Shown here one piece after another: positions 1 through 64,000 of a stretch of 64,000 nt of DNA. The position numbers and the translations under genes are program-made. The notes beneath the pieces were generated by a model that had not been told where the DNA came from, made no database searches, and saw only the letters and a program-made list of their open reading frames with translations. The stretch is from Geomonas subterranea (lineage in GTDB: Bacteria; Desulfobacterota; Desulfuromonadia; Geobacterales; Geobacteraceae): contig NZ_CP077683.1 in assembly GCF_019063845.1 (NCBI RefSeq), positions 2,294,001 through 2,358,000 on the forward strand, written 5' to 3'. Position 1 is the stretch's first letter; every line of letters starts with the position of its first letter.

Positions 1-990
1 AGGATTTCAGGAGGGGAGCCTCTTTACAACCCAGAAGGCGACTCCGTTGAATTCTGGCTGTCCTTCTGCAAAGCCCTGGACGGGCAGTTCGAATGGTTGA
101 TCGAGAATGACAAGCTCACTCTTAAAAGTGAATCAGAATGGAAGTCGATGGACGTCGAGCAGCGAAAGGCCGCGTTCCCCGTCTTCCTCAAGGCCGATAA
201 CGGCAAGGTCAGGGTCCGGTTCGACACCAATGGCCGCCTTTTCAAGTCCGAGGAGCTGACATCGAGGTTCATAGGCGGGATATATGCTCTGAAGCTGAGG
301 TGGGTTAAAATCGATCTCACCTTCTCATTGAAAGGAGCGACTTCCTACGAGGTCGATTGGTTCTTCCGTCGGAATTCCGCATTTGACCCGACGAAATTGG
401 AAAAAAGCGAAGATCTGCATTCGCACCCCCAGTGGCTACCTATCGCTCACCTAAGGGACCAGATCATCCATAATGAGGAAGCGAAGACTTTGGTCGGGAA
501 AAGTGAAGCCCTCATAAGTAGGACCTATTTCAACCCCTGTGGAGAGGTCTCACTGACTCTTGAAAGGGGTATCATGCACAACCCCGCCGAGAGGCTTTAT
601 CTATACAGCAAAGATTCACTGAATTGGACCGAATTCGGTGTGCAACTGGCGGAGGAGGGGCTGCAGCTCTCAACCACTGAAAATTGCATTTACCTGGGCC
701 AGCGACCACAGGCGATAGCTTGGCGCTACATAAAGCACGGTAAGTACGAGCTTCGTTTAAGGTGTTGGAAGCACCGCGAGACCGCATTTCTTTCATACAG
801 CATGCATCCAGCCAGCATCCGGCCCTCGTTGAAGCACCTACAGCTAACCGACTACAAAAGTTCGGCGCTTGAGCATTTGGCCAAAAGGCTGAGTATTCAA
901 AATCATCACGCCGGGAAACCGTGCCGTTTCGACACGAAGAGGTGCGATTTTTGGATTGAGCTGCTACCAATAAAAGGGAACTCTTTCTAA
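1..990 (+). CDS. unrecognised island protein, 5' end cut by window edge
   Basis: The frame is open from base 1 to a TAA at 988-990, giving at least 329 codons. The first in-frame ATG in the window is at 97, but the frame is open before it and the codons there look like protein, so the true start probably lies to the left. The product is soluble, with no signal peptide or membrane segment and many charged and aromatic residues. I do not recognise the family. It ends 44 bp before the MazG-like gene on the same strand and may be the first visible gene of a three-gene transcript with that gene and the HNH nuclease. No function is proposed. Confidence 0.7.
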   Translation, partial: RISGGEPLYNPEGDSVEFWLSFCKALDGQFEWLIENDKLTLKSESEWKSMDVEQRKAAFPVFLKADNGKVRVRFDTNGRLFKSEELTSRFIGGIYALKLRWVKIDLTFSLKGATSYEVDWFFRRNSAFDPTKLEKSEDLHSHPQWLPIAHLRDQIIHNEEAKTLVGKSEALISRTYFNPCGEVSLTLERGIMHNPAERLYLYSKDSLNWTEFGVQLAEEGLQLSTTENCIYLGQRPQAIAWRYIKHGKYELRLRCWKHRETAFLSYSMHPASIRPSLKHLQLTDYKSSALEHLAKRLSIQNHHAGKPCRFDTKRCDFWIELLPIKGNSF

Positions 991-1034
991 GCCGACGACC
1001 AGCACCGCACCACACTTTCAACCCGAGGACCTTC

Positions 1035-1391
1035 ATGGACATTAAACAGCTGCAATACGATCTCGAGGCATTTGCTGAAGCACGGGATTGGAACAAATAT
1101 CATACGCCCAAAAATCTAGCTATTGCCCTTTCTGTCGAAGCCTCCGAGTTGCTAGAAATTTTTCAGTGGCTGACGGATGACGAATCGCGAGGGATTACCA
1201 ACTCTGAACAGGATATGAGGCTTATTACTGAAGAGTTGGCAGATATTCAGATCTATCTACTTAGACTGTCAGATAAACTCAAAGTCGATCTGGAGGCCGC
1301 AGTCAAAGCGAAGGTCGTGAAAAACAGCAAAAAATATCCAGTCGAGTTGGCGAAGGGAAATGCGACCAAGTATAACAGGAGGGGCAAATGA
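1035..1391 (+). CDS. MazG-like nucleotide pyrophosphohydrolase (118 aa)
   Basis: A small all-helical protein of the MazG / RS21-C6 (dCTPase) type, a family that hydrolyses (d)NTPs to the monophosphate and pyrophosphate. The metal-binding pattern is visible: E35-x2-E38 in EASELLEIFQW, then E67-x2-D70 in EELADIQIYLLRLSDKL. The length fits single-domain members. Its last codons overlap the start of the next gene (ATGA at 1388-1391), so the two are translationally coupled. Such enzymes sanitise nucleotide pools or, in phages and defence islands, alter dNTP supply. The pairing with a nuclease suggests a defence or counter-defence role, which is inference. The substrate cannot be read from the sequence. 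Confidence 0.8.
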   Translation: MDIKQLQYDLEAFAEARDWNKYHTPKNLAIALSVEASELLEIFQWLTDDESRGITNSEQDMRLITEELADIQIYLLRLSDKLKVDLEAAVKAKVVKNSKKYPVELAKGNATKYNRRGK

Positions 1392-2467
1392 GACAGCTTA
1401 TACTGCAGCCTGCGGGGAGCGTGGAGTCCAGAGGCCACTATGATGACACGATTTTCCATCCAGTAGCTCTAGACAGAATCTCGAAGTTCGTCACCGCTGC
1501 GGAATTTGATCATCTCAAAAACCTCTATCCTGCAGGGAAGGCTCACGTCTGGGGAGTTACCTCCGGGAGAAATACCGTCAAGTGGCAAAAGATTAACAAG
1601 AACGATGTAGCTGTCTTTGCGGGGGGGATGAAAATTTTCTCGTCTGGGGAAGTCAAGTACAAGGTCCGAAACAAGTCCTTGGCGCTCAACCTTTGGGGAG
1701 AAGATGACGAGGGTCGCACTTGGGAATTCATCTACTTCCTCGACCACATACGGCAGCGAGACATCCCCTACTCGGCTCTCAACAAACATCTGGGTTATGA
1801 GCACAATGCCGTCATTCAAGGTTTTAACGTCATACCATGGGAAAAGTGTACCACCTTCCTTGCCTATCTTGATTCAGGAAAAGTAGCGACAGCCGCGTCT
1901 TCGCACACCTTGGCCCCTACAATAGAGACGTCGACAAGTGCGGGAATACCAGACAGTCCCTTAGAGGACGATGGTGAATGTACGTTACAAACAGAAGTTT
2001 CCAGTGAATACTCTGGATGTGAAGATTTTGAAAGGTTGATAAAAGATCTCGACCCAGCTAAACCACTTGATGCAACAGCCGTCGTACAGATAAGAAAAGA
2101 ACAAGTATTTTTACGAAAATTCCTCTTTGGAAGTAGGGGGACGGGCATCTGTGGTATCTGTGGGAAAGAATTCCCTGTAGATTTCCTTGTTGCTGCCCAT
2201 ATTAAAAGGCGCGCGGACTGTTCAATTGAGGAAAAACTTGATTATAAAAACAATGTCATGCCAATCTGCAAAATGGGTTGTGATGACCTTTTTGAAAAAG
2301 GGTACATTTCCATACTCAACGGCAAGATAATTCGTTGCCCCGACAAGCTCTTGACCCTGGCAATGAAGGCATACGTTGATATCCTTCACAATGGTTCCTG
2401 TCTCTATGCCACTCCAAGCAATAAAGGGTACTTTCAATGGCACGCCGACAACAGACTACGCAGGTAG
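1388..2467 (+). CDS. HNH endonuclease with an N-terminal reader-like domain; candidate type IV restriction enzyme
   Basis: The 359-residue protein has two parts. Residues 20-160 have the texture of a PUA/EVE-like modified-base reader: HVWGVTSGRNTVKWQKI, NDVAVFAGG, LALNLWGEDDEGRTWEFIYF and the closing IPYSALNKHLGY. A low-complexity linker covers about 165-215. Residues 250-312 form an HNH nuclease with a zinc knuckle: C255-x2-C258, H271 in AAHIKRR, N288-N289, C294 and C298, and the closing CDDLFEKGYISI. Known EVE-HNH and related fusions cut DNA carrying modified cytosines, so modification-dependent restriction is the best guess. The HNH call is firm; the reader assignment rests on pattern only. 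The start overlaps the MazG-like gene. Confidence 0.75.
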   Translation: MRQLILQPAGSVESRGHYDDTIFHPVALDRISKFVTAAEFDHLKNLYPAGKAHVWGVTSGRNTVKWQKINKNDVAVFAGGMKIFSSGEVKYKVRNKSLALNLWGEDDEGRTWEFIYFLDHIRQRDIPYSALNKHLGYEHNAVIQGFNVIPWEKCTTFLAYLDSGKVATAASSHTLAPTIETSTSAGIPDSPLEDDGECTLQTEVSSEYSGCEDFERLIKDLDPAKPLDATAVVQIRKEQVFLRKFLFGSRGTGICGICGKEFPVDFLVAAHIKRRADCSIEEKLDYKNNVMPICKMGCDDLFEKGYISILNGKIIRCPDKLLTLAMKAYVDILHNGSCLYATPSNKGYFQWHADNRLRR

Positions 2468-2750
2468 GCAGAGAGATTTCTGAACCAAGTTGGCTGCCAT
2501 GTCACAAGTCGGTTTTACCGAATTTGGCCTCTACCTGCCCAAACGACTTGCCGACCTTTTTGCTTTTATGGTGGTTTTGAGGAACTAAAACGGCCATGAT
2601 TTCATTTTCTACTAGAAAAAGGTAGGTCAGTGAAGCTAAGCCCTTCTTTGCCCTCGGCTATTTATCCTCCGACCTCATCCCATTGCACTAACTCTCCTAG
2701 AGGTTGAAGGTGCCGTCATCTGGGAGGGCTGACATGACTATTTATGCCAT
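2468..2750. other. intergenic stretch, nothing identified
   Basis: No convincing reading frame, hairpin or RNA is visible between the HNH gene and the first copy of the repeated leader element. Confidence 0.5.
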
Positions 2751-2843
2751 AGGAGAGGTGGGGGCGGACGTTATATAAGCAACCACTCCCCTTACCTGGA
2801 ACCCAATCCGTTCCACCCGCATAGCATTCTCAAACCTTATATA
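2751..2843 (+). repeat. island leader repeat, copy A
   Basis: A stretch of about 92 bp starting AGGAGAGGTGGGGGCGGA and ending ACCTTATATA recurs at 5030-5121 in the same orientation, roughly 80% identical with one single-base gap by hand alignment. This copy ends 11 bp before the start of the GIY-YIG gene, so it forms that gene's immediate leader. It has no open frame. It may be a promoter/leader or a nuclease target site. Confidence 0.7.
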
Positions 2844-2854
2844 GGAAGACCGAC

Positions 2855-3328
2855 ATGAGCCAACAGTTAGCCGATTCCATTAAAGCTGAATTCGAGGGTC
2901 TCACCGGCCTTGCGGTCTCGGCCGTCTACATGCCAAAGGGGAAAAGCCATTCGCCAACAAGCCTGCAACGTGGAACCTGCGGAGTCTACGTCTTCCTAAC
3001 CGATACCCAATGCTTGAAGGTGGGCAAGGCTGGTGGGAAGAGCAAGGCCAGATGGAATTCCCATCACTATTGCCTTGATGAGACCACCCCAAGCACGCTG
3101 CCTAAATCCATCTTGAGACACAAGAACGTCATTAAGAAGTTCTTCCCACCTGAGGCCCATAGAGAGATTGACGTCTTAAGCAAAATCAGTATACAGGATT
3201 GGATCAAAAATAACCTCTCCCTTATAGAGTTTGTCATCGAGGACAGCGGCGACAAGTTTGCCCTGAGCCTTCTGGAGGCGCTGGCTCAATACAGCCTGAA
3301 ACCTGTTTATGAAGGCAAAATCGAATAA
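2855..3328 (+). CDS. GIY-YIG nuclease-family protein (157 aa)
   Basis: A single-domain protein with the GIY-YIG layout: CGVYVF at residues 42-47 stands for the GIY strand, LKVGKA at 54-59 for the YIG strand, R66 follows, and E141 in LLEALAQYSLKPVYEG is the expected metal-binding glutamate. Most of this subfamily are uncharacterised. They resemble the nuclease halves of homing or mobile-element endonucleases but lack a recognisable DNA-binding domain. The ATG is preceded by AGGAAG. The 92-bp repeat lies directly upstream, and the other copy lies 2.2 kb away, which suggests duplication around this gene. Function could be DNA cleavage in defence, mobility or repair. Confidence 0.7.
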   Translation: MSQQLADSIKAEFEGLTGLAVSAVYMPKGKSHSPTSLQRGTCGVYVFLTDTQCLKVGKAGGKSKARWNSHHYCLDETTPSTLPKSILRHKNVIKKFFPPEAHREIDVLSKISIQDWIKNNLSLIEFVIEDSGDKFALSLLEALAQYSLKPVYEGKIE

Positions 3329-3430
3329 ATGCGACTTACAATCCCCTTTCTCTTGCTGTGCCTTCCAACAAATTTTGCTTGCAGCTGAGGACTGAATTCC
3401 GCAGTCACGGCCCATCCGCACAGCGACGCC

Positions 3431-4816
3431 CTAGAAATGATCAACCTCAAAGCCTAAGGCATACAGCACACGAGATATCCTATTGTTTCTGATGGGATAT
3501 TTGTCGGGTCGTGCCAATCCTATCAGCTCACCTAAGGTACTGCGGTCAATGCCCGGATATTTCCATTTTGAATTTGAGTCCGTGCACTCCCATATTTTTT
3601 CCCAAGGAGGAGACGACTCATCCCAAATGAAATAATTAAGCACCTCGAGGAAAGACTTGCCATGCTTGTTGGGATCACATAAAAACAGTTTTGCATATTG
3701 TTCTGCTTTTATTTCCTTTGAAACTTTTCCATTCTCACTGTCTAAGCCCAGTTTTTCATAAGATTTGAACTGATTTATATGATCAATTAAGGCCCAACAA
3801 TTTACTACTACTTCAGAAATGTCTTTTACGCTTAGACTAAGTATGTTTTTCTTGGAAAGAAGCTTGCGAACTATAGGCGTCCTTGTTGCAAACGATTCGG
3901 AAATTTCCGCATATGGCACTTCTTTTAAAGCCGTCCACATTGAAAAAAGTTCTCGCATCTTCTTGTCGGGATTGCTTTTATTCTGCTCATGATGCTCTTC
4001 TATTAATATCTCTACTTTTTTATCACCCTTTATGTAGTCTCCATAATACCAATCAAACATTTTATCTATTTCAGAAAAGCAATCTATCTGCCCCACCCAT
4101 GCTGGCCGCTTGTACTCTGCCATGTAGATATCAGCATACTCAGTAAGAATCTTCTGACAATATTTCCATTCCTCGATGCATCTTTTCTGGTGTTTACTTC
4201 CCTTGCTTATCTTATGTAATGGCGTTTTTTGATTAGCAAAAATTCGCCCTTTTAACTTATTCCACTCGTCGAGAAACTTTTTCTTATGCTGCCTGAGTTG
4301 GTATTCAATGTTCTCTATGTCTCTACTGTTACCCATTTCAATAAATATTTTTTGTATTCTATTTAGATCATCAGGCAGTATTGTGGAGGTATAATCTTGT
4401 AGGTTTGCAATAAAGGTCTTTATCTCGCCAAAGAAGTTCGCAAACTCGAGGCCTTCTTCGTAAAACACACCAAGTTCTATGTTGTCATAAAGGGCCTTTC
4501 CTGATAAATTGGCTGATCCGATGTAACAACCTACTCCATGAAGCCAGATTACTTTCGCGTGTAGATAATCGTATGTAGCTCTAATTTTACATTTCGGATG
4601 ACGTACACACTTTTGCAGAACACTAAGTGTATCTAAACTTACACCCTCATCTATTCTGCACCAGATATTGAGAGGCTTATCGTGTTTGATAGCTAGATCG
4701 AATAGAGTGTTGTCGGTTATATAAGCAACCGCAACGTCAATGCTTGCTGCAGAGGGGACAAGTTCAAGGATTTCTCTGAAATAGTTGTTATTAACCTCAT
4801 TCGCAATAAGTTTCAC
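3431..4816 (-). CDS. phospholipase D-like domain protein, AT-rich
   Basis: The 461-residue protein has an N-terminal PLD-type half: VDVAVAY-like strand near residue 30, then LHAKVIWLHGVGCYIGSANLSG, that is H-x-K followed by G-S-A-N, a single HKD-like motif as in nuclease-type PLD proteins of defence and restriction loci. The remaining 300 residues are charged and unassigned. The start is the GTG at 4814-4816, which has GGAGGTG seven bases upstream; a longer frame to 4852 lacks such a site. The gene is clearly richer in A+T than all others here and runs against its cargo neighbours, so it was probably acquired separately. A nuclease role is likely but unproved. Confidence 0.65.
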   Translation of the reverse strand: MKLIANEVNNNYFREILELVPSAASIDVAVAYITDNTLFDLAIKHDKPLNIWCRIDEGVSLDTLSVLQKCVRHPKCKIRATYDYLHAKVIWLHGVGCYIGSANLSGKALYDNIELGVFYEEGLEFANFFGEIKTFIANLQDYTSTILPDDLNRIQKIFIEMGNSRDIENIEYQLRQHKKKFLDEWNKLKGRIFANQKTPLHKISKGSKHQKRCIEEWKYCQKILTEYADIYMAEYKRPAWVGQIDCFSEIDKMFDWYYGDYIKGDKKVEILIEEHHEQNKSNPDKKMRELFSMWTALKEVPYAEISESFATRTPIVRKLLSKKNILSLSVKDISEVVVNCWALIDHINQFKSYEKLGLDSENGKVSKEIKAEQYAKLFLCDPNKHGKSFLEVLNYFIWDESSPPWEKIWECTDSNSKWKYPGIDRSTLGELIGLARPDKYPIRNNRISRVLYALGFEVDHF

Positions 4817-4949
4817 AAAGCACCTCCATAAACTAATCCTAGGCGTCCACAAAATATCACATTAAAAACAATTATTCAACAACAGCTCCGAGCGACCAGC
4901 TTGCATATACCGAAACAAAATTATTGGTGGTAAAATACCCATCTGAGGA

Positions 4950-4988
4950 CGTAAAGGGCCCTTTTTTTACAAAAAAGGGCCCTTTACG
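4950..4988. repeat. 39-bp perfect palindrome with 3-nt loop
   Basis: The two 18-base arms CGTAAAGGGCCCTTTTTT and AAAAAAGGGCCCTTTACG are perfect reverse complements around the loop TAC. It lies about 130 bp upstream of the PLD gene start and 41 bp before repeat copy B. T-tracts within the arms allow termination in either direction. Cruciform or protein-binding roles are also possible. Confidence 0.75.
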
Positions 4989-5029
4989 CGAGGATTCATA
5001 CGGCATCCATTCCACAACCGAACTCCTTG

Positions 5030-5121
5030 AGGAGAGGTGGGGGCGGAGGTTGAATGAGCAACCGCTCCCCTTACTCGGACCCCCTCCACTCCCCCCGCCT
5101 GGTATTACCAGACCTTATATA
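5030..5121 (+). repeat. island leader repeat, copy B
   Basis: The second copy of the element at 2751-2843. The first 18 bases and the last 10 are identical between copies, and differences are spread through the middle. Here it is not directly followed by a gene: the lipoprotein starts 227 bp later. The intervening sequence has only a 43-codon frame at 5148 without a ribosome binding site. Confidence 0.7.
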
Positions 5122-5193
5122 ATTCCCAGTTGTCCCCACGACCAGCCATGGCACCCGGATGTAGTCGGATGACCCTGAGTGGTTGGTGGGAGA

Positions 5194-5219
5194 GCCTCTT
5201 CGCGGCGACGCGAAGAGGC
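5194..5219. other. perfect 11-bp hairpin in lipoprotein leader
   Basis: GCCTCTTCGCG and CGCGAAGAGGC flank the loop GCGA. No T-run follows on either side, so a simple terminator is unlikely. It may shape the leader of the lipoprotein transcript or end the transcript begun at repeat copy B. Confidence 0.55.
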
Positions 5220-5348
5220 AAACCTTTCCCGTCCGTGGCCCTAGATTTTCACGTGGACCATGGTAGTATCCCTACTTAGTGTCAGGCGAACCTCACGGCA
5301 CAGTTAGACTGCCCTCATCGGGCAGAATACTACTAAGGGGGACGAGAG

Positions 5349-6368
5349 ATGCGGAGAGGAATGTCGGCAGTTGTCATTACCCTATTGTCAGCTGGTTGTG
5401 CAAGTAATCCCGACGTCACATTCAAGTACTACCCCGCCACATGGAAGGCATCCGCTACAGTTGTTCAGACAATTGCTTGCAGCAAAGACCAAAAACGTAT
5501 CGTCATTTCAAACGTCCCGTCTGTCGCAACAACCTACTACAGCGACCTCAAAGGGCAACCTAAGTTTTTAAAAATTAAAGATCTGGATACTTTTTGGGCA
5601 GATAGCAGCCTGACGATGAGCTTTACAGACGATGGTCGTCTTAAAAGTATCAACCAGAACACAACAGGGCAAGGAGAGACAATAATAAAGTCAGCTGTTG
5701 CTGTTTCTGCAACTCTTGCAGCACTGGCTGCAATCGAAAAAGACGTTATCCCCGAGTGTAAAGTGGTAGCGCAATTCGCAAACGACAAGCCAGTCACAAT
5801 TATCTATAGGAAGGAAGACATTGGTCCTAGTTTCATTGGCAAGACCGCAGAGATGACAGCTTCCCCCGAGAGTAAGGACCTTTACGAAGCTTTTCAGGGG
5901 AAAAAGATGGATCGAATATCTAGGCCTTATATTATGCTGATATCAAGTGACGCTATAACTACTGGTGTTGAGCCCCCGTCTGTTACATCAAACAACGTAG
6001 TCCTCCTTGAGCTTCAGAAAATTTTACCTGTAACTTTTACGTTTAAAACTTCAAAGGGTGCAGACATAGGCACTAGTAGCCTAGTGGTACCAGATACAAC
6101 ACCAAAAAATGCATTAGAATTACCCATTCCCAAAGCTGCACTTTTTGGTGGGCAATCGCTTGCACTCACCCTTACAGAAGCTGGTGCCATTAGTTCGATT
6201 ACCTACTCCAAGACTACTGGTGCAGCTGGCTCATTGAATGCGCTCGGTGCGATTGCAACTACACAAACCCCTACTACAAAAGCTGCTGAGCTGAAGGCAG
6301 AAGCAGATTTAATAGCCGCCCAGCAACGATTGACCCAATGTGCGGCGAACCCAGAAATTTGCGAATAA
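5349..6368 (+). CDS. predicted lipoprotein of unknown function
   Basis: A 339-residue protein whose N-terminus is a lipoprotein signal: basic MRRG, a hydrophobic stretch, and the lipobox LSAGC with the lipidated cysteine at residue 17. The start ATG at 5349 has a G-rich site (AAGGGGGACGAG) just upstream. After the signal the sequence is Thr/Ser/Ala-rich with predicted beta structure, and an Ala-rich helix lies near residues 105-120. The C-terminus has an Ala/Gln-rich helix and two cysteines. I do not recognise the family. A membrane-anchored protein on an integrated element could act in surface exclusion or phage blocking, but nothing in the sequence proves it. It converges with the primase gene across a nested inverted repeat. 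Confidence 0.7.
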   Translation: MRRGMSAVVITLLSAGCASNPDVTFKYYPATWKASATVVQTIACSKDQKRIVISNVPSVATTYYSDLKGQPKFLKIKDLDTFWADSSLTMSFTDDGRLKSINQNTTGQGETIIKSAVAVSATLAALAAIEKDVIPECKVVAQFANDKPVTIIYRKEDIGPSFIGKTAEMTASPESKDLYEAFQGKKMDRISRPYIMLISSDAITTGVEPPSVTSNNVVLLELQKILPVTFTFKTSKGADIGTSSLVVPDTTPKNALELPIPKAALFGGQSLALTLTEAGAISSITYSKTTGAAGSLNALGAIATTQTPTTKAAELKAEADLIAAQQRLTQCAANPEICE

Positions 6369-6393
6369 ACCTTAAAATCATGTATTGGCCGGA

Positions 6394-6479
6394 GGTGTAG
6401 GTGGTGTAGACAAATTCTGTAACTTTTCCTAGCGTTTTCTAGTTCAGAAGTTATAGATTTACCCTACACCACCTACACC
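6394..6479. repeat. nested inverted repeat between lipoprotein and primase genes
   Basis: The 16-base arm GGTGTAGGTGGTGTAG (6394-6409) is perfectly complementary to 6464-6479. Inside it, CTGTAACTT (6417-6425) pairs with AAGTTATAG (6448-6456) with one G-T wobble. Each outer arm also contains a GGTGTA-GGTGGTGTA tandem. It lies between convergent stop codons, so it could be a shared terminator, or an origin or iteron-like site for the adjacent primase-helicase. Confidence 0.65.
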
Positions 6480-6493
6480 CTTACGGCTCCTCC

Positions 6494-8704
6494 CTATACC
6501 GCTGCGGGTACTCTCCCACCATCAAGTAACTGCAATCCCGTCCAGATCACTCCACGCTTCGTTCGGTGGTTGGCGTATTTTCGCCTCTCTAGATACCGTT
6601 TAACCTGCGCTGCCGTCTTTTTGGGCTCCCCGTTATGCTCTGACCATTGAGAGTACGCATCATATAGATCGCAGCTGCGGACTTCTCCGCCTTCGCAGCA
6701 GGAGTCAGCCAAGAAACGCCCAATGACATCATTCTCGGCTTCGTATTCTCTCGCCGCCATTTCTACGGCTGCAGGGACATCACTCAGCCCCTCTTCCTGC
6801 CATCGTAAGCAACCTTCGTAGGCCCAATTGAGGATCCCAGAGGCTTCCTGGCAAAGCTTCTTCATCAGGTGCGGGTCCCTTTGTCCTTCAGGTATGCAGA
6901 GATTGAAGGGGATGACCCTGATCCTACGCCAGATTCCATAGTCTATTCCTGTAATCATGGGTTTATGGTTGCTCCCGAAGAAGAGCTTGAACTTTGGCTT
7001 GTACTCAATCTGGTTCTTCTGATACAGCCCCCTCGTCGAAATTTCCTCCCCACCTGTGACTTGCTTGAGGAATGATTCCGCTAGCCGCTGCCCTTCCTCC
7101 CCCTCAGAGGCCATGACCATACGGGCCCCAGCGAACCTCATCAGGTCGCTTCTAGCACCACCTGCTGAGTTGTACCTGCTGGCCATGAAGGAATCGGGAT
7201 TTGCCTGGACTGCGTAATCCCCTAGAACCGTTTTGACAACATTCAGGAAGGTGCTTTTTCCGTTGCACCCATCTCCTATCAGGAAGAAGGCACACTGTTC
7301 ATCGGTTGAGCCTGTGAGGGTATATCCAACGACCTTCTGAACCCATGAGATCAGCTCGACATCCCCAGCAAAGACGGTGTTGATAAATTCCAGCCAAGCA
7401 GGACAATCAGCACCAGTGTCATAAGCGACCGTAGCCATTTTAGTGTTAAGGTCCTCTCGCGATGCAGCCTTAAAGCTCTGTTTTTTCATATCAATTGTCC
7501 CGTTTTGGACATTCAAGAGCCAGTCATTTTTATCAAGTTGGCAAGACATCGTTGCAATTGACTCATCGGCCTGAGCCAACCCCAACATGTTCTTAATGCC
7601 GGAAGATGCAAGACTCTGCTTTACCCAAGCATGCAGTTTTGCAGTCTCTGTAAGGTTCTGGCGCCCATCGATATCTCTGAGAATGCTTGCGGCAGTTGAA
7701 ATAGCTTTTCGCTTCATCTCTTCGGTAGCATCGGCCCCCCACCTGTGTCCATCCCATATCAGCCACTCACTTCTGTCATGGCAGTACCTGATGTCATCTC
7801 CGAATGTTGCGACTAACCGTTTCGCGTTTCCGGTTTCGGTATGCTCCACGGCTAAACCGTACCGTTCCGGGTGATTTCTTTGATCAGATTTCCTGATGCT
7901 TTTAATGGTCTCCACTAACTTCGACTCTGGCAGTGGCTCTAGGTTGCTGTTATTCCATGGGATAAGGTATGCTAAAACCCTTTCGTCACTGAGCCCTGTC
8001 TCTATTAGTTCCCCCGCCAGGGAAGTCAGCGCTTGGGTTCTCATTCCATCCGCCAACGGGACTGAAGGATCAGCCTTGACGTGCTCAGATGCCAGATTGA
8101 CTGCCGCAACAGGCTTTGAGGTTTGTGCCGGTAAGGCTTGTAAGATCTCTTCCTTGCTGTAAGGACGCATCCCTTCCTCGCAAGCAATCATCTTAACGAG
8201 TCTCGGTTCTGCCTTCATGTGGTAAAATCCGGGGAGCCTCAGGGTTCGTGATAAATCCTTCACTGATGGGTCAGTGCCAAGGGCGATGATGAAACGTTCT
8301 TGTATTTGTGTGAAGTCAGCTGTGTCGACGTCGGAAACCAACCAGTAGGCGTGTCCTTTCCCTTCGCTGGTTTCAACAACCAGGTGGGGAGTAAGAGAAA
8401 ACCTTTTGCATACCTCTTGGATTGGCTCATCGTCAGAGTCAATAAAATGAGCACGCACCTTTACGATGTTTTCCCTTGTCCGGCCGACACCGTCGGTCTC
8501 GTTGACAGTGACGAATATCCCGGCACCCTCTCGATTTAGCCGTTTGAAGTCTTCTAGGTGGTCCTTCAACTGCCCATGGCGGATTAGGCACGAAAGTTGG
8601 CGGGATTTGTCATCGGAAAAGGTTTGAAAAGTGAAACTTCCGTGCGGTGCTAAGGTTTTTAGGAACCTTTCAGCGTCTTCTACTGCGTAAACAAATTCAT
8701 TCAT
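6494..8704 (-). CDS. P4-type primase-helicase
   Basis: The 736-residue replication protein of satellite/plasmid type. The N-terminal primase domain of the RepB/AEP kind shows HFIDSDDEP (86-94), HAYWLV (118-123) and DLSRTLRLPGFYHMK (150-164). A linker leads to a D5_N-like region (about 310-450) and a superfamily 3 helicase with Walker A GDGCNGKST at 477-485, followed by the MVMASEGEEG segment and a FFGSNHKP sensor-like motif. It would prime and unwind the excised element's DNA at its own origin. The ATG has GGAGG eight bases upstream. A consensus promoter lies about 250 bp upstream. Length and domain order match P4 alpha-like proteins, and no frameshift is seen. Confidence 0.9.
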   Translation of the reverse strand: MNEFVYAVEDAERFLKTLAPHGSFTFQTFSDDKSRQLSCLIRHGQLKDHLEDFKRLNREGAGIFVTVNETDGVGRTRENIVKVRAHFIDSDDEPIQEVCKRFSLTPHLVVETSEGKGHAYWLVSDVDTADFTQIQERFIIALGTDPSVKDLSRTLRLPGFYHMKAEPRLVKMIACEEGMRPYSKEEILQALPAQTSKPVAAVNLASEHVKADPSVPLADGMRTQALTSLAGELIETGLSDERVLAYLIPWNNSNLEPLPESKLVETIKSIRKSDQRNHPERYGLAVEHTETGNAKRLVATFGDDIRYCHDRSEWLIWDGHRWGADATEEMKRKAISTAASILRDIDGRQNLTETAKLHAWVKQSLASSGIKNMLGLAQADESIATMSCQLDKNDWLLNVQNGTIDMKKQSFKAASREDLNTKMATVAYDTGADCPAWLEFINTVFAGDVELISWVQKVVGYTLTGSTDEQCAFFLIGDGCNGKSTFLNVVKTVLGDYAVQANPDSFMASRYNSAGGARSDLMRFAGARMVMASEGEEGQRLAESFLKQVTGGEEISTRGLYQKNQIEYKPKFKLFFGSNHKPMITGIDYGIWRRIRVIPFNLCIPEGQRDPHLMKKLCQEASGILNWAYEGCLRWQEEGLSDVPAAVEMAAREYEAENDVIGRFLADSCCEGGEVRSCDLYDAYSQWSEHNGEPKKTAAQVKRYLERRKYANHRTKRGVIWTGLQLLDGGRVPAAV

Positions 8705-9087
8705 TGGAAACCTCCATATTTCAGAGGCATCCAGCGCAGAATTGCGCTTTCTCTTGCCGTTGCACCAAGCCGGATCCCTCCGGCTCCTCCTACCTCAACC
8801 TTGTAGCTACATTCCGTTACCTCCTTTCATGCAGGCGCAAAAAAAGCCCACATTTCCATCCATCTAGCCGTCAACCCGAGGCGGGTTTCTTGGCAGATCA
8901 GATGACTATGTGAGCCACATTCACTTCTGCTATATCGATTTCTGATTTTAAAGGGCATTATACCACAAGAAAGACATTTTGTCAAGCAAAAAATAGGCCA
9001 ACTGTGATTTTCTTAGTTGTATTTAATTTATGCGGGCGCTCGTTTGGCTTCGGTAGTATTGGAAGAGGGCCCGCGTCAAAAAATGAC
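8705..9087. other. primase leader and integrase 3' flank, no gene found
   Basis: 383 bases without a convincing gene. The leftward strand carries the promoter at 8957-8985 and then a leader of about 250 nt. A short leftward frame (8707-8850) with the common satellite-leader texture lacks a start codon. I saw no excisionase/AlpA-type helix-turn-helix gene here. Confidence 0.5.
8957..8985 (-). promoter_or_regulatory. consensus sigma-70 promoter for primase gene
   Basis: Read leftward: TTGACA (8985-8980), 17 bases, TATAAT (8962-8957). Both hexamers and the spacing are perfect. The direction fits transcription of the primase gene starting at 8704. A site this strong would be expected to be repressed in the integrated state. 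Confidence 0.8.
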
Positions 9088-10374
9088 TCACGGCGCATGA
9101 AAGTCCACCCGCCTCAACGTCTCCAATAGGACACTGAGGCGGTACTTTTTCCCATATCGACCTGTGGTAATATTTGAATTTACATGCCCCATAAGCTCTG
9201 CAATTAGTGCTTCCTGCGCGCCCAGTTGCTTCAGAGTGTTGGCGTAAGTATGGCGTAGCGAGTGAAAAGTTTTGAGAGGATCATCAGTGATATGCTTCCT
9301 GTTAAACCTCTGGTACACCTTCCCGTATGCGCTACCGTAACCGTCCGCCTCTCGTCTCTCAAGGTTCATCCACAGCCTAGGGTGTCTCCTCTCCTGGCAC
9401 TTCGTCACATGGTCGAGTAAACCAAGCTCAACAAGTCTAGGATGTACTGGAACCAGTCTACTGCTAGAGATTGTCTTCAGTTTCTTGTCGAGGGCGTCAT
9501 TCACGTCAATGCACCAGATGCCATCAACCTCCCTCACGTCAGCCGTGTAAAGCTGACATATTTCATCAAGCCTCATCCCTGAGTACATGGCGATCAAGGG
9601 TATCCAGAACCGCTCTGGTCTGTCATCGTCTTGGGGGAGATGCTTCATGATAGCTTTGAGGTCATCTGAGGAGTAGGTCTTTCTCTCCTCCTCTGGCTTT
9701 CTCTTCTGTTTCAGCAGGAACCCCTCTGCTGGATTGACGTCTATCACCCTCTCCTTCACGCAATGGCTCATGAGACTTGTAAAGCGGGTGAGATGCTTGT
9801 TGACGGAAGTAATGCTCATCGGCGGCATTTTTCCATCCTCCATCCTCTGGACAACAGCAGAGATGGTCCTGTCAGGGAAGACCTTGTAGAGGTTCGCAGG
9901 GAGCTTGCAGAGGGTATCTCTGATCTCTCGTACCTTATCCCGATCAATCCCGTTGACCGGAACATTACCCACAATGTTAAGTAGAAGCTTGAAGGACGCT
10001 TCGTTCTCCATCTTAGTCTTGATCGTCCACCCCTGCTGACGGTCCGTGATGAATTGATGGATAGCTTTGGACAGGAGGATAACTGGAGTACCAGGGAGGT
10101 TGGCCGCGTTGCAGACTACTGCTTGCTTCTTCCTCCCCATCAGGCTGTCGAGGTTGACCCTCATTTGGTCATCTGAGATGTAGCCCGACCGGAACAAAGA
10201 GAAAGTCTTGTTGATCCCTTGGAGGTATGGCAAGGCAAGACGTTGGGCTTCCCTCTTGTCTCTGGTCTTTAGGGACTTCACAAGTTCGGTGGAAGAAATG
10301 ACACCAAGAAGATCGGCAGGAACGCGGATGCGCACATGGTAATAGCCGCGTCTGTTCAGCAGGTAAGAAAACAT
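9088..10374 (-). CDS. tyrosine recombinase (integrase) of the ssrA island
   Basis: The 428-residue integrase has an N-terminal arm-type region with the YYHVRIRVP strand, a SAM-like core-binding region around 95-215, and a catalytic domain with R268 (GMRLDE), H371-x2-R374 (HSLRHTYAN), H397 (LMGHVNS) and the nucleophile Y407 (TTGRYGKKY). All are intact, so it should be active. The chosen ATG at 10374 follows a G-rich site (GAGGGGTCAAGG). A TTG 51 bases upstream would give a longer form. It starts about 90 bp from the 3' end of ssrA and reads away from it, which identifies that gene as the target site. It catalyses integration and, with an unseen excisionase, excision. Confidence 0.92.
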   Translation of the reverse strand: MFSYLLNRRGYYHVRIRVPADLLGVISSTELVKSLKTRDKREAQRLALPYLQGINKTFSLFRSGYISDDQMRVNLDSLMGRKKQAVVCNAANLPGTPVILLSKAIHQFITDRQQGWTIKTKMENEASFKLLLNIVGNVPVNGIDRDKVREIRDTLCKLPANLYKVFPDRTISAVVQRMEDGKMPPMSITSVNKHLTRFTSLMSHCVKERVIDVNPAEGFLLKQKRKPEEERKTYSSDDLKAIMKHLPQDDDRPERFWIPLIAMYSGMRLDEICQLYTADVREVDGIWCIDVNDALDKKLKTISSSRLVPVHPRLVELGLLDHVTKCQERRHPRLWMNLERREADGYGSAYGKVYQRFNRKHITDDPLKTFHSLRHTYANTLKQLGAQEALIAELMGHVNSNITTGRYGKKYRLSVLLETLRRVDFHAP

Positions 10375-10462
10375 AAGCCTTGACCCCTCTCTGTGTAGCA
10401 ATTTGTGCCACACAGGAGAAATCAAGGCTCATTTTGCTAAAATCTCAATGATTTCAGCTACT

Positions 10463-10494
10463 TGGTGGAGGTGGCGGGAATCGAACCCGCGTCC
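10463..10494. other. probable attachment core in ssrA 3' end
   Basis: The CCA end and T-arm of tmRNA (complement of TGGTGGAGGTGGCGGG and onward). Integrases of this layout recombine inside this part so that ssrA is rebuilt by the element's own copy. The exact core cannot be fixed without the other junction. Confidence 0.5.
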
Positions 10495-10815
10495 GAGAAT
10501 CGTACACAAAAGGCGTCTACATGCTTGTACCTGTTTTTGGGTTTAGCCCTTCAAGACTCCACAGGGCGGGATTCTTGAGTCGCGATTCCGCTTGATTTCG
10601 CCGCAGGGCCACGGACTCTCCCTGAAACTATCCCACTGAATGACGTTCTATCCTCCCACGTGGGAGATGGTAGGTAGAACGTTAGCAGGTTATTAAGCTG
10701 CTAAAGCGTAATCGTAATTGTCGGCGCTTAAATGCGTCCCGGATTGTTTAACGAGCCACCCGGACCTCGACATGCAGCCTTTGCTTATTACCCCCGTCGA
10801 AACCTTTACACCCCC
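10463..10815 (-). ncRNA. ssrA: transfer-messenger RNA
   Basis: The 3' end has the tRNA-like T-arm (GGTTCGATTCCCGCC) and an encoded CCA. The 5' end begins GGGGGTGTAAAGGTTTCGAC. The tag frame at 10725-10693 encodes ADNYDYALAA followed by TAA, a normal degradation tag ending LAA. tmRNA rescues stalled ribosomes together with SmpB, whose gene lies just upstream on the same strand. A TTGACA at 10856-10851 is placed correctly for a -35 box, with a weak -10. About 353 nt, intact despite serving as an integration target. Confidence 0.97.
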
Positions 10816-10890
10816 TTAAATCTGAAAAACGTTCTACGTTCTATGTTCTATGTCAACTGCTTTTACTCTCTTTTCGCGCAACTGCTGTTG

Positions 10891-11364
10891 CTACTCCCGC
10901 TCTCTGGTGCCACGGTTGCGGTCCTTGAGTCCTTGAACGATGTCACGCTGCATGTCTTTCTGCTTCATGACTTCACGCTTGTCGTAGTTCTTCTTCCCTT
11001 TCGCCAAGCCCAACTCGGTCTTCACCTTGCCATCCTTGAAGTACACCCGGAGGGGAATCAAGGTATACCCCTGCTCCCTGATCTTGGAAAAGAGCTTCAC
11101 GATCTCTTTCTTGTGCAACAACAACTTCCGCATCCGGTCGGGATCGTGGTTCTCCCGATTGCCGAAATCGTAGGGGTTGATGTGAAAGTTGTGCAGGAAG
11201 GCTTCGCCATTCTTCACCATGGCAAAGGAATCGTTCAGGTTCGCCTTGCCGTTACGCAGGGACTTGACTTCGGTCCCCTGCAACACCATGCCGGCCTCGT
11301 AACGCTCCTCGATGAAGTAATCGTGGAATGCCTTCTTGTTGTTGCAAATCAGCTTCTCACCCAT
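10891..11364 (-). CDS. smpB: SsrA-binding protein SmpB
   Basis: The 157-residue small basic RNA-binding protein that delivers tmRNA to the ribosomal A site. Diagnostic stretches are [47 protein letters not shown] and [15 protein letters not shown], and the C-terminal basic tail ends in RNRGTRERE. The start is the ATG at 11364 (MGEKLICNN), in agreement with family starts; the frame can extend to a TTG at 11394 but without family support. It lies 75 bp upstream of ssrA on the same strand, a natural functional pair. Confidence 0.96.
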
Positions 11365-11695
11365 AACGTCCAATAGTACCAGAATCACCTGCAAAAGGAC
11401 AGGGGGAAAAACATAAGGGATTTTTTGTAATTCCAGCTGCTGGAGTGATGCAAAGGCAGGTACCCTCCCTAGGCCCTGTCGCCAAGGTGCACGGCCTCAC
11501 CCACCGGAGTGTGGTTGATCTACCTCAAGCTGGCGTGCATTGCCTGGAAAACTCTTCGCCTGGAGTAGTACAACCGGCAGCAACAAAGGCGAATAATCCT
11601 ACTTTCATTGCAATGACAGCGACATGAAGTATTGTATAACCTACGTTTTAATTCTCTTTTCCACTTTGACCTTCTGTCATAGAGGCAAGTCGCGA

Positions 11696-12961
11696 ATGAT
11701 CAACCCACAACCAGCCCCCCCTTCAACCCGCGACAAAGACAGTTTCTACTCTGGCCTGGTAGCGGGAGTACTGTTGGTCAACCTATTCGCCTACCTCATG
11801 GTGGGCAACTCCCTCTTCAATAGTCACAAGCACTATGACAAGCTGGCTGAAGTCACTACGCAAAACCTCGCCAAATCTCTCGAAGGAAACGTCTCCGACA
11901 TCCTGGACAAGATGAACATCGTCCTCTTCTCGGTCGGCGAAAAGACGGAAGAACAAGTCGCCTCGCACGGCATCGACAAGGGATCGTTGAGCTCATATGC
12001 GAAACAACAGGTCCAGATACTGCCGGAAGCTGATGACATCTCCATCGCTGACAGCGCAGGAAACATCCTCTGCGGCAGCGACGGCATCACCGCGCCGGTG
12101 AACATCAGCGACCGTACCTATTTCAGCAGACTCCGCAGCGATGCCGGGCAGCAACTGGTAGTTTCCCATTTGCTGAAGGGGAAAGTGACGGGCAAGTGGA
12201 AGATCATCGCCGCCAGACGCTACAACAACCCGGACGGTTCCTTCGCAGGGGTGGTGATGGGGACCATCAATGTCGCATACTTCGACCACCTCATCGCTCA
12301 CCTCGATATCGGCAAGTACGGTGCGGTAGGCATTCGGGACGCCGAATTCCAGCTGGTCGCCCTGCACCCGAAGGGGAAGGAGGCGGCCAGCCAGATCGGC
12401 TCCAACGTGGTGTCGCAAAAAACGCGCGACATGATTCAGGCGAACCAGGTCACTGCCACCTACAAGACGGTATTCGCGCGGGACAACAAGGAGCGGATGG
12501 TCACCTTCCGCAAGGTCGCCAAGTACCCCTATTACATCTTCGCCACCATCTCACCGGTCGACTACATGACTTCCTGGCGCAAGGAGGCAGCGGTGGGGCT
12601 CGTGCTGTTGGCGCTGTTCACCGCAATGACGGCGGCCTCCGCACGCTTTCTGTACAAGAGCAAAATGAGCGCCCTGCTCCACTCCGAGGCCAAGCGCTAC
12701 GGCGACGAGATGAAGCAGCAAAACGAGGAGCTCAACGCGGCGCTGGCCAGGATCAAACGTCTGGAAGGGATCATCTCGATCTGTTCCTACTGCAAGAAGA
12801 TCCGCACCGAGGAAGACTCATGGCAACAGATCGAAATGTACTTCAGCGAGCATTCCGACGCCATGTTCAGTCACGGCATATGCCCCGATTGTGCAGGCGA
12901 GCAGAAACGCATCTTTCGCGAGGCGGCCTCGTCGCACACAGAGGTCACCAAATACCCCTAA
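11696..12961 (+). CDS. double-Cache membrane sensor with C-terminal Cys4 motif
   Basis: About 421 residues from the ATG at 11696 (MINPQP). An ATG at 11624 would add 24 residues. Domains in order: a membrane helix near residue 20, an extracytoplasmic dCache-type ligand-binding domain (about 45-290, with ISDRTYFSRLR and GVVMGTINVAYF), a second membrane helix, a short coiled coil (NEELNAALARIKRLEG), and a C-terminal CSYCKKI...HGICPDC motif. That Cys4 module closes many sensory proteins in this bacterial group and probably binds metal. There is no kinase, cyclase or HTH domain, so output must go through a partner, perhaps the hybrid kinase starting 78 bp downstream. Confidence 0.8.
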   Translation: MINPQPAPPSTRDKDSFYSGLVAGVLLVNLFAYLMVGNSLFNSHKHYDKLAEVTTQNLAKSLEGNVSDILDKMNIVLFSVGEKTEEQVASHGIDKGSLSSYAKQQVQILPEADDISIADSAGNILCGSDGITAPVNISDRTYFSRLRSDAGQQLVVSHLLKGKVTGKWKIIAARRYNNPDGSFAGVVMGTINVAYFDHLIAHLDIGKYGAVGIRDAEFQLVALHPKGKEAASQIGSNVVSQKTRDMIQANQVTATYKTVFARDNKERMVTFRKVAKYPYYIFATISPVDYMTSWRKEAAVGLVLLALFTAMTAASARFLYKSKMSALLHSEAKRYGDEMKQQNEELNAALARIKRLEGIISICSYCKKIRTEEDSWQQIEMYFSEHSDAMFSHGICPDCAGEQKRIFREAASSHTEVTKYP

Positions 12962-13039
12962 ACCCGCACCAGTTATCTGCCGAATAACACTTCATACAGC
13001 GATGTCGATCCGTACACGAAAACCGACTCAGCCCAGGCG

Positions 13040-15439
13040 GTGACACAGATGTCTTCCCGATTCTTCACAACCAGGCGGTACGCACTGTCTTTATGCTTTA
13101 TCTGGGTGCTGCTCATCGCCGTTTCGCTGGCATGGTTTTACGTACAGCATGAAAACAACCTCAACGAAGTCGCCAAGGCGCAGGCCCGCATCGCTTTCCA
13201 GAAGGACCTGCTGTACCGAAAGTGGGCTTCCCAACATGGCGGAGTCTACGCCCCCGTCACCCCGCGGACTCAACCCAACCCCTACCTGGCCCACATCCCG
13301 GAACGAGATATCACGACTCCCTCGGGCAAGAATCTGACCCTCATCAACCCCGCCTACATGACGCGCCAGGTTTTCGAACTGGCGGAATCAGAAAAACAGA
13401 TCGCCCGGGGACACATAACCAGCCTGAACCCGATCAGGGGTGAAAACACCCCCGACCCCTGGGAACGAAAGGCGCTGGAAATGTTTGAAAAGGGGGCGCA
13501 GGAGGTGAGCGAGATGGTCACGATCGACGGCCGCCGCTTCGTAAGGCTCATGCGCCCGTTCAAGGTCGAGACCTCCTGCCTGAAGTGCCATGCCGCCCAA
13601 GGCTACAAGAAGGGCGACATCCGCGGCGGCATCAGCGTAACGGTGCCGCTCGCACTCTTCTCGGCAGGTTCCAACCGGGTGCTCGCCAGTACCGCGGCCA
13701 CGTTGCTGCTGATAGGGGGCGTGGGGGTCATCCTGATCCTGGTGGGGGCACGGCAGCTCTCGCAAAGTTCGTCCCGTCTGGAGGAGACCAACGCCGAGCT
13801 GTTGAACGAGGTGGCCGAACGCGAGATCGCCCGGGAACAGCTCCGGGAGCAGGCCGTCCTTTTGGAGGAGGAAGTTGCCGAACGCCAGGCAGCGCAGGAG
13901 GAGGCGGTAGCGAACCAGAGGAAGCTGCAACTGATAATGGACTCCACCCATGCCGCCATCTACGGCATCGACACCTCAGGAAAGTGCATCTTCGCCAACA
14001 GGACCTGCCTGGAGCTTACCGGTTACGACCGCCTGGACGAGCTGCTCGGCAGGAACATGCACGACCTCATCCACCACACCCTTCCCAACGGGATCCCCGC
14101 GCCGGTGGCGCAATGCAACATATTCCGCGCCTTCAACGAAGGAGCAGGGTGCACGGTGCGCAACGAGGTATTCTGGCGCAAGGACGGCACATCTTTCCCG
14201 GTGGAGTACTCATCGTATCCCATCACGAACGACGGCGTCATCGAGGGGGCCGTGGTCAGCTTCGTCGATCTCACCGAGCGGATCGCCCTCGAGGCACAAC
14301 TGCGCCAGGCACAGAAAATGGAGGCCGTGGGACAGCTGGCGGGGGGGGTGGCTCACGACTTCAACAACGTGCTGCAGGTGATAAGCGGCTACGGGAGCAT
14401 CTTGAAGATGGATGAGAGGCTCGACGAGCGTCAGAAACAGGAAGTCGACCAGATCCTTTCGGCAGCGGAGCGGGCGACGCAACTGACCAGGGGACTGCTG
14501 GCTTTCAGCCGCAAGCAGGCGATCACCCTGGCACCGGTGAATCTCAACGACGTGGTGGAAAGCGTCCGAAAATTCCTGGTGCGGATCATCGGCGAGGATA
14601 TCCAGCTGAAGACGACTCCCGTTGCGGGAACCCTCTACATCATGGCCGACCTGGGACAGCTGGAGCAGGTCCTCATCAACCTGGCCACCAACGCCAGGGA
14701 CGCCATGCCGAGGGGTGGCGTCCTCGCCATCGAAACGGGGAGCCAGGAGGTGGAATCCCCGCTGGACCAGGAATCAGGAGAGCACAAGCCGGGGCACTAC
14801 GCGGTGCTCACGATCGCCGACACCGGTTGCGGCATGGATGCGGAGACCTGCAAGAGGATCTTCGAGCCGTTCTACACGACGAAGGAGGTCAGCAAGGGAA
14901 CGGGGCTGGGGATGGCCATAGTCTACGGCATCGTGAAGCAGCATAACGGCTTCATCAACGTCTACAGTGAACCGGGCCATGGCACTACCTTTAGGATCTA
15001 CCTCCCCATCTACCACTCGGACCGGGTCCGCGACAGTGACGACTGCAAACAGGCAGCGCCGCCGCGGGGAGGGAGCGAGACCATACTGCTCGCAGAGGAT
15101 GACGAGGGGGTGCGCAACCTGGTCCTCTCCGTGCTGACCCGCTTCGGCTATCGCGTCATCCAGGCGGTGGACGGCCAGGACGCGGTGGAGAAGTACCTCG
15201 CGCACCGGGACGAGATCAACATGATACTGCTGGACCTGATCATGCCGCGCAAAAACGGCACGGAAGCCTACGACGAGATCGCCAGGCACGATCCCGGGGC
15301 GAAGGTGTTGTACGCGAGCGGCTACACGGCGGATTTCATCAAGAAGCGGGGGGTACCCGAGGAGGGAATCGACCTGATCATGAAACCGATCCAGCCGATG
15401 GAACTGCTGCGCGCGGTGCGGGAGATCCTCGACGCGTGA
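13040..15439 (+). CDS. haem-binding (DUF3365/Tll0287-type) hybrid histidine kinase
   Basis: 799 residues. A membrane anchor (about 13-33) is followed by a DUF3365-type sensor domain carrying one c-type haem motif, C180-L-K-C-H184, in the periplasm. A second membrane helix lies near 215-235, then coiled coil, a PAS domain (about 290-405), HisKA with the phosphoacceptor in VAHDFNNVLQ, HATPase_c (NLATNARDAMPRGG; DTGCGM; GTGLGMAI), and a C-terminal receiver domain (LLAEDDEGVR; LLDLIMPRKNG). It should sense redox state or a small ligand through the haem and phosphorylate its own receiver; the final target is not evident. The start may be GTG 13040 or ATG 13049. Confidence 0.9.
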   Translation: MTQMSSRFFTTRRYALSLCFIWVLLIAVSLAWFYVQHENNLNEVAKAQARIAFQKDLLYRKWASQHGGVYAPVTPRTQPNPYLAHIPERDITTPSGKNLTLINPAYMTRQVFELAESEKQIARGHITSLNPIRGENTPDPWERKALEMFEKGAQEVSEMVTIDGRRFVRLMRPFKVETSCLKCHAAQGYKKGDIRGGISVTVPLALFSAGSNRVLASTAATLLLIGGVGVILILVGARQLSQSSSRLEETNAELLNEVAEREIAREQLREQAVLLEEEVAERQAAQEEAVANQRKLQLIMDSTHAAIYGIDTSGKCIFANRTCLELTGYDRLDELLGRNMHDLIHHTLPNGIPAPVAQCNIFRAFNEGAGCTVRNEVFWRKDGTSFPVEYSSYPITNDGVIEGAVVSFVDLTERIALEAQLRQAQKMEAVGQLAGGVAHDFNNVLQVISGYGSILKMDERLDERQKQEVDQILSAAERATQLTRGLLAFSRKQAITLAPVNLNDVVESVRKFLVRIIGEDIQLKTTPVAGTLYIMADLGQLEQVLINLATNARDAMPRGGVLAIETGSQEVESPLDQESGEHKPGHYAVLTIADTGCGMDAETCKRIFEPFYTTKEVSKGTGLGMAIVYGIVKQHNGFINVYSEPGHGTTFRIYLPIYHSDRVRDSDDCKQAAPPRGGSETILLAEDDEGVRNLVLSVLTRFGYRVIQAVDGQDAVEKYLAHRDEINMILLDLIMPRKNGTEAYDEIARHDPGAKVLYASGYTADFIKKRGVPEEGIDLIMKPIQPMELLRAVREILDA

Positions 15440-15469
15440 AGGGGGCGCAGTTTAGATACGCGAACAGGG

Positions 15470-16711
15470 CTACGGCGCCGGCACCCCGGCGAGGTAGACC
15501 CGCTCCAGGCGCCCCTTGGCCAAAACGGTGGCTTCGACTCCGGCGCCCGCGTCGCAATTGCAGCCCCCAAGAACGAGAAAATCGGCCCGCTTTCCGGCCT
15601 CGAGAGATCCGGTGCCGGAATCGATCCGCAGGGCACGGGCGCCCCCCAGGGTGGCCATGAAGAGAAGTTCGGCACTGCTGAACACGCCGGGGGCTATCTG
15701 CTGGAGGAAATGGATCTCGTCCCACAGCGAGAGCGAATCGTTGCTGGCAAGCGAGTCGGTGCCGAGGGCGAGGAGAAGGCCGGCCTCCTTCAAAAGCTTG
15801 TGGGGCGCGCACCCGACGAAGAGACGGTCGTTGCTGCGCGGGCAGAGCACCACGCTTACGCCGCGTTCCTTGAGGATGGCGACGTCGTTGGGGGTGACGT
15901 GGACGGCGTGCACCGCCAGCGTGGCGGGGTCGAGCACACCAAGCCCGTCCAGGTAGCGCGTCGAGGTGGTGCGCATCGGATGAGGCAGGTACTGCTCCCA
16001 ATGCGCCATCGGGTAGAGCAGTTCGGCGATGGGGCCAGTGGTGTCGTGCATGAAGGAGGCTTCCTCGGCGGTCTCGGAGAGATGCACGGCCTTCAGTGCA
16101 CCCGTCTTGTCGCAGAGGTCCTGCAGGCAGCGAAACAGCTTCGCGGAAACCGTGTGGGGGGTGTGCGGGGAAAGGCCGGGGAGAAGTCCCCCCTGCAGGG
16201 TCTCGAGTGTCGATTCCATCCTCGCCACCAGCGTGTCGCACAAAAGCGGGTCGTGCCCGATCGCTTCCAGGAAGAGCCTGCCGGTGAGCGGTGTGTCACG
16301 GTACAGGGGCGCCAGGGAGTGGTCGGAGAGGATGTCGCCCACGGCGGTGGTGCCAAATCCCAGGCTAAGCCGCATCCCTTCCCTGACGGAATGCTCCAGT
16401 TCCCCCGGTTCGAGGGCACGCTTTATCTTCACCACCTGCTGGATCCACTCCACGTACCGCTTGGGGAGGTAGTCGAGCTGCTTGCGCAGCTTCCAGGCGG
16501 GGAAATGGGTCAGCTCCAGGTGGGTGTGCGCGTTCACCAGCCCCGGCATGATCACCGACTCGTGCAGGTCGGTGACCGGCGCGGAAAACTGCGCGCGCAG
16601 CTCGTGGGCCTTGCCGACCGCGACGATGCGCCCGTCTTTGACGGCAAGGGCGCCCCCCGCTATGGGCGGAGAGGAAATCGGCAGCAGGTAGGAAGCGGCA
16701 TATATTCTCAT
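15470..16711 (-). CDS. amidohydrolase-superfamily deaminase (chlorohydrolase/SAH-deaminase-like)
   Basis: 413 residues starting at the ATG at 16711 (MRIYAA). Metal ligands: NAHTHLELTHF (H-x-H), HLSET, HAVH and GTDSLASND, the set used by cytosine deaminase-like and S-adenosylhomocysteine/aminofutalosine deaminases. The substrate is unknown. Aminodeoxyfutalosine deamination in the futalosine route to menaquinone is one reasonable candidate in this bacterial group, but no other menaquinone gene lies nearby. It sits downstream of panD on the same strand, separated by a terminator, so it is probably transcribed on its own. Confidence 0.75.
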   Translation of the reverse strand: MRIYAASYLLPISSPPIAGGALAVKDGRIVAVGKAHELRAQFSAPVTDLHESVIMPGLVNAHTHLELTHFPAWKLRKQLDYLPKRYVEWIQQVVKIKRALEPGELEHSVREGMRLSLGFGTTAVGDILSDHSLAPLYRDTPLTGRLFLEAIGHDPLLCDTLVARMESTLETLQGGLLPGLSPHTPHTVSAKLFRCLQDLCDKTGALKAVHLSETAEEASFMHDTTGPIAELLYPMAHWEQYLPHPMRTTSTRYLDGLGVLDPATLAVHAVHVTPNDVAILKERGVSVVLCPRSNDRLFVGCAPHKLLKEAGLLLALGTDSLASNDSLSLWDEIHFLQQIAPGVFSSAELLFMATLGGARALRIDSGTGSLEAGKRADFLVLGGCNCDAGAGVEATVLAKGRLERVYLAGVPAP

Positions 16712-16845
16712 TCGAAAACCCCGCAAGACAAAGAAGCTTTACCACAGAGGAATCGGAGGATCACTGAGGTCTCAGAGGAAAACCACAGGAGCATAGTTTA
16801 ACAGGTTCTGTGCTCCAGGCTAATGGGAAAGAAGCGGCGAGACGC

Positions 16846-16882
16846 CCCTCACCCCGCCCCTCTCCCAGAGGGAGAGGGAGAT
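16846..16882. repeat. CTCTCCC/GGGAGAG intergenic palindrome
   Basis: A REP-like unit with facing CCCTCTCCC and GGGAGAGGG arms next to CCTCACCCCGCCC. Similar units recur at 19124-19160, 31819-31980 and 34699-34815, always between genes. Confidence 0.6.
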
Positions 16883-16924
16883 AAAAGCACAAGGGGCGGC
16901 CGCAGCCCCCCTGACAGAAGGAGC

Positions 16925-16967
16925 TAAAAGAAAAGGACGCTGACGAATTAGCTTTCCATCAGCGTCC
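16925..16967 (-). terminator. intrinsic terminator after panD
   Basis: Stem GGACGCTGA (16935-16943) with TCAGCGTCC (16959-16967). Read leftward it is followed by TTTTCTTTT. It closes the panB-panC-panD transcript. Confidence 0.8.
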
Positions 16968-16991
16968 CCTATTGTGTCTGGCGATCGGCGG

Positions 16992-17396
16992 CTAGTTCTT
17001 CCAATGCACGCTTTTCAGGGTGGCCTGACCGGCGGCTTCCTTGCGGGTGGGGAGCATCTTGTTCTTCTCGTCGACGAAGACCAGTTTCGGCTCGTGAGCG
17101 ATGGCCTCGGCGTTCTCCATGTTGACGAAGCTCGCGATGATGACCAGATCCTGCGGCGCCACCAGGCGGGCCGCCGCCCCGTTGATGCAGATGACGCCGG
17201 AGCCGCGCTCCCCCTCGATGGCGTAGGTCTCGAAACGGCTGCCGTTGGTGACGTCCCAGATGCAGACCGCCTCGTACGGTATGATGTCGGCTGCTTCCAT
17301 GAGGTCGAGATCGATGGTGATGCTCCCCTCGTAGTGGAGATCGGCACCGGTGACGGTGGCGCGGTGAATCTTGCTCTTCAGCATCTTCCTGTCCAT
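16992..17396 (-). CDS. panD: aspartate 1-decarboxylase
   Basis: Makes beta-alanine from L-aspartate for pantothenate. The 134-residue proenzyme (start MDRKML, ATG 17396 with GGGAGGAA upstream) cuts itself at the G-S bond in YEGSITID to form the pyruvoyl group. Other family marks are [24 protein letters not shown] and [17 protein letters not shown]. The first base after the panC stop is only a few bases away, so panB-panC-panD is one operon. Confidence 0.96.
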
Positions 17397-17400
17397 ATTC

Positions 17401-18240
17401 TTATTCCTCCCCAAGTACAGTGTTGTCGATTAATCGTACCGAGCCGACCCGCACGGCGAGTGCGAGCAGCGTCCTCTCATCAGCTGTCTGCAACGGAAGC
17501 AGGGTGTCCTGATCCCTGAACTCCAGGTAATCGAGCTCCGCGACGCTCTCTCTTTCTATCAAAGCCAAAGCCTTCCGCCTCAACACGGCGACGCTGCGTT
17601 CGCCGCCCCGGAAGGCGTCACGGGCGGCGGCGATGGAGCGGGAGAGGCACAGGGCGGGCTCACGCTGCTCCGGGGTGAGCCGGGCGTTGCGGGAGCTGAG
17701 GGCCAGGCCGTCGGCCTCGCGCACGATCGGCATCCCCACGATCTCGACGTCGAAGTTGAAGTCCCGCACCATGCGCCGGATCACGGCGAGCTGCTGGAAG
17801 TCCTTCTTCCCGAAGATGGCGACGGCGGGCATCACGATGTTGAAGAGCTTGGCGACCACGGTGGTGACGCCGCGGAAATGCCCGGGACGGCTCGCCCCGC
17901 AGAGCTCAGTGGTGAGCCCCTCGACGTTCAGGTAGCTCTGGTAGCCGGCGGGGTACATCTCCGCGGCCCTGGGGGCGAAGATGACGTCCACTCCGGCCGC
18001 CGAGGCGACCTTCCTGTCGCGCTCGAAGTCGCGGGGATAGCTGTCCAGGTCCTCGTTGACGCCGAACTGGGTCGGGTTGACGAATATGCTGACGACGACG
18101 GTCTTGGCGCGGTTGCGCGCCTCCACCATGAGGGATGCGTGCCCCTCGTGCAGGTAGCCCATGGTGGGCACCAGGGCGATCTCGCCCCGTCTTTGCCGCG
18201 CGAACTCCTGCATCTGGGCGACGGATTCGATGACTATCAT
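17401..18240 (-). CDS. panC: pantothenate synthetase
   Basis: Joins pantoate and beta-alanine using ATP. 279 residues from ATG 18240 (MIVIESV); a longer frame upstream is only a shadow over panB. Family motifs: [14 protein letters not shown] (the HxGH-type nucleotide-binding signature), [25 protein letters not shown], and [10 protein letters not shown] with KMS-like loop. Its ATG overlaps the panB stop (ATGA), so translation is coupled. Confidence 0.96.
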
Positions 18241-19040
18241 TTGAAACAATGCCTTTCTTCGGGAAATGCGCCGCCCTTGACGTCGGCGATATAGGTGGCG
18301 ACCGCCTCGCCGATGACCGGTGCCAATTCGGCGTAGCGCTTGACGAACTTGGGAGAGTACTTGCTGCACAGCCCCAGGATGTCGTGGATCACCAGCACCT
18401 GCCCGTCGCAATGAGGGCCGGCACCGATGCCGATGGTCGGGATGGTGAGCTCCCGCGTGATCCGCTGGGCGAGCCCCATGGGGATCCCCTCGAGGACCAC
18501 GGCGAAGGCGCCGGCCGCCTCGACGGCGCGGGCGTCCTCGATAAGTTTCTCCGCCTGCGCGTCACCCTTCCCCTGCACCTTGTAGCCACCCATGCGGTGC
18601 AGTGACTGCGGGGTGAGTCCGATGTGCGCCATCACGGGGATGTCCATCGCGGTGATGGCGACGATGGTTTCGGCGACGTTGACGCCCCCCTCGATCTTGA
18701 CGGCGGCGGCGCCACCATCCTTGACCAGCAGCCCCGCGTTGAGACGGGCGCTCGCCAGGTCGGTCTGGTAGGAGAGAAAGGGCATGTCGGCCACGACGAA
18801 CGCCTTGGGGCGCGCCCGCATCACGGCTCTCGTGTGGTAGATCATGTCTTCCATGGTGACCGGCAGGGTGTTGTCGTACCCCGCCACCACGACCCCGACC
18901 GAATCCCCGACAAGGATCATGTCGATCCCGGCGGCGTCGATGATGCCGGTCAGCGGGAAGTCGTAGCTGGTGAGGACCGTTATCTTTTCCCCTTCCGCTT
19001 TCATCCTGTGAAAGTCGAGAACGGTTTTGGCTTTCTGCAT
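18237..19040 (-). CDS. panB: 3-methyl-2-oxobutanoate hydroxymethyltransferase
   Basis: Adds a hydroxymethyl group from methylene-tetrahydrofolate to 2-oxoisovalerate to give ketopantoate, the first committed step. 267 residues. Motifs: [25 protein letters not shown], the metal ligands in that segment, [21 protein letters not shown], and [14 protein letters not shown]. It is the first gene of the panBCD operon. No panE is seen here. Confidence 0.96.
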
Positions 19041-19123
19041 CTTTCTTCGACTCCTGTGGTGGTAGTGGCGGTTCCGGGCGAATGATTATTCGCCCCTACA
19101 GCAGGTTGGGCGTATCCTCCCCC

Positions 19124-19160
19124 TGCCCTCACCCCAGCCCTCTCCCGGGGGGCGAGGGAA
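19124..19160. repeat. CTCTCCC/GGGCGAGGG intergenic palindrome
   Basis: A REP-like unit of the same kind as at 16846, in the panB leader. Confidence 0.5.
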
Positions 19161-19249
19161 ATCGTATACGGGTGAACAGAACGGGGTGTTTACGGACCCG
19201 GGGTATCCGGCGCGCCGGGCTCGATATCGGAAAAACCGCAGCGCGGGCA

Positions 19250-19440
19250 AAAAAAAACGTCTCCGGTGAGGAAGACGCTGTCAAAAAGAGATCGCGCACA
19301 TGACTGGGCGCAGCTCTGTTCAGCTTATCGCTTCCCGTACCGGTTCCTTACGAAATCCAGGCGGTATGTCCGTACTGCCGGCGCCCTTCGCGGCTCCACT
19401 TATCGATAGCGGGCCAAACGCCGTTACAAACTAGCACAAC
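19250..19440 (-). ncRNA. candidate structured small RNA with intrinsic terminator
   Basis: Leftward strand between the chemotaxis-like gene and panB. The 3' end is a stem (CGTCTTCC with GGAGACG) followed by nine T residues at about 19258-19250. Upstream, GGGCGC pairs with GCGCCC around an inner GGC-x-GTA / TAC-x-GCC hairpin. Five GGA triplets occur. It has no open frame. It could be an independent sRNA (6S-like or CsrA-binding), or an attenuating leader for panB. I cannot match it to a family by eye, and both ends are approximate. Confidence 0.4.
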
Positions 19441-19468
19441 GGTTACGACAAAGTCCAGACTTTTCTGC

Positions 19469-21460
19469 CTACTCCGCGCTCGCCCTGATCTGCTCGAGCT
19501 CCTTGACCACCTGGCCGCTTTCCTGCTGGCGCTGCTCTATGCTGTCGAAGATGGCCTCGGCCATCCTGGTGACGTAGTCGATGCTCCCCTTGATTTCTCC
19601 GCTATCCACGCTCTGACGCCCGGCGGCGCTGACCATGTCATGGCTCATCTCCTTGACGTCCTCGAGCGCGCGCGCCACGTCCTTGGTCGCCTGCGCCTGC
19701 TCCTTGGAGGCCTTGAAGACCTGCATGGTCATGGAGCTTACGTCTTCGATGGAGCGGGTCACCAGCTGCACGCTGGAAGCCTGCTCCTCCGTGGCGAGCT
19801 TGATCTGCTCGGTCATGTCCAGCGCCTTCTGCGAGCTCTCAAGGATGCTGCACAGGGAGGCGCCGGTCTGCTGCCCGAGCTTCACCCCCTTCTTGACCAG
19901 TTCCTTGGTGCTGGTCACGTTGTCCGAAGCGGTGCGGGACTCGGACATGATCTCCTCGATGATCCCGGTGATCTCGCCGGTGGAGAGGCCGGTCTGCAGC
20001 GACAGGTTCCTGATCTCGTCGGCGACGACGCCGAAGCTCTTGCCGTACTCGCCGGCCTGCGCCGCGATGATGGAAGCGTTCAGCGCCAGGAGGTTCGTTC
20101 TCTTGGTGATGTCGTTGATCACGCTGACAAACCCCTCGATCCTGCCGCTGTTGGCGCTCAGGCGTTTGATCCCCTCGTAGGAGAGATCGACCGAGCGCTG
20201 GATCTCGGCCAGGGCGGAGACGGTTTCCTGCACGATCCGGGTCCCGTCCTCGGCGTGCTCCTTGACGCGGCTGGAAAGGCTGTGGGAATGGCTGGTGCTC
20301 TTCTCGACCTGCCTGAGTGTCGAGGAGATCTGCTCCATCGCGGAGACAGACTTGTACACCGAGTCGGAAAGCGCATCCATGTTCTGGGTGATCTGGTCGG
20401 TGGAGACGGAGATCTGGGCGGCGGAGACACTCGCGCTGTCGACCGACTCCATGACACCGTGGCTGGCGGCGTCGATCTTCAGGGCACCTCCGGAGAGGGA
20501 CTCGGCGGCGTTCATCAGGCGGTAGAGGTTGGAGGAGAAGTTGTCCCGCTTCTGGGAGAGATCGGCGAAGGTCCGCCCCAGTTCCAGGGTGAGCCGGTCG
20601 ATGGACTGCAAGAGGCTGATGCGCATGAGCGCCGCGGCGGCCTGGTCGGCGAAGAGACGGATGGTGTCGACGTCGGTATCGTTGAGGGCGCGGTGGCTCT
20701 TCTTGTTGTCCAGCCCGAACACCCCGATGGTCTCCCCCTTGAGGAGGATGGGGCAGAGGATGAAGGTAGAGGAGCGCAGGGGCTCGATGGCATCGTAGGG
20801 GGCCTGCAGCAGGAACTCGGCCGGGTACTTGGAGATGTCTTCCACGAAGAAGACCTGCTTCTCAGCGAAGCTCTTGTAGATGACGCCGGAACGGGAGTCG
20901 AGCGGGACGGTGACTTCGGGCCCGACCGCGCTGTCGTTGCCGGCGCTGGCGGCGAAGTAGAGGTTCTTGCGCTCCGGGTCGGCCATGAGCACGTTGACAC
21001 GCTCGTACCCCAGCACCTCGTGCAGCCCTTCCACGCAGAGGGCAAGCACGTCATCGCTGCGCACAGCCTTCTGGATCCGGCTGTTGATCTTGTGGAAGTT
21101 CTTGATGTTGTTATCGAGAACCTTGTAGCGGTTTTCGAAGAGCTTTTTCTGGCCGTCCACTTCCTGGACCAGCTGGTCCAGTTTTGCACCCTTTTGGTGC
21201 AACTCGTCTATGGCCCTGCCGATGAAGAAGCCGACGACCGCGAGCACCACCGCGGTCCCCCCTCCCATGTAGACGTAGAGGGCCATGCCTTGGGCGCTTT
21301 GGGTCATTTCGGAGAAAAGCTGTGCGGTGAGGGGGAGGTTGGGGTCCGAGAAGAGCAAGAGACGCAGGATGATCCATCCCAGGGGGGCCATGGACCCCAG
21401 TAAAAAGCCGGCAAGCGCATACAGCTGGCTCCTGTTGGCTCCGGCAATCGGGTTATTCAT
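19469..21460 (-). CDS. GAF-containing methyl-accepting chemotaxis-type transducer
   Basis: 663 residues. Two membrane helices (about 13-36 and 62-82) enclose a very short external loop, so the sensor is cytosolic. A GAF domain follows at about 120-285 ([32 protein letters not shown]). The rest is a long methyl-accepting signalling coiled coil with the hairpin tip [34 protein letters not shown] split over positions near 455-490. The tip deviates from the usual E-A-A-R-A-G core, so coupling to CheA/CheW is not certain. No che genes are near. It would sense an intracellular ligand or redox signal. Confidence 0.85.
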
Positions 21461-21560
21461 ATGTAAGCCACCTCGTTGCGTTCTTTGCCGCTGGGTGCGG
21501 CCGGAGAAATTTTCCGCAGTCTAGTTCAGAGATTAGGCAAAGTCAACCATATCCTTAATG

Positions 21561-22646
21561 TTACCTGCCGAGCATGATCCCCAGCGCCTCCGCATGCCGC
21601 ACCATTTCTCCCGCCGGATCGATCAGCTTGAGGCTGCGCACGGCATCCTCGATGGGGACCGACGTGATGTGACGCCCCTTGAGGCAGACCATCTGGCCGA
21701 AGGAGCCGGCCTCGACCAGTTCGACCGCTTTCACCCCGAACCTGCTGCCGACAGAGCGGTCGAAGGTGGAAGGCGTGCCGCCGCGCTGCAGGTGCCCAAG
21801 CACCGTCACCCTGATGTCCATCTCCAGCACGCCCCCGAGTTCCCGGGAGAGCGCCTCCCCCACCCCGCCAAGCCGCTCTACCACCGATTTTCCCCCAGCG
21901 GCCTCCTTCAGCACCCGGTTTCCTCCCTTGGGATAGGCCCCTTCCGCGACCACGACCACGCTGAAGCGCCGGCCGCGCTTGCAGCGCGCGATGATGGCGT
22001 CGCGGATGCGGTCGATGTCGTAGGGGATCTCGGGGATGAGGATGACGTCGGCGCCGCCGGAGATACCCGATTCGAGTGCGATCCAGCCGGCGTAGCGCCC
22101 CATCACCTCGAGCACCATGACGCGGTGGTGGCTTTCCGCCGTGGAGTGAAGCTTGTCCAGGGCGTCGGTGGCGGTCTCGAGGGCGGTGTTGTAGCCGAAG
22201 GTGACGTCCGTTTCCATGAGGTCGTTGTCGATGGTCTTGGGCACCCCCACGATGGGGACCCCGCGCCTCATCATCTCCTGGGCGATCTTGAGGGAGCCGT
22301 CCCCGCCGACCACCACCAGCGCGGTCAGCCCGAGCTTATCGATCCTGGAGCATACCTCCTCGGAGACGTCGACCAGTTCCACCTTCCCGTCGCGCATGAT
22401 GGGAAAGGCGAAGGGGTTGCCGCGGTTGGAGGTCCCGAGGATGGTGCCGCCCCGCGGCAGTATGCCGCGTACCTCCTCGAGCCCGAGGGGGCGGCACTTT
22501 TCCGGGTGGAGGAAGCCGTCGAAGCCGTCCTCGATGCCGACCACCTCCCAGCCGCGCCCGACTGCCGCCTTCACCACTCCCCTGATCACCGCGTTCAGCC
22601 CGGGGCAGTCCCCCCCTCCGGTCAGAATACCTATTTTTGTAGCCAT
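21561..22646 (-). CDS. pfkA: 6-phosphofructokinase
   Basis: Phosphorylates fructose 6-phosphate. 361 residues from ATG 22646 (MATKIG) with GGGGGGGATCT upstream. Motifs: GILTGGGDCPGLNAVIRG, the phosphoryl-donor loop GGDGS, the catalytic PKTIDNDL, the substrate-binding VMGRYAGW, and LGHLQRGGTPS. Glycine in GGDGS is the state found in ATP enzymes, while lysine in PKTIDND is shared with pyrophosphate enzymes. This combination occurs in the mixed clade that is mostly ATP-dependent, so the donor should be tested. It stands alone. Confidence 0.92.
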   Translation of the reverse strand: MATKIGILTGGGDCPGLNAVIRGVVKAAVGRGWEVVGIEDGFDGFLHPEKCRPLGLEEVRGILPRGGTILGTSNRGNPFAFPIMRDGKVELVDVSEEVCSRIDKLGLTALVVVGGDGSLKIAQEMMRRGVPIVGVPKTIDNDLMETDVTFGYNTALETATDALDKLHSTAESHHRVMVLEVMGRYAGWIALESGISGGADVILIPEIPYDIDRIRDAIIARCKRGRRFSVVVVAEGAYPKGGNRVLKEAAGGKSVVERLGGVGEALSRELGGVLEMDIRVTVLGHLQRGGTPSTFDRSVGSRFGVKAVELVEAGSFGQMVCLKGRHITSVPIEDAVRSLKLIDPAGEMVRHAEALGIMLGR

Positions 22647-22681
22647 AGATCCCCCCCTGTGAAACGAAAAACTGGAAGCTT

Positions 22682-23024
22682 CAACGCAAAGGCGCCAAGG
22701 CGCCAAGACGCAAAGCAGAAAAAACAGGATTTACTGCAAAGGCAAAAACAAAAAGACAACTTCATTTTTAACGCAAAGACGCAAGGGCGCAAAGAATAAA
22801 GCAACAACTAGAAGAAAGTCTGAAACTATTACCCCCAAAAGGGTGTTTCTCCTTGCGCCTTCGCGGCTTTGCGCCTTTGCGTTAAAGCTTTTGCTGCGAT
22901 TGTTTTTACGATAACTTCTTTTGTTAACGCAAAGACGCAAAGAATAAAGCAACAACTAGAGGAAAATCTGAAACGATTACACTCACAGGGGTGTTTTCTT
23001 TGCGTCTTCGCGGCTTTGCGTTAA
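22682..23024. repeat. GCAAAGACGCAAAG inverted-repeat elements, two full copies and a fragment
   Basis: Copy 1 (22768-22885) and copy 2 (22924-23024) each start TTAACGCAAAGACGCAA and end with the complementary CTTCGCGG-CTTTGCG-TTAA type arm. Their middles are also alike (GAATAAAGCAACAACTAGA). A partial unit is at 22682-22717. Each could fold into a long hairpin. They fill the whole gap between pfkA and the selenoprotein gene. Confidence 0.75.
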
Positions 23025-23039
23025 ATCATGCTTTAGGTT

Positions 23040-23681
23040 CTATTGTTTCAGCGCGTCGAGGATGGCCTGCGGCTCCAGGCGGTCCCTGGGATCGCTGTCG
23101 GCATAGCTGGTGATGATCCTGCCGTCCCGCCCCACGACGAAGGTCCCCGGCATGGGGAGCTCCCACGATTCATCGGCGTTGAATTCGGGGAGGTTCACCC
23201 CCAGATCCTTGTAGAGCCCCTGGACCCAGTCGGGGAGCCGGTACACCAACCCGTACCTGCGCGCCACCACGTTGCCCAGATCACTCAGCACCTCGTACTG
23301 CAAAAAATTCTTCAATAGCGTCGCCTGCGACTTGTCCGGACTCTGCGGCGAAATCGCCATCAGCGACGCACCGCGCTGCAGTATTTCCGGAAGTATCTTC
23401 TGGTAGGCCCTCAACTGAAGGCTGCAGTAAGGTCACCAGATCCCCCGGTAAAAGGTGACCACGGCGGGACCGTGCGCCAGCGCGTCGGCCAGCGCCACCG
23501 GAATCCCCACCGCGTTTGGGAGGACAAAGTCGGGTGCGGCGTCGCCCGCCCCGGGAACCTCGGCCGTGATCACCTTCTGCGCGATCTCGGCGTAGGCACG
23601 ATCAAACTGCACCTTCACCTCCGGGACCAGCGCCATGCCCTGCTCCAATCGTTCGATCTGAGATCTGAGGTCCTGTTCCAT
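23040..23681 (-). CDS. peroxiredoxin-like selenoprotein with U-x-x-C motif
   Basis: One reading frame with a single internal TGA at 23435-23433. The flanks are FYRGIW before and PYCSLQLRAYQ after, so the TGA takes the place of the first cysteine of the W-C-P-Y-C motif of thioredoxin-fold AhpC/TSA-like peroxiredoxins. Read as selenocysteine it gives Sec83-P-Y-C86 in a 213-residue protein from ATG 23681 (MEQDLR, GGAGAGG upstream). The downstream half keeps full family character (MPGTFVVGRDGRI). Peroxiredoxin-like selenoproteins are known in this group. It would reduce peroxides or act as a thiol redox enzyme. A nonsense mutation is the alternative but is much less likely given the codon replaced and the hairpin after it. 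Confidence 0.85.
23407..23435 (-). promoter_or_regulatory. candidate bacterial SECIS element
   Basis: After the TGA (23435-23433), the mRNA can form the stem GCCUUC (23422-23417) with GAGGGC (23412-23407) around the loop AGUU. The loop begins 16 nt after the UGA and has G as its second base, which fits the loose rules for bacterial SECIS elements recognised by SelB. Confidence 0.65.
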
Positions 23682-23818
23682 AACGCCTCTCCGCTTTTTC
23701 CCCGCGACCACCACTATTTTCCCGCTGCGCCAGCGATTCATTTTACGCTGATTCGCCAAAACGTCAATGTTTCTCCGCAATTCCGCCTGCCGGGCACAGA
23801 TTCAGACAATTGTATATT

Positions 23819-23834
23819 TTTGACCCAGGTCATA
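23819..23834. promoter_or_regulatory. HcpR-like operator
   Basis: TTTGACC-CA-GGTCATA, with a perfect inverted TGACC/GGTCA core, resembles the CRP/FNR-family HcpR site (TTTGACC-N2-GGTCAAA) that governs hcp and other nitrosative-stress genes. It lies 57 bp upstream of the start of the hemerythrin operon. Confidence 0.65.
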
Positions 23835-23890
23835 AACAATTTGAAGGGAGAGAGGTATTGTCAGATCATCAAGAACACGGGAGGAAACAG

Positions 23891-24127
23891 ATGGAATTCA
23901 AAAACGGCTTGGGCGATACGGCGATTCAAAACGTGATTGCGAACCACCCGGAGATCGGGGAGATTCTTAACCGCTACGAGATCGGATGCGTCACCTGCAA
24001 GGTCGGCATCTGCCTCCTGAAGGACGTCGTCTCCATCCACGGCCTGACGCAGGAGCAGGAAGCGGCGGTGGAAACAGAAATAAATGACTATTTGGACGCA
24101 AAAGCGGAAAATCGCAGGGTCGCCTAG
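23891..24127 (+). CDS. DUF1858/ScdA-N-like small protein
   Basis: 78 residues from ATG 23891 (MEFKNG, with GGAGGAAACAG upstream). It shows the DUF1858 / ScdA N-domain pattern: a hydrophobic helix (VIANHPEIGEILNRYEI) then GCVTC and GICLL. Such domains form the first half of the iron-centre repair proteins ScdA/YtfE and occur alone with hybrid-cluster proteins. First gene of a three-gene operon with the Fe-S-type protein and the hemerythrin downstream, behind the HcpR-like site, which points to nitric oxide or oxidative damage response. Confidence 0.75.
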   Translation: MEFKNGLGDTAIQNVIANHPEIGEILNRYEIGCVTCKVGICLLKDVVSIHGLTQEQEAAVETEINDYLDAKAENRRVA

Positions 24128-24190
24128 AATATTCGGAACGGCACACGCCACAACCACAACGAACACGACATATAAAAGGGAGAAGTAGAC

Positions 24191-24649
24191 ATGGCACATG
24201 CAGGATGCGGCTGCCCCGGCAGCATGGCAAGGGTTATCGAGAGAAACGAGGCAACCGAGAACGAGAACACCGTGAAGGCGGCTTCCGAGCTCCGGCAGTG
24301 GCCGGTGCAGCTGCACCTGGTCCCCCCCACCGCCCCCTGGTTCCAGGACAGCGAGATACTGATCGCCGCCGACTGCGTGGCGTTCGCGCTGGGGAGCTTC
24401 CACAGCGACCTGTTGAAAGGGAAGGCGCTGGCGATTGCCTGCCCGAAACTGGACGACACCGCCCCGTACGTCGAGAAGCTGGCCCGGATCTTCAGCGAGA
24501 ACAACGTGAAGAGCATCACCGTCGCCATCCTGGAAGTCCCCTGCTGCCGCGGTCTCGACATGATGGTGCGCCAGGCGCTGGCACAGTCCGGCAAGGAGAT
24601 CCCGCTGGAGACCGCGGTGATCGGCATCAACGGCGAGAGGAGAAACTAG
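24191..24649 (+). CDS. conserved protein of ferredoxin-associated type, N-terminal CGC motif
   Basis: 152 residues. The N-terminus has the compact AGCGCPGS, and two adjacent cysteines occur in VPCCRGLDMM. The core (RQWPVQLHLVPPTAPWF, ADCVAFALGSFH, ALAIACPKLDD, SITVAILEVPCC) matches proteins that elsewhere carry two 4Fe-4S ferredoxin motifs ahead of it. Here the ferredoxin part is absent, so this is the short form. It may bind iron or a cluster through the remaining cysteines. A G-rich site (AAAAGGGAGAAG) precedes the ATG. It is followed after 3 bp by the hemerythrin gene. Confidence 0.65.
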   Translation: MAHAGCGCPGSMARVIERNEATENENTVKAASELRQWPVQLHLVPPTAPWFQDSEILIAADCVAFALGSFHSDLLKGKALAIACPKLDDTAPYVEKLARIFSENNVKSITVAILEVPCCRGLDMMVRQALAQSGKEIPLETAVIGINGERRN

Positions 24650-24652
24650 GCC

Positions 24653-25201
24653 ATGAAACAGGACGTCACCCAGAGGCTTAAGGACGAGCACCAGTTGATT
24701 CTCAGGATGCTGGCCCTTTTGGAGAAGAACGCGCGGCTCACAGAGGAAGGGACCTTCAAGGATTACCAGTTTTACCTGGACGGTGTTGACTTCATAAGGA
24801 ACTACGCCGACCGTTTCCACCATGCCAAGGAGGAGGATGTCCTGTTCGAAGCGCTGGTGGAAAACGGCATGCCCCGGGACAACAGCCCGGTAGCGGCCAT
24901 GCTGATGGAGCACGACCTCGGTCGCGCCTACGTGAAGGCTATGGAAGAGGCGGCGACGAGGGCGCTGAACGGCGAGGCGGGGCAGGAAGAGGCCATCGTC
25001 GCCAACGCCAGGGGATACCTGGACCTCTTGCGGGAGCACATCGCGAAGGAGGATGACATCCTCTACCCGCTCGCCGAGCGGATCCTCCCCGAAGGGGTGC
25101 GCCACGGCATCGTCGCCGGGTACCAGAAGGCGGAGCAGAGATCGGAGGCGGGGTTCGAGAAGCACTACCAAAGCGTGGTGGAGAAATACGAGAGAGGCTA
25201 A
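24653..25201 (+). CDS. hemerythrin HHE domain protein
   Basis: 182 residues forming a four-helix bundle with di-iron ligands visible in order: DEHQLI near residue 13, FHHAKEEDVLF near 57, MEHDLGR near 84 and REHIAKEDDILYPL near 123. This is the YtfE/RIC-like HHE arrangement, and with the ScdA-N-like protein two genes upstream it makes a split version of an iron-centre repair protein. It probably binds O2 or NO or repairs Fe-S clusters. It is last of the operon, and no terminator hairpin is obvious before the repeat at 25232. Confidence 0.85.
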   Translation: MKQDVTQRLKDEHQLILRMLALLEKNARLTEEGTFKDYQFYLDGVDFIRNYADRFHHAKEEDVLFEALVENGMPRDNSPVAAMLMEHDLGRAYVKAMEEAATRALNGEAGQEEAIVANARGYLDLLREHIAKEDDILYPLAERILPEGVRHGIVAGYQKAEQRSEAGFEKHYQSVVEKYERG

Positions 25202-25231
25202 TCGAAGTTCTACGTTCCAGGGTCTACGTTA

Positions 25232-25370
25232 AAACTGAACCTGAAAGCGGAACACGGAGGAGACGGAGAAAGGCCACGGAGGTCACGGAGTAAATGAATA
25301 GGTTTTGTTTCCCCCCGAAGCGGCCTTTCCTCTGTGTTCTCTGTGAACCTCCGTGTCCTCTGTGTTCCGG
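25232..25370. repeat. CACGGAG inverted-repeat element
   Basis: Left part GGAACACGGAGGAGACGGAG and right part CTCCGTGTCCTCTGTGTTCC are near-complementary and flank about 90 bp with further CACGGAG/CTCTGTG pairs. An intergenic long-hairpin element in the gap between hemerythrin and hom. Confidence 0.65.
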
Positions 25371-25380
25371 GTTTCACTGC

Positions 25381-25416
25381 AAAGAAAAAGGGCGGAGTCA
25401 ATTGACTTCGCCCTTT
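25381..25416. terminator. bidirectional intrinsic terminator after hom
   Basis: AAAGGGCGGAGTCAA (25387-25401) pairs with TTGACTTCGCCCTTT with one wobble; A-tract before and T-tract after let it work on both strands. Confidence 0.85.
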
Positions 25417-25441
25417 CTTTTTACCGTTGCCGCCCCTCAGC

Positions 25442-26749
25442 CTATTCGAGGTTGTCCTCGATCCTGATGAAGGTGCTCTTGGCGCGGATGACCTCGAAGG
25501 TGTCGATCTCGGCCAGGGCCTTTCTCACGTCCGCCTCGCGCGCATCGTGGGTCATGATCACGATGGGGACTTCGTCCGCGCTTCTCGCACTCTGCAGCAT
25601 GGAGGCGATGCTGATCCCGCGCGCCCCGAGGGCACCGGCGATGCGCGCCAGTACGCCCGGGCGGTCCAGCGCCTGGAAACGGATGTAGTACTTGCTGACG
25701 ATCTCACCGATGGGCTTGATCGGCAGGGTGGCGACCTTCTCGTCCAAAAAGCCCAGCGGCGCGCAACGGCGGGTGATGCCGGCGCTCATGTTGCGGGCCA
25801 GATCGACCACGTCACCCACGACGGCGCTGGCGGTCGCGTCCATCCCGGCACCGCGGCCGTAGAACATGACCGGGCCGACGAAATCGCCGGTGAGCCTGAT
25901 GGCGTTGAAGACGCCATGCACGTCGGCCAGCGGGTAGTCGATGGGAATCATGGTCGGATGGACGCGCGCCTCGATCTGGCCGCCGTCCATCTTGCCGATG
26001 GCCAGCAGCTTGATGCGGTAGCCGAAGGTGTGGGCGAAATCGACGTCCTCGCAGGTGATCGAGGTGATCCCTTCCGAATAGACGTCCTTGAGGTCGATCC
26101 TGGTGCCAAAGCAGAGCGACAGGAGGAGGCAGAGCTTGTGCGCGGTGTCGACCCCTTCGATGTCGAAGGTGGGATCCGCCTCGGCGTAGCCGAGTTCCTG
26201 CGCGCTCTTCAAGACTTCGGAGAAGTCCGCCCCTTCCTGCGTCATCCTGGTGAGGATGTAGTTGCAGGTGCCGTTGACGATGCCGAGCACGGTGGAGAAG
26301 CGGTTGCCGGCCATGTTCCCCTTGATCGCGGAGAGGACCGGAATGCCTCCGCCAACCGCCGCCTCGTACAGGACCTCGACGCCGTTTTTCTTGGCAGCGG
26401 CGTAGATCTCCTCGCCGTGTACCGCCAGGAGCGCCTTGTTAGCGGTGACCAGGTGCTTGCCGTTGCCGATCGCCTTGAGGGCGAAGCTGCGGGCGGGCTC
26501 GTAGCCGCCGATCAGCTCGATCACAACGGAGATCTCGGGATCGGCCAGGACGTCTTCGGCGTTTCTCGAGAGGGTGATCCCTTCGGTACTTACGCCGCGG
26601 TCGGTGGTGATGTCCAAGTCGACGATGGTCTTCAGAGAGATCCGGGTGCCGGTCTTCTCGGAGAGGAGGGTGGAGTTTTCCTTGAGCAGCTTCACGACGC
26701 CGGCACCGATGGTGCCGAAACCAAGCAGGCCTACCTTAATCTCTTCCAT
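25442..26749 (-). CDS. hom: homoserine dehydrogenase
   Basis: Reduces aspartate semialdehyde to homoserine for threonine and methionine. 435 residues: Rossmann NAD(P) site GLLGFGTIGAGVV at the N-terminus, the catalytic domain with VTANKALLA, EAAVGGGIPV, GIVNGTCNYILTRM, AEADPTFDIEG, and a C-terminal ACT domain (about 350-430, ALDRPGVLARIAGALG) that normally gives threonine feedback inhibition. It stands alone, with the terminator 26 bp downstream. Confidence 0.96.
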   Translation of the reverse strand: MEEIKVGLLGFGTIGAGVVKLLKENSTLLSEKTGTRISLKTIVDLDITTDRGVSTEGITLSRNAEDVLADPEISVVIELIGGYEPARSFALKAIGNGKHLVTANKALLAVHGEEIYAAAKKNGVEVLYEAAVGGGIPVLSAIKGNMAGNRFSTVLGIVNGTCNYILTRMTQEGADFSEVLKSAQELGYAEADPTFDIEGVDTAHKLCLLLSLCFGTRIDLKDVYSEGITSITCEDVDFAHTFGYRIKLLAIGKMDGGQIEARVHPTMIPIDYPLADVHGVFNAIRLTGDFVGPVMFYGRGAGMDATASAVVGDVVDLARNMSAGITRRCAPLGFLDEKVATLPIKPIGEIVSKYYIRFQALDRPGVLARIAGALGARGISIASMLQSARSADEVPIVIMTHDAREADVRKALAEIDTFEVIRAKSTFIRIEDNLE

Positions 26750-26798
26750 ATTCCCTCTTTGATCGATTTCAGATTTTAAAAAAACACTGACATTTCAT

Positions 26799-27004
26799 AC
26801 AGGGATGAAGGGGATGCAAGTGATAAAAACTAAATCCCCCCTGTCCCCCTTCGCAAAGGGGGGGACGCCAGGCCGACGTTCTCAACATAGGCCGGCATCC
26901 CCTGCACGCCTGCTTAGGTTCAGGTAAGGGAGCAAGGCGGGTTCCGCGGTCTCACATCCCCTTCATCCCTGTTTGCTTATCCCGTTTATCCCCTTCATCC
27001 CTGT
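26799..27004. repeat. ACAGGGATGAAGGGGAT inverted repeats and CCCCCTTCGCAAAGGGGG palindrome
   Basis: ACAGGGATGAAGGGGAT at 26799-26815 has its exact complement twice, at 26956-26972 and 26988-27004. Between them a separate palindrome (26833-26866) resembles one at 40136-40191. Fills the hom-nusB gap. Confidence 0.7.
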
Positions 27005-27012
27005 TCGTTTAT

Positions 27013-27450
27013 CTATTCCTTGTCCGTCACGCTGGAGGCAATCTCGTCGAGGATGCCGTTGACAAAGGACGCGGAATCGTCGGCACCGAACTTCTTGGCG
27101 ACTTCGATGGCCTCATTCATGGTGACGTTCTTCGGGATGTCCGGACGATACAACAACTCGAACACGGCCAGGCGCAGGATGTTCAGATCCACACGCGCCA
27201 TGCGGGCCATGCTCCAGTGCTTGGATTTTTCGGCGATGCGTCCGTCGATCTCCTGGAGGTGGCCGGCAACGCCGCTCACCAATTCCGATGCGAAGGCGTA
27301 GGCCTTGGAGTTGGCGGAAAGGGTCGGATCCTCGCCTTCACCGAAGCTCTCGATGATGCGCTTGAGCGTGGTGCTCGGGTCCTGGGTCACCAGGTCCTTG
27401 GAGTAGAGCGCCTGCAGCGCCAGTTCTCTACCTTCTCTGCGTGTGGTCAA
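27013..27450 (-). CDS. nusB: transcription antitermination factor NusB
   Basis: 145 residues, all helical: [14 protein letters not shown] at the N-terminus, [42 protein letters not shown]. Binds boxA with S10 in rRNA antitermination. Starts with TTG at 27450, directly after the ribH stop, so the ribosome probably moves straight on. The ribH-nusB order is common. Last gene of the rib-nus transcript. Confidence 0.96.
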
Positions 27451-27918
27451 TTATTTCATCTCCCTGAACAGGTTTGCGGTCTCGATCACCGTTACGGCGG
27501 CTTCGAAACCCTTGTTGCCGGCCTTGGTCCCGGCGCGCTCGATCGCCTGCTCGATGGTGTCAGTGGTCAAAACGCCGAAGGCGACGGGAACCCCGGTCTC
27601 GAGCGAGACGTGGGCGATCCCCTTGGATACCTCGGAGGAAACGTAGTCGAAGTGGGGGGTGGAACCGCGGATCACGGCCCCCAGACAGATGAGCGCGTCG
27701 TAGCTGCCGGTTTTGGCCAATTTCTGCGCGGCGAGCGGGATCTCGAAAGCACCCGGCACGCGGACCACGGTGATCTGCTGATCATCGGCGCCGTGACGCA
27801 CCAGCGCGTCCAGCGCTCCCTCGAGGAGCCTCTCCCCGATGAAGCTGTTGAAACGGCCAACGACGATGGCGAACTTGAGCCCTTCAGCGTTCAGCTTTCC
27901 CTCTAAATATTTAGGCAT
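27451..27918 (-). CDS. ribH: 6,7-dimethyl-8-ribityllumazine synthase
   Basis: Condenses dihydroxybutanone phosphate with the ribitylamino-uracil made by RibD. 155 residues with [45 protein letters not shown] (with the catalytic His) and [17 protein letters not shown]. Sits between ribBA and nusB on the leftward transcript. Confidence 0.97.
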
Positions 27919-27986
27919 AATGACTCCAGTAAAACCAAAATTAAGATAAAGATTAAGATAAAGCTCGAGTTAAAGAGCGGTCTTCT

Positions 27987-29189
27987 TTAGATATTTTCCA
28001 GCAGGTGCCCCATCTTCTCCCGCTTGGTTTTCAGGTACTTCTCGTTGTCCTTGGAGGGCTTCATCTCGATGGGGACCCGCTCGACGATGTTGATGCCGTA
28101 CCCCTGCAGGCCGATCAGTTTCTTGGGGTTGTTGGTCATCAGGCGGATCTTCTTGACGCCGAGGTTGACCAGGATCTGGGCCCCGATGCCGTAGTCGCGC
28201 ATGTCCGCCTTGAAGCCAAGGGCCAGGTTCGCCTCGACGGTGTCGTGCCCCTGGTCCTGGAGCGCGTAGGCCTTGAGCTTGTTGGTGAGGCCGATGCCGC
28301 GCCCTTCCTGGCGCATGTAGAGGATGATCCCCTTCCCTTCCTTCTCGATCTGCGCCATGGCGGCGTGCAACTGCTCCGCGCAGTCGCAGCGCACGGAACC
28401 GAACACGTCGCCGGTCAGGCACTCGGAGTGGACGCGGACCAGGACCGGCTCGTCCCCCTTGACCTCACCCTTGACCAGCGCCAGGTGCTCGAGCTTGTCG
28501 ATGTCGTTTTCAAAGGCGACGGCCCGGAAGTTGCCGAATGAGCTGGGGAGCGCAACCTCGACTGAACGGCGCACCAGCGACTCGTGCTTCAGGCGGTAGG
28601 CGACCAGGTCGGCGATGGTGCAGACCTTGATGCCGTGCTCCTTGGCGAACTTCTTCAACTCCGGCATGCGCGACATGGTGCCGTCTTCGTTCATGATCTC
28701 GCAGATGACACCCGCAGGCTCCATCCCGGCAAGGCGCGCGAGGTCGACGGACCCCTCGGTCTGCCCGGAGCGGACCAGGACGCCGCCGTTTTTGGCGCGC
28801 AGCGGGAAGATGTGCCCCGGGCGCGCCAGGTCGGCTGCCTGCGCGTCGGGCGCCACAGCGGTCAGGATGGTGTGGGCACGGTCCGCGGCGGAAATGCCGG
28901 TGGTCACCCCTTTCTTGGCCTCGATGGAGACGGTGAAGGCGGTGCCGAAGGATGAGGTGTTGTCCTGCACCATGGGGGGCAGGTCGAGGCGGTCGCAACG
29001 TTCCGCCGTCATGGTGAGACAGATCAGGCCGCGGCCGAACCGGGCCATGAAGTTGATCGCCTCCGGGGTCACACACTGAGCCGCCATGGTGAGGTCGCCT
29101 TCGTTCTCGCGGTCCTCATCGTCCACCAGGATCACCATCCTCCCGGCTTTGATCTCTTCAATGGCTTCCTCTATGCTCGCTACAGACAT
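27987..29189 (-). CDS. ribBA: bifunctional DHBP synthase / GTP cyclohydrolase II
   Basis: 400 residues. RibB half (1-205): [11 protein letters not shown] metal site, [26 protein letters not shown]-equivalent [11 protein letters not shown] and [12 protein letters not shown]. RibA half (about 206-395): [17 protein letters not shown] zinc site, [20 protein letters not shown] and LMTNNPKK. It supplies both riboflavin precursors, from ribulose 5-phosphate and GTP. All key residues are present. Confidence 0.97.
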
Positions 29190-29323
29190 TATGTAACCTC
29201 TCCTCGTTCAGTATCGGTCGCTGCGACGCGACAGCTGTCACAGTCCGGCGCCGATTTGGTTGGACAACAAACCTTAGGTCGTTGACCATAGCAAAATTTT
29301 CGTCCAAGTGGAAGCGAAAGCAG

Positions 29324-29968
29324 CTAGATAAAGCCGTTTTTAGTCAGCAGGTCGAGGGTGACCCCGCCTTCTTTGAGTTCCCGTCCAGCCAGAAGCCGTT
29401 CCAGATAGCGGCACAGCAGATCGGTCTCGATGTTCACCTCGTCACCCGCCCGCTTGGAGAGGAGCGTCGTCTTCGCGGCCGTGTGCGGGATGACGTTGAC
29501 GCTGAAGCTGTCCGCCGTCACGTCGTTCACGGTGAGGCTGATGCCGTCGATGGCGACGGAGCCCTTGGGCGCGATGTACTTGGCGAACTCGGCCGGAAAC
29601 CTGAAGGTGAAGACGATGTTGTTCGCCACCTCGCGCCGACCTGTGATGGTGGCGACGCAGTCGACGTGGCCGGAGACCAGGTGGCCGTCCAGACGGTCCG
29701 ACAGGCGCATGGCGCGCTCCATGTTGAGCGGCGCCCCGCTTTTAAGGTTTTTGAAGGCGGTGCGGTCGATGGTCTCGGGAGAGACGTCGAAGGTGACGGC
29801 GCCCCCCCCCTTGCGCACGACCGTGAGGCAGGCACCGTTGATGGCGATGGAATCGCCGATCCGGATCTCATCCAGGGGGAGCGAGGTCTTGACCGTGAGG
29901 CTCCCCGACGCGCCGCGGCGCTCGATGGAAACCAGTTCGCCGACCGTTTCAATCAAACCTGTGAACAT
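29324..29968 (-). CDS. ribE: riboflavin synthase alpha chain
   Basis: Dismutates two lumazines to riboflavin. 214 residues from ATG 29968 (MFTGLIE, AGAGGTTAT upstream). Two Lum-binding repeats: IGDSIAINGACLTVV with TFDVSPETI in the first and GSVAIDGISLTVND with VNVIPHTAAKTTL in the second, plus MERAMRLSDRLDGHLVSGHVD. Its first five codons and leader are the left end of the 292-bp tandem repeat. Confidence 0.97.
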   Translation of the reverse strand: MFTGLIETVGELVSIERRGASGSLTVKTSLPLDEIRIGDSIAINGACLTVVRKGGGAVTFDVSPETIDRTAFKNLKSGAPLNMERAMRLSDRLDGHLVSGHVDCVATITGRREVANNIVFTFRFPAEFAKYIAPKGSVAIDGISLTVNDVTADSFSVNVIPHTAAKTTLLSKRAGDEVNIETDLLCRYLERLLAGRELKEGGVTLDLLTKNGFI

Positions 29969-30101
29969 ATAACCTCTTGAACCGTTGGCCACGGAGAAAA
30001 TCTGAGAACATCGGAGAGAAGCAAAATCTTTTGAAGGTTTAAAACCATACAGTCTTTCCTGCTTTTGGTCCTGCTCAGATCTTCTCCGAATTTCTCCGTG
30101 G

Positions 30102-30260
30102 CTAATGGTTTTGCTTTTTTGCCGGTTTGCCTTGCACCAGCAGGTGCACGCCGATCCGCCTTACTTGCACATCTTCCAGCCGGATGGCGTCGGCCATGAG
30201 CTGAACCCCCTCGCCGGCGAAGAGCACCATGCCGGTACCCCCCACCAGACCTGTGAACAA
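30102..30260 (-). pseudogene. ribE-ribD chimeric fragment 1
   Basis: A 52-codon frame starting in the duplicated ribE start (here changed to TTG) and running into the RibD C-terminus (ending GKPAKKQNH, stop). It differs from the intact ribD tail at G to V, K to R and D to H. A product of the tandem duplication, probably without function. It could be translated because the ribE leader is copied too. Confidence 0.8.
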
Positions 30261-30393
30261 AAAACCTCTCGAACCGTTGGCCACGGAGAAAATCTGAGAA
30301 CATCGGAGAAAAGCAAAATCTTTTGAAGGTTTAAAACCAAACAGCCTTCCCTGCTTTTGGTCCTGCTCAGATTTTCTCCGAATTTCTCCGTGG

Positions 30394-30552
30394 CTAATGG
30401 TTTTGCTTTTTTGCCGGTTTGCCTTGCACCAGCAGGTCCACGCCGATCCGCTTTACTTGCACATCTTCCAGCCGGATGGCGTCGGCCATGAGCTGAACTC
30501 CCTCGCCGGCGAAGAGCCCCATGCCGGCACCCCCCACCAGACCTGTGAACAT
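30394..30552 (-). pseudogene. ribE-ribD chimeric fragment 2
   Basis: The same 52-codon chimera in the middle unit, with the ATG kept (MFTGLVGGAGMG) and the AGAGG site upstream. Its RibD-derived tail is identical in protein to the intact gene except for one residue near the junction. Confidence 0.8.
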
Positions 30553-30685
30553 AAAACCTCTTGAACCGTTGGCCACGGAGAAAATCTGAGAACATCGGAG
30601 AAAAGCAAAATCTTTTGAAGGTTTAAAACCATACAGTCTTTCCTGCTTTTGGTCCTGCTCAGATTTTCTCCGAATTTCTCCGTGG

Positions 30686-31788
30686 CTAATGGTTTTGCTT
30701 TTTTGCCGGTTTGCCTTGCACCAGCAGGTCCACGCCGATCCGCTTTACTTGCACATCTTCCAGCCGGATGGCGTCGGCCATGAGCTGAACTCCCTCGCCG
30801 GCGAAGAGCCCCATGCCGGTACCGCCGACGAGCTTGGGGGCCAGGAACAACATGCAGCGGTCGATGAACCCGCCCCGCACGAAGGCGCCGGCCAGGTGAT
30901 GCCCCCCTTCCAGCAGGACGGACTGCACACCGCGCTCCCCCAGTTTGGACAGGAGGTCGTCCAGGTCGACCCGCCCGTCGCGCTCCTTACAGACCAGCAC
31001 CTCGACTCCGTGTGCACTGAGCGCATCGCCCCGCGCCGGGTCCGCGCAGCAGGTTGCGATGACGGTGGTCGCCTGCGACTTCAGGCTGAACAGGGCGGCG
31101 TGCCGCGGGATCCTGAGCGTGGAATCGACGATTACACGCAGCGGGTCTTTGCCGCCGGGGACCCGGCAGGTCAAGAGCGGATCGTCCTTGATCACGGTAC
31201 CCACACCGACCATGATGGCATCCAGCCTGCCGCGCAGCCGGTGTACCTCACGCCGCGCGGCGTCCCCGGTCACCCACTTGGAATCGCCGCTCGCCGTGGC
31301 GCTCTTGCCGTCCAGGGTGATGGCGCTTTTCAGCACCACGTAAGGGCGCCTGGTCTGGATCCATTTGATGAAGGGGAGGTTCAGTTCCCTGCTCTCGGCC
31401 TCCAAAAGCCCCACCTCGACCTCGATGCCGGCTTCGCGCAGCATAGCGATGCCCCGGCCGGAAACCAGCGGGTTCGGATCGACCATGGCCACATAGACGC
31501 GCGAGACGCGGGCCTCGATGAGCGCCTTGGCGCAGGGAGGGGTCTTCCCGAAATGGGAACAGGGCTCCAGCGTCACGTAGACGTCGGCGCCCTGCGCCAG
31601 CGCGCCGGCTTTCCTCAGGGCATGCACCTCGGCGTGGGGGGTGCCCGCTTTTTGTGCCACCCCTTGCCGACGATGGCATCGTCTTTCACGATGACACAGC
31701 CGACCGCGGGGTTGGGAGCAGTCTTGCCCACGCCCTTCCTGGCTTCGGAAAGCGCCAGCCGCATCATTTTCAGGTGGTGAGCAGACAT
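30686..31788 (-). CDS. ribD: riboflavin deaminase/reductase RibD, apparent frameshift
   Basis: Deaminates the pyrimidine from RibA and reduces its ribosyl chain. The N-terminal deaminase begins at ATG 31788 (MSAHHLKMMRLAL, AGGAAG upstream) and reads TAPNPAVGCVIV to GWHKK. The frame then breaks: AGTPHAEVHAL, EPCSHFGKTPPC and the reductase domain (RPYVVLKSAITLDGK, DSKWVTG, LLEGG) continue in another frame. One extra A in the A5 run near 31650 would restore GWHKKAGTPHAEV. Sequencing error, a recent inactivation, or slippage are the options. The deaminase zinc ligands fall just after the break. The reductase part alone could start at GTG 31660. Confidence 0.85.
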
Positions 31789-31818
31789 TTCGCTTCCTGG
31801 CACTCGGTATCTATAATC

Positions 31819-32001
31819 CTCCCTCTCCCCCTGGGAGAGGGTCGGGGTGAGGGCGTTGCAATGGCCGCTAAGCTTTCCTCTGTGGCAACTCCCTCACCCG
31901 GCCTTCGGCCACCCTCTCCCATAGGGAGAGAGGAAGAAGTGTGGAGCCTTTGGCCACCCTCTCCCAGAGGGAGAGGGGAAGAAGTGTAGAGCCTTCGGCC
32001 A
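31819..32001. repeat. cluster of CTCTCCC/GGGAGAG palindromes
   Basis: Three facing CCCTCTCCC/GGGAGAGGG units in a row with the linker GAAGAAGTGTAGAGCC-type repeated. Fills the gap between nrdR and ribD. Confidence 0.65.
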
Positions 32002-32008
32002 CCGGGTG

Positions 32009-32461
32009 TTATTTCTTTAGGAGGTCCTGCAATTCCACCATGAACTCGTTGATGTCCTTGAAGGAACGGTACACGGAGGCGAAACGGACGTAGGCGACCT
32101 GGTCGATGCCGTGCAGTTCGTTCATTATCCACTCGCCCAGGGTGGTGGTCGGGATCTCGCGCTCGCCGCTCTCCTGCATCCGGGTTTCCAGGCGGTCGAC
32201 CAGCTTCTCGATGGTCTCCACGGAGACCGGCCTCTTCTCGCAGGCCTTCTGCAGGCCCGCCACCAGCTTCATACGGTCGAAAGGCTCGCGCCGTCCGTCA
32301 CGCTTGGTGACAAGCGGCAGCACTTCCTCTACCCGCTCGTGGGTGGTGAAACGCTTGCCGCACGACTCGCACTCGCGCCGGCGCCGGATGGCGGCGCCTC
32401 CCTTGTCGGGGCGGGAATCGACCACCTTGCTGTCGCTGAAACTGCAGAATGGACATTTCAT
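32009..32461 (-). CDS. nrdR: transcriptional repressor NrdR
   Basis: 150 residues: N-terminal zinc ribbon (CPFC, then CESC after RRRRE) and an ATP-cone ([20 protein letters not shown] onward). It represses ribonucleotide reductase genes when dATP binds. Its ATG overlaps the stop of the dCMP deaminase gene, linking two nucleotide-pool functions in one transcript that probably runs on towards ribD. Confidence 0.97.
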
Positions 32462-32913
32462 GGCTGCGATTCCTCGTACTTCTCGACGACGATGCCCGAC
32501 TCGCGGATCATCTCCTCTGCTAGCTGGTCCGGGTAACCGGAGAGGTAGACCACGCGCTTGATGCCGGAGTTGATCACCATCTTCGAGCAGATGATGCAGG
32601 GCATGGTGTTGCAGTACAGGGTCGCCCCCTCGATGGAGGTGCCGTGCTTGGCGGCCTGGATGATGGCGTTCTGCTCGGCGTGCAGGCCGCGGCAAAGTTC
32701 GTGGCGCTCGCCGGACGGGATCCCCATCTTCTCGCGGAGGCAGCCGATATCCAGGCAGTGGGCCGTACCGGATGGCGCGCCGTTGTAGCCGGTCGCCAGG
32801 ATGTTCTTGTCCTTCACCAGGACGGCGCCGACCTGCCGCCTCAGGCAGGTGGAGCGTTTGGCGACCAGACGCGTGATCTCGATGAAATATTCATCCCAAC
32901 TCGGACGCACCAT
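32458..32913 (-). CDS. dCMP deaminase
   Basis: Deaminates dCMP to dUMP, the precursor for dTMP. 151 residues with zinc motifs HAEQNA and PCIICSKM, and CDD/ComEB-type ATGYNGAP plus [11 protein letters not shown] insertion. The lysine and arginine rich first 30 residues are typical. The overlap with nrdR (ATGA) suggests joint expression. Confidence 0.94.
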
Positions 32914-32967
32914 AACGAGCCCCTCTCATGTGAAATTTTGCCAGAATAGCCGTTTTCGCGGGCCCGG

Positions 32968-34233
32968 TCAAGCGGCGTGAGAGTACGGAGGGACGGATTC
33001 ACATGAGGAGGATGCCGTCGCGGAAACCGCCGGGACCATTTTGGCGGACGGCCGGAGCCCTCCTTCCGTCTCCGGCCTGCCGCCGTGCAGGGCGAAGAGG
33101 GCGACGGCGCCAAGCCCGACGGTCCCGGCGGCGTGAAAGACAGCGGCAATGCCCAGGCTTCCCTGCAGCAGCGCGCCCAAGAGAGGGCCCGCCGCGAAGC
33201 CGAGGTTCAGCGTCGCGTTGAAGGTGCCCACCGTCACCGCCATGCCGTGCCGCATCCCCTCTTCCACCAGCAACGCGCTGCTCGCCGGCTGGGAGAGCAC
33301 GCTGCAGGCGCCGATGGCCAGGGTGAGCAGCAGCATCTGGTAAAAGCCGGGCGCGGCCGGGACCAGAAAGTAGAGAACGGACACCGCGGTCCCCCCCGCC
33401 GTTACCAGGAGACGGCGCGGCGCGCGGTCGGAGAGGATCCCCATGGGGCGCAAAAGCAGCGTCATGGCGACGGTGCCGGATGCGAGGATGGCGCCGCTGC
33501 GCAGACCGGTCAGCCCGAGCTTTGCGGTAAGGAGGATGGGGAGAAAGGAGCCGGTAAGCGAGATGCCGAAGGCCCTGCCGAAGATGAAGAAGAGGAGCGC
33601 CCGGTAGCTGCCGGCGTGATCCCGCCGTAATAAACGAGGACTCACGGGCCGCGAGTGCCCCGGGGCGTTGCCGCCGCAGCGGTCGCCGCCGGGGATACCG
33701 TACAGGGCGGCACAGAGGGCGATCAGGCACAAAAGGGCAACGGCGGCAAACACGCCGACGAAGCCGGAAGAGTCCTTGAGCAGGCCGCCGGCGAGCGGCC
33801 CCAGACAAAGCGCCCCGTAAAAGGAGATGTCGAAGGTGGCGAGGGTCGTGCCCCGTCTCGTCTCGGCGGCGCAACTTCCTACCAGTGACACGAGCACCGG
33901 GCGGAACAGTGCGCAGCTCACCCCCTGCAGCAGGCGCAGCACGGTGAGGGCCGGAACGGAGAGATTGAAGAGGTAGCCGGTTGAGACCACAAGGTACAGT
34001 GCGAGGCTTACCAGCACCGCGTGGCGGTAGCCGACCCGCTCGGACCAGGCGCCCAGCGCGGGGCTGCAGACGATCTTGGCAAGGGAATAGCAGACCAGCG
34101 GCAACCCGAGCATGAGGCCGCGTGCGCCGAGGCTGAAGAGATAGGTCGAGAAAAAGGCGTCGGCGATGCCGAAAGCCAGTGTCACGGCGAAGTTGACCAG
34201 GAACAGGGTTCGCAGCAGGTCGCGCTCCGGCAT
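32968..34233 (-). CDS. MFS transporter
   Basis: 421 residues, about 12 hydrophobic segments with a polar central loop near 195-215 (residues GGDRCGGNAPGHSRP). MFS-type loop motif GAWSERVGYRHAVL between helices 2 and 3 and RPMGILSDRAPRRLL in the second half. The substrate cannot be read. The stop is 3 bp from the hemerythrin gene, so they may be cotranscribed from the right. Confidence 0.85.
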   Translation of the reverse strand: MPERDLLRTLFLVNFAVTLAFGIADAFFSTYLFSLGARGLMLGLPLVCYSLAKIVCSPALGAWSERVGYRHAVLVSLALYLVVSTGYLFNLSVPALTVLRLLQGVSCALFRPVLVSLVGSCAAETRRGTTLATFDISFYGALCLGPLAGGLLKDSSGFVGVFAAVALLCLIALCAALYGIPGGDRCGGNAPGHSRPVSPRLLRRDHAGSYRALLFFIFGRAFGISLTGSFLPILLTAKLGLTGLRSGAILASGTVAMTLLLRPMGILSDRAPRRLLVTAGGTAVSVLYFLVPAAPGFYQMLLLTLAIGACSVLSQPASSALLVEEGMRHGMAVTVGTFNATLNLGFAAGPLLGALLQGSLGIAAVFHAAGTVGLGAVALFALHGGRPETEGGLRPSAKMVPAVSATASSSCESVPPYSHAA

Positions 34234-34236
34234 CGT

Positions 34237-34647
34237 CTACCCCCTTGCAGTCAGAAACGTCTCGAAGAGCCGGTCGTGCACTTCGATGTGCTCCAGCCAG
34301 AGCCGCCGGATCTGCTCCAGTTCGTCAGCCGGCGCCCCCTTCCCGAGCGCCAGGCGGTAGCGCAGCTTCGCGGTCCCGATGCTGATCGACTGGTGACAAA
34401 GCCGGTGTTCCCTGACCTTTGGGAAGGCCACCAGTTCCATGTAGCGCTCCTCCGGTCCGATCTGGGTGAGCGTCGCCGTCACCAGTTGATCGAGCTCGCC
34501 GGTCACGTCGGACGAGGGGTGGCGACGCAACTGCTCCAGCATCCGGTTCAGGCGGCCGATGATGCTGCGGTAGCGACTGTCCCAGTGCAGCGTGTCCTGA
34601 TACGGGTCGCGCGCGGTCGGAGTGAGGAGCTGACAGTTTTTTTCCAT
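34237..34647 (-). CDS. bacteriohemerythrin-like protein
   Basis: About 136 residues from ATG 34647 (MEKNCQL). Four-helix di-iron pattern: E-E-x-x-M (EERYMELVAFPKV), H-x3-H (HRLCHQ), and the final H-I-x3-D with FL (HIEVHDRLFETFL). The first histidine is replaced, since TLTQIGPEERY is where H-F-x2-E-E is expected, so iron binding may be incomplete. O2 carriage or sensing is the usual role. Confidence 0.65.
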   Translation of the reverse strand: MEKNCQLLTPTARDPYQDTLHWDSRYRSIIGRLNRMLEQLRRHPSSDVTGELDQLVTATLTQIGPEERYMELVAFPKVREHRLCHQSISIGTAKLRYRLALGKGAPADELEQIRRLWLEHIEVHDRLFETFLTARG

Positions 34648-34698
34648 CGTTTTCTTCCATTTACCGATTGAGCATGAGCTTCCGCACATACGTCCACG

Positions 34699-34815
34699 TC
34701 CCCTCTCCCCCCGGGAGAGGGGCAGGGCGAGGGCGTTGCCAGGGGCAAAATAACCGCGGCAGGCAGAGCCCTCACCCGCCCTTCGGGCACCCTCTCCCGG
34801 AGGGAGAGGGACTGG
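34699..34815. repeat. two CTCTCCC/GGGAGAG palindromes
   Basis: CCCCTCTCCCCCCGGGAGAGG near 34699 and CCCTCTCCCGGAGGGAGAGGG near 34790, linked by GGGCGAGGGCG and CCCTCACCCGCCC. Same family as 16846, 19124 and 31819. Confidence 0.65.
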
Positions 34816-34844
34816 GAGGGGAGGTCATCGCTGATCGTGTGTGC

Positions 34845-34881
34845 CCATGGCGGCGGGGGGAGCGTCCCCCCGCCGCCATGG
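34845..34881. terminator. GC-rich 16-bp perfect hairpin after porin gene
   Basis: CCATGGCGGCGGGGGG and its exact complement around AGCGT, 36 bp downstream of the porin stop. No T-run, so if it ends transcription it does so with help, or it protects the mRNA 3' end. Confidence 0.5.
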
Positions 34882-34916
34882 CCGGGATCTCCGGCGCTTG
34901 CCGGAGCATCGTGGTG

Positions 34917-36098
34917 TTAAAAGGTCATCTGCCACTTGGCGCCGGCGATCAGGGAACGCGGCTCTTTCTGTCCCAGGGAGTTCTTGAAGTCGTTCAGGTA
35001 GTCGATCTCCGGGACGATGTTGATGTGTTTGCCGAGGGCATAGTTCATGTTGACGAAGGCGGCCATGCGGGCGTCGGCGTGGGCGATCGGGTTGTCGTCC
35101 CTGACGTAGGAGGCGCCGGTGTAGAACATGGCACGGTCGCTGGCCCGGTATCCCACTTGCCCGAAACCGCCGTAGGTGTGGGAGTTCTTGCCGTGCAGCG
35201 TGTCGTAGTAGGCGCCGTTAGCCTGGCCGGGGTTGGCCAGGGTGTTGCCGGTACCGTTGCCGGTCGCGGTGCTCATCAGGTCGCCGGTGTTCTGGCCGGT
35301 GAATACGTTGTAGCTCAATTCAACCGGCGCAAGATCCACCTTGCCGTGGAAGAAGGCGAGGTAGGAATAGATGTCGTGCGTCACCGGGGTGGAGTTGTTG
35401 GTCGAGCTGGTCACCTTGTACCAGTTGCCGGCGACGCCGCCGCCGTAGGTCCAGTTGTTCAGTTTCCCTTCGTAGCCGACCACCATCTTGGGGAGCATGG
35501 TGTCGTAGTCGGTGTAGGTGGCCGCGTAGCTGTTCCCGGTCTGGCTGTAGGCCGCGGTCACGTCGGCGTTGGGGGAGACGTTGGTGGTGTTGTTGGCCTG
35601 GTTGCCGACGCGCGGCTGCATGGCGTCGACGTAGAAGCCGTTGTTCATGGTCACCTTGATGTTGGCGTAGCGGCCGTCCCAGAGCGAGCCGTAGCCGTTG
35701 AAGCCGCCGTCGCTGTCCCAGACCTGCTGGGAGCGGAACACGTAGGGGCTCGGCGTCTTGCCGATGCGCAGTTTACCCTCGCCGAAATCCCACTCGCCGT
35801 AGAGGAGCCGCACTTCCACCCCCTTGGAGTACGCCTTCGGGTTGTAAAGGCCGACCTCGGCAACGCCGGAGTATTCCCCGTCCTTCACCTTGACGCCGAT
35901 GAAGCTGTCACCGAAGTTGTCCAGGCTGAAGTCGCTGTCGTGACGGGCGGCGCCGGTGGCCGCGCTGTAGAAGGAGTTCTGGGTCCAGAAGGTCCCGAGC
36001 TTGATGTTGCCGTAGGCGTTGAGATCGATGGCCAGTGCGGGCGCGGAGCACGCCAGGGCCGCAGCGACGGTCATGGCCGCGATGTTAATCTTCTTCAT
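34917..36098 (-). CDS. outer-membrane porin-like protein
   Basis: 393 residues with a signal peptide (MKKINIAAM... ALA, cut near residue 23). The mature part has alternating beta strands, N-terminal LNAYGNIKLGTFW, and the final residues ending in phenylalanine (KWQMTF), the signature for BAM insertion. It is the third gene of a leftward transcript after the flavoprotein and tetrahaem cytochrome, 89 bp from the flavoprotein stop, and would let the organic-acid substrate reach the periplasm. The substrate is not known. Confidence 0.82.
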   Translation of the reverse strand: MKKINIAAMTVAAALACSAPALAIDLNAYGNIKLGTFWTQNSFYSAATGAARHDSDFSLDNFGDSFIGVKVKDGEYSGVAEVGLYNPKAYSKGVEVRLLYGEWDFGEGKLRIGKTPSPYVFRSQQVWDSDGGFNGYGSLWDGRYANIKVTMNNGFYVDAMQPRVGNQANNTTNVSPNADVTAAYSQTGNSYAATYTDYDTMLPKMVVGYEGKLNNWTYGGGVAGNWYKVTSSTNNSTPVTHDIYSYLAFFHGKVDLAPVELSYNVFTGQNTGDLMSTATGNGTGNTLANPGQANGAYYDTLHGKNSHTYGGFGQVGYRASDRAMFYTGASYVRDDNPIAHADARMAAFVNMNYALGKHINIVPEIDYLNDFKNSLGQKEPRSLIAGAKWQMTF

Positions 36099-36187
36099 GG
36101 TACTGTTCCCTTTCGATTGGTGGTCGTTGAATTAGTTGCAATACCTGCGGCTGCCGTGGCGGCGTCACCGCCACGGCAGGTAAGAAG

Positions 36188-37723
36188 CTACTTGTTCATG
36201 CCGGCGTACTTGAGCGCGTTCTCCGCGGCGATGCGACCGGAGTTGATGGCGTAGCCCGCGGTTCCCCCTCCCAGGAGCAGATCGTAGCTGTCGCCGTACA
36301 TGCCGCCGGAGTCGGTGCCGACCGCGTAGAGACCCGGGATCGGTTCTCCCTTGGCGTTGAGCGCCTCGGTGTTGCCGGAGATCTTCACGCCGCCAAGGGT
36401 CCCCAGGTGACGCGGCAGGAGCTTGACCGCGTAGAAGGGGCCGGTGGCGATGGGACGGAGGTACTTGGACCGCTTGTTGAACTGGCTGTCCTCGCGCACG
36501 GCCGCGGACTTGTTCATGGTCTCCACGCTCGCCTTCAGGATCTTGGGATCCATGTTGAGCTGCTTGGCCAGGTCCTCGATGGAATCGGCCTTGAAGGCGA
36601 AGCCGCGCTTCCTGACGAGTTCCTTGTTGAAAGATTCGTCGAACTTGGCGAGCTTGGTCCCCTGCAGCACCCACTCACCCAGCGGCATCTCGATCCCTTT
36701 CTCGACCGCCAGCTTCCTGGTGGACTCGTCGAAGATGGAGTAGGCGGTGCCGCCGATCCTGGTGATGGCGTTGCCGGCGTAGGGCCAGAACTCGACGCTG
36801 GACTCGTCGACGTAGCGCTCGCCGCGCGGGGTGACCCAGAAGTAGGGCTGCACCGCGAGGGCGATCATCTGGTCGGCCGGGTGGAAGCCGGGGAGGCCCG
36901 GGCGGTACGCCTCGACGGTCCCCATCCCCTCAAGCTGCGCGCCGGCCTTCTCGGCCATCCTGATGCCGTCGCCGTCCTTGCCGATGTTGCCGACCGGGAT
37001 CACCTCCGGGTACTCGACGTACTTCTTCATCATCTCCTTGTTGTTGGCGAAGCCGCCGGTGGCGATGATCACGGCCTTGGCCCTGATCTTCAGCTGTTCG
37101 CCGGACTTCTCCTTGGCCACCACGCCGACCACCTTGCCGTTCTCGGTGATCAGGTCGGTCCCCGGGGTCTCCAGGAGGATCTTGCCGCCGTGATCCTGCA
37201 CGTACTTCTCGAAGACGTTGATCATCCTCTGGCAGTGGAAGTCCCTGGGGTTCTTGTCCGGGTAGTCCGGCCCCGGGGCGATGACGTGCCAGGTGAGCGG
37301 GCCGCCGAAGCCGCCGACGCCGACGTACTCGATCTTCACGCCCAGGTCGTCGAGCCAGTCGATGGTCTCGGCGGACTTGTCCACGAAGTTCTTGGCCAGG
37401 GCGCCGTTGGCCTTCCAGTGGCTGTAGTTCATGATCAACTTGAAGGCGAAATCCTTGCTGACGTCGATGCCGATGCGCTTTTGCTGCTTGCTCTCGGCTG
37501 CGAAGACCCCTTCGCAGAAGCTGCCGGTGCCGCCGACCTTGGCCTGCTTCTCGAGCACCACTACCTTGGCGCCCTGCTGCAGCGCCTGTACCGCGGCCGC
37601 CAGGCCGGAAGTGCCGGCGCCCACCACCACTACGTCGGTCTTCATCTCCTTCTCTGCCATCGCCGGAGCGGCGAAGGCGAAAAGGGCGACGAACACCACC
37701 GCCATACCTCGAACTCTCCTCAT
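36188..37723 (-). CDS. periplasmic flavocytochrome c-type flavoprotein reductase
   Basis: 511 residues with a cleavable signal (to about AMA at 23). FAD Rossmann motif VVGAGTSG at 34-41, then LEKQAKVGGTGSFCEG, and the C-terminal FAD stretch GLYAVGTDSGGMYGDSYD and LGGGTAGYAINSGRIAAENA. This is the FrdA/FccA/UrdA fold, without the haem domain, which is encoded separately just upstream. The active-site segment reads RHLGTLGGVKI instead of the H-H-T-M-G-G of fumarate reductase, so fumarate may not be the substrate. Candidates are methacrylate, urocanate or another enoate used as an electron acceptor. Confidence 0.85.
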   Translation of the reverse strand: MRRVRGMAVVFVALFAFAAPAMAEKEMKTDVVVVGAGTSGLAAAVQALQQGAKVVVLEKQAKVGGTGSFCEGVFAAESKQQKRIGIDVSKDFAFKLIMNYSHWKANGALAKNFVDKSAETIDWLDDLGVKIEYVGVGGFGGPLTWHVIAPGPDYPDKNPRDFHCQRMINVFEKYVQDHGGKILLETPGTDLITENGKVVGVVAKEKSGEQLKIRAKAVIIATGGFANNKEMMKKYVEYPEVIPVGNIGKDGDGIRMAEKAGAQLEGMGTVEAYRPGLPGFHPADQMIALAVQPYFWVTPRGERYVDESSVEFWPYAGNAITRIGGTAYSIFDESTRKLAVEKGIEMPLGEWVLQGTKLAKFDESFNKELVRKRGFAFKADSIEDLAKQLNMDPKILKASVETMNKSAAVREDSQFNKRSKYLRPIATGPFYAVKLLPRHLGTLGGVKISGNTEALNAKGEPIPGLYAVGTDSGGMYGDSYDLLLGGGTAGYAINSGRIAAENALKYAGMNK

Positions 37724-37794
37724 CGATTCCTCCTCTGTGATTTCCCCTCAGGGGTTGGTGAGACGCGGGGTCGCCGCGTCCTGAACAGTTCGAG

Positions 37795-38148
37795 CTACTT
37801 GTCCTTGAATTCGAAGTCGCTGTGGCACTCCAGGCACAGGTATTCAGAAGGGGCGTGCACCCGGTGACACTTGAGGCACGCCATCCTCCCCAGGTGGGAG
37901 TCGTGCGGGTTGTTGTGCATCCCCTTGGTGCGCTCCGCCATCTTGTCGTAGCCGCCGTGACAGTCGAGGCAGGCCTCGACGCCCGCGGCAGCAGCCGGTT
38001 TATCGGTCTTGTGGCAGTCGGCACAGCCGAGCCCCTCGGAGCCGTGCTTCCCCTTGATAGTCGCCGCCAGGGCCTCGCGCTGCGGCAGGAACATCCCCGC
38101 TCCCAGTGCGGCCAGCAGCGTTAGCGATACGAAAAATTTCTTCCCCAC
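37795..38148 (-). CDS. periplasmic tetrahaem cytochrome c
   Basis: 117 residues starting at GTG 38148 (GGGAGGTTCAAC upstream), with signal peptide to about residue 29. Four CxxCH motifs: C42-H46, C60-H64, C91-H95 and C105-H109, plus extra histidines (for example H74-like GMHNN and HDSH) for bis-His ligation. It matches the N-terminal cytochrome domain of Shewanella FccA and so should pass electrons to the flavoprotein encoded 71 bp downstream. First gene of the transcript from the sigma-54 promoter. Confidence 0.92.
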   Translation of the reverse strand: MGKKFFVSLTLLAALGAGMFLPQREALAATIKGKHGSEGLGCADCHKTDKPAAAAGVEACLDCHGGYDKMAERTKGMHNNPHDSHLGRMACLKCHRVHAPSEYLCLECHSDFEFKDK

Positions 38149-38257
38149 GTTGAACCTCCCATTCGTGTTGTCGGCCGGTAATCATGGAGGCCAAGGCTGC
38201 GAGAGCCGGCCCCGTTCCGTCGACAGTTGCCAAATAACCTGCTTTTGATGTGGGAAT

Positions 38258-38273
38258 AGCAGCGAGCGTGCCA
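38258..38273 (-). promoter_or_regulatory. sigma-54 promoter for cytochrome-flavoprotein-porin operon
   Basis: Leftward TGGCAC (38273-38268), five bases, CTGCT (38262-38258). The -24 box is perfect and the -12 box differs from TTGCT by one base. It faces the cytochrome gene, with a sigma-54 activator gene divergent. Confidence 0.8.
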
Positions 38274-38292
38274 TGATAAAAAGAATGAAATA

Positions 38293-38322
38293 TTGACAAC
38301 TTGCGGAAAAGACCCGTATACA
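38293..38322 (+). promoter_or_regulatory. sigma-70 promoter of the activator gene
   Basis: TTGACA (38293-38298), 18 bases, TATACA (38317-38322), directed to the activator gene at 38390. The perfect palindrome TATCATTATGATA at 38337-38349 follows near the transcription start and could be an autoregulatory or other operator. Confidence 0.65.
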
Positions 38323-38389
38323 GTGTGGAAAATGCCTATCATTATGATATGGTGCTTTATTATTCTGGTAGGCAGGCTAGGAGGCGGGT

Positions 38390-40021
38390 ATGCAATCGGC
38401 GGATCTGGATTTACGGGAACTACTTTCCTTCCGTCCCGACGGAGGGACCATGTTCTTCATGGGGCGCAGGGCCATCATCTTCGATGCCGTCGCCCTGGGG
38501 CTTTTGCGCAAAGAGCTGATCAACTCGCTGGGAATGGCCGCCGCGCGCAGCATCCTGACCAGGTTCGGCTACGCCCATGGCAGGATGACGGCGGAAAGCC
38601 TGAAGCTGGAATTCCCCGACCTCTTCGCCGACAGCTGGACCGGCCCCAAGCTGCACATGCTGCAGGGGATGGTCCGGGTCGAGGAAAACAAGCGCAGCGA
38701 CGGCAGCGACGACCAGCCGCTGGTGCAGTCCTTCTGGTACGACTCCTACGAGGTCGAGCAGCACCTTTTGCACCTGGGCCTTTCCGAGGATTCGGTCTGC
38801 TGGACCCTGACCGGCTTCGCCAGCGGTTACGTCTCGTACTGGAGGGGCGAAAAGGTGTACTTCATCGAGGACCGCTGCTGCGGCAAGGGGGACGCGGTCT
38901 GCCACGTCGAGGGAAGAACGAGGGAACAGTGGGGCGAGGCCCTCGAGCCGTATCTTCCCTACTTCGAATCCGAGAGCGGCGACGAGGTGTTCCAGAACCT
39001 GGCGAAAGCGCTGCGTGATACCGAGGAGCGCCTGAAGAAGCAGCGGCGCCAGATGTCCTGCCTCAGCGCGGGGGGGGAGGAATTCGGCTGCATCACCGCA
39101 CGTTCGGGGGCGATGCGGCAGGTGGTGGAGCTGACCCGGCGCATCGCGCGCGTCGACTCCTCGGTGATCGTGACCGGCGAGAGCGGCGCGGGCAAGGAGC
39201 GCATCGCCCGGCTGATCCACGAGGAATCCGCCCGCGCGGGGCGTCCCTTCGTGGCGGTGAACTGCGGCGCCCTCACCGAGACCCTCCTGGAGAGCGAACT
39301 CTTCGGCCACGCCAAGGGAGCCTTCACCGGGGCGGACCGGGACAAGATGGGACTCATCGAGGCGGCGAACGGCGGCACCCTGTTCCTGGACGAGATCGGG
39401 GAGGTGTCCCAGTCCATGCAGGTGAAGCTGCTACGCGTGCTGCAGGAGCGGGAGGTGAGACGGGTCGGGGAAAACAAGTCGCGGCAGGTCGACATCAGGG
39501 TGGTCGCCGCCACCAACAGGAACCTCTCCGACGAGGTGAGCAAGGGGAACTTCCGGCGCGACCTCTACTACCGGCTCAGGGTGATCGAGGTACGGGTCCC
39601 TCCGCTGAGGGAAAGAAACGAGGACATCCTCCCCCTGGCGCGCATCTTCCTGGAGCAGGCTTCCAAGCGCGCCGGGCGCAAGGTCACCGGTTTCACGCCC
39701 AAGGCGGCCGACCAGCTGCTGCGCTACACCTGGCCCGGCAACGTGCGGGAGTTGCAGAACGCGGTGGAGCACGCCGTGGCGCTTTGCCTGGACAGCCGCG
39801 CCGACCTCGAGGATCTGCCGGAAGAGTTAAGGTCGGCGCTGCCAAGACCGGGCATCGTGGAAACGGTGCGCCCGCTGGAAGAGGTGGAACGGGAGTACAT
39901 CCTGGCGGCATTGCGGGCCACGGGGAACAACAAGGCGCGCACGGCGGCGGAGCTGAACATCGGCATCGCCACCCTGTACAGAAAGCTTGCCGGGTACGAG
40001 AAACAGGGGTTCCTCGCCTAG
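38390..40021 (+). CDS. XylR-type sigma-54-dependent activator with V4R domain
   Basis: 543 residues. XylR_N ligand domain (about 10-110), V4R domain (about 115-200, with DRCCGKGDAVCHVEGR cysteines), a short coiled-coil linker, AAA+ domain with Walker A GESGAGKER and the sigma-54 contact loop GAFTGA, sensor segments (VRVVAATNRNL-like, PPLRERNEDI), and a Fis-type HTH at the C-terminus (NNKARTAAELNIGIATLYRKL). It resembles XylR/DmpR/MopR, whose N-domain binds an aromatic or other small organic effector directly. It should switch on the divergent cytochrome/flavoprotein/porin operon when substrate is present. Its own start has GCTAGGAGGCGGGT before the ATG. Confidence 0.92.
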   Translation: MQSADLDLRELLSFRPDGGTMFFMGRRAIIFDAVALGLLRKELINSLGMAAARSILTRFGYAHGRMTAESLKLEFPDLFADSWTGPKLHMLQGMVRVEENKRSDGSDDQPLVQSFWYDSYEVEQHLLHLGLSEDSVCWTLTGFASGYVSYWRGEKVYFIEDRCCGKGDAVCHVEGRTREQWGEALEPYLPYFESESGDEVFQNLAKALRDTEERLKKQRRQMSCLSAGGEEFGCITARSGAMRQVVELTRRIARVDSSVIVTGESGAGKERIARLIHEESARAGRPFVAVNCGALTETLLESELFGHAKGAFTGADRDKMGLIEAANGGTLFLDEIGEVSQSMQVKLLRVLQEREVRRVGENKSRQVDIRVVAATNRNLSDEVSKGNFRRDLYYRLRVIEVRVPPLRERNEDILPLARIFLEQASKRAGRKVTGFTPKAADQLLRYTWPGNVRELQNAVEHAVALCLDSRADLEDLPEELRSALPRPGIVETVRPLEEVEREYILAALRATGNNKARTAAELNIGIATLYRKLAGYEKQGFLA

Positions 40022-40135
40022 GCGGCAGGCGGGAAAGTTCTTGCCCCCGGCGCCCAAAGAGTGTAAGAAGTACCTCTTTTTTTGCCGGTCAGTATCTTCC
40101 CCCGGTAAAGGTCCTCGTTTGGCAGAGGGGGACGT

Positions 40136-40191
40136 AGGGGGATTTGCTTTTGGTTGTCCCCACTCCCCTTTATGCAAAGGGGGAAGCGACA
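40136..40191. repeat. AGGGGGATTTGC...CCCCTTTATGCAAAGGGGG palindromic element
   Basis: Complementary CCCCTTT-ATGC-AAAGGGGG plus outer GGGGGA/TCCCCA. Similar to the unit at 26833-26866. Confidence 0.5.
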
Positions 40192-40243
40192 AGGTAGCGA
40201 AAGATTGCCGGTAACCGGTTTTTTTTGAGGAGATCTTTTAAAC

Positions 40244-42514
40244 ATGCACGCTACAGACGCACCGCAGTTACTGGAAATAGTTGTCGAAGAAAGCGGGCTT
40301 CCGCGCGGCGGAGTGCTCGCAACCGTTGCGCTTTTGAACGAGGGGGGCACCGTCCCCTTCATCGCGCGCTACCGGAAGGAGCAGACCGGAGAGCTGGACG
40401 AGGTGCAGATCCGCCAGATCGAGGACCTGCTCAACTACCACCGTGAACTGGCCGATCGCAAGGCAACGGTGCTGAAAAGTATCGAAGAGCAGGGAAAACT
40501 GACGCCGGAACTTTCCGCGCGCATCGCGACCACCCGCAAGAAGACCGAGCTCGAAGACCTCTACCTTCCCTACAAGCCCAAGCGCCGCACCAAGGCGACC
40601 ATCGCTCGGGAACGCGGCCTAGAACCGCTGGCCCAACTGGTACTGGCGCAGGAGTTGACTGCAGGCTCGGCGGCTGACGCCGCGGCTCCGTTTATCAATG
40701 AGGAACTGGGAGTTCCCGACGCGGCTGCCGCCCTGGAAGGGGCCTCGCATATCCTGGCCGAGCAGCTCTCCGAAGACGCCGACCGGCGCGCCATGGTGCG
40801 CGACTTCACCCGCGCCGAGGGGATCTTCGCGTCGCAGCTTCTAAGCGAGGGGGCGGATCGCGAAGGCAAGTTCAAGATGTATTACGACTACCAGGAGCCT
40901 CTCAAAACGATACCGTCGCACCGCATGCTGGCGATGAGGCGGGGGGAGAAGGAGGAGGTGCTGCGCCTCACCCTGCTGGCGCCGGAAGAGGAGATCGTGG
41001 CGCGGCTTAGGGGCGGGCTGATCAAGCGGGAAAGCATCTTCAAGGAAGTGCTGGCCGCCGTCGCCCTCGATGCCTACAAGCGGCTCATCGCTCCCTCCAT
41101 CGAGGTGGAGCTGAGGCTGGAGGCGAAAACGAAGGCCGACGAGGCCGCCATCGCGGTGTTCGCGCAGAACCTGCGAAACCTGCTGCTCCTCCCCCCCGCG
41201 GGCGGCAGGCGCGTGCTGGGGGTCGACCCGGGGCTGAGGACCGGATGCAAGCTCGCCGCCATCAGCGAGACCGGACGTTTCCTGGAGCAGTCGACCATCT
41301 ACCCGCACACCGGCGGGCCGAAAGCGGAAAGCGCCGGAGCCGAGCTGGTGCGTCTCGTGGAGCGTCACGACCTGCGCCTGATCGCCATAGGCAACGGCAC
41401 CGGCGGTCGCGAAACCGAGGTGTTCGTGCGCGAAGCGCTCCGTTCGGCCGGCGTCAAGGCCGAAACGGTGATGGTGAACGAGGCGGGTGCCTCGATCTAC
41501 TCGGCCTCGGAGATCGCCCGCGAGGAGTTCCCGGAGTTGGACCTCACCATCCGCGGTGCCATCTCCATCGGTCGCAGGCTTCAGGACCCGCTGGCGGAGC
41601 TGGTGAAGATCGACCCGAAGAGCATCGGCGTCGGTCAGTACCAGCATGACGTGAACCAGTCCCTTTTGAAGAAGGCGCTGGACGCGGTGGTGGAATCCTG
41701 CGTCAACTACGTCGGCGTCGACCTGAACAGCGCCTCCTGGGCGCTTCTCTCCTACGTGGCGGGTCTCTCCGAGAGCCAGGGGCGCGCCATCGTGAAATTC
41801 CGCGACGAGAACGGCGCCTTCCCGACCAGGCAGGCGCTCCTGAAGGTGCCCCGCTTCGGCCCGAAGGCGTTCGAGCAGGCGGCGGGCTTTCTGCGCATCC
41901 GCGGCGGAGAGAACCCCTTGGACAACACGGCGGTGCACCCCGAGAACTACGCGGTGGTCGAGCGGATGGCTGCCGATCTCGGCGTCACCGTGGCCCAGCT
42001 CGCCACCGATCCCGCCCTTTCCGCGGGGATCAAGCTGGAGCGCTACGTCACCGGCAGCATCGGTCTCCCGACGCTTAGGGACATCCTGGCCGAGTTGAAG
42101 AAGCCCGGGCGCGACCCGCGCGAGCAGTTCCAGACCGCCGCCTTCCGTGACGACGTGGTGACCATAGCCGACCTGAAGGAGGGAATGATCCTGCAGGGGG
42201 TGGTCACCAACGTGGCGGCCTTCGGCGCGTTCGTCGACATCGGCGTGCACCAGGACGGACTCGTGCACGTAAGCCAGTTGTCGCACCGCTACTGCAAGGA
42301 TCCCAACGAGGCGGTGAAGGTCGGCGAGATCGTGAAGGTGAAGGTCCTCTCGGCTGACCCGCAGACCAAGCGCATCTCCCTCTCCATCAAGCAGGCCGCG
42401 CCGGAGCAGGCGCAGAAGAACGCGACGCCGAAAGGACAGCCGAAGGCGAAGGAACAAAAGCCGGCCAACGACCTGTCCGGGTGGGAGAGGGCCGGATTCA
42501 GGGTCAAGAAATAA
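40244..42514 (+). CDS. tex: Tex family RNA-binding protein
   Basis: 756 residues. N-terminal Tex domain (GGTVPFIARYRKEQTGELDEVQIRQIEDLL), YqgF/RNase H-like region (VLGVDPGLRTGCKLA; IGNGTGGRE), helix-hairpin-helix region (LNSASWALLSYVAGLSESQGRAIVKFRDENG) and a C-terminal S1 domain (about 655-725: GMILQGVVTNVAAFGAFVDIGVHQDGLVH) followed by a Lys-rich tail. It is a conserved accessory transcription/RNA factor whose exact job is unclear. Full length. Confidence 0.96.
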   Translation: MHATDAPQLLEIVVEESGLPRGGVLATVALLNEGGTVPFIARYRKEQTGELDEVQIRQIEDLLNYHRELADRKATVLKSIEEQGKLTPELSARIATTRKKTELEDLYLPYKPKRRTKATIARERGLEPLAQLVLAQELTAGSAADAAAPFINEELGVPDAAAALEGASHILAEQLSEDADRRAMVRDFTRAEGIFASQLLSEGADREGKFKMYYDYQEPLKTIPSHRMLAMRRGEKEEVLRLTLLAPEEEIVARLRGGLIKRESIFKEVLAAVALDAYKRLIAPSIEVELRLEAKTKADEAAIAVFAQNLRNLLLLPPAGGRRVLGVDPGLRTGCKLAAISETGRFLEQSTIYPHTGGPKAESAGAELVRLVERHDLRLIAIGNGTGGRETEVFVREALRSAGVKAETVMVNEAGASIYSASEIAREEFPELDLTIRGAISIGRRLQDPLAELVKIDPKSIGVGQYQHDVNQSLLKKALDAVVESCVNYVGVDLNSASWALLSYVAGLSESQGRAIVKFRDENGAFPTRQALLKVPRFGPKAFEQAAGFLRIRGGENPLDNTAVHPENYAVVERMAADLGVTVAQLATDPALSAGIKLERYVTGSIGLPTLRDILAELKKPGRDPREQFQTAAFRDDVVTIADLKEGMILQGVVTNVAAFGAFVDIGVHQDGLVHVSQLSHRYCKDPNEAVKVGEIVKVKVLSADPQTKRISLSIKQAAPEQAQKNATPKGQPKAKEQKPANDLSGWERAGFRVKK

Positions 42515-42520
42515 TCAAAA

Positions 42521-42616
42521 CATTGGCCACGGAGAAAGTCTGAGAACTTCGGAGAAAAGCAAAGAAGAGTTTTTTGACGTTCTCAGATTTCCTCAGATGT
42601 TCTCCGTGGCCAATGG
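42521..42616. repeat. GCCACGGAGAAA long inverted repeat after tex
   Basis: CATTGGCCACGGAGAAAG (42521 onward) is complementary to the right end TTCTCCGTGGCCAATGG. Same family as the inverted repeat inside each 292-bp ribD-ribE unit (first one at 29984-30112). Confidence 0.8.
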
Positions 42617-42631
42617 TTTGCTTTTTTGTAC

Positions 42632-42672
42632 AAAAAAGGGGCTGCCGATGTGGAAACAGGCAGCCCCTTCTT
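42632..42672. terminator. bidirectional intrinsic terminator
   Basis: AAGGGGCTGCC (42636-42646) pairs with GGCAGCCCCTT (42659-42669), with an A-run before and T-rich sequence after. It serves tex and the convergent zinc-ribbon gene. Confidence 0.8.
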
Positions 42673-42695
42673 ATTTCACGTACTCTCTGATGCTG

Positions 42696-43142
42696 TTAGC
42701 AGGCGCTCCTCAAAAGCTTGCGGCCGGTCTTGAAGACGACCTCCACCTTACCCGCCTGACACGACGCCACGACCCCCGTCCCGAAGGTGGGATGGCTGAT
42801 CAGCGTGTTGGTCTTGAACTTCCCTTCCATGCTGTACGGAATGGCGAGGTCCGGGTCCAGAGGCTGAATCATCTCCTCCCAGATCGCCTCGTCGGATATC
42901 GCGGGTGCCTTAGCCGCCCTGGTGCGCGGCGCCTTCACCGCTTTTTCAGCCTTTGCTCCCTTAACGGTGGCGGCCTTAGGTTCTTTCGCAGGACGATGGT
43001 TGTGCTCGCTGCCGCAGGTGTTGCATTTTACCCGCACCACCTGACCCGCCACCATCGCCACGATGGTGTGGTTCAACAGTGCCTTGCAACGCGTGCATTG
43101 CGAATCGACCATGTCTCCTGCAGTTAAAGCTCTTCTTTCCAT
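42696..43142 (-). CDS. zinc-ribbon protein with C-terminal beta domain
   Basis: 148 residues. Two CxxC pairs (CTRC and CNTC, about residues 16-44) form a zinc ribbon. A Lys/Ala-rich linker follows, and the C-terminus (HPTFGTGVVASCQAGKVEVVFKTGRKLL) resembles the small beta-barrel found at the end of UvrD/PcrA helicases. Probably a nucleic-acid or RNA-polymerase binding factor. No characterised relative is known to me. Confidence 0.7.
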   Translation of the reverse strand: MERRALTAGDMVDSQCTRCKALLNHTIVAMVAGQVVRVKCNTCGSEHNHRPAKEPKAATVKGAKAEKAVKAPRTRAAKAPAISDEAIWEEMIQPLDPDLAIPYSMEGKFKTNTLISHPTFGTGVVASCQAGKVEVVFKTGRKLLRSAC

Positions 43143-43170
43143 TGGGCCTCCCTGACCTTTTTATGCTCAA

Positions 43171-43206
43171 ACAAAAAGGGCTTAACCGTCGGCGGCTAAA
43201 CCCTTT
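43171..43206 (-). terminator. intrinsic terminator after PAP2 gene
   Basis: AAAGGG-TTA-CCG arm at 43175-43188 pairs with CGG-TAA-CCCTTT ending 43206. Read leftward it runs into TTTTTGTTT. Confidence 0.65.
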
Positions 43207-43379
43207 CCATGCGTTATCTGATCGCGGTGGCACCCCACCGCTCATCTGCTACGTATCGTTGGTTTAAGCGTTCCTGCTATCTTCGATGTGCTGTTGAAAT
43301 ATAAGGGATTTCGGCCTGCGATGCAAGGGAAAAAACCGGAAGCAAAGCCACGCCGGACGCGGCCGCACGTGGCAGCCGT

Positions 43380-44027
43380 TCAGTCGGAAGAGGCGCCGCG
43401 CCTGCAAAAAATGAGGCGTGAAACCATCACCTCGAGCAGAAGGGCGAGATAGGCGCCGACGACCACGTCGCTGAAAAAATGGTAGTTGGTGGCGACCAGG
43501 GCGACGCCGAGCAGAACGGAGGTAACGATGCCGATGGAGCGGGTTTCGGGGTAGAAGCGCCAGAGCGCCGCAAGAAGCGCGACGATGACCAGCATGTGTC
43601 CCGAAGGGAAACCTTCGCAGTGTTCCTTCATCTGGAACCAATGGAAGCCGTAGTCGCCCGGTGCACGCAGCCAATAGCGGGTATTGGAGCGACCAAAGGC
43701 AATTTTCAACAGCGCCTTGACGAGGTAGGACGCCGGCGCCAGCAGGAGAACCTCTTTGGCCAGCAGCGTGGCACGGTCCAGGATGCCCCTGCCGGAACGG
43801 AACAGGTACAGCACACAGGAACCGGCCGTGGAGACGATGACCACGGAAAGCAAAAGGTCGGGGAGCTCGGACGTTACCGCGCCCCAATGCCGGTTGGCGT
43901 AGAGGTAATCCCTGACGAAAGCGGCAACCGGTATGTCGATGTAGAAAACGCAGAGGACGGTGAAGGGGACCAAAAGCGCACCCATCACCGCCAGCCCGCG
44001 GGAAGTCCTGTCAGTCACATCGGTCAT
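43380..44027 (-). CDS. PAP2-superfamily membrane phosphatase
   Basis: 215 residues, five or six membrane helices. Acid phosphatase motifs: K-x6-R-x (KALLKIAFGR), PSGH (EGFPSGHML) and the third motif NYHFFSDVVVGAY with S-D in place of S-R-x5-H (SDVVVGAY keeps D). Substrates could be phosphatidic acid, phosphatidylglycerophosphate or undecaprenyl diphosphate. It stands alone, with its terminator about 170 bp downstream. Confidence 0.8.
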   Translation of the reverse strand: MTDVTDRTSRGLAVMGALLVPFTVLCVFYIDIPVAAFVRDYLYANRHWGAVTSELPDLLLSVVIVSTAGSCVLYLFRSGRGILDRATLLAKEVLLLAPASYLVKALLKIAFGRSNTRYWLRAPGDYGFHWFQMKEHCEGFPSGHMLVIVALLAALWRFYPETRSIGIVTSVLLGVALVATNYHFFSDVVVGAYLALLLEVMVSRLIFCRRGASSD

Positions 44028-44116
44028 GCAGATCCTGGCACATCGGCTTGATGTAGAACAGGGCTACACCTAACACAGATGCGGTCCAATATGAAGCCGA
44101 ATTTGCAGCATGCGCC

Positions 44117-44407
44117 CTAGTGACAGTTGCGGGCGAGGCACTCAAGGCAGTTCCTGAAGGTGCATACGCCGCAGGCATGTTCCATCAGCACCGGGATGTT
44201 GTTGGCCTTCGCCACCTGCATCGCCTCGATCTTCACGCGGTGCGACACCTTGTTGGTGAAGATCACCATCGCGTCGGCTTTTTTCAGCTTGGCGGCGATG
44301 TTGTTTTCGGAGGTGCTGAAAAACTGCAGCTTCACACCGGCGCGTTCGGCCTCCTCCAGGTAGTGTTTTCCCAAGCGGTCCATGCCGCCGATCAGAGCTA
44401 TGCACAT
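44117..44407 (-). CDS. DUF2325 family protein
   Basis: 96 residues from ATG 44407 (MCIALIGG, GAAGGAGGGCATT upstream). Pattern LIGGMDRLGKHY, MVIFTNKVSHRVKIEA and the C-terminal HACGVCTFRNCLECLARNC with five cysteines after the last helix. Members sit in iron-regulated clusters of anaerobes. Metal binding is likely. Second gene behind the Fur box with DUF3793. Confidence 0.75.
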   Translation of the reverse strand: MCIALIGGMDRLGKHYLEEAERAGVKLQFFSTSENNIAAKLKKADAMVIFTNKVSHRVKIEAMQVAKANNIPVLMEHACGVCTFRNCLECLARNCH

Positions 44408-44453
44408 AATGCCCTCCTTCGAGGCGCCGACGCCCCGGCTTTGATATTCACTT

Positions 44454-45197
44454 TCACGACACTGCCAAAAAAAGGGGGGCTTGCTGCTGGTACGCATCGG
44501 CAACAGTGCCGATGCGGGTTCTCAAGCACTCCACCGGGTTGCATCCGGAAGCGAGGCGATGCGACATCCGGCTGCGGCACTCGCGGTGGCATTGGGCAAG
44601 CCGCAGGCTCTGCTCCGGCTTGCCGAATATCTTCCAAGGCCCCTGGCAGGTGAAGGCTAGCGGCGCCCACCCCATGAAACCGATCACGTCCTTGAGCGGG
44701 TAGCCGAGGAACACGCCGATCTCGTGCGGGAACCCCTCCCCCGTCACACGCGTTTCCAGTTCGTCCAGGACCGCGTCGAAGTCGTGGACACTGCCATAGC
44801 CGGCCTTGCCCAGGATGATGCGCACGCTTTTCTGGGCGAGCAAACCGCCCAGTGCCTCGTGCGAGTAGAGCAGGAGCAAAATGGAAGAGCCGCGGTCGTC
44901 GAGAACCCGCACCTTGAGCCCGCTCTCTTCGAGGAGCGCTGCACCATACTCTTTCCAGAGGAGGTAGAGGTTGCGACCGCAGGAACGGCGCTTGTTGGCA
45001 AGGCAGACGAGGTTTGCCGGCTTGGCGCCCTGCAGTACCTCGGCAAGTTCCAGCGCGAGGAAGGAGGCGAGACATTCCTTATCGGTCGGGTAAAGCCCCG
45101 CGAAATCCTGCCACGCGGCCCTCGACAGGGTCGACCCGGGCGCACCGGCACCGTTTGCCGCTGACAATTCCTCTTTGATTCCAACAGCACTGCTCAT
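44454..45197 (-). CDS. DUF3793 family protein
   Basis: 247 residues from ATG 45197 (MSSAVGIKEEL, GGAGGGGAT upstream). DUF3793 marks: FLALELAEVLQGAKPANLVCL, LGKAGYGSVHDFDAVLDEL and FLGYPLKDVIGFMGW near the C-terminal third, followed by a Cys-rich tail (QCHRECRSRM). The role is unknown. In anaerobes it commonly lies near flavodoxin or iron genes. The Fur box 90 bp upstream points to induction in iron shortage. Confidence 0.75.
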   Translation of the reverse strand: MSSAVGIKEELSAANGAGAPGSTLSRAAWQDFAGLYPTDKECLASFLALELAEVLQGAKPANLVCLANKRRSCGRNLYLLWKEYGAALLEESGLKVRVLDDRGSSILLLLYSHEALGGLLAQKSVRIILGKAGYGSVHDFDAVLDELETRVTGEGFPHEIGVFLGYPLKDVIGFMGWAPLAFTCQGPWKIFGKPEQSLRLAQCHRECRSRMSHRLASGCNPVECLRTRIGTVADAYQQQAPLFLAVS

Positions 45198-45286
45198 ATC
45201 CCCTCCACAGCTCCTGACAATGGATCCCGCCTGATTCACATCACGTTACCCGCACTGACTGAATCTTTTCAAATGACCACTACAGC

Positions 45287-45305
45287 GATAATGAAAACTG
45301 TTATC
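45287..45305 (-). promoter_or_regulatory. Fur box
   Basis: GATAATGAAAACTGTTATC matches the 19-base Fur consensus at 15 positions, and the outer GATAA/TTATC arms are perfect. It precedes the leftward DUF3793-DUF2325 genes by about 90 bp. Confidence 0.8.
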
Positions 45306-45466
45306 AGTTTTATAAAGAAGATACTGCCTTATGTCAACAGCTAAATTTTGCGGAAGTTTTTTGGGAGCGGGATGGATGGATACAGCGAGGGTGAAGGCGG
45401 GATTCCCGTTATGAAAGTCGCGCCGACCTCTGCTACCGCCAGAGGCCGAGGCGTGGGCCTTTTATG

Positions 45467-45865
45467 TCAGTTGCCCCAAGACTCAGTGAGCTGCAGCGCC
45501 CTTTTCAGAGCGTCATCCGCAGCGGCGACGTTGTCAGGTTCGCCCAAGAGGGCCTCAACCCATTGGTTCATACCATGAATGCGACGCACCTCAGGCAGCG
45601 AGGAAGTCAGCAGCGACTCCAGTTCCGGGCTCTTGTCCTCGAAGTCGATGTCGAGATACCACAGGGCCAGGAGGTACGAGGCTATCCCCTGCTCCGACTT
45701 GAACCCCTTGCTCTCTGCGAGTTCGGTGGCGCCGGCAAGGAATTGTCAGCGCTGGTCGCGCTCGATCTTGTGGTAATCGGTCAAGTCCCGCATCAAAGCG
45801 GCATCCAGTCGCTCCAAGAACGCGGCCCGCGCCACGTCGTTCATTGGCTCAGTTCTGATTTCCAT
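45467..45865 (-). pseudogene. T6SS cargo-associated protein with nonsense codon
   Basis: A 132-codon frame from ATG 45865 (GGGGAGGTGTC upstream) interrupted at codon 40 by TGA (45748-45746). After the stop the same frame carries on with good protein texture (LAGATELAESKGF, ASYLLALWYLDIDFE, HGMNQWVEALLG) to TGA 45467. The usual residue at the break in relatives next to DUF4123 genes would be tryptophan (TGG to TGA). No redox cysteine or hairpin suggests selenocysteine. Probably an immunity- or cargo-associated gene that has been inactivated. Confidence 0.6.
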
Positions 45866-46078
45866 GACACCTCCCCAATCCTCTGATAGCCCCAGGCGAT
45901 GCTCCTTCTGTCATCACGCGATGCGGCGTCGGTAAGGAAAAACTTTCTTGCCGTTCCCGGGGCATTTTCCTCTGCAACTATCCACTGTACCGGTCCGAAA
46001 AACTCTGCAGCCTCCTCGTCTGTGCATCCGGGGAGGTATTTTCTGAGGACCGATGGGTCATAAAACCTGAAGTCCGGG
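45841..46078 (-). pseudogene. remnant of a DUF4123 adaptor gene
   Basis: A frame without a start begins inside the vgrG stop and reads NPDFRFYDPSVLRKYLPG, then EFFGPVQWIVAEEN, up to a TGA at 45843-45841. This is the C-terminal end of a DUF4123 T6SS adaptor; the N-terminal 150 or more codons are gone. It lies directly after vgrG where a full adaptor gene is expected, so a deletion has joined the two genes. Confidence 0.6.
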
Positions 46079-48010
46079 TTATCCTGCTTCTTTTGGCGGT
46101 TTCGGCTGCTCCGGCGATGCGCCAGGGCAAGAGGCCGGCGGCGCCCCGCTGGTCAGGATATTGCCGACTATGGTAACTCCCGCAGGACTCACCGTGATGA
46201 AGTTACCGCCCACCCTCAGCGACACCTGGGTTAAAGACTCCAACACCACGCTTTTGGCCGCCTGAATGTGTATATCCTCCCCTGACTGCAGGGCGTACTT
46301 TGTTGCCACCTTCACGTGGACGTCGGCACCCACCGACAGGGAAAGGTCGCCACCAACCTTCTGGTGCAGATCTCCCATGACCAGCAGGTGCTGATCGCGG
46401 GACACCTTCTCCAGCCGGTCCCGGTTCACAACCAAGTGGCGGTCCTGTCCCACCCACTCCAGTGAATCCACCTTTACCAGATTCACCTGCTCCCGTTCCG
46501 CGTGAAGGTACAGATGCTCTTCTCCTTTTTTGTCCTCAAAGCGCAGTTCGTTGTGCCCTCGTCTCTCCGGCGTCGAACACGACTTGATACAACTTCTGGT
46601 CTTTTGCTCGGGCAACTGGTACGGCGGCAGATTCATGCCGTTATAGAGTTGGCCGATGATGATGGGCCGGTCCGGATCGCCTTCCAGGAATTCCACCACG
46701 ACCTCCTGCCCCACCCGCGGCACGAAGAAGGCGCCCCAGCCGCTTCCGGCCCAAGGGTGGCTCACCCTGATCCAGCACGAACAGCTGTCGTCCCGTTTCC
46801 CCGCACGGTCCCAGTGGAAGTGGACCTTCACCCGGCCATGCCGGTCGGTCCATATCTCCTCTCCGGGAGGCCCGACGATGACAGCGGTTTGCGCCCCCTG
46901 GACCACGGGCTTTGGCGTCAAACGTGACGGATGGTACGGTGTCAGATGAGGGATGCACTCAAAGCTGTTCCGGTAACTGGATATGCAGTCGGCAGCGTAG
47001 CCTTCCATCGCCTCATGCTTTACCGACACCAGGAGGAACTCCTTTCCGTCGAGACCGGGGCTGCAATGATCCCTGAGTTGGAAACGGTAGCCACTGGCAA
47101 AGGCACGGCAGTCGCTACTGCCAATCAGGACCGTTGCGAAGGTTTCTTCTTCCTCCATGCGGATCTTTGCCAGTCGATCACCAGTCGCCTTGTTACCATA
47201 GCATCCGGGGGCGTCGTAGATGTCGCATTTTGCCGCCTGTGCCCGGGCTGCACCGGGAGCCTCCGATTTCAAGCTGGTGTTGGGAATGGTGAAGTTGTAG
47301 TCGTCCAGGGAGTATTTCGCGGGATGCATGTATCGCGTGACTTCCAGAGAGGTAATGACGTCCTGGTTCCTGGTGCCCGTTGCGTTGGGGCGCGATGAAG
47401 CGTCCTGCTGAAACGGGCACGGGAGGTTTGCGTCCGGGGAATCAGCGATGATCATGGTGTGTTTGCCGTCTTCATGCCGGAAGAAATAGAAGAGCCCTTC
47501 TTCCTCAAGAAGCCGGGAGACGAAGTTGAAGGTGGTTTCGCGGTACTGGACGCAGAACTCTCTTTTGTCGTAGCTCCCCCGCAAATCGAAGCGGTACCAG
47601 GTAAAACCAAGGCTGTCGAATACCTGCTCCACGATCTCCGGGGTTGAGCGGTTCTGAAATATCCTTATGTCGGCGCACTTGCTGAGGGTCCAGAACCAGG
47701 AAACCAGGGTGCACCTGTAAAAGGAGAAGCCGCGATCTTCTCCGTCCTCGCCGCTCGATCTGCCTTGGGAGAAGCTTGAAATGATCCCGTTCAGGTACCT
47801 ATTGTTGCCGTTGGCCAAGGTTATGGAGACCGTTGCGTTGCTGCCCGGCAGGGCTTCGAGCGGAATCGCGTGACGTTCAGACAGCAAAGACAGCTCGAAG
47901 TTGAAACTGCGGGAGATCCCCTCCTCTCCCGTTAGATCCGTCAAGAGAAGGGCATCTTCACCCAGTGAGGTGCGTATGGAAATGAGCCTGTCACGCTGTG
48001 TGATCGCCAT
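46079..48010 (-). CDS. vgrG: type VI secretion spike VgrG (TssI)
   Basis: 643 residues. gp27-like N-terminal part (LISIRTSLGEDALLLTDLTGEEGIS; FHLH-equivalent FYRCTLVSWFWTLSKCADIRIFQ), gp5-like OB fold (IWTDRHGRVKVHFHWDR; WIRVSHPWAGSGWG; GQEVVVEFLEGDPDRPIIIG), then a beta-helix with repeated DLHQKV-GGDLSLSV-type lines and a short Pro-rich tail. No extra effector domain. It forms the spike tip on the Hcp tube. Last intact gene of the T6SS operon. Confidence 0.95.
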   Translation of the reverse strand: MAITQRDRLISIRTSLGEDALLLTDLTGEEGISRSFNFELSLLSERHAIPLEALPGSNATVSITLANGNNRYLNGIISSFSQGRSSGEDGEDRGFSFYRCTLVSWFWTLSKCADIRIFQNRSTPEIVEQVFDSLGFTWYRFDLRGSYDKREFCVQYRETTFNFVSRLLEEEGLFYFFRHEDGKHTMIIADSPDANLPCPFQQDASSRPNATGTRNQDVITSLEVTRYMHPAKYSLDDYNFTIPNTSLKSEAPGAARAQAAKCDIYDAPGCYGNKATGDRLAKIRMEEEETFATVLIGSSDCRAFASGYRFQLRDHCSPGLDGKEFLLVSVKHEAMEGYAADCISSYRNSFECIPHLTPYHPSRLTPKPVVQGAQTAVIVGPPGEEIWTDRHGRVKVHFHWDRAGKRDDSCSCWIRVSHPWAGSGWGAFFVPRVGQEVVVEFLEGDPDRPIIIGQLYNGMNLPPYQLPEQKTRSCIKSCSTPERRGHNELRFEDKKGEEHLYLHAEREQVNLVKVDSLEWVGQDRHLVVNRDRLEKVSRDQHLLVMGDLHQKVGGDLSLSVGADVHVKVATKYALQSGEDIHIQAAKSVVLESLTQVSLRVGGNFITVSPAGVTIVGNILTSGAPPASCPGASPEQPKPPKEAG

Positions 48011-48082
48011 GCGCTACACCTCACCTGTTATGCGATAACGACCCATTTTGCTTTTCACGTCTGGCCCGCACTTCTTCCGGGC

Positions 48083-48214
48083 TCAACCAGGGAAACTGCA
48101 CCGCCGCATCGCACGGTTTTCTCGGTCAGCGGATTCCTGCAGTTCCTGCAGCCCGTGCGACTTCTTGCGCGCTAGCTCTGGCGCCAGTGCCCTCTTTATC
48201 GCATCTGCAAACAT
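48083..48214 (-). CDS. possible 43-aa protein between tssG and vgrG
   Basis: ATG 48214 with GGGGAAGCC upstream, 13 bp after the tssG stop, then a basic helical sequence (MFADAIKRALAPELARKK...). Before the stop, another frame continues with PWLSPEEVRARREKQ to about 48011. This suggests a one-base shift in a longer gene of about 65 codons. No family recognised. Confidence 0.3.
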   Translation of the reverse strand: MFADAIKRALAPELARKKSHGLQELQESADRENRAMRRCSFPG

Positions 48215-48227
48215 GGCTTCCCCACTT

Positions 48228-49229
48228 TTACGAAGCTGTCAAATTCGAGACTTCGTCGGGATCGATGGTCACGAACGGGTCCGCATCGAGCACGGAGCCT
48301 GGTGCTTTGAGCCAGGTGGAACGGCCAAGCCTTGCTGCATCGGTAGTTGCCCCGCCGAGCCTGCACCCGGGAATTTCCTCTTTCCTCAAAAAGAGCCGGA
48401 CCTCGAACTCGTACTCGGGTCCCACCAGGAACCTGATCAGTGGAACCAGCTGTTTCAGTCTCAACTCTGACGACAGATCAATGAAGTCGTGGAAAGCCAT
48501 AGGCCCCAGACAAAGCCGGAAGGTGGACTGAATGTCGCAAGTCTGGCTGCCACAGACGGCGTCGACACCAAGCAGGCAATTGTTCTGGCCCAGCATGGTC
48601 CGGTCCGACGGCTCCAGGTTGACGGTGCGCGGCACCAATGGCTCGACATCGGCATCCACGCCGAGCAGACTTTGCACGATCCGGGCGATCGTACCGGCTG
48701 AGGCCGTCTGCCGACTTGCCAGGCCGCAAAAGTGCAGCAATGCCTCCTCCGATGCTGAGATCTTATCCCGAAGCCCCTCGGTCCCGAGTCCGAGAAAGCT
48801 GAAGAGATGATTGGAGACGACATCGCTGTTGTCGCTTTTCTTCTGTGGCAAAAGCGAGTTGCGCTTCCAGCCACGGTAAAAGATGGAGATGAGGCGGTGA
48901 TGAAAGAGGTCATAGAAGTCGCCCATGGCGTGATCGTTCGCCCTCTCCCGCTCCAAAAGCAGTTCATGGTACCAATGCGGCAATACTCCCGACGGACCGA
49001 TGAGCCCCATCATGGCAACTTCTACTTTGGCAGATCCGTCCTCATCGACGGTAGTCCCGGTGATGTCGCCTGTCGCAAACCCAAAGCCTTTCCTCACTGT
49101 GAAGCGGATTTTTTCGGTGTCTGGCGATGAGGGTGCTGCTACGTCGTGGTGGCCCCGATACATCCGTTCCAGCAGACGGACGGTCGCAAAGAAACTCCGA
49201 CCAGACTGATTCGGCGCATTTACTTTCAC
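48228..49229 (-). CDS. tssG: T6SS baseplate protein TssG
   Basis: 333 residues. VasB/ImpH family: N-terminal FFATVRLLERMY, IRFTVRKGFGFATGDI, MMGLIGPSGVLPHWYHELLLERER, HRLISIFYRGWKR. Forms the baseplate wedge with TssF, TssE and TssK. Overlaps the tssF stop by four bases. Confidence 0.94.
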   Translation of the reverse strand: MKVNAPNQSGRSFFATVRLLERMYRGHHDVAAPSSPDTEKIRFTVRKGFGFATGDITGTTVDEDGSAKVEVAMMGLIGPSGVLPHWYHELLLERERANDHAMGDFYDLFHHRLISIFYRGWKRNSLLPQKKSDNSDVVSNHLFSFLGLGTEGLRDKISASEEALLHFCGLASRQTASAGTIARIVQSLLGVDADVEPLVPRTVNLEPSDRTMLGQNNCLLGVDAVCGSQTCDIQSTFRLCLGPMAFHDFIDLSSELRLKQLVPLIRFLVGPEYEFEVRLFLRKEEIPGCRLGGATTDAARLGRSTWLKAPGSVLDADPFVTIDPDEVSNLTAS

Positions 49230-51004
49230 AGCAGCACCTTGTCGCCGGTTCTGGGAGGCCAGCGTTTGATGACCGCGTCGCTGCTTGCGCTCACGGCCAC
49301 AAGCTGCACGAGTGAGTTGACCGCCACGTACTGCCCCAGGAACCTCTCCAAAATGGAGGCGAAGAGGTAAACGCCGCTGCCCACGTACCTCTCTTCATCG
49401 AATACAACGGTCACTTCCAACCCGCGGCAGAACCCTGCTCCCATTCTCCTGGTAACCGTTCGGGACCTCACCGACACGATGCCGTTTATCTGGTGCCGGG
49501 TGGTAGAGGACGAGGCAAAGTCATACAGCGACAGGAGTTGCCTCAGCGCTCCGGCACCTCCTTCAACAATGGAAATGTGGTTCAGGGAGAGATGGGAGAT
49601 CAGGCGGCGTTGCTGCCCCCCTTCGAGGAACGGACGAAGAGAGGGGGTCGGTTTGAGAAGGCAGTTGATGAAGGCGAGCGGCGCGGTAGATTCCGTGTCG
49701 AAATCTCCGGCAGGATCGCCGAAAGGAAGCCTAACGGGGAGGTCGCGGTTGGAGCAGGTCACGCGCACCAGAAGCGTTTCTTCCAACGGAGCAATCGCAG
49801 CTTGGTCAAGTTCGCAAACGGAAAGAAAAGCGTCGGTGCCCCCGTCGTGCAGGCGCGATGTAGGCCGCCGCTGCATCTGCCATAAACCTGCACCATCCTC
49901 CCCACCGCTCCCCGAGAATACGGGGCGGTAGCGCTTTACCTCACCGGGGGAAGTTGCCCCGGTAGCTGTGACCTCATCGACACTGAGTACCTCGAGGGCC
50001 CCCTCACGTCTCAGGTCGGGTATGATCCTGTACTCGCTCTTGCCGTGGTTGTGCCTGATCGGCTCGGCTATCTTCTGGAAAACATTGACGACAGGGGTCG
50101 CATAGAGGCAGAAGGTCTCCGCCCCGACCACTACAGACTCCGGCGCAGCGGTGTCGAGGTAAAAAAGCAGCTCGACGGCATCACCGAAGGCCGCACCTTT
50201 CCAGAGCACCGACAGCCCGTTGAGATCGATGAAAAGGAACTTGTGCGGAAACGCGAAGTACTCGAGGAGCAGCCGATATCCCGGGAAAGACTGTTCCGGG
50301 TACGGCAGAAGCTCCTCATCTGCAGCAAAGCCGACAGGCCGCAGGGAATCGGGCGGCAGTTGCATGGAATCAGCGAACGATGCACCGGCCGGCACGTATT
50401 CAACTGAGCAGAGGTGATTCAGCAGCAGTTGGTACAGCGGGAAGACGTGCTGGGGCTGGCCGTTCAGATAAAAGCGCAGCGTATCGCCCGCAAAGCCGGA
50501 GGCGCTGTGCAGCAACAACCGAACCCGCACCACCTGCTGTGCGCCTTTTACCAGCTTTACCGGCGCCTCTAACGACGCATCGATGACCTCCACGGGAAGA
50601 AGGGCGACAGGGTAGACAGTCTTGAATTGGCACGGCACGTCGTCAACCGGTTTGGAGAAGAGAGGCGTCCCTTTGGCGATCTCGTACCCCCCCTGCGGCA
50701 CGTTCCTGAAGAGGGGTGCGAACTTCACCACCGCGCAGGACGGGATCGGAGCCGTCAGTTGCGGATAGACAACCTGCAAAAGCGCCTGGGTGATCTCCGG
50801 CAGACCATCGTCGATCTTGCGCTGGATGCGGGCGCACAAAAAGGCGAATGCCTCGATCAGGCGCTCGGTGTGCGGGTCCTCGCACTTGCCCGGCTCAAGC
50901 AGGAGCCTCCCCGCCACCTTGGGATACTTCCTGGCGAAACCGCTTCCCGTGTCGCGCAGGTAGCTGAGCTCTCTTTCGAAGTAGTAGAGGATGTCATCGG
51001 GCAT
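49226..51004 (-). CDS. tssF: T6SS baseplate protein TssF
   Basis: 592 residues. VasA/ImpG family: YYFERELSYLRDTGSGFARKYPKVAGRL at the N-terminus, HTERLIEAFAFLCARIQRKIDDGLPEI, VYPQLTAPIPS. Baseplate wedge partner of TssG, and the two stop and start codons overlap. Confidence 0.95.
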   Translation of the reverse strand: MPDDILYYFERELSYLRDTGSGFARKYPKVAGRLLLEPGKCEDPHTERLIEAFAFLCARIQRKIDDGLPEITQALLQVVYPQLTAPIPSCAVVKFAPLFRNVPQGGYEIAKGTPLFSKPVDDVPCQFKTVYPVALLPVEVIDASLEAPVKLVKGAQQVVRVRLLLHSASGFAGDTLRFYLNGQPQHVFPLYQLLLNHLCSVEYVPAGASFADSMQLPPDSLRPVGFAADEELLPYPEQSFPGYRLLLEYFAFPHKFLFIDLNGLSVLWKGAAFGDAVELLFYLDTAAPESVVVGAETFCLYATPVVNVFQKIAEPIRHNHGKSEYRIIPDLRREGALEVLSVDEVTATGATSPGEVKRYRPVFSGSGGEDGAGLWQMQRRPTSRLHDGGTDAFLSVCELDQAAIAPLEETLLVRVTCSNRDLPVRLPFGDPAGDFDTESTAPLAFINCLLKPTPSLRPFLEGGQQRRLISHLSLNHISIVEGGAGALRQLLSLYDFASSSTTRHQINGIVSVRSRTVTRRMGAGFCRGLEVTVVFDEERYVGSGVYLFASILERFLGQYVAVNSLVQLVAVSASSDAVIKRWPPRTGDKVLL

Positions 51005-51010
51005 AATCGA

Positions 51011-51541
51011 TCACGAGAGGATGGTATAGCTGCCGCTGTTGATGTCGAAATGGGTGTCGAAGGCCGTCGGGAGTGCTACCGGCTCGACTTGCAGTAACGC
51101 CTCGATCCGGAAGTTCAGGGCCCGCTCTCCCTGCTCCGGTCCCAAAGAGACCGTCACGTCCTTCAGTCGCGGCTCGAAGCACTCAAGGAGCCTGATGATT
51201 TCCAGGCGAATCGCCTGCTGAACATGGTGTGAACGCGGGTTCTCCAGGCTGAAGTCACGGCTGCCATAACTGAGAATGGATCGATGCAGATGGGAATCCA
51301 GGGGAACCGGCACGTACGGGGCCAGGCCCCCGCGCGGGTTTGCACTCCGGAAGGACCTGGTGTTGAAAAGGTTCTCCAGGTCGCGCAGCACCGAGTCGAT
51401 CAGCGACCTGAGACTGTCGCGGGAGGAGCAGGCGGTTTCGGCCGGACATTCAGGCTCGCGGTCGGTGAGCCTGTCCAGTAAGGATCTTCTCGGTTCCGGC
51501 TGGTATCGCATGCGCCCTCCCGCCATCGGCAGCATTGTCAT
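51011..51541 (-). CDS. tssE: T6SS baseplate protein TssE (gp25-like)
   Basis: About 176 residues from ATG 51541, which overlaps the hcp stop (TAATG). gp25-like core: LLDRLTD, SLRSLIDSVLRDLENLFNTR, with RSILSYGSRDFS and IRLLECFEPRLKDVTVSL near the end. The E-P-R in FEPRL is the EPR motif of TssE. Builds the sheath-proximal baseplate. Confidence 0.92.
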   Translation of the reverse strand: MTMLPMAGGRMRYQPEPRRSLLDRLTDREPECPAETACSSRDSLRSLIDSVLRDLENLFNTRSFRSANPRGGLAPYVPVPLDSHLHRSILSYGSRDFSLENPRSHHVQQAIRLEIIRLLECFEPRLKDVTVSLGPEQGERALNFRIEALLQVEPVALPTAFDTHFDINSGSYTILS

Positions 51542-52038
51542 TACACTTTCTTGTTGGTCTCGAGGTTCCACCCGGCTGCCACTTGTCCCCCGCCGGAGCC
51601 GTCGGAGCGGTTTTGCTGGGTGTAGGCGAGTTCGATCTTGCCGTAGTTGAAGGCGATCTCCTCGACCGGGATGGGTTCGCCGCCGTGGGCGCTGCCGCCG
51701 GGGCGGTTGAGGCTGATGATGACGTTGGAGAGTTTGTACTCCATGTACTTGAGCTTATCCCCTCCGGCCCGGCAGATTTCCAGCGTGACGCTGGGGATGT
51801 GCCTGCCGGTGGCGCAGGCCTCGAACAGCTTGGGGCTCGCCTTGTCCAGCACCTTGACAATGCTGAAGTCGGAGAAGCTCGCCCGCTCCGCGGAGGCACC
51901 ACCCGCGCTGCTGGCGGTGCCTGAGGCGGGCTGGGTGACGGAGAAGTTGTAGGATAGAACCTCGATCCAGTCCCGGTGCTTGTCGTCGCTGCTCTCTCCG
52001 GGGATTCCCTCTATCTTCAGGAAGGCATCAAAGGCCAT
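51541..52038 (-). CDS. hcp: T6SS tube protein Hcp (TssD)
   Basis: 165 residues starting MAFDAFLKIEGIPGES. Hcp marks: IEVLSYNFSVTQPASGTAS, ASFSDFSIVKVLDKASPKLFEAC, GGDKLKYMEYKLSNVIIS and IAFNYGKIELAYTQQ. Ring protein of the inner tube and also a secreted marker. It sits between tssC and tssE as in many deltaproteobacterial loci. Confidence 0.96.
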   Translation of the reverse strand: MAFDAFLKIEGIPGESSDDKHRDWIEVLSYNFSVTQPASGTASSAGGASAERASFSDFSIVKVLDKASPKLFEACATGRHIPSVTLEICRAGGDKLKYMEYKLSNVIISLNRPGGSAHGGEPIPVEEIAFNYGKIELAYTQQNRSDGSGGGQVAAGWNLETNKKV

Positions 52039-52070
52039 GGTGCATCCTCCTTTTGCGCATTTTCACCACT

Positions 52071-53558
52071 TCAGCCCTTCCGGGGCGAAGGGAGGTTGGC
52101 GACGAGCCGCAACGAAATGGTCAGTTCATCCAACTGGTAGTGCGGCTTCAAGAAAGCGACGGCGCGGTAGCATCCCGGCCGGCCCGGCTGATCGAAGACC
52201 TCGATCCGCGCCTCCCTCAGCGGGAAGCGGGCTTTCATCTCCTGCCCGGCATCGTCATCCAGCAAAACATAACGGCTGATCCACCGGTTCAGGTAATCCT
52301 CAATGTTTTTCCTGGTCCCGAAGCTGCCGATCTTGTCCCTCATCATGGCCTTCAGGTAGTGAGCAAAACGCGACACCGAGAGAATGTACTGCAGCTGTGC
52401 CGAGAGTCTCGCGTTGGCGTTGGCGACATCGCTGTCGTATAACTTGGGCTTGTGTGCGCTCTGGATGCTGAAGAACGCAGCCATGTCGGTCCCTTTGCAG
52501 TGGACCAGGGGTACGAAGCCCAGGTCGGCGAGTTCCTTCTCGCGCCGGTCGGTGATGGCGATCTCCGTCGGGCACTTGGCTGCAAGTTCTCCTTCGCCGG
52601 TGTCGAAGGTGTGGAAGGGAAGACCTGTGACCGCCCCGCCCCCTTCGACGCCGCGGATGGCCGCGGTCCAGCCGTACCTGGAGAAGGCGTCGGTGATGCG
52701 GCCGGCAAGACAGTAAGCGGCGTTGCCCCAGAGGTACTTGCCATGATCGCCGCCGGCGACGTCCTCCTCGAACTGAAAGGATTCGACGGGGTCGGTGTCC
52801 GGTCCGTACGGCAGCCGCATCAGCACGTGCGGCAGGCAAAGCGCCACGTACTTGGCATCCTCCGACATCCGGAAGGAACGCCACCGGGCATAATCGGCTC
52901 CCTGGAAGATCTTTGCCAGATCCCGCGGCCCGTCGAGCCCCGCGTAGCTGTCCACCCCGAATACGGACGAGGAAGCCGAGGTGATCAGCGGAGCGTGTGC
53001 CGCTGCGGCAACCTCTGACATCCTCGTCAATAGCGCGAGATCCTGCGGCGTGTTGCCGAACTCGTAGTCACCAACGAGGCAGCCATAGGAGTCGCCGCCA
53101 AAGCTGCCAAACTCCTCCTCGTAAACCTTCTTGAAGAGCGAAGACTGGTCGAACTCGGCCGCCTTCTCCATATCCCTGGCGAGTTCCTGCTTGGACGCAC
53201 TCAGCACGCGGATCTTCAGATCGCTGCCGGTCTCAGCCTGATGCACGAGGTAGGAGACCCCGCGCCAGGAGGCCTCGAGCCTCTGGACCTCGTCATGATG
53301 GATGATCTCGTTCACCTGCTCGCCGATCAACCGGTCGATCTCGGCGATCCTGGCGTGGATCATCCTTTCCAGGTCGCCGCCGGCCGCCATCTCACCTGCG
53401 ACCACCTGCTGCGCCAGCTCGACCAGCATCTCCTTCGCGTAAACCTTCTGCTCGTCGCAACGGGCAAGACGCCCCTCGTTGATGATGAGATCGAGCAACT
53501 CCGGCCGAAGCTCCGGCTCGGAGAACAGCACCGGCTTTCCTTTGTCGAACTCTTCCAT
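52071..53558 (-). CDS. tssC: T6SS sheath large subunit TssC
   Basis: 495 residues from ATG 53558 (MEEFDKG, GGAGGGAGCC upstream). VipB family: LEASWRGVSYLVHQ, LFKKVYEEEFGSFGGDSYGCLVGDYEF, FMRLPYG-equivalent LMRLPYGPDTDPVESFQF, LWGNAAYCLAGRITDAFSRYGW, and SRFAHYLKAMMRDKIGSF. Forms the contractile sheath with TssB. Confidence 0.97.
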   Translation of the reverse strand: MEEFDKGKPVLFSEPELRPELLDLIINEGRLARCDEQKVYAKEMLVELAQQVVAGEMAAGGDLERMIHARIAEIDRLIGEQVNEIIHHDEVQRLEASWRGVSYLVHQAETGSDLKIRVLSASKQELARDMEKAAEFDQSSLFKKVYEEEFGSFGGDSYGCLVGDYEFGNTPQDLALLTRMSEVAAAAHAPLITSASSSVFGVDSYAGLDGPRDLAKIFQGADYARWRSFRMSEDAKYVALCLPHVLMRLPYGPDTDPVESFQFEEDVAGGDHGKYLWGNAAYCLAGRITDAFSRYGWTAAIRGVEGGGAVTGLPFHTFDTGEGELAAKCPTEIAITDRREKELADLGFVPLVHCKGTDMAAFFSIQSAHKPKLYDSDVANANARLSAQLQYILSVSRFAHYLKAMMRDKIGSFGTRKNIEDYLNRWISRYVLLDDDAGQEMKARFPLREARIEVFDQPGRPGCYRAVAFLKPHYQLDELTISLRLVANLPSPRKG

Positions 53559-53571
53559 GGCTCCCTCCTTT

Positions 53572-54099
53572 TCAGGCGCTCTCGCCGCCGGTTTCGCCGC
53601 CGCCTGCGGGGCGGTGACAGATCGCTTTGAGGGCGTCGCCATTTGCCAAAAGATCCTGCAGCAATTCACCCAGCCGGTCGTTCCCGTCCAGCCGGTTAAG
53701 AAGGTCGGAAAGCCTCCCTCGAGCCTCGACCAGTTTTCTCAGCGGCTCAACCTGCTGCACCACGCGCTCGGGACGGAAGTCCTCGAGCGTGGCGAAGCGG
53801 AGCTCGATGCCGAGTTGGGAGCCGTTGCCGCACAAGGTGTTGTCCACTTTGAAGGCAAGCCGGGGGGCCATGGTTTCCATCACACGGTCGAAATTATCCC
53901 GGTCGATTTCGACGAACTTCCTCTCCTTCAGGTTGGCAAGGGAAGAGGCCGGCGTACCCGACAGATCGGAAAGGACCCCGACGACAAGGGGGATCTCCTT
54001 AACCTCTACGCCGTCGTCGACCTCGACGTCATAGGTGATGCGGACCCGGGGCGCCCTCACCCGCTCAAGCCTGTGTTGCAGACTTTCTGAAGTGGTCAT
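53572..54099 (-). CDS. tssB: T6SS sheath small subunit TssB
   Basis: 175 residues. VipA family: RVRITYDVEVDDGVEVKEIPLVVGVLSDLSG, ERKFVEIDRDNFDRVM, APRLAFKVDN, and LRFATLEDFRPERVVQQV. The C-terminal tail is Gly-rich. In other bacteria ClpV recognises TssC of this sheath; the gene for that ATPase is absent here. Confidence 0.96.
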   Translation of the reverse strand: MTTSESLQHRLERVRAPRVRITYDVEVDDGVEVKEIPLVVGVLSDLSGTPASSLANLKERKFVEIDRDNFDRVMETMAPRLAFKVDNTLCGNGSQLGIELRFATLEDFRPERVVQQVEPLRKLVEARGRLSDLLNRLDGNDRLGELLQDLLANGDALKAICHRPAGGGETGGESA

Positions 54100-54120
54100 G
54101 GTCTCTCCTTTTGCCGCAAC

Positions 54121-55443
54121 CTAGCAGCGGTACGGCATCGCCTTGGTGACATCAAGCAAACAGATGCGTCTGAAAAGGGCCTGCGCAAGATCGAGATCGC
54201 CGTCGCGGGGGCCACCGGCCTGCAGGCACCGGTAGTAGGCGACCAGCACCTCGGCGACCCAAAGCGGTGACTCCCAACGCTCCAGTTGCAACTCCTGGAT
54301 AACCCCGTGCAGTTCCTCGATGATGGGGCGGGCCAGGTCAGCCCGCCCCGCTTCCAGGCAGAGCTTGCCCATGAGAAGCCTGACCCGGGTGCGATCCCGG
54401 ACCGATTCGGCAGCATTGCCGACGTACAGCAGCATGGCCAGTGCCTCCTGTAAGCGTCCCGCCTCTACCATGGCCAGTGCATCACTCCACAAAGAGAGCT
54501 CGGGGACCCCTCCACCGGACGCCGTTGCTGCGACTGCGGGAAGACCCGGCACCGGGGGAGGGGCCGCCACCTTCCCCTGCGGGGCGGTAAAATCTTCGGC
54601 GGCCACGGTACCCTCTGCTCCTGCCGCCGCGACTGCGCCTGCGGTTGACGAGGATGCGCCGTAGAAGGTTTCTGCCAGCGTGCCGCACTCCTGAAGGACC
54701 GACCACAATTCGGCCAAATCGGGAGCGGCACCCCCGAATTTCTGCTCCATCACCTTTTCCAGGCGCTGCAGCCAGGCGCTGCACCTGGCGGTGTCTTCGC
54801 GTAGCGTCACGCCATAGGCGCCGCCTGAGTGCGCGACAGCGGCATCAAATTCCTCGGCGCTGATGGCCGACGCGGCCAGCAACTGCTCCCGGCGACTCTT
54901 CTTGTCCTCGTCTATCTCGCCGTAACGGTTCCTCAACATGGCCTCGGTGCCCACCTCCCGGGATTCCCGCCACTTGAGCCAGGAGTAGCCGGGGGTGACG
55001 GCGGGATCGGTGAGCGGGACCGACCTGACACGCAACGTGACCTTGGCGGCGAGGAACTCGAAGGGGGTCGCCCGGTATTCAAGGTCCCCTCCCTCCACCT
55101 GCGGATAAACCGTGTCCCAGAAGCGCTCCGTGAGTCCCGTCACGAGTTCCAGCCCCCAGGCGAGGCCTGCGAAGCCTTCCGTCACCGTGAGGGCTTCGGT
55201 CAGCCATGCCGCTATCTGCAAATCCTTTGTTTTGGTGCCAAGGGCGGTTGACGCCAGGACGATGACCTTGTCCCAGTTGGCCTGCTTGACGTCGTGCCGC
55301 CAATCACCCATGGCGATGGCATCCTCGCAGCGGCGCGCCTCCATGATCTCTTCGTACACGGTCGTGTAGCGCAGGTCGAGGCCGGAGGGTGTTTCCACGC
55401 AGATGGGGGCCATCAGCTCCTCAATCGACAGGTCCTTGATCAT
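54121..55443 (-). CDS. tssA: T6SS TssA (ImpA-like) cap/assembly protein
   Basis: 440 residues from ATG 55443 (MIKDLSIEELM, GGGGGGGCA upstream). ImpA_N domain (about 1-120: PSGLDLRYTTVYEEIMEARR; DWRHDVKQANWDKVIVLASTAL), a long Ala-rich low-complexity linker (about 270-315) and a C-terminal helical domain ending LDVTKAMPYRC. It primes tube and sheath growth. Overlaps the tssM stop (ATGA). Confidence 0.93.
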   Translation of the reverse strand: MIKDLSIEELMAPICVETPSGLDLRYTTVYEEIMEARRCEDAIAMGDWRHDVKQANWDKVIVLASTALGTKTKDLQIAAWLTEALTVTEGFAGLAWGLELVTGLTERFWDTVYPQVEGGDLEYRATPFEFLAAKVTLRVRSVPLTDPAVTPGYSWLKWRESREVGTEAMLRNRYGEIDEDKKSRREQLLAASAISAEEFDAAVAHSGGAYGVTLREDTARCSAWLQRLEKVMEQKFGGAAPDLAELWSVLQECGTLAETFYGASSSTAGAVAAAGAEGTVAAEDFTAPQGKVAAPPPVPGLPAVAATASGGGVPELSLWSDALAMVEAGRLQEALAMLLYVGNAAESVRDRTRVRLLMGKLCLEAGRADLARPIIEELHGVIQELQLERWESPLWVAEVLVAYYRCLQAGGPRDGDLDLAQALFRRICLLDVTKAMPYRC

Positions 55444-58400
55444 TGCCCCCCCTGGTCCCAACATTCGGCGATCCGGGTCGGAACCCTCGCCGGGAGCGGC
55501 TCCGCCTGCTGCGCGGCAAGGTCACCTGCGCCGAATAGCTGGTAGTTCACCTTGATGAAGCGCACACCAAGCCGTTCCAGCGCTTCCTTTTCGCGGGGGA
55601 AGTTGCGCGGGTAAAAGGTGTGCCGTCCTGAAGGGAAGTCACGCAGGAAGTCCGGGAAGCCGCTGCTGCCTGAATATCTCCTGGTGAGGGTGGTTTCTCC
55701 GACCTCTATCTGCAGCACCACGTCGCTGCAAGCCTGCGGCATGTAGACGAACGGCCTGCTCACGGGGTAGTTCATGTTGGTCATGGCCTGCACCCCCGTG
55801 GCGCAATGCAGTTCCAGCCGCGTCCCCTGGGGCTTTATGCGCGCCTCGGCGTTGGCATCGGTCGGGAGCCCCTTGATGGTGACCTGGTACGCCGGCCTCG
55901 GAGCCGCGGCAGCGGCCGCTAGCTTGGCCCTGCCACCGGAGGCCAGGAAGGAATAGAATTCAGGCCGGAACGGGATCGATCCCCCGAGCGCGGATTTCGG
56001 GTGATACCCGCGTGCCGGAGTCCAGCCGATAAAGGAGTTGGCGTAGTCGCCGACGTATTTCCATACCGGACCGTCCTTGCCCAGGAGGTACTGCAGGCTC
56101 TGCGGGTCGCGGCTTCCCTGCACCTCCTTCAGCACGGTCTGCTCCCACTGGGCCTGGAGGGCGCACGCCGTCTCCATGCGGATATAGGTACCGTAGAAGG
56201 TTATGGGGCCATAAACCAGGCTGGCGAAGGTGTCGTCCCCCTGCCCCTGCACGAGGAGCTGGTTCAGCCGCTGCGCTGCCTCCGCCGCCTGGAACAGGGG
56301 CGACTTGCCCGCCTCAACGGAATCGCTGAAGGCCTGCAGCGCCATCCGGTGCGCCAGTGCCCTCGATTTTGCGACCGGGGCGATCTGGGCGATGGCGTTC
56401 AGGTAATCCCGGGCCACGTTGACGCCCTGGTCGCTGCCGGGAAGATTCTCCCTTTTCCCCCCAAGCCGGCCGATGGTCCCCGCCACCCTGCTGGCGTGAT
56501 CGGAGAGCGAGGATGCCACCCCCGCCGGACCGGCGCCCTTCAGGGCCTGGAAGCGGTACAGCTCCGCGATCCACCCCGGCAGCCTCTCGTTGGCGTCAAA
56601 CGGCTGCAGTTCCGAGAGGGCGCGCCGCATGAAGCTGAAGTAGGGGCCCTGCTCCCCCGCCATGGTGGCCGCCGCGCTTTGCCACTCCTTGGGCGCCAAC
56701 AGCCGGTGGGCGCCGTTGGGGAGCTGTGCCGCGAACCCCTGCCAAGCGTCAAATGCAGCCTGCCGGTAACTACGCCAGAACCCAGCCCGAGCCCGCTCCA
56801 GCGCGCTCCGGTCAGGGTAGGCGGCACTCAACTCCCCGAGCAGAGACGTGATGCGCTCTCTTCCATTGCGGGTAAACGAGGGGGACAAGGCGGGCTCGCC
56901 CGGCAGAGCCCGCGATCCTCCCCAGAACTCCCGCAGCGAAATCGGCGCCGCCGTTTCCTCACGGTCCACGAATCCGAGCACCCAGCTGAAGTCCGATCCT
57001 TTCAACAGCACCAGGCGCTTGAGCAGCAGTTGCAGTCGTTGCAACTCCTCGGATATTCCAGCGGGATCGGCAAGCCAAGTGACGTAGGAGAGGTAAAGGG
57101 TGCCACCGGCCGGATCCGACCATCCCTGTGCCTGGGATGCCAGCACCCGGTATTCCGGCATCGGCCGGGCCGCCAGGCTCACCGGGTCCTCTCCAGTCAG
57201 CTTCGCCTTGAGGAGGTTGCAGCGCCGGCTCAGGTGCAGGACCAGCCCGCCGAAATCGGCGTCCGGCACAGCCGGAGAGAGCGTGTCCAGTGCCGTCGCC
57301 ATCTTCTCGTCGAACGGCGCCAGCAGGTGACTGCGGTATTGCTGACAGTAACGGGCCTTCAGCGCCTTCTCGACGTCGCTGCCGCGGGTTAAGCCGAAGC
57401 GGGGCACCCACCAGTTCCTGTTGGCGCGCTCCACGTCGACGACGGCGCGGCGCATCGCTTCCAGGGAGGCGAGATCGGCGGCGATATCACCCTGCATCTG
57501 AGGCATACCGGCCGCCGCTGCGGATGCCTGCCGCAGTACATCGACATTCCTCATGAATGAGCAGGTGAGCAGAGCGCAGAGTGCAACCCCGGCCAGCAGC
57601 CAACCGGCCATGGCCAGGTTCCCGGTTAGATGCCGCCACTTCAGGGTCCGGGCGCTCGGGCTCCAGAGCCAGCGGTCCCTCGGCAATACTTTTTCGAAGA
57701 AATCGTGCAGGAAGGGTGCGTGGGCCACCGCGACGGCGTGCATTTCGCCCGTGAGGGCGGGGGGAGTTTGTCGGACCGGGATGGCGCTGCACAGGTAGAT
57801 GCCGCGCAGAAGCGGGGTCTCCTGGTAATGGTTCTGTCCAAACGCCGCCGGCATGAAGAGCTCGAGCCCCGGGCGCAGCGCCCGTAGTTGATCAGGGAAG
57901 AGCAGCAGTGGTCCCGTCGGAGGCGCCTGGCGGTGCAGCAGTAAAAGGCGCAATAGCTGCAGCCGTGCATCGAGCGACCCCGAGAATTTCTCCAGCAGGC
58001 GCGACACGTCGGTGTCGAGCTCGCTGTTCAAAAGCCCCATCGGTTGATCAAGACTCTCGGACGGCAGCCGGGAGCAGAACTCGGTCATGCCGCTTACCAG
58101 GTCACACTTGGTGATGAGGAGGTACACCGGGAAGGTGACCCCGAGGTAGCGGATCATCTCCTCGATGCGGCAGCGCAACTGCCGCCCCCTCTCCTCCAGG
58201 TCACCAGCCACTTCGCCGGTCAGCTGGTCCGCGGCCACGGTGACGATGACGCCGTTGATCAGCTCGGTCCTGCGATGCCGTTTCAGCAGCGACAGGAAGG
58301 TGAGCCATTCCTCCCGGTCGGGGCCCGGGTCGAGCGGTACCGCGTAACGCCCGGCGGTGTCTATCACGATGCCCTGATCGTAAAAGTGCCAGGAGCAATT

Positions 58401-58895
58401 GGCCGTCCCCGCCTCTTGCGCCCCTTCCGAGAAGGGGGACAGCAGGCGCGCGCCTCGTACCGCGCTGGTCTTGCCCGAACCGCTCTCGCCAATCAGCAGG
58501 TACCAGGGGAGGACATGCAGAGGATCCCCCTCCTGCTTGAGATGTGACATCTTGAGGGTGCGCACCGCCGCCCGAAAATTGCGCTGAAGATCGAGAACAC
58601 GGTCATGCCGTGCCGCTTCCGCCGAAGGCGTGTCCAAGGGGATCGTTTCAGGCTGCGGCGAGTGCACCGGGACGGGTTCCTGCTGCATGGGTTGCCCTTT
58701 TTCACGGTGGTGCAGGATCTTTTTCACCCCTTCCAGGGCTCCCCACAGTAGCAGCACAATGAAAGGAAGGAAGATGCCTATGCGCCACGTCCAGGGAAGC
58801 AGCGGGATCATCACCAGGGAGATCAGCAGGAGTGGAAGCAGCGCCGCGCCGAACAACACATATTTGCAGTAGGTGAGCACGGTGTACTTCTTCAC
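55440..58895 (-). CDS. tssM: T6SS membrane-complex protein TssM (IcmF)
   Basis: 1151 residues. Two membrane helices near 12-50 and a third near 415-435. Cytosolic NTPase domain with Walker A GESGSGKT at 136-143 and WHFYDQGIVIDTAGRY as Walker-B region, then a large periplasmic part with the ImcF/VasK C-terminal domain (SVFMPQ-like YMPQACSDVVLQIEVGET; PFDANERLPGWI). Spans the inner membrane and binds TssJ. Walker A is intact. Confidence 0.96.
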   Translation of the reverse strand: MKKYTVLTYCKYVLFGAALLPLLLISLVMIPLLPWTWRIGIFLPFIVLLLWGALEGVKKILHHREKGQPMQQEPVPVHSPQPETIPLDTPSAEAARHDRVLDLQRNFRAAVRTLKMSHLKQEGDPLHVLPWYLLIGESGSGKTSAVRGARLLSPFSEGAQEAGTANCSWHFYDQGIVIDTAGRYAVPLDPGPDREEWLTFLSLLKRHRRTELINGVIVTVAADQLTGEVAGDLEERGRQLRCRIEEMIRYLGVTFPVYLLITKCDLVSGMTEFCSRLPSESLDQPMGLLNSELDTDVSRLLEKFSGSLDARLQLLRLLLLHRQAPPTGPLLLFPDQLRALRPGLELFMPAAFGQNHYQETPLLRGIYLCSAIPVRQTPPALTGEMHAVAVAHAPFLHDFFEKVLPRDRWLWSPSARTLKWRHLTGNLAMAGWLLAGVALCALLTCSFMRNVDVLRQASAAAAGMPQMQGDIAADLASLEAMRRAVVDVERANRNWWVPRFGLTRGSDVEKALKARYCQQYRSHLLAPFDEKMATALDTLSPAVPDADFGGLVLHLSRRCNLLKAKLTGEDPVSLAARPMPEYRVLASQAQGWSDPAGGTLYLSYVTWLADPAGISEELQRLQLLLKRLVLLKGSDFSWVLGFVDREETAAPISLREFWGGSRALPGEPALSPSFTRNGRERITSLLGELSAAYPDRSALERARAGFWRSYRQAAFDAWQGFAAQLPNGAHRLLAPKEWQSAAATMAGEQGPYFSFMRRALSELQPFDANERLPGWIAELYRFQALKGAGPAGVASSLSDHASRVAGTIGRLGGKRENLPGSDQGVNVARDYLNAIAQIAPVAKSRALAHRMALQAFSDSVEAGKSPLFQAAEAAQRLNQLLVQGQGDDTFASLVYGPITFYGTYIRMETACALQAQWEQTVLKEVQGSRDPQSLQYLLGKDGPVWKYVGDYANSFIGWTPARGYHPKSALGGSIPFRPEFYSFLASGGRAKLAAAAAAPRPAYQVTIKGLPTDANAEARIKPQGTRLELHCATGVQAMTNMNYPVSRPFVYMPQACSDVVLQIEVGETTLTRRYSGSSGFPDFLRDFPSGRHTFYPRNFPREKEALERLGVRFIKVNYQLFGAGDLAAQQAEPLPARVPTRIAECWDQGGQ

Positions 58896-58910
58896 GACGC
58901 ACCTCCTCCG

Positions 58911-59576
58911 CTAAAGGTTCGGAACGACCAGACCGTTCAGCACGTACCGGTACACGAGGTACATGACCCCGAAGAGGATGATGGGCGCGGCCGCAAGGAC
59001 CGCCGACCACGGGGTGATGGCAAACGCAGGGGGGGGCGCCTGGATTTCGGCAGCCGGATGAAAGGGGAAGGAGTCAGGGAAAAGCGTGAGGCCATCCAGC
59101 ACGGGAACGGTGTCCGCTCCCCCCAGAAACCGCTTCAGGTGCGCCCCCCGCACCTGCTCGAGCAGGTAATCCCCCTGCTCCCCGACGTATCGCCCCCGGA
59201 ACCCCAGCGCGAGACAGATGCAATACACCTCGTGCACCTCCGATGGCAGCCCCGGAGCCTCCAGCCGGTCGAAGGCTTCAACGCCGGCATCGGTGGTGCC
59301 GTAGAATACCCGCTGCAATTGCTCATGCTGCCAGAGTTGCCGGTCGGGCCACGGCGAGGAGAGGAGTGTCTCGTCCACCCAGGCGCAGACGATGAAACGC
59401 GCCTGGTCGAAGTGGTCCGGATCGCACCCCGCACCCTGCGACAGCGCTTCCGATTGCGCCAGCAGCTCCCTTATCTCGTCCTTTATCTGGGCATAATCGG
59501 CTTTACGGTGCGGCTGTCCGTCACGGAACTCGACGACACGGGCCAGCAGTGGCATGAAGCAGTCGATCAGTCTCAT
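58911..59576 (-). CDS. tssL: T6SS TssL (DotU family), short form
   Basis: 221 residues. DotU domain (LIDCFMPLLARVVEF; ARFIVCAWVDETLLSSPW; LQRVFYGTTDAGVEAFDRLE; EVYCICLALGFRGRY) followed by a C-terminal membrane anchor (about 192-215). The periplasmic OmpA-like peptidoglycan domain of extended TssL proteins is missing and no tagL/tssL-C gene is here, so anchoring must rely on TssM/TssJ. Confidence 0.94.
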   Translation of the reverse strand: MRLIDCFMPLLARVVEFRDGQPHRKADYAQIKDEIRELLAQSEALSQGAGCDPDHFDQARFIVCAWVDETLLSSPWPDRQLWQHEQLQRVFYGTTDAGVEAFDRLEAPGLPSEVHEVYCICLALGFRGRYVGEQGDYLLEQVRGAHLKRFLGGADTVPVLDGLTLFPDSFPFHPAAEIQAPPPAFAITPWSAVLAAAPIILFGVMYLVYRYVLNGLVVPNL

Positions 59577-59578
59577 GG

Positions 59579-60976
59579 TCAGCCCCTGGTGACGATCATC
59601 AGCTCGGCCTTCAGGTCGTCAGGTGCCTGATCCCAGAAGAGAGCCACGTTGTTCCACTTTCGCACTTGTTCCCAATGGTCGGAGCGGCTGTCGATCGCGA
59701 AGTACAGTGAAGAGGCGCGGCGTGGAAGTTCCTGGGGAGGGTTGGGCTGGTGCTCCAGGGGGACTCCCGGAAGGGCCTGGGCCATCAGGAGAGGGAGCCT
59801 CTCGCGGGCCGCGAGCTTCGCCACGCTGGCGAGGGATTCGAGAACGGAGGCGGGATCCGCTTCCGTGGTGATCGCCAGGTAGAAGCGGTTTCTTCCCTGG
59901 AAGTGGGCGGGGGTGAGGTCCGCCCAGTAATAATTGCCGTCGAAGCTGAGACTGACCGCGTATTCCGGCCCGGCGCAGAGCTGGTCCAGGAGCTTCAGGA
60001 TCGCATCGTGGGCCTGCGCGAAGCAGCCGCCCAGGTCGAGGTGGTTGTAGCCGGCCAGGATGCCCGGGTCGTCAGGCACCGAAGTCTCCAGGGAGGTGAC
60101 GGACCCGGAAAGACAGGAGAGTTCTGCAACAAGCTGGGCGAGCACGCCGTAAAGCTGCCAGGGATGTATAGCGCGGGCCTGGATGAGGTGATCCAACTGT
60201 GCGAGGTAACGGTTCACCGTCCTGAGCGCGAAGAGGTAGACCAGGTCTTTCGATCCGAAGTCGGCGTCTGTTACACCGCGCTGCTTCTTGGTGCTTTCCA
60301 GCCGACGGGCGCGGGCCGCGACAAGGTCCCGTATCCCCCGCACCAGGTCGGCCAGCAGCGGAACAGCGGCAATGGTCAGGCAGGGGGGGATGAAGTCGGG
60401 ACAGATGTGAAGCCCGTCGCCGCGCGTCTCCAGCCGGGTCAGGGGGAGCAGCAGGTAATCGCCCAGAAGGTCCAACTCGCTCTCCCAGAACAGCTTCAGG
60501 ACGTGGTCCAGGCGGCGGACCTCAGCGGTGGGACCACCGGCATGGAGGTCCGGACAGGAGACCGGGTCGGAAGCGACGAGGTACCGCGTGTTGCACATCC
60601 CGGGGGAGTCGTCCTGCTGCAGGCAGGTTGCGTTTTCCGCCTCCTCCTGCCATTTCCTGAGCCCCAGGTACACGGTGAAGGGAGCGCACGTCCAAACCTC
60701 TTCCTGGGGGAGCAGACGGGACTGGACGATGGCGTTACCGGGTAATTCGATGTAGGTGCCGTCGGGAAAGAGAAAGGCGCCCCCGGTCAATTCGATGGAG
60801 CACAGACCCTTGGAGACTATCCTTACCTCCGCCCGGGACACCCCCCAGAAATGGGGCGTCAGCAGGGTGTGGTACGGGGTCAGCAGGGAGTGCACGCCGC
60901 GCTCGGCAAGCTGGAAGTGCTGCGGCTGCAGGAACATGCCCTGGTGCCAGAAGATGGGGCCCCGTGCCGCGTTCAT
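59579..60976 (-). CDS. tssK: T6SS baseplate-membrane adaptor TssK
   Basis: 465 residues. VasE/ImpJ family: IFWHQGMFLQPQHFQ at the N-terminus, FYLGL-like VYLGLRKW, LLPLTRLE, and the C-terminal VPLEHQPNPPQELPRRASSLYFAID with HWEQVRKWNNVALFWDQAP. Overlaps the end of tssJ (60973-60976). Confidence 0.95.
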   Translation of the reverse strand: MNAARGPIFWHQGMFLQPQHFQLAERGVHSLLTPYHTLLTPHFWGVSRAEVRIVSKGLCSIELTGGAFLFPDGTYIELPGNAIVQSRLLPQEEVWTCAPFTVYLGLRKWQEEAENATCLQQDDSPGMCNTRYLVASDPVSCPDLHAGGPTAEVRRLDHVLKLFWESELDLLGDYLLLPLTRLETRGDGLHICPDFIPPCLTIAAVPLLADLVRGIRDLVAARARRLESTKKQRGVTDADFGSKDLVYLFALRTVNRYLAQLDHLIQARAIHPWQLYGVLAQLVAELSCLSGSVTSLETSVPDDPGILAGYNHLDLGGCFAQAHDAILKLLDQLCAGPEYAVSLSFDGNYYWADLTPAHFQGRNRFYLAITTEADPASVLESLASVAKLAARERLPLLMAQALPGVPLEHQPNPPQELPRRASSLYFAIDSRSDHWEQVRKWNNVALFWDQAPDDLKAELMIVTRG

Positions 60977-61476
60977 TCCACCCTCGCGTTGGTTATCTCC
61001 TGGGCTCCGAGGTCCAGGTGCAATAACCCCTGCGGCGGTTTGGCAGCGGTACCAGAGGGCATGGCGAGCAGTTCTGTGACCTTCCTCCTACCTTGGCTGT
61101 AATAGCCGGTGGCGAGCCCGAGATAGCGCGCGCCTTCCCCCTTGTCACAACTCTGGCTGAGGGCCTGCCCCGGTTGGACAACGATGAGCCGCGCGCTTAC
61201 CACCGAGGTGTCGAATCGATCGCATTCAAGGAGCTTCGGAACGCCGTCACGATTCTGTGCCAGCTGCCTGAATCCCTCCGGTTCCTTGAGCTGATACAGG
61301 CACAGCAGCAGGGCATGAGAGTTCCTGTCGTAGCGGTTGAGCTCGGGATCTGCCCGGACCTTCAACCGGATCACGTCAACCGGCGGCGTGGACGCGCCGT
61401 TTTCCGCCAGCCGCATGTTCATGGTGCAGCCTGCCAGCAAACCAAGGGCTGAAGCAACGAGAAGTATCCTGCGCAT
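60973..61476 (-). CDS. tssJ: T6SS outer-membrane lipoprotein TssJ
   Basis: 167 residues from ATG 61476 (MRRILLVASALGLL, GGGTGGAC upstream). The lipobox LLAGC sets the lipidated cysteine at about residue 17. VasD family: DVIRLKVRADPELNRYDRNSHALLLCLYQL, and the C-terminal VTELLAMPSG. First gene of the leftward T6SS operon. Confidence 0.9.
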   Translation of the reverse strand: MRRILLVASALGLLAGCTMNMRLAENGASTPPVDVIRLKVRADPELNRYDRNSHALLLCLYQLKEPEGFRQLAQNRDGVPKLLECDRFDTSVVSARLIVVQPGQALSQSCDKGEGARYLGLATGYYSQGRRKVTELLAMPSGTAAKPPQGLLHLDLGAQEITNARVE

Positions 61477-61608
61477 GTCCACCCCCACCGCGCTTGCGCA
61501 TGCCGTGCCGGCACGCTTCGGATGTCGCTCCCAAGAACACCGCACAGGTTAGCATATTTTTATTAGGTGCAAATACCGTGGGATGATTTTAATTTACCGA
61601 GGGCAACG

Positions 61609-61739
61609 ATGATCTTCCGCCGCATACCTCGACCTCCCCTCCCCCCCGGTAGAGGACCAAGGCGAGGGGAGCAGCCATGAAGACCATCCCTCCCCCCTTC
61701 AAGCCCCCCCGAAAGGAGCGGTGACTAGCGGAAGATCAT
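61609..61739. repeat. intergenic element bounded by 12-bp inverted repeats
   Basis: ATGATCTTCCGC (61609-61620) and GCGGAAGATCAT (61728-61739) enclose 107 bp with CCTCCCC/AGGCGAGGGG parts like the REP-type units elsewhere. It lies between tssJ and mobA. Confidence 0.5.
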
Positions 61740-61833
61740 GCCTGGTCGGGGTTATTTTATACCCCGCCGACGGGGGAGTTATGGTATAAACGATGCTGGT
61801 TTGGAGGGAAGTATCACAGGACACGCGGAGTAC

Positions 61834-62436
61834 ATGGGGATGCCGGGTTTCGTTGCGGACGACATAACAGGCGTCATCCTGGTGGGTGGTAAAAGCCGCC
61901 GCATGGGACGGGACAAGGCTTTCCTGGACCTGCAGGGAAGGCCCCTCTTCGAGCGGGTGCTCGACCTGTTCCGGGAGTGCTTTCCCAAGGTGCTGCTGGT
62001 CGGCGACCGGCGCGAGCGCTTCGACAGCTATGCCCTCAGCGTTCTCCCCGACCTGATCCCCGGCAGTTCGCTGGGCGGAGTCTACACCGGCCTGGCTGGT
62101 GCCGAAAGCGAATGGATCTTCGTATCTTCATGCGACCTCCCCTTCCCGAGCAAGGTGATCCTGCAGCACCTGTGCTCCCTCCGGGAAGGTTTCGACGCGG
62201 TGGTGCCGAAGACCGGGCAGGGATATGAGCCCCTCTTCGCGCTCTACTCCCGGCGCTGCCTTGAACCGATCCGGGAACTCCTGGAGGGGGGCGAATGCTG
62301 CGCCTACGCCTGGTACCCGAAGGCGAGGGTCAGGGAGGTGGGGCCCGAGGAAATCTCTCACCTCGACCCTGGGGGGATCGCCTTTTTGAATCTCAACACA
62401 CCTGAAGACGTTATAAATACGGGAGGAATCATATGA
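61834..62436 (+). CDS. mobA: molybdenum cofactor guanylyltransferase
   Basis: 200 residues from ATG 61834 (MGMPGFVADD, CGGAGTAC upstream). Nucleotidyltransferase signature VILVGGKSRRMGRDKAFLDLQG, metal-binding CDLPFP, and the FLNLNTPED end. Attaches GMP to molybdopterin to form the guanine dinucleotide cofactor used by formate dehydrogenase, nitrate reductase and similar enzymes. Overlaps mobB by four bases. Confidence 0.95.
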   Translation: MGMPGFVADDITGVILVGGKSRRMGRDKAFLDLQGRPLFERVLDLFRECFPKVLLVGDRRERFDSYALSVLPDLIPGSSLGGVYTGLAGAESEWIFVSSCDLPFPSKVILQHLCSLREGFDAVVPKTGQGYEPLFALYSRRCLEPIRELLEGGECCAYAWYPKARVREVGPEEISHLDPGGIAFLNLNTPEDVINTGGII

Positions 62437-62936
62437 CGGTAAAGGCGGTATCTTTTGTGGCGAAATCGGGCACCGGCAAGACGACGCTGCTGGAGAAGGT
62501 GATCGTCCACCTCAAAGAGCGCGGCTACAAGGTGGGGGTCATAAAGCATGACGCGCACCGTTTCGACATCGACCATCCCGGCAAGGACAGCCACCGGCTC
62601 ACGGCGGCCGGCGCCGACACCATGCTGATCTCCTCGCCGGAAAAGCTCGCCATCGTCAAGAAGCACACCCAGTCTCCCCCGATCGAGGAGCTGATCGGGA
62701 CGTACTTCGGCGACATGGACATCGTCGTCACCGAAGGGTTCAAGAAAAGCGGGATGCCCAAGATCGAGGTGAACCGGCAGGAGAGGAGCACCTCCTTGCT
62801 CTGCCGCGGCGAGAACTACGATCCCACCCTGGTTGCGGTGGCCAGCGACGGCGAGCTCGACCTCGACGTCCCGGTGCTGGACCTGAACGATCCCTGCGCC
62901 GTCGCGGACTTCATCGAGGAAACCTTTCTCCAGTAA
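62433..62936 (+). CDS. mobB: molybdopterin-guanine dinucleotide biosynthesis adaptor MobB
   Basis: 167 residues. P-loop GKSGTGKTT-type: AKSGTGKTTLLEKV, then VIKHDAHRFDIDHPGKDSHRLTAAGA (the MobB signature), and VTEGFKKSGMPKIEV. A GTPase that aids MobA. Terminator directly after. Confidence 0.96.
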   Translation: MTVKAVSFVAKSGTGKTTLLEKVIVHLKERGYKVGVIKHDAHRFDIDHPGKDSHRLTAAGADTMLISSPEKLAIVKKHTQSPPIEELIGTYFGDMDIVVTEGFKKSGMPKIEVNRQERSTSLLCRGENYDPTLVAVASDGELDLDVPVLDLNDPCAVADFIEETFLQ

Positions 62937-62958
62937 GCACCGTCGCCGAGCACACAAA

Positions 62959-62989
62959 AAAGGCCCCGCCGGTTTCCGACGGGGCCTTT
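62959..62989 (+). terminator. intrinsic terminator after mobB
   Basis: AAAGGCCCCG pairs with CGGGGCCTTT around an 11-nt loop. Confidence 0.75.
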
Positions 62990-63039
62990 ACACTTCCGGC
63001 TTACCGCGCGTTTATATGAATCCCGCTAGTGCCAATGCA

Positions 63040-63074
63040 AAAACCCCGGCAGCCGCTCAGGCTACCGGGGTTTT
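63040..63074 (-). terminator. intrinsic terminator after tRNA-Gly
   Basis: AAAACCCCGG-AGCC stem with GGCT-CCGGGGTTTT. Read leftward it ends in TTTTT, 14 bp downstream of the tRNA 3' end. Confidence 0.8.
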
Positions 63075-63087
63075 GTTAATTAATTGG

Positions 63088-63159
<72 letters not shown>

Positions 63160-63290
63160 TCAACAGAGATCCTGTTTATAGCAAAACAGCCCTTCCCCGT
63201 CAACCTCTTTTTTTAATGACATGAAAAATTTTGCTCCTTCAATGCACCGAATGTCGTATCATATCGCGCACCATCGGCTATACTCCTCAC

Positions 63291-63917
63291 ATGAGAAAAG
63301 ATGACAGGATACGCGGGATGATCGCCACCGAAGCTGCCCGGCTCATGTACGAGGACGGGGTCCGGGAGTACCGTGACGCGAAACGAAAGGCGGCCAAGCG
63401 GTTCGGCCCGGAGAAGGCACTCTCCCTGGGCTCCCACCTCCCGACCAACGCGGAGATCCACGAGGAACTCGCCCGCCTGATCGGGTCCCGGGAAGAGGAG
63501 GTCCTTCCTCAACGACTGCTGGGGCTGCGGGTAAGGGCCCTGTCGTACCTCGAACTGTTCGAGGAATTCTCCCCCTACCTGGTGGGGTCTGTCCTCTCCG
63601 GCGCGGTCACCGGGCGCAGCGACATCGACATCCATCTCTTCTCCGATTCCGTGGAAGCGGTGGAGAACCTTCTGCGGGAACGGGGTATCGAATTCGAGAC
63701 AGAAACGGTTCCCATCAGGAAAGGGGGCGTGATCAAGGATTACACGCACATCTATCTGGAGGAGCAGGGTATCGAGATCGAATGCTCGGTGTACCCCGAG
63801 GACGAGCGGCGTAACCGCACCATAAGCAGCATCACCGGCAGGCCGATGGAGCGGGCCGGGGCCGCACAATTAAGAAAGCTAATTTCAGCAACTGCCGCCA
63901 CAGCCAACCACGACTAA
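63291..63917 (+). CDS. nucleotidyltransferase-fold protein
   Basis: 208 residues from ATG 63291 (MRKDDRIRGM). The N-terminal half is helical and charged. The core LVGSVLSGAVTGRSDIDIHLF is a pol-beta-type nucleotidyltransferase G-S-x12-D-x-D motif, followed by VIKDYTHIYL and IEIECSVYP with the third acidic residue. It may transfer NMP to a protein or small molecule. No toxin-antitoxin partner is visible within the window. Confidence 0.65.
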   Translation: MRKDDRIRGMIATEAARLMYEDGVREYRDAKRKAAKRFGPEKALSLGSHLPTNAEIHEELARLIGSREEEVLPQRLLGLRVRALSYLELFEEFSPYLVGSVLSGAVTGRSDIDIHLFSDSVEAVENLLRERGIEFETETVPIRKGGVIKDYTHIYLEEQGIEIECSVYPEDERRNRTISSITGRPMERAGAAQLRKLISATAATANHD

Positions 63918-64000
63918 GGCCCCTGTGGCACAGGGGTCAAACGCCGGATGTGGGGCGTTCCAGCCGGCTTCGACCAGGCGCGCCGCCCAACACGGCAAAT
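63918..64000. other. window end, no gene seen
   Basis: A short hairpin CCCCTGT/ACAGGGG at about 63922-63938 with no T-run. Confidence 0.4.

Follow-up and report, generated by a model that had tools for sequence, protein, structure and literature searches.

Does the gene at positions 23681..23040 (minus strand) of the Geomonas subterranea window, the whole 64,000-nucleotide stretch of DNA analysed here, encode two broken proteins or a single intact one? Mechanical ORF listing returns two ORFs of 115 and 124 amino acids, for each of which the tool picked a TTG start; the initial annotation had expected ordinary gene calling to split the gene. From the sequence comparisons presented here, we are highly confident that the apparently broken gene encodes one intact Sec-containing redox protein, with UGA read as selenocysteine (Sec) and SelB recruited by a hairpin. 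Gene callers for which TGA is always a stop would cut this protein in two, and it could therefore be absent from redox and selenium inventories of this soil and sediment genus.

The reading frame and its protein family

The two same-phase frames that the initial annotation saw divided only by a TGA form one open frame (23040..23681, minus strand) of 213 codons, which runs to a TAG stop and holds a single in-frame TGA at codon 83 (23433..23435, minus strand). We assign it as a putative selenoprotein gene from its frame, its PF00578 match and its homologs. As had been proposed, the TGA occupies the place of the first redox cysteine of a CxxC motif: the frame and the codon alignment with relatives, among which a Cys codon is found here, make it the predicted Sec of W-U-P-Y-C. 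By the same frame and alignment, codon 86 (23424..23426, minus strand) specifies the partner Cys of U-P-Y-C.

The joined protein matches the Pfam family AhpC/TSA (PF00578) at 5.8e-26 over residues 46-190, spanning the TGA, and its score of 91.3 bits against a cut-off of 26 places it in this family. The downstream half alone matches at 8.3e-14 and the upstream half alone at 7.4e-4, below the Pfam cut-off. None of the NCBIfam models reaches its cut-off, the best being thiol peroxidase (38.9 against 140), and the model for SelL-related redox protein, NF040769, gives 35.6 bits against 120, too low for membership. The motif U-P-Y-C is not that of TxxU peroxiredoxins, which have Thr in the first and Sec or Cys in the last place. 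The protein probably belongs to cd02970 (PRX_like2).

The two TTG-started genes are ruled out as real units, as relatives keep the single frame. That no stop interrupts the downstream frame says little by itself, since 234 of 20000 base shuffles of it are stop-free as well. The strength of the selenocysteine case comes from the comparison with relatives, not from the open frame or the RNA fold alone.

Conservation across the in-frame TGA

A first homolog search gave some match in 42 of 58 genomes, often only a weak one to a different redoxin; several further redoxin matches also have one TGA. Full-length homologs occur in every genus genome searched (19, source included) and in G046, a genome of another family. 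Codon 83 is TGA in 16 of the 19 and a Cys codon (TGC or TGT) in the remaining three (G007, G015, G016), and the G046 homolog has TGT at this position. Among the 16 TGA proteins of the genus, full-length identity to the window protein is 61-93% (100% for itself). A search of the class with the alignment matched 60 of 277 genomes at 1e-20, with 65 matches in all: TGA is found in 58 (one in G125 also with TAA) and is lacking in seven, and 42 matches carry the same TGA beyond the 16 genus genes. Four further TGA genes came from a GTDB scan limited to the top 80 of its 479 relatives; its loci L044-L056 are repeats of genus genes and were excluded from the counts.

A true stop, or a gene in decay through pseudogenization or sequencing error, would suit the split in the mechanical ORF listing, but it is very improbable for a TGA shared by 16 of the 19 genus genomes, whose proteins keep this identity over the whole length, and by 42 further class-scan matches, and a sequencing error would not recur across genomes. 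Relatives that also stop at this codon and show no conservation beyond it had been named as evidence that would count against a selenoprotein; the protein is conserved past the TGA.

In 148 rows mapped to the profile, a set that leans to Cys since one of the two GTDB scan patterns required Cys at the position, the codon at the Sec position is TGA in 62, TGC in 55, TGT in 29 and ACC in 2, and never TGG. The genus and class rows derive from searches without a Cys-requiring pattern. The frame would be open under any decoding of the UGA, including as Trp or Cys or by leakage without SelB, but we give such readings hardly any credence in view of this exchange pattern, even in a Cys-leaning set, and of two further features described below that fit Sec, namely the frozen hairpin and the presence of selA, selB, selC and selD.

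The family set on one profile comprises 62 TGA and 75 Cys rows (137 rows). The Cys rows exclude nine non-family rows (the first frame of L028, L030-L036 and L038), and one Cys alignment consists of 61 of the 75, with near copies and second copies removed by hand. The motif reads UPYC in 60 and UPFC in two of the TGA rows, and CPYC in 66, CPFC in eight and CPWC in one of the Cys rows. In a 20-row alignment, only the columns of U83 and C86 hold a Cys-type residue throughout, and one other column has Cys in three rows.

Selenocysteine machinery

The initial annotation had asked for selA, selB, selC and selD and had regarded a lack of selC or selB as damaging. All four genes were found over their cut-offs in the source genome (one contig of 4,991,523 bases), with 600.3 bits for selA, 395.7 for selB, 73 for selC and 360 for selD. 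Both selB and selC are present in all 20 genomes in which they were sought, including the three with the Cys form. The selD gene of the source genome (L042) itself contains one in-frame TGA and thus likely encodes a selenoprotein as well. One relative, G004, has two tRNA-Sec matches over the cut-off (G004:C3:35448-35541 and G004:C19:306886-306979) and likewise two selB matches (G004:C1:969416 and G004:C19:315021).

The hairpin behind the TGA

A proposed bacterial SECIS element at 23407..23422 (minus strand), assigned from predicted fold, codon conservation and pairing, has six pairs and an AGUU loop at 23413-23416; the predicted fold adds a few lower pairs beneath. The 6-bp hairpin with its AGUU loop had been described correctly in the initial annotation, but its start was put at 16 nt, which is where the loop opens; the upper stem already starts 10 nt behind the TGA. 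Bacterial selenoprotein genes are expected to have a stem-loop directly after the UGA whose small apical loop contains a G, as worded in a passage of PMC1088965, and the hairpin agrees with this. The fold of the window gene by itself is weak evidence for a SECIS element (z -1.15, with 27 of 200 shuffles folding equally well; z -1.69, p 0.05 in a second test).

Codon use is more telling across the 16 TGA genes. They share 97 invariant columns, of which 93 allow synonymous codons, and 18 of the 93 keep a single codon (two-fold degenerate 11/28, three-fold 0/3, four-fold 3/36, six-fold 4/26). The four frozen six-fold codons are +4, +5, +7 and +8 after the TGA, all within the hairpin, an outcome with a chance of 1 in 14950 if columns are alike. 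At some of these frozen places, the three genus Cys genes have other codons. The Cys gene L023 keeps the AGUU loop above a stem that is poor by eye, and its predicted fold differs; loop and stem are perhaps a remnant of the hairpin.

Across the 137 family rows, three different hairpins lie at about the same place behind the TGA. Type I, with the AGUU loop, occurs in 24 TGA rows; type II, with a long stem and a three-base loop, in 34; and type III in four. Type I is paired in 96.5% of 114 cells (19 distinct TGA rows); the Cys rows (60 distinct, 360 cells) reach 48.1%, no more than shuffles do, and slid versions of the hairpin pair in at most 57.9%. Its outer pair 14-29 fails in four of the 19 distinct rows. 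One pair (18-25) is changed on both sides, in eight of the 19, which may reflect few events on the tree, and 498 of 500 shuffles reach that number of pairs. The covariation score is reached by none of 500 shuffles, a result that relatedness alone can cause. Type II pairing is 97.7%, compared with 36.3% for Cys rows at the same pairs; no covariation beyond shuffles was found (500 of 500 as high), so type II is argued from conservation alone. Against synonymous recoding, mean z is -1.97 for type I (24 rows) and 0.31 for Cys (75 rows), and weak for type II (-1.16) and type III (-0.40).

Hairpin types on the family tree

We placed the 137 rows on a quick tree (LG+G4, Sec column masked) in which 44 of 129 inner branches are open (support under 80) and long branches meet; the rows are non-independent, 132 of 137 being different (L057 and L130, for example, are identical). 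The four labels Cys, Sec I, Sec II and Sec III need at least eight changes on this tree, as does Cys versus Sec, and the starred branches force five changes for the Cys group. By type, there are five changes for I, two for II and one for III. On the quick tree the types do not form one clade: Cys rows separate them, and type I itself is scattered over several places. The three genus Cys genes fall inside a starred clade of 19 in which the TGA gene L027 branches off outermost, the fork that excludes it having a support of 92. Such nesting fits a change from Sec to Cys within the genus.

It is tempting to propose that Sec arose more than once at the same codon, each time with its own hairpin, and that Cys was regained from Sec in the genus, though we give this proposal rather less than an even chance. 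The competing possibility is that Sec is ancient in the family, was lost many times and had a hairpin that drifted. Comprising 62 rows with TGA, 75 with Cys and three types of hairpin, the family would be a good set for following gain and loss of Sec together with its hairpin.

Upstream region and neighbours

Pattern matching placed a -35-like hexamer TTGACG at 23762..23767 and a -10-like hexamer TAAAAT at 23740..23745 (both minus strand); the former is matched in 18 of 19 genus loci. A palindrome, TGACN4GTCA, lies between the divergent genes at 23821..23832 and is a candidate HcpR-like site by motif match. It is present in all 19 genus loci, and in 16 hexamer-bearing loci out of 18 (15 TGA genes and L025) a distance of 59.5-60.5 bases separates its centre from the start of the -35-like hexamer; this spacing is not kept in L023 and L026, and L027 has no hexamer match. 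The palindrome is close to the HcpR motif wyTTGACnnnnGTCAArw given for Geobacter and Desulfuromonas in a published excerpt. Motif and near-fixed spacing suggest control by a CRP/FNR-type nitrosative stress regulator, and the site may serve either divergent gene. The divergent cluster (23891-25201, plus strand) encodes two proteins without Pfam match, the first of them small, and a hemerythrin (2.8e-20). On the other side, towards a phosphofructokinase gene, the intervening 22700-23030 contains repeat-like stretches rich in 'acgcaaagacgcaaag', and several relatives have comparable words behind the gene.

Predicted structure and proposed mechanism

The predicted model, computed with Cys at 83 in place of Sec, has a mean pLDDT of 94.3 and a pTM of 0.91 and shows a helix (84-95) directly behind residue 83. 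The nearest solved folds in Foldseek are BcpB, Bcp4, Bcp1, a Sulfolobus peroxiredoxin-like protein and AhpE (TM-score 0.57-0.66 by query length), i.e., peroxiredoxins of the Bcp/PrxQ/AhpE kind, with ResA-type thiol-disulfide oxidoreductases from rank 13 on. When the sequence is matched to 2cx3, a Ser stands opposite the Sec, and the Cys three residues further along stands opposite Cys86. From the placement of residue 83 ahead of the modelled helix, the near folds and this alignment, we infer that a U83-C86 selenenylsulfide would be a natural intermediate.

In the mechanism that we propose, UGA codon 83 would be decoded as selenocysteine within a single protein of 213 residues, the hairpin with its upper stem 10 nt behind the UGA recruiting SelB with Sec-tRNA(Sec). 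The product would adopt a thioredoxin fold with Sec just ahead of the helix bearing Cys86. Sec83 would attack a peroxide or a disulfide, Cys86 would then resolve Sec83 to the selenenylsulfide, and a thioredoxin-like partner would reduce it.

Whether the selenoprotein is a thiol-disulfide oxidoreductase instead of a peroxidase is a question within the Sec reading, and we put the oxidoreductase only just short of even. Its motif is thioredoxin-like UxxC and not TxxU, excerpts of published work term such proteins Prx-like thiol:disulfide oxidoreductases, and ResA-type proteins are among the near folds, while the best Pfam family and the best folds are peroxiredoxins. The name peroxiredoxin-like given in the initial annotation is correct for fold and Pfam family, with peroxidase activity putative.

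Comparison with known selenoproteins

Within the literature collection covered, no paper linked selenoproteins with Geomonas, Citrifermentans or Geobacter bemidjiensis and one did with Desulfuromonadia, and the motif letters gave only chance words among the best 10 of 910 hits; an earlier publication of the protein may nonetheless exist. The statement that Prx-like selenoproteins are known in Geobacter relatives is in print: a portion of PMC1794560 lists Prx-like proteins for three Geobacter species, including Geobacter uraniumreducens. TxxU selenocysteine peroxiredoxins share fold and Pfam family with the protein described here but have Sec at the last motif place, whereas it stands at the first here. 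A TxxU-type peroxiredoxin gene with an in-frame TGA was also seen in a related genus (L029:1501-1839); it aligns weakly with the protein. A section of PMC13188914 reports Prx-like proteins with UxxC or UxxU and a cd02970 peroxiredoxin-like protein with UxxS, in contrast to UxxC here, and the latter and our protein probably belong to the same wider family. Closest by description are the published UxxC Prx-like selenoproteins, introduced in part of PMC1088965 as a Prx-like family with UXXC replacing TXXU and given as Prx-like 1-3 with UxxC in an extract of PMC2398784: they likewise combine PF00578, UxxC for TxxU, Cys homologs and a bacterial hairpin after the UGA. As a kind, UxxC Prx-like selenoproteins are thus already known from these excerpts, and the gene described here is a further member.
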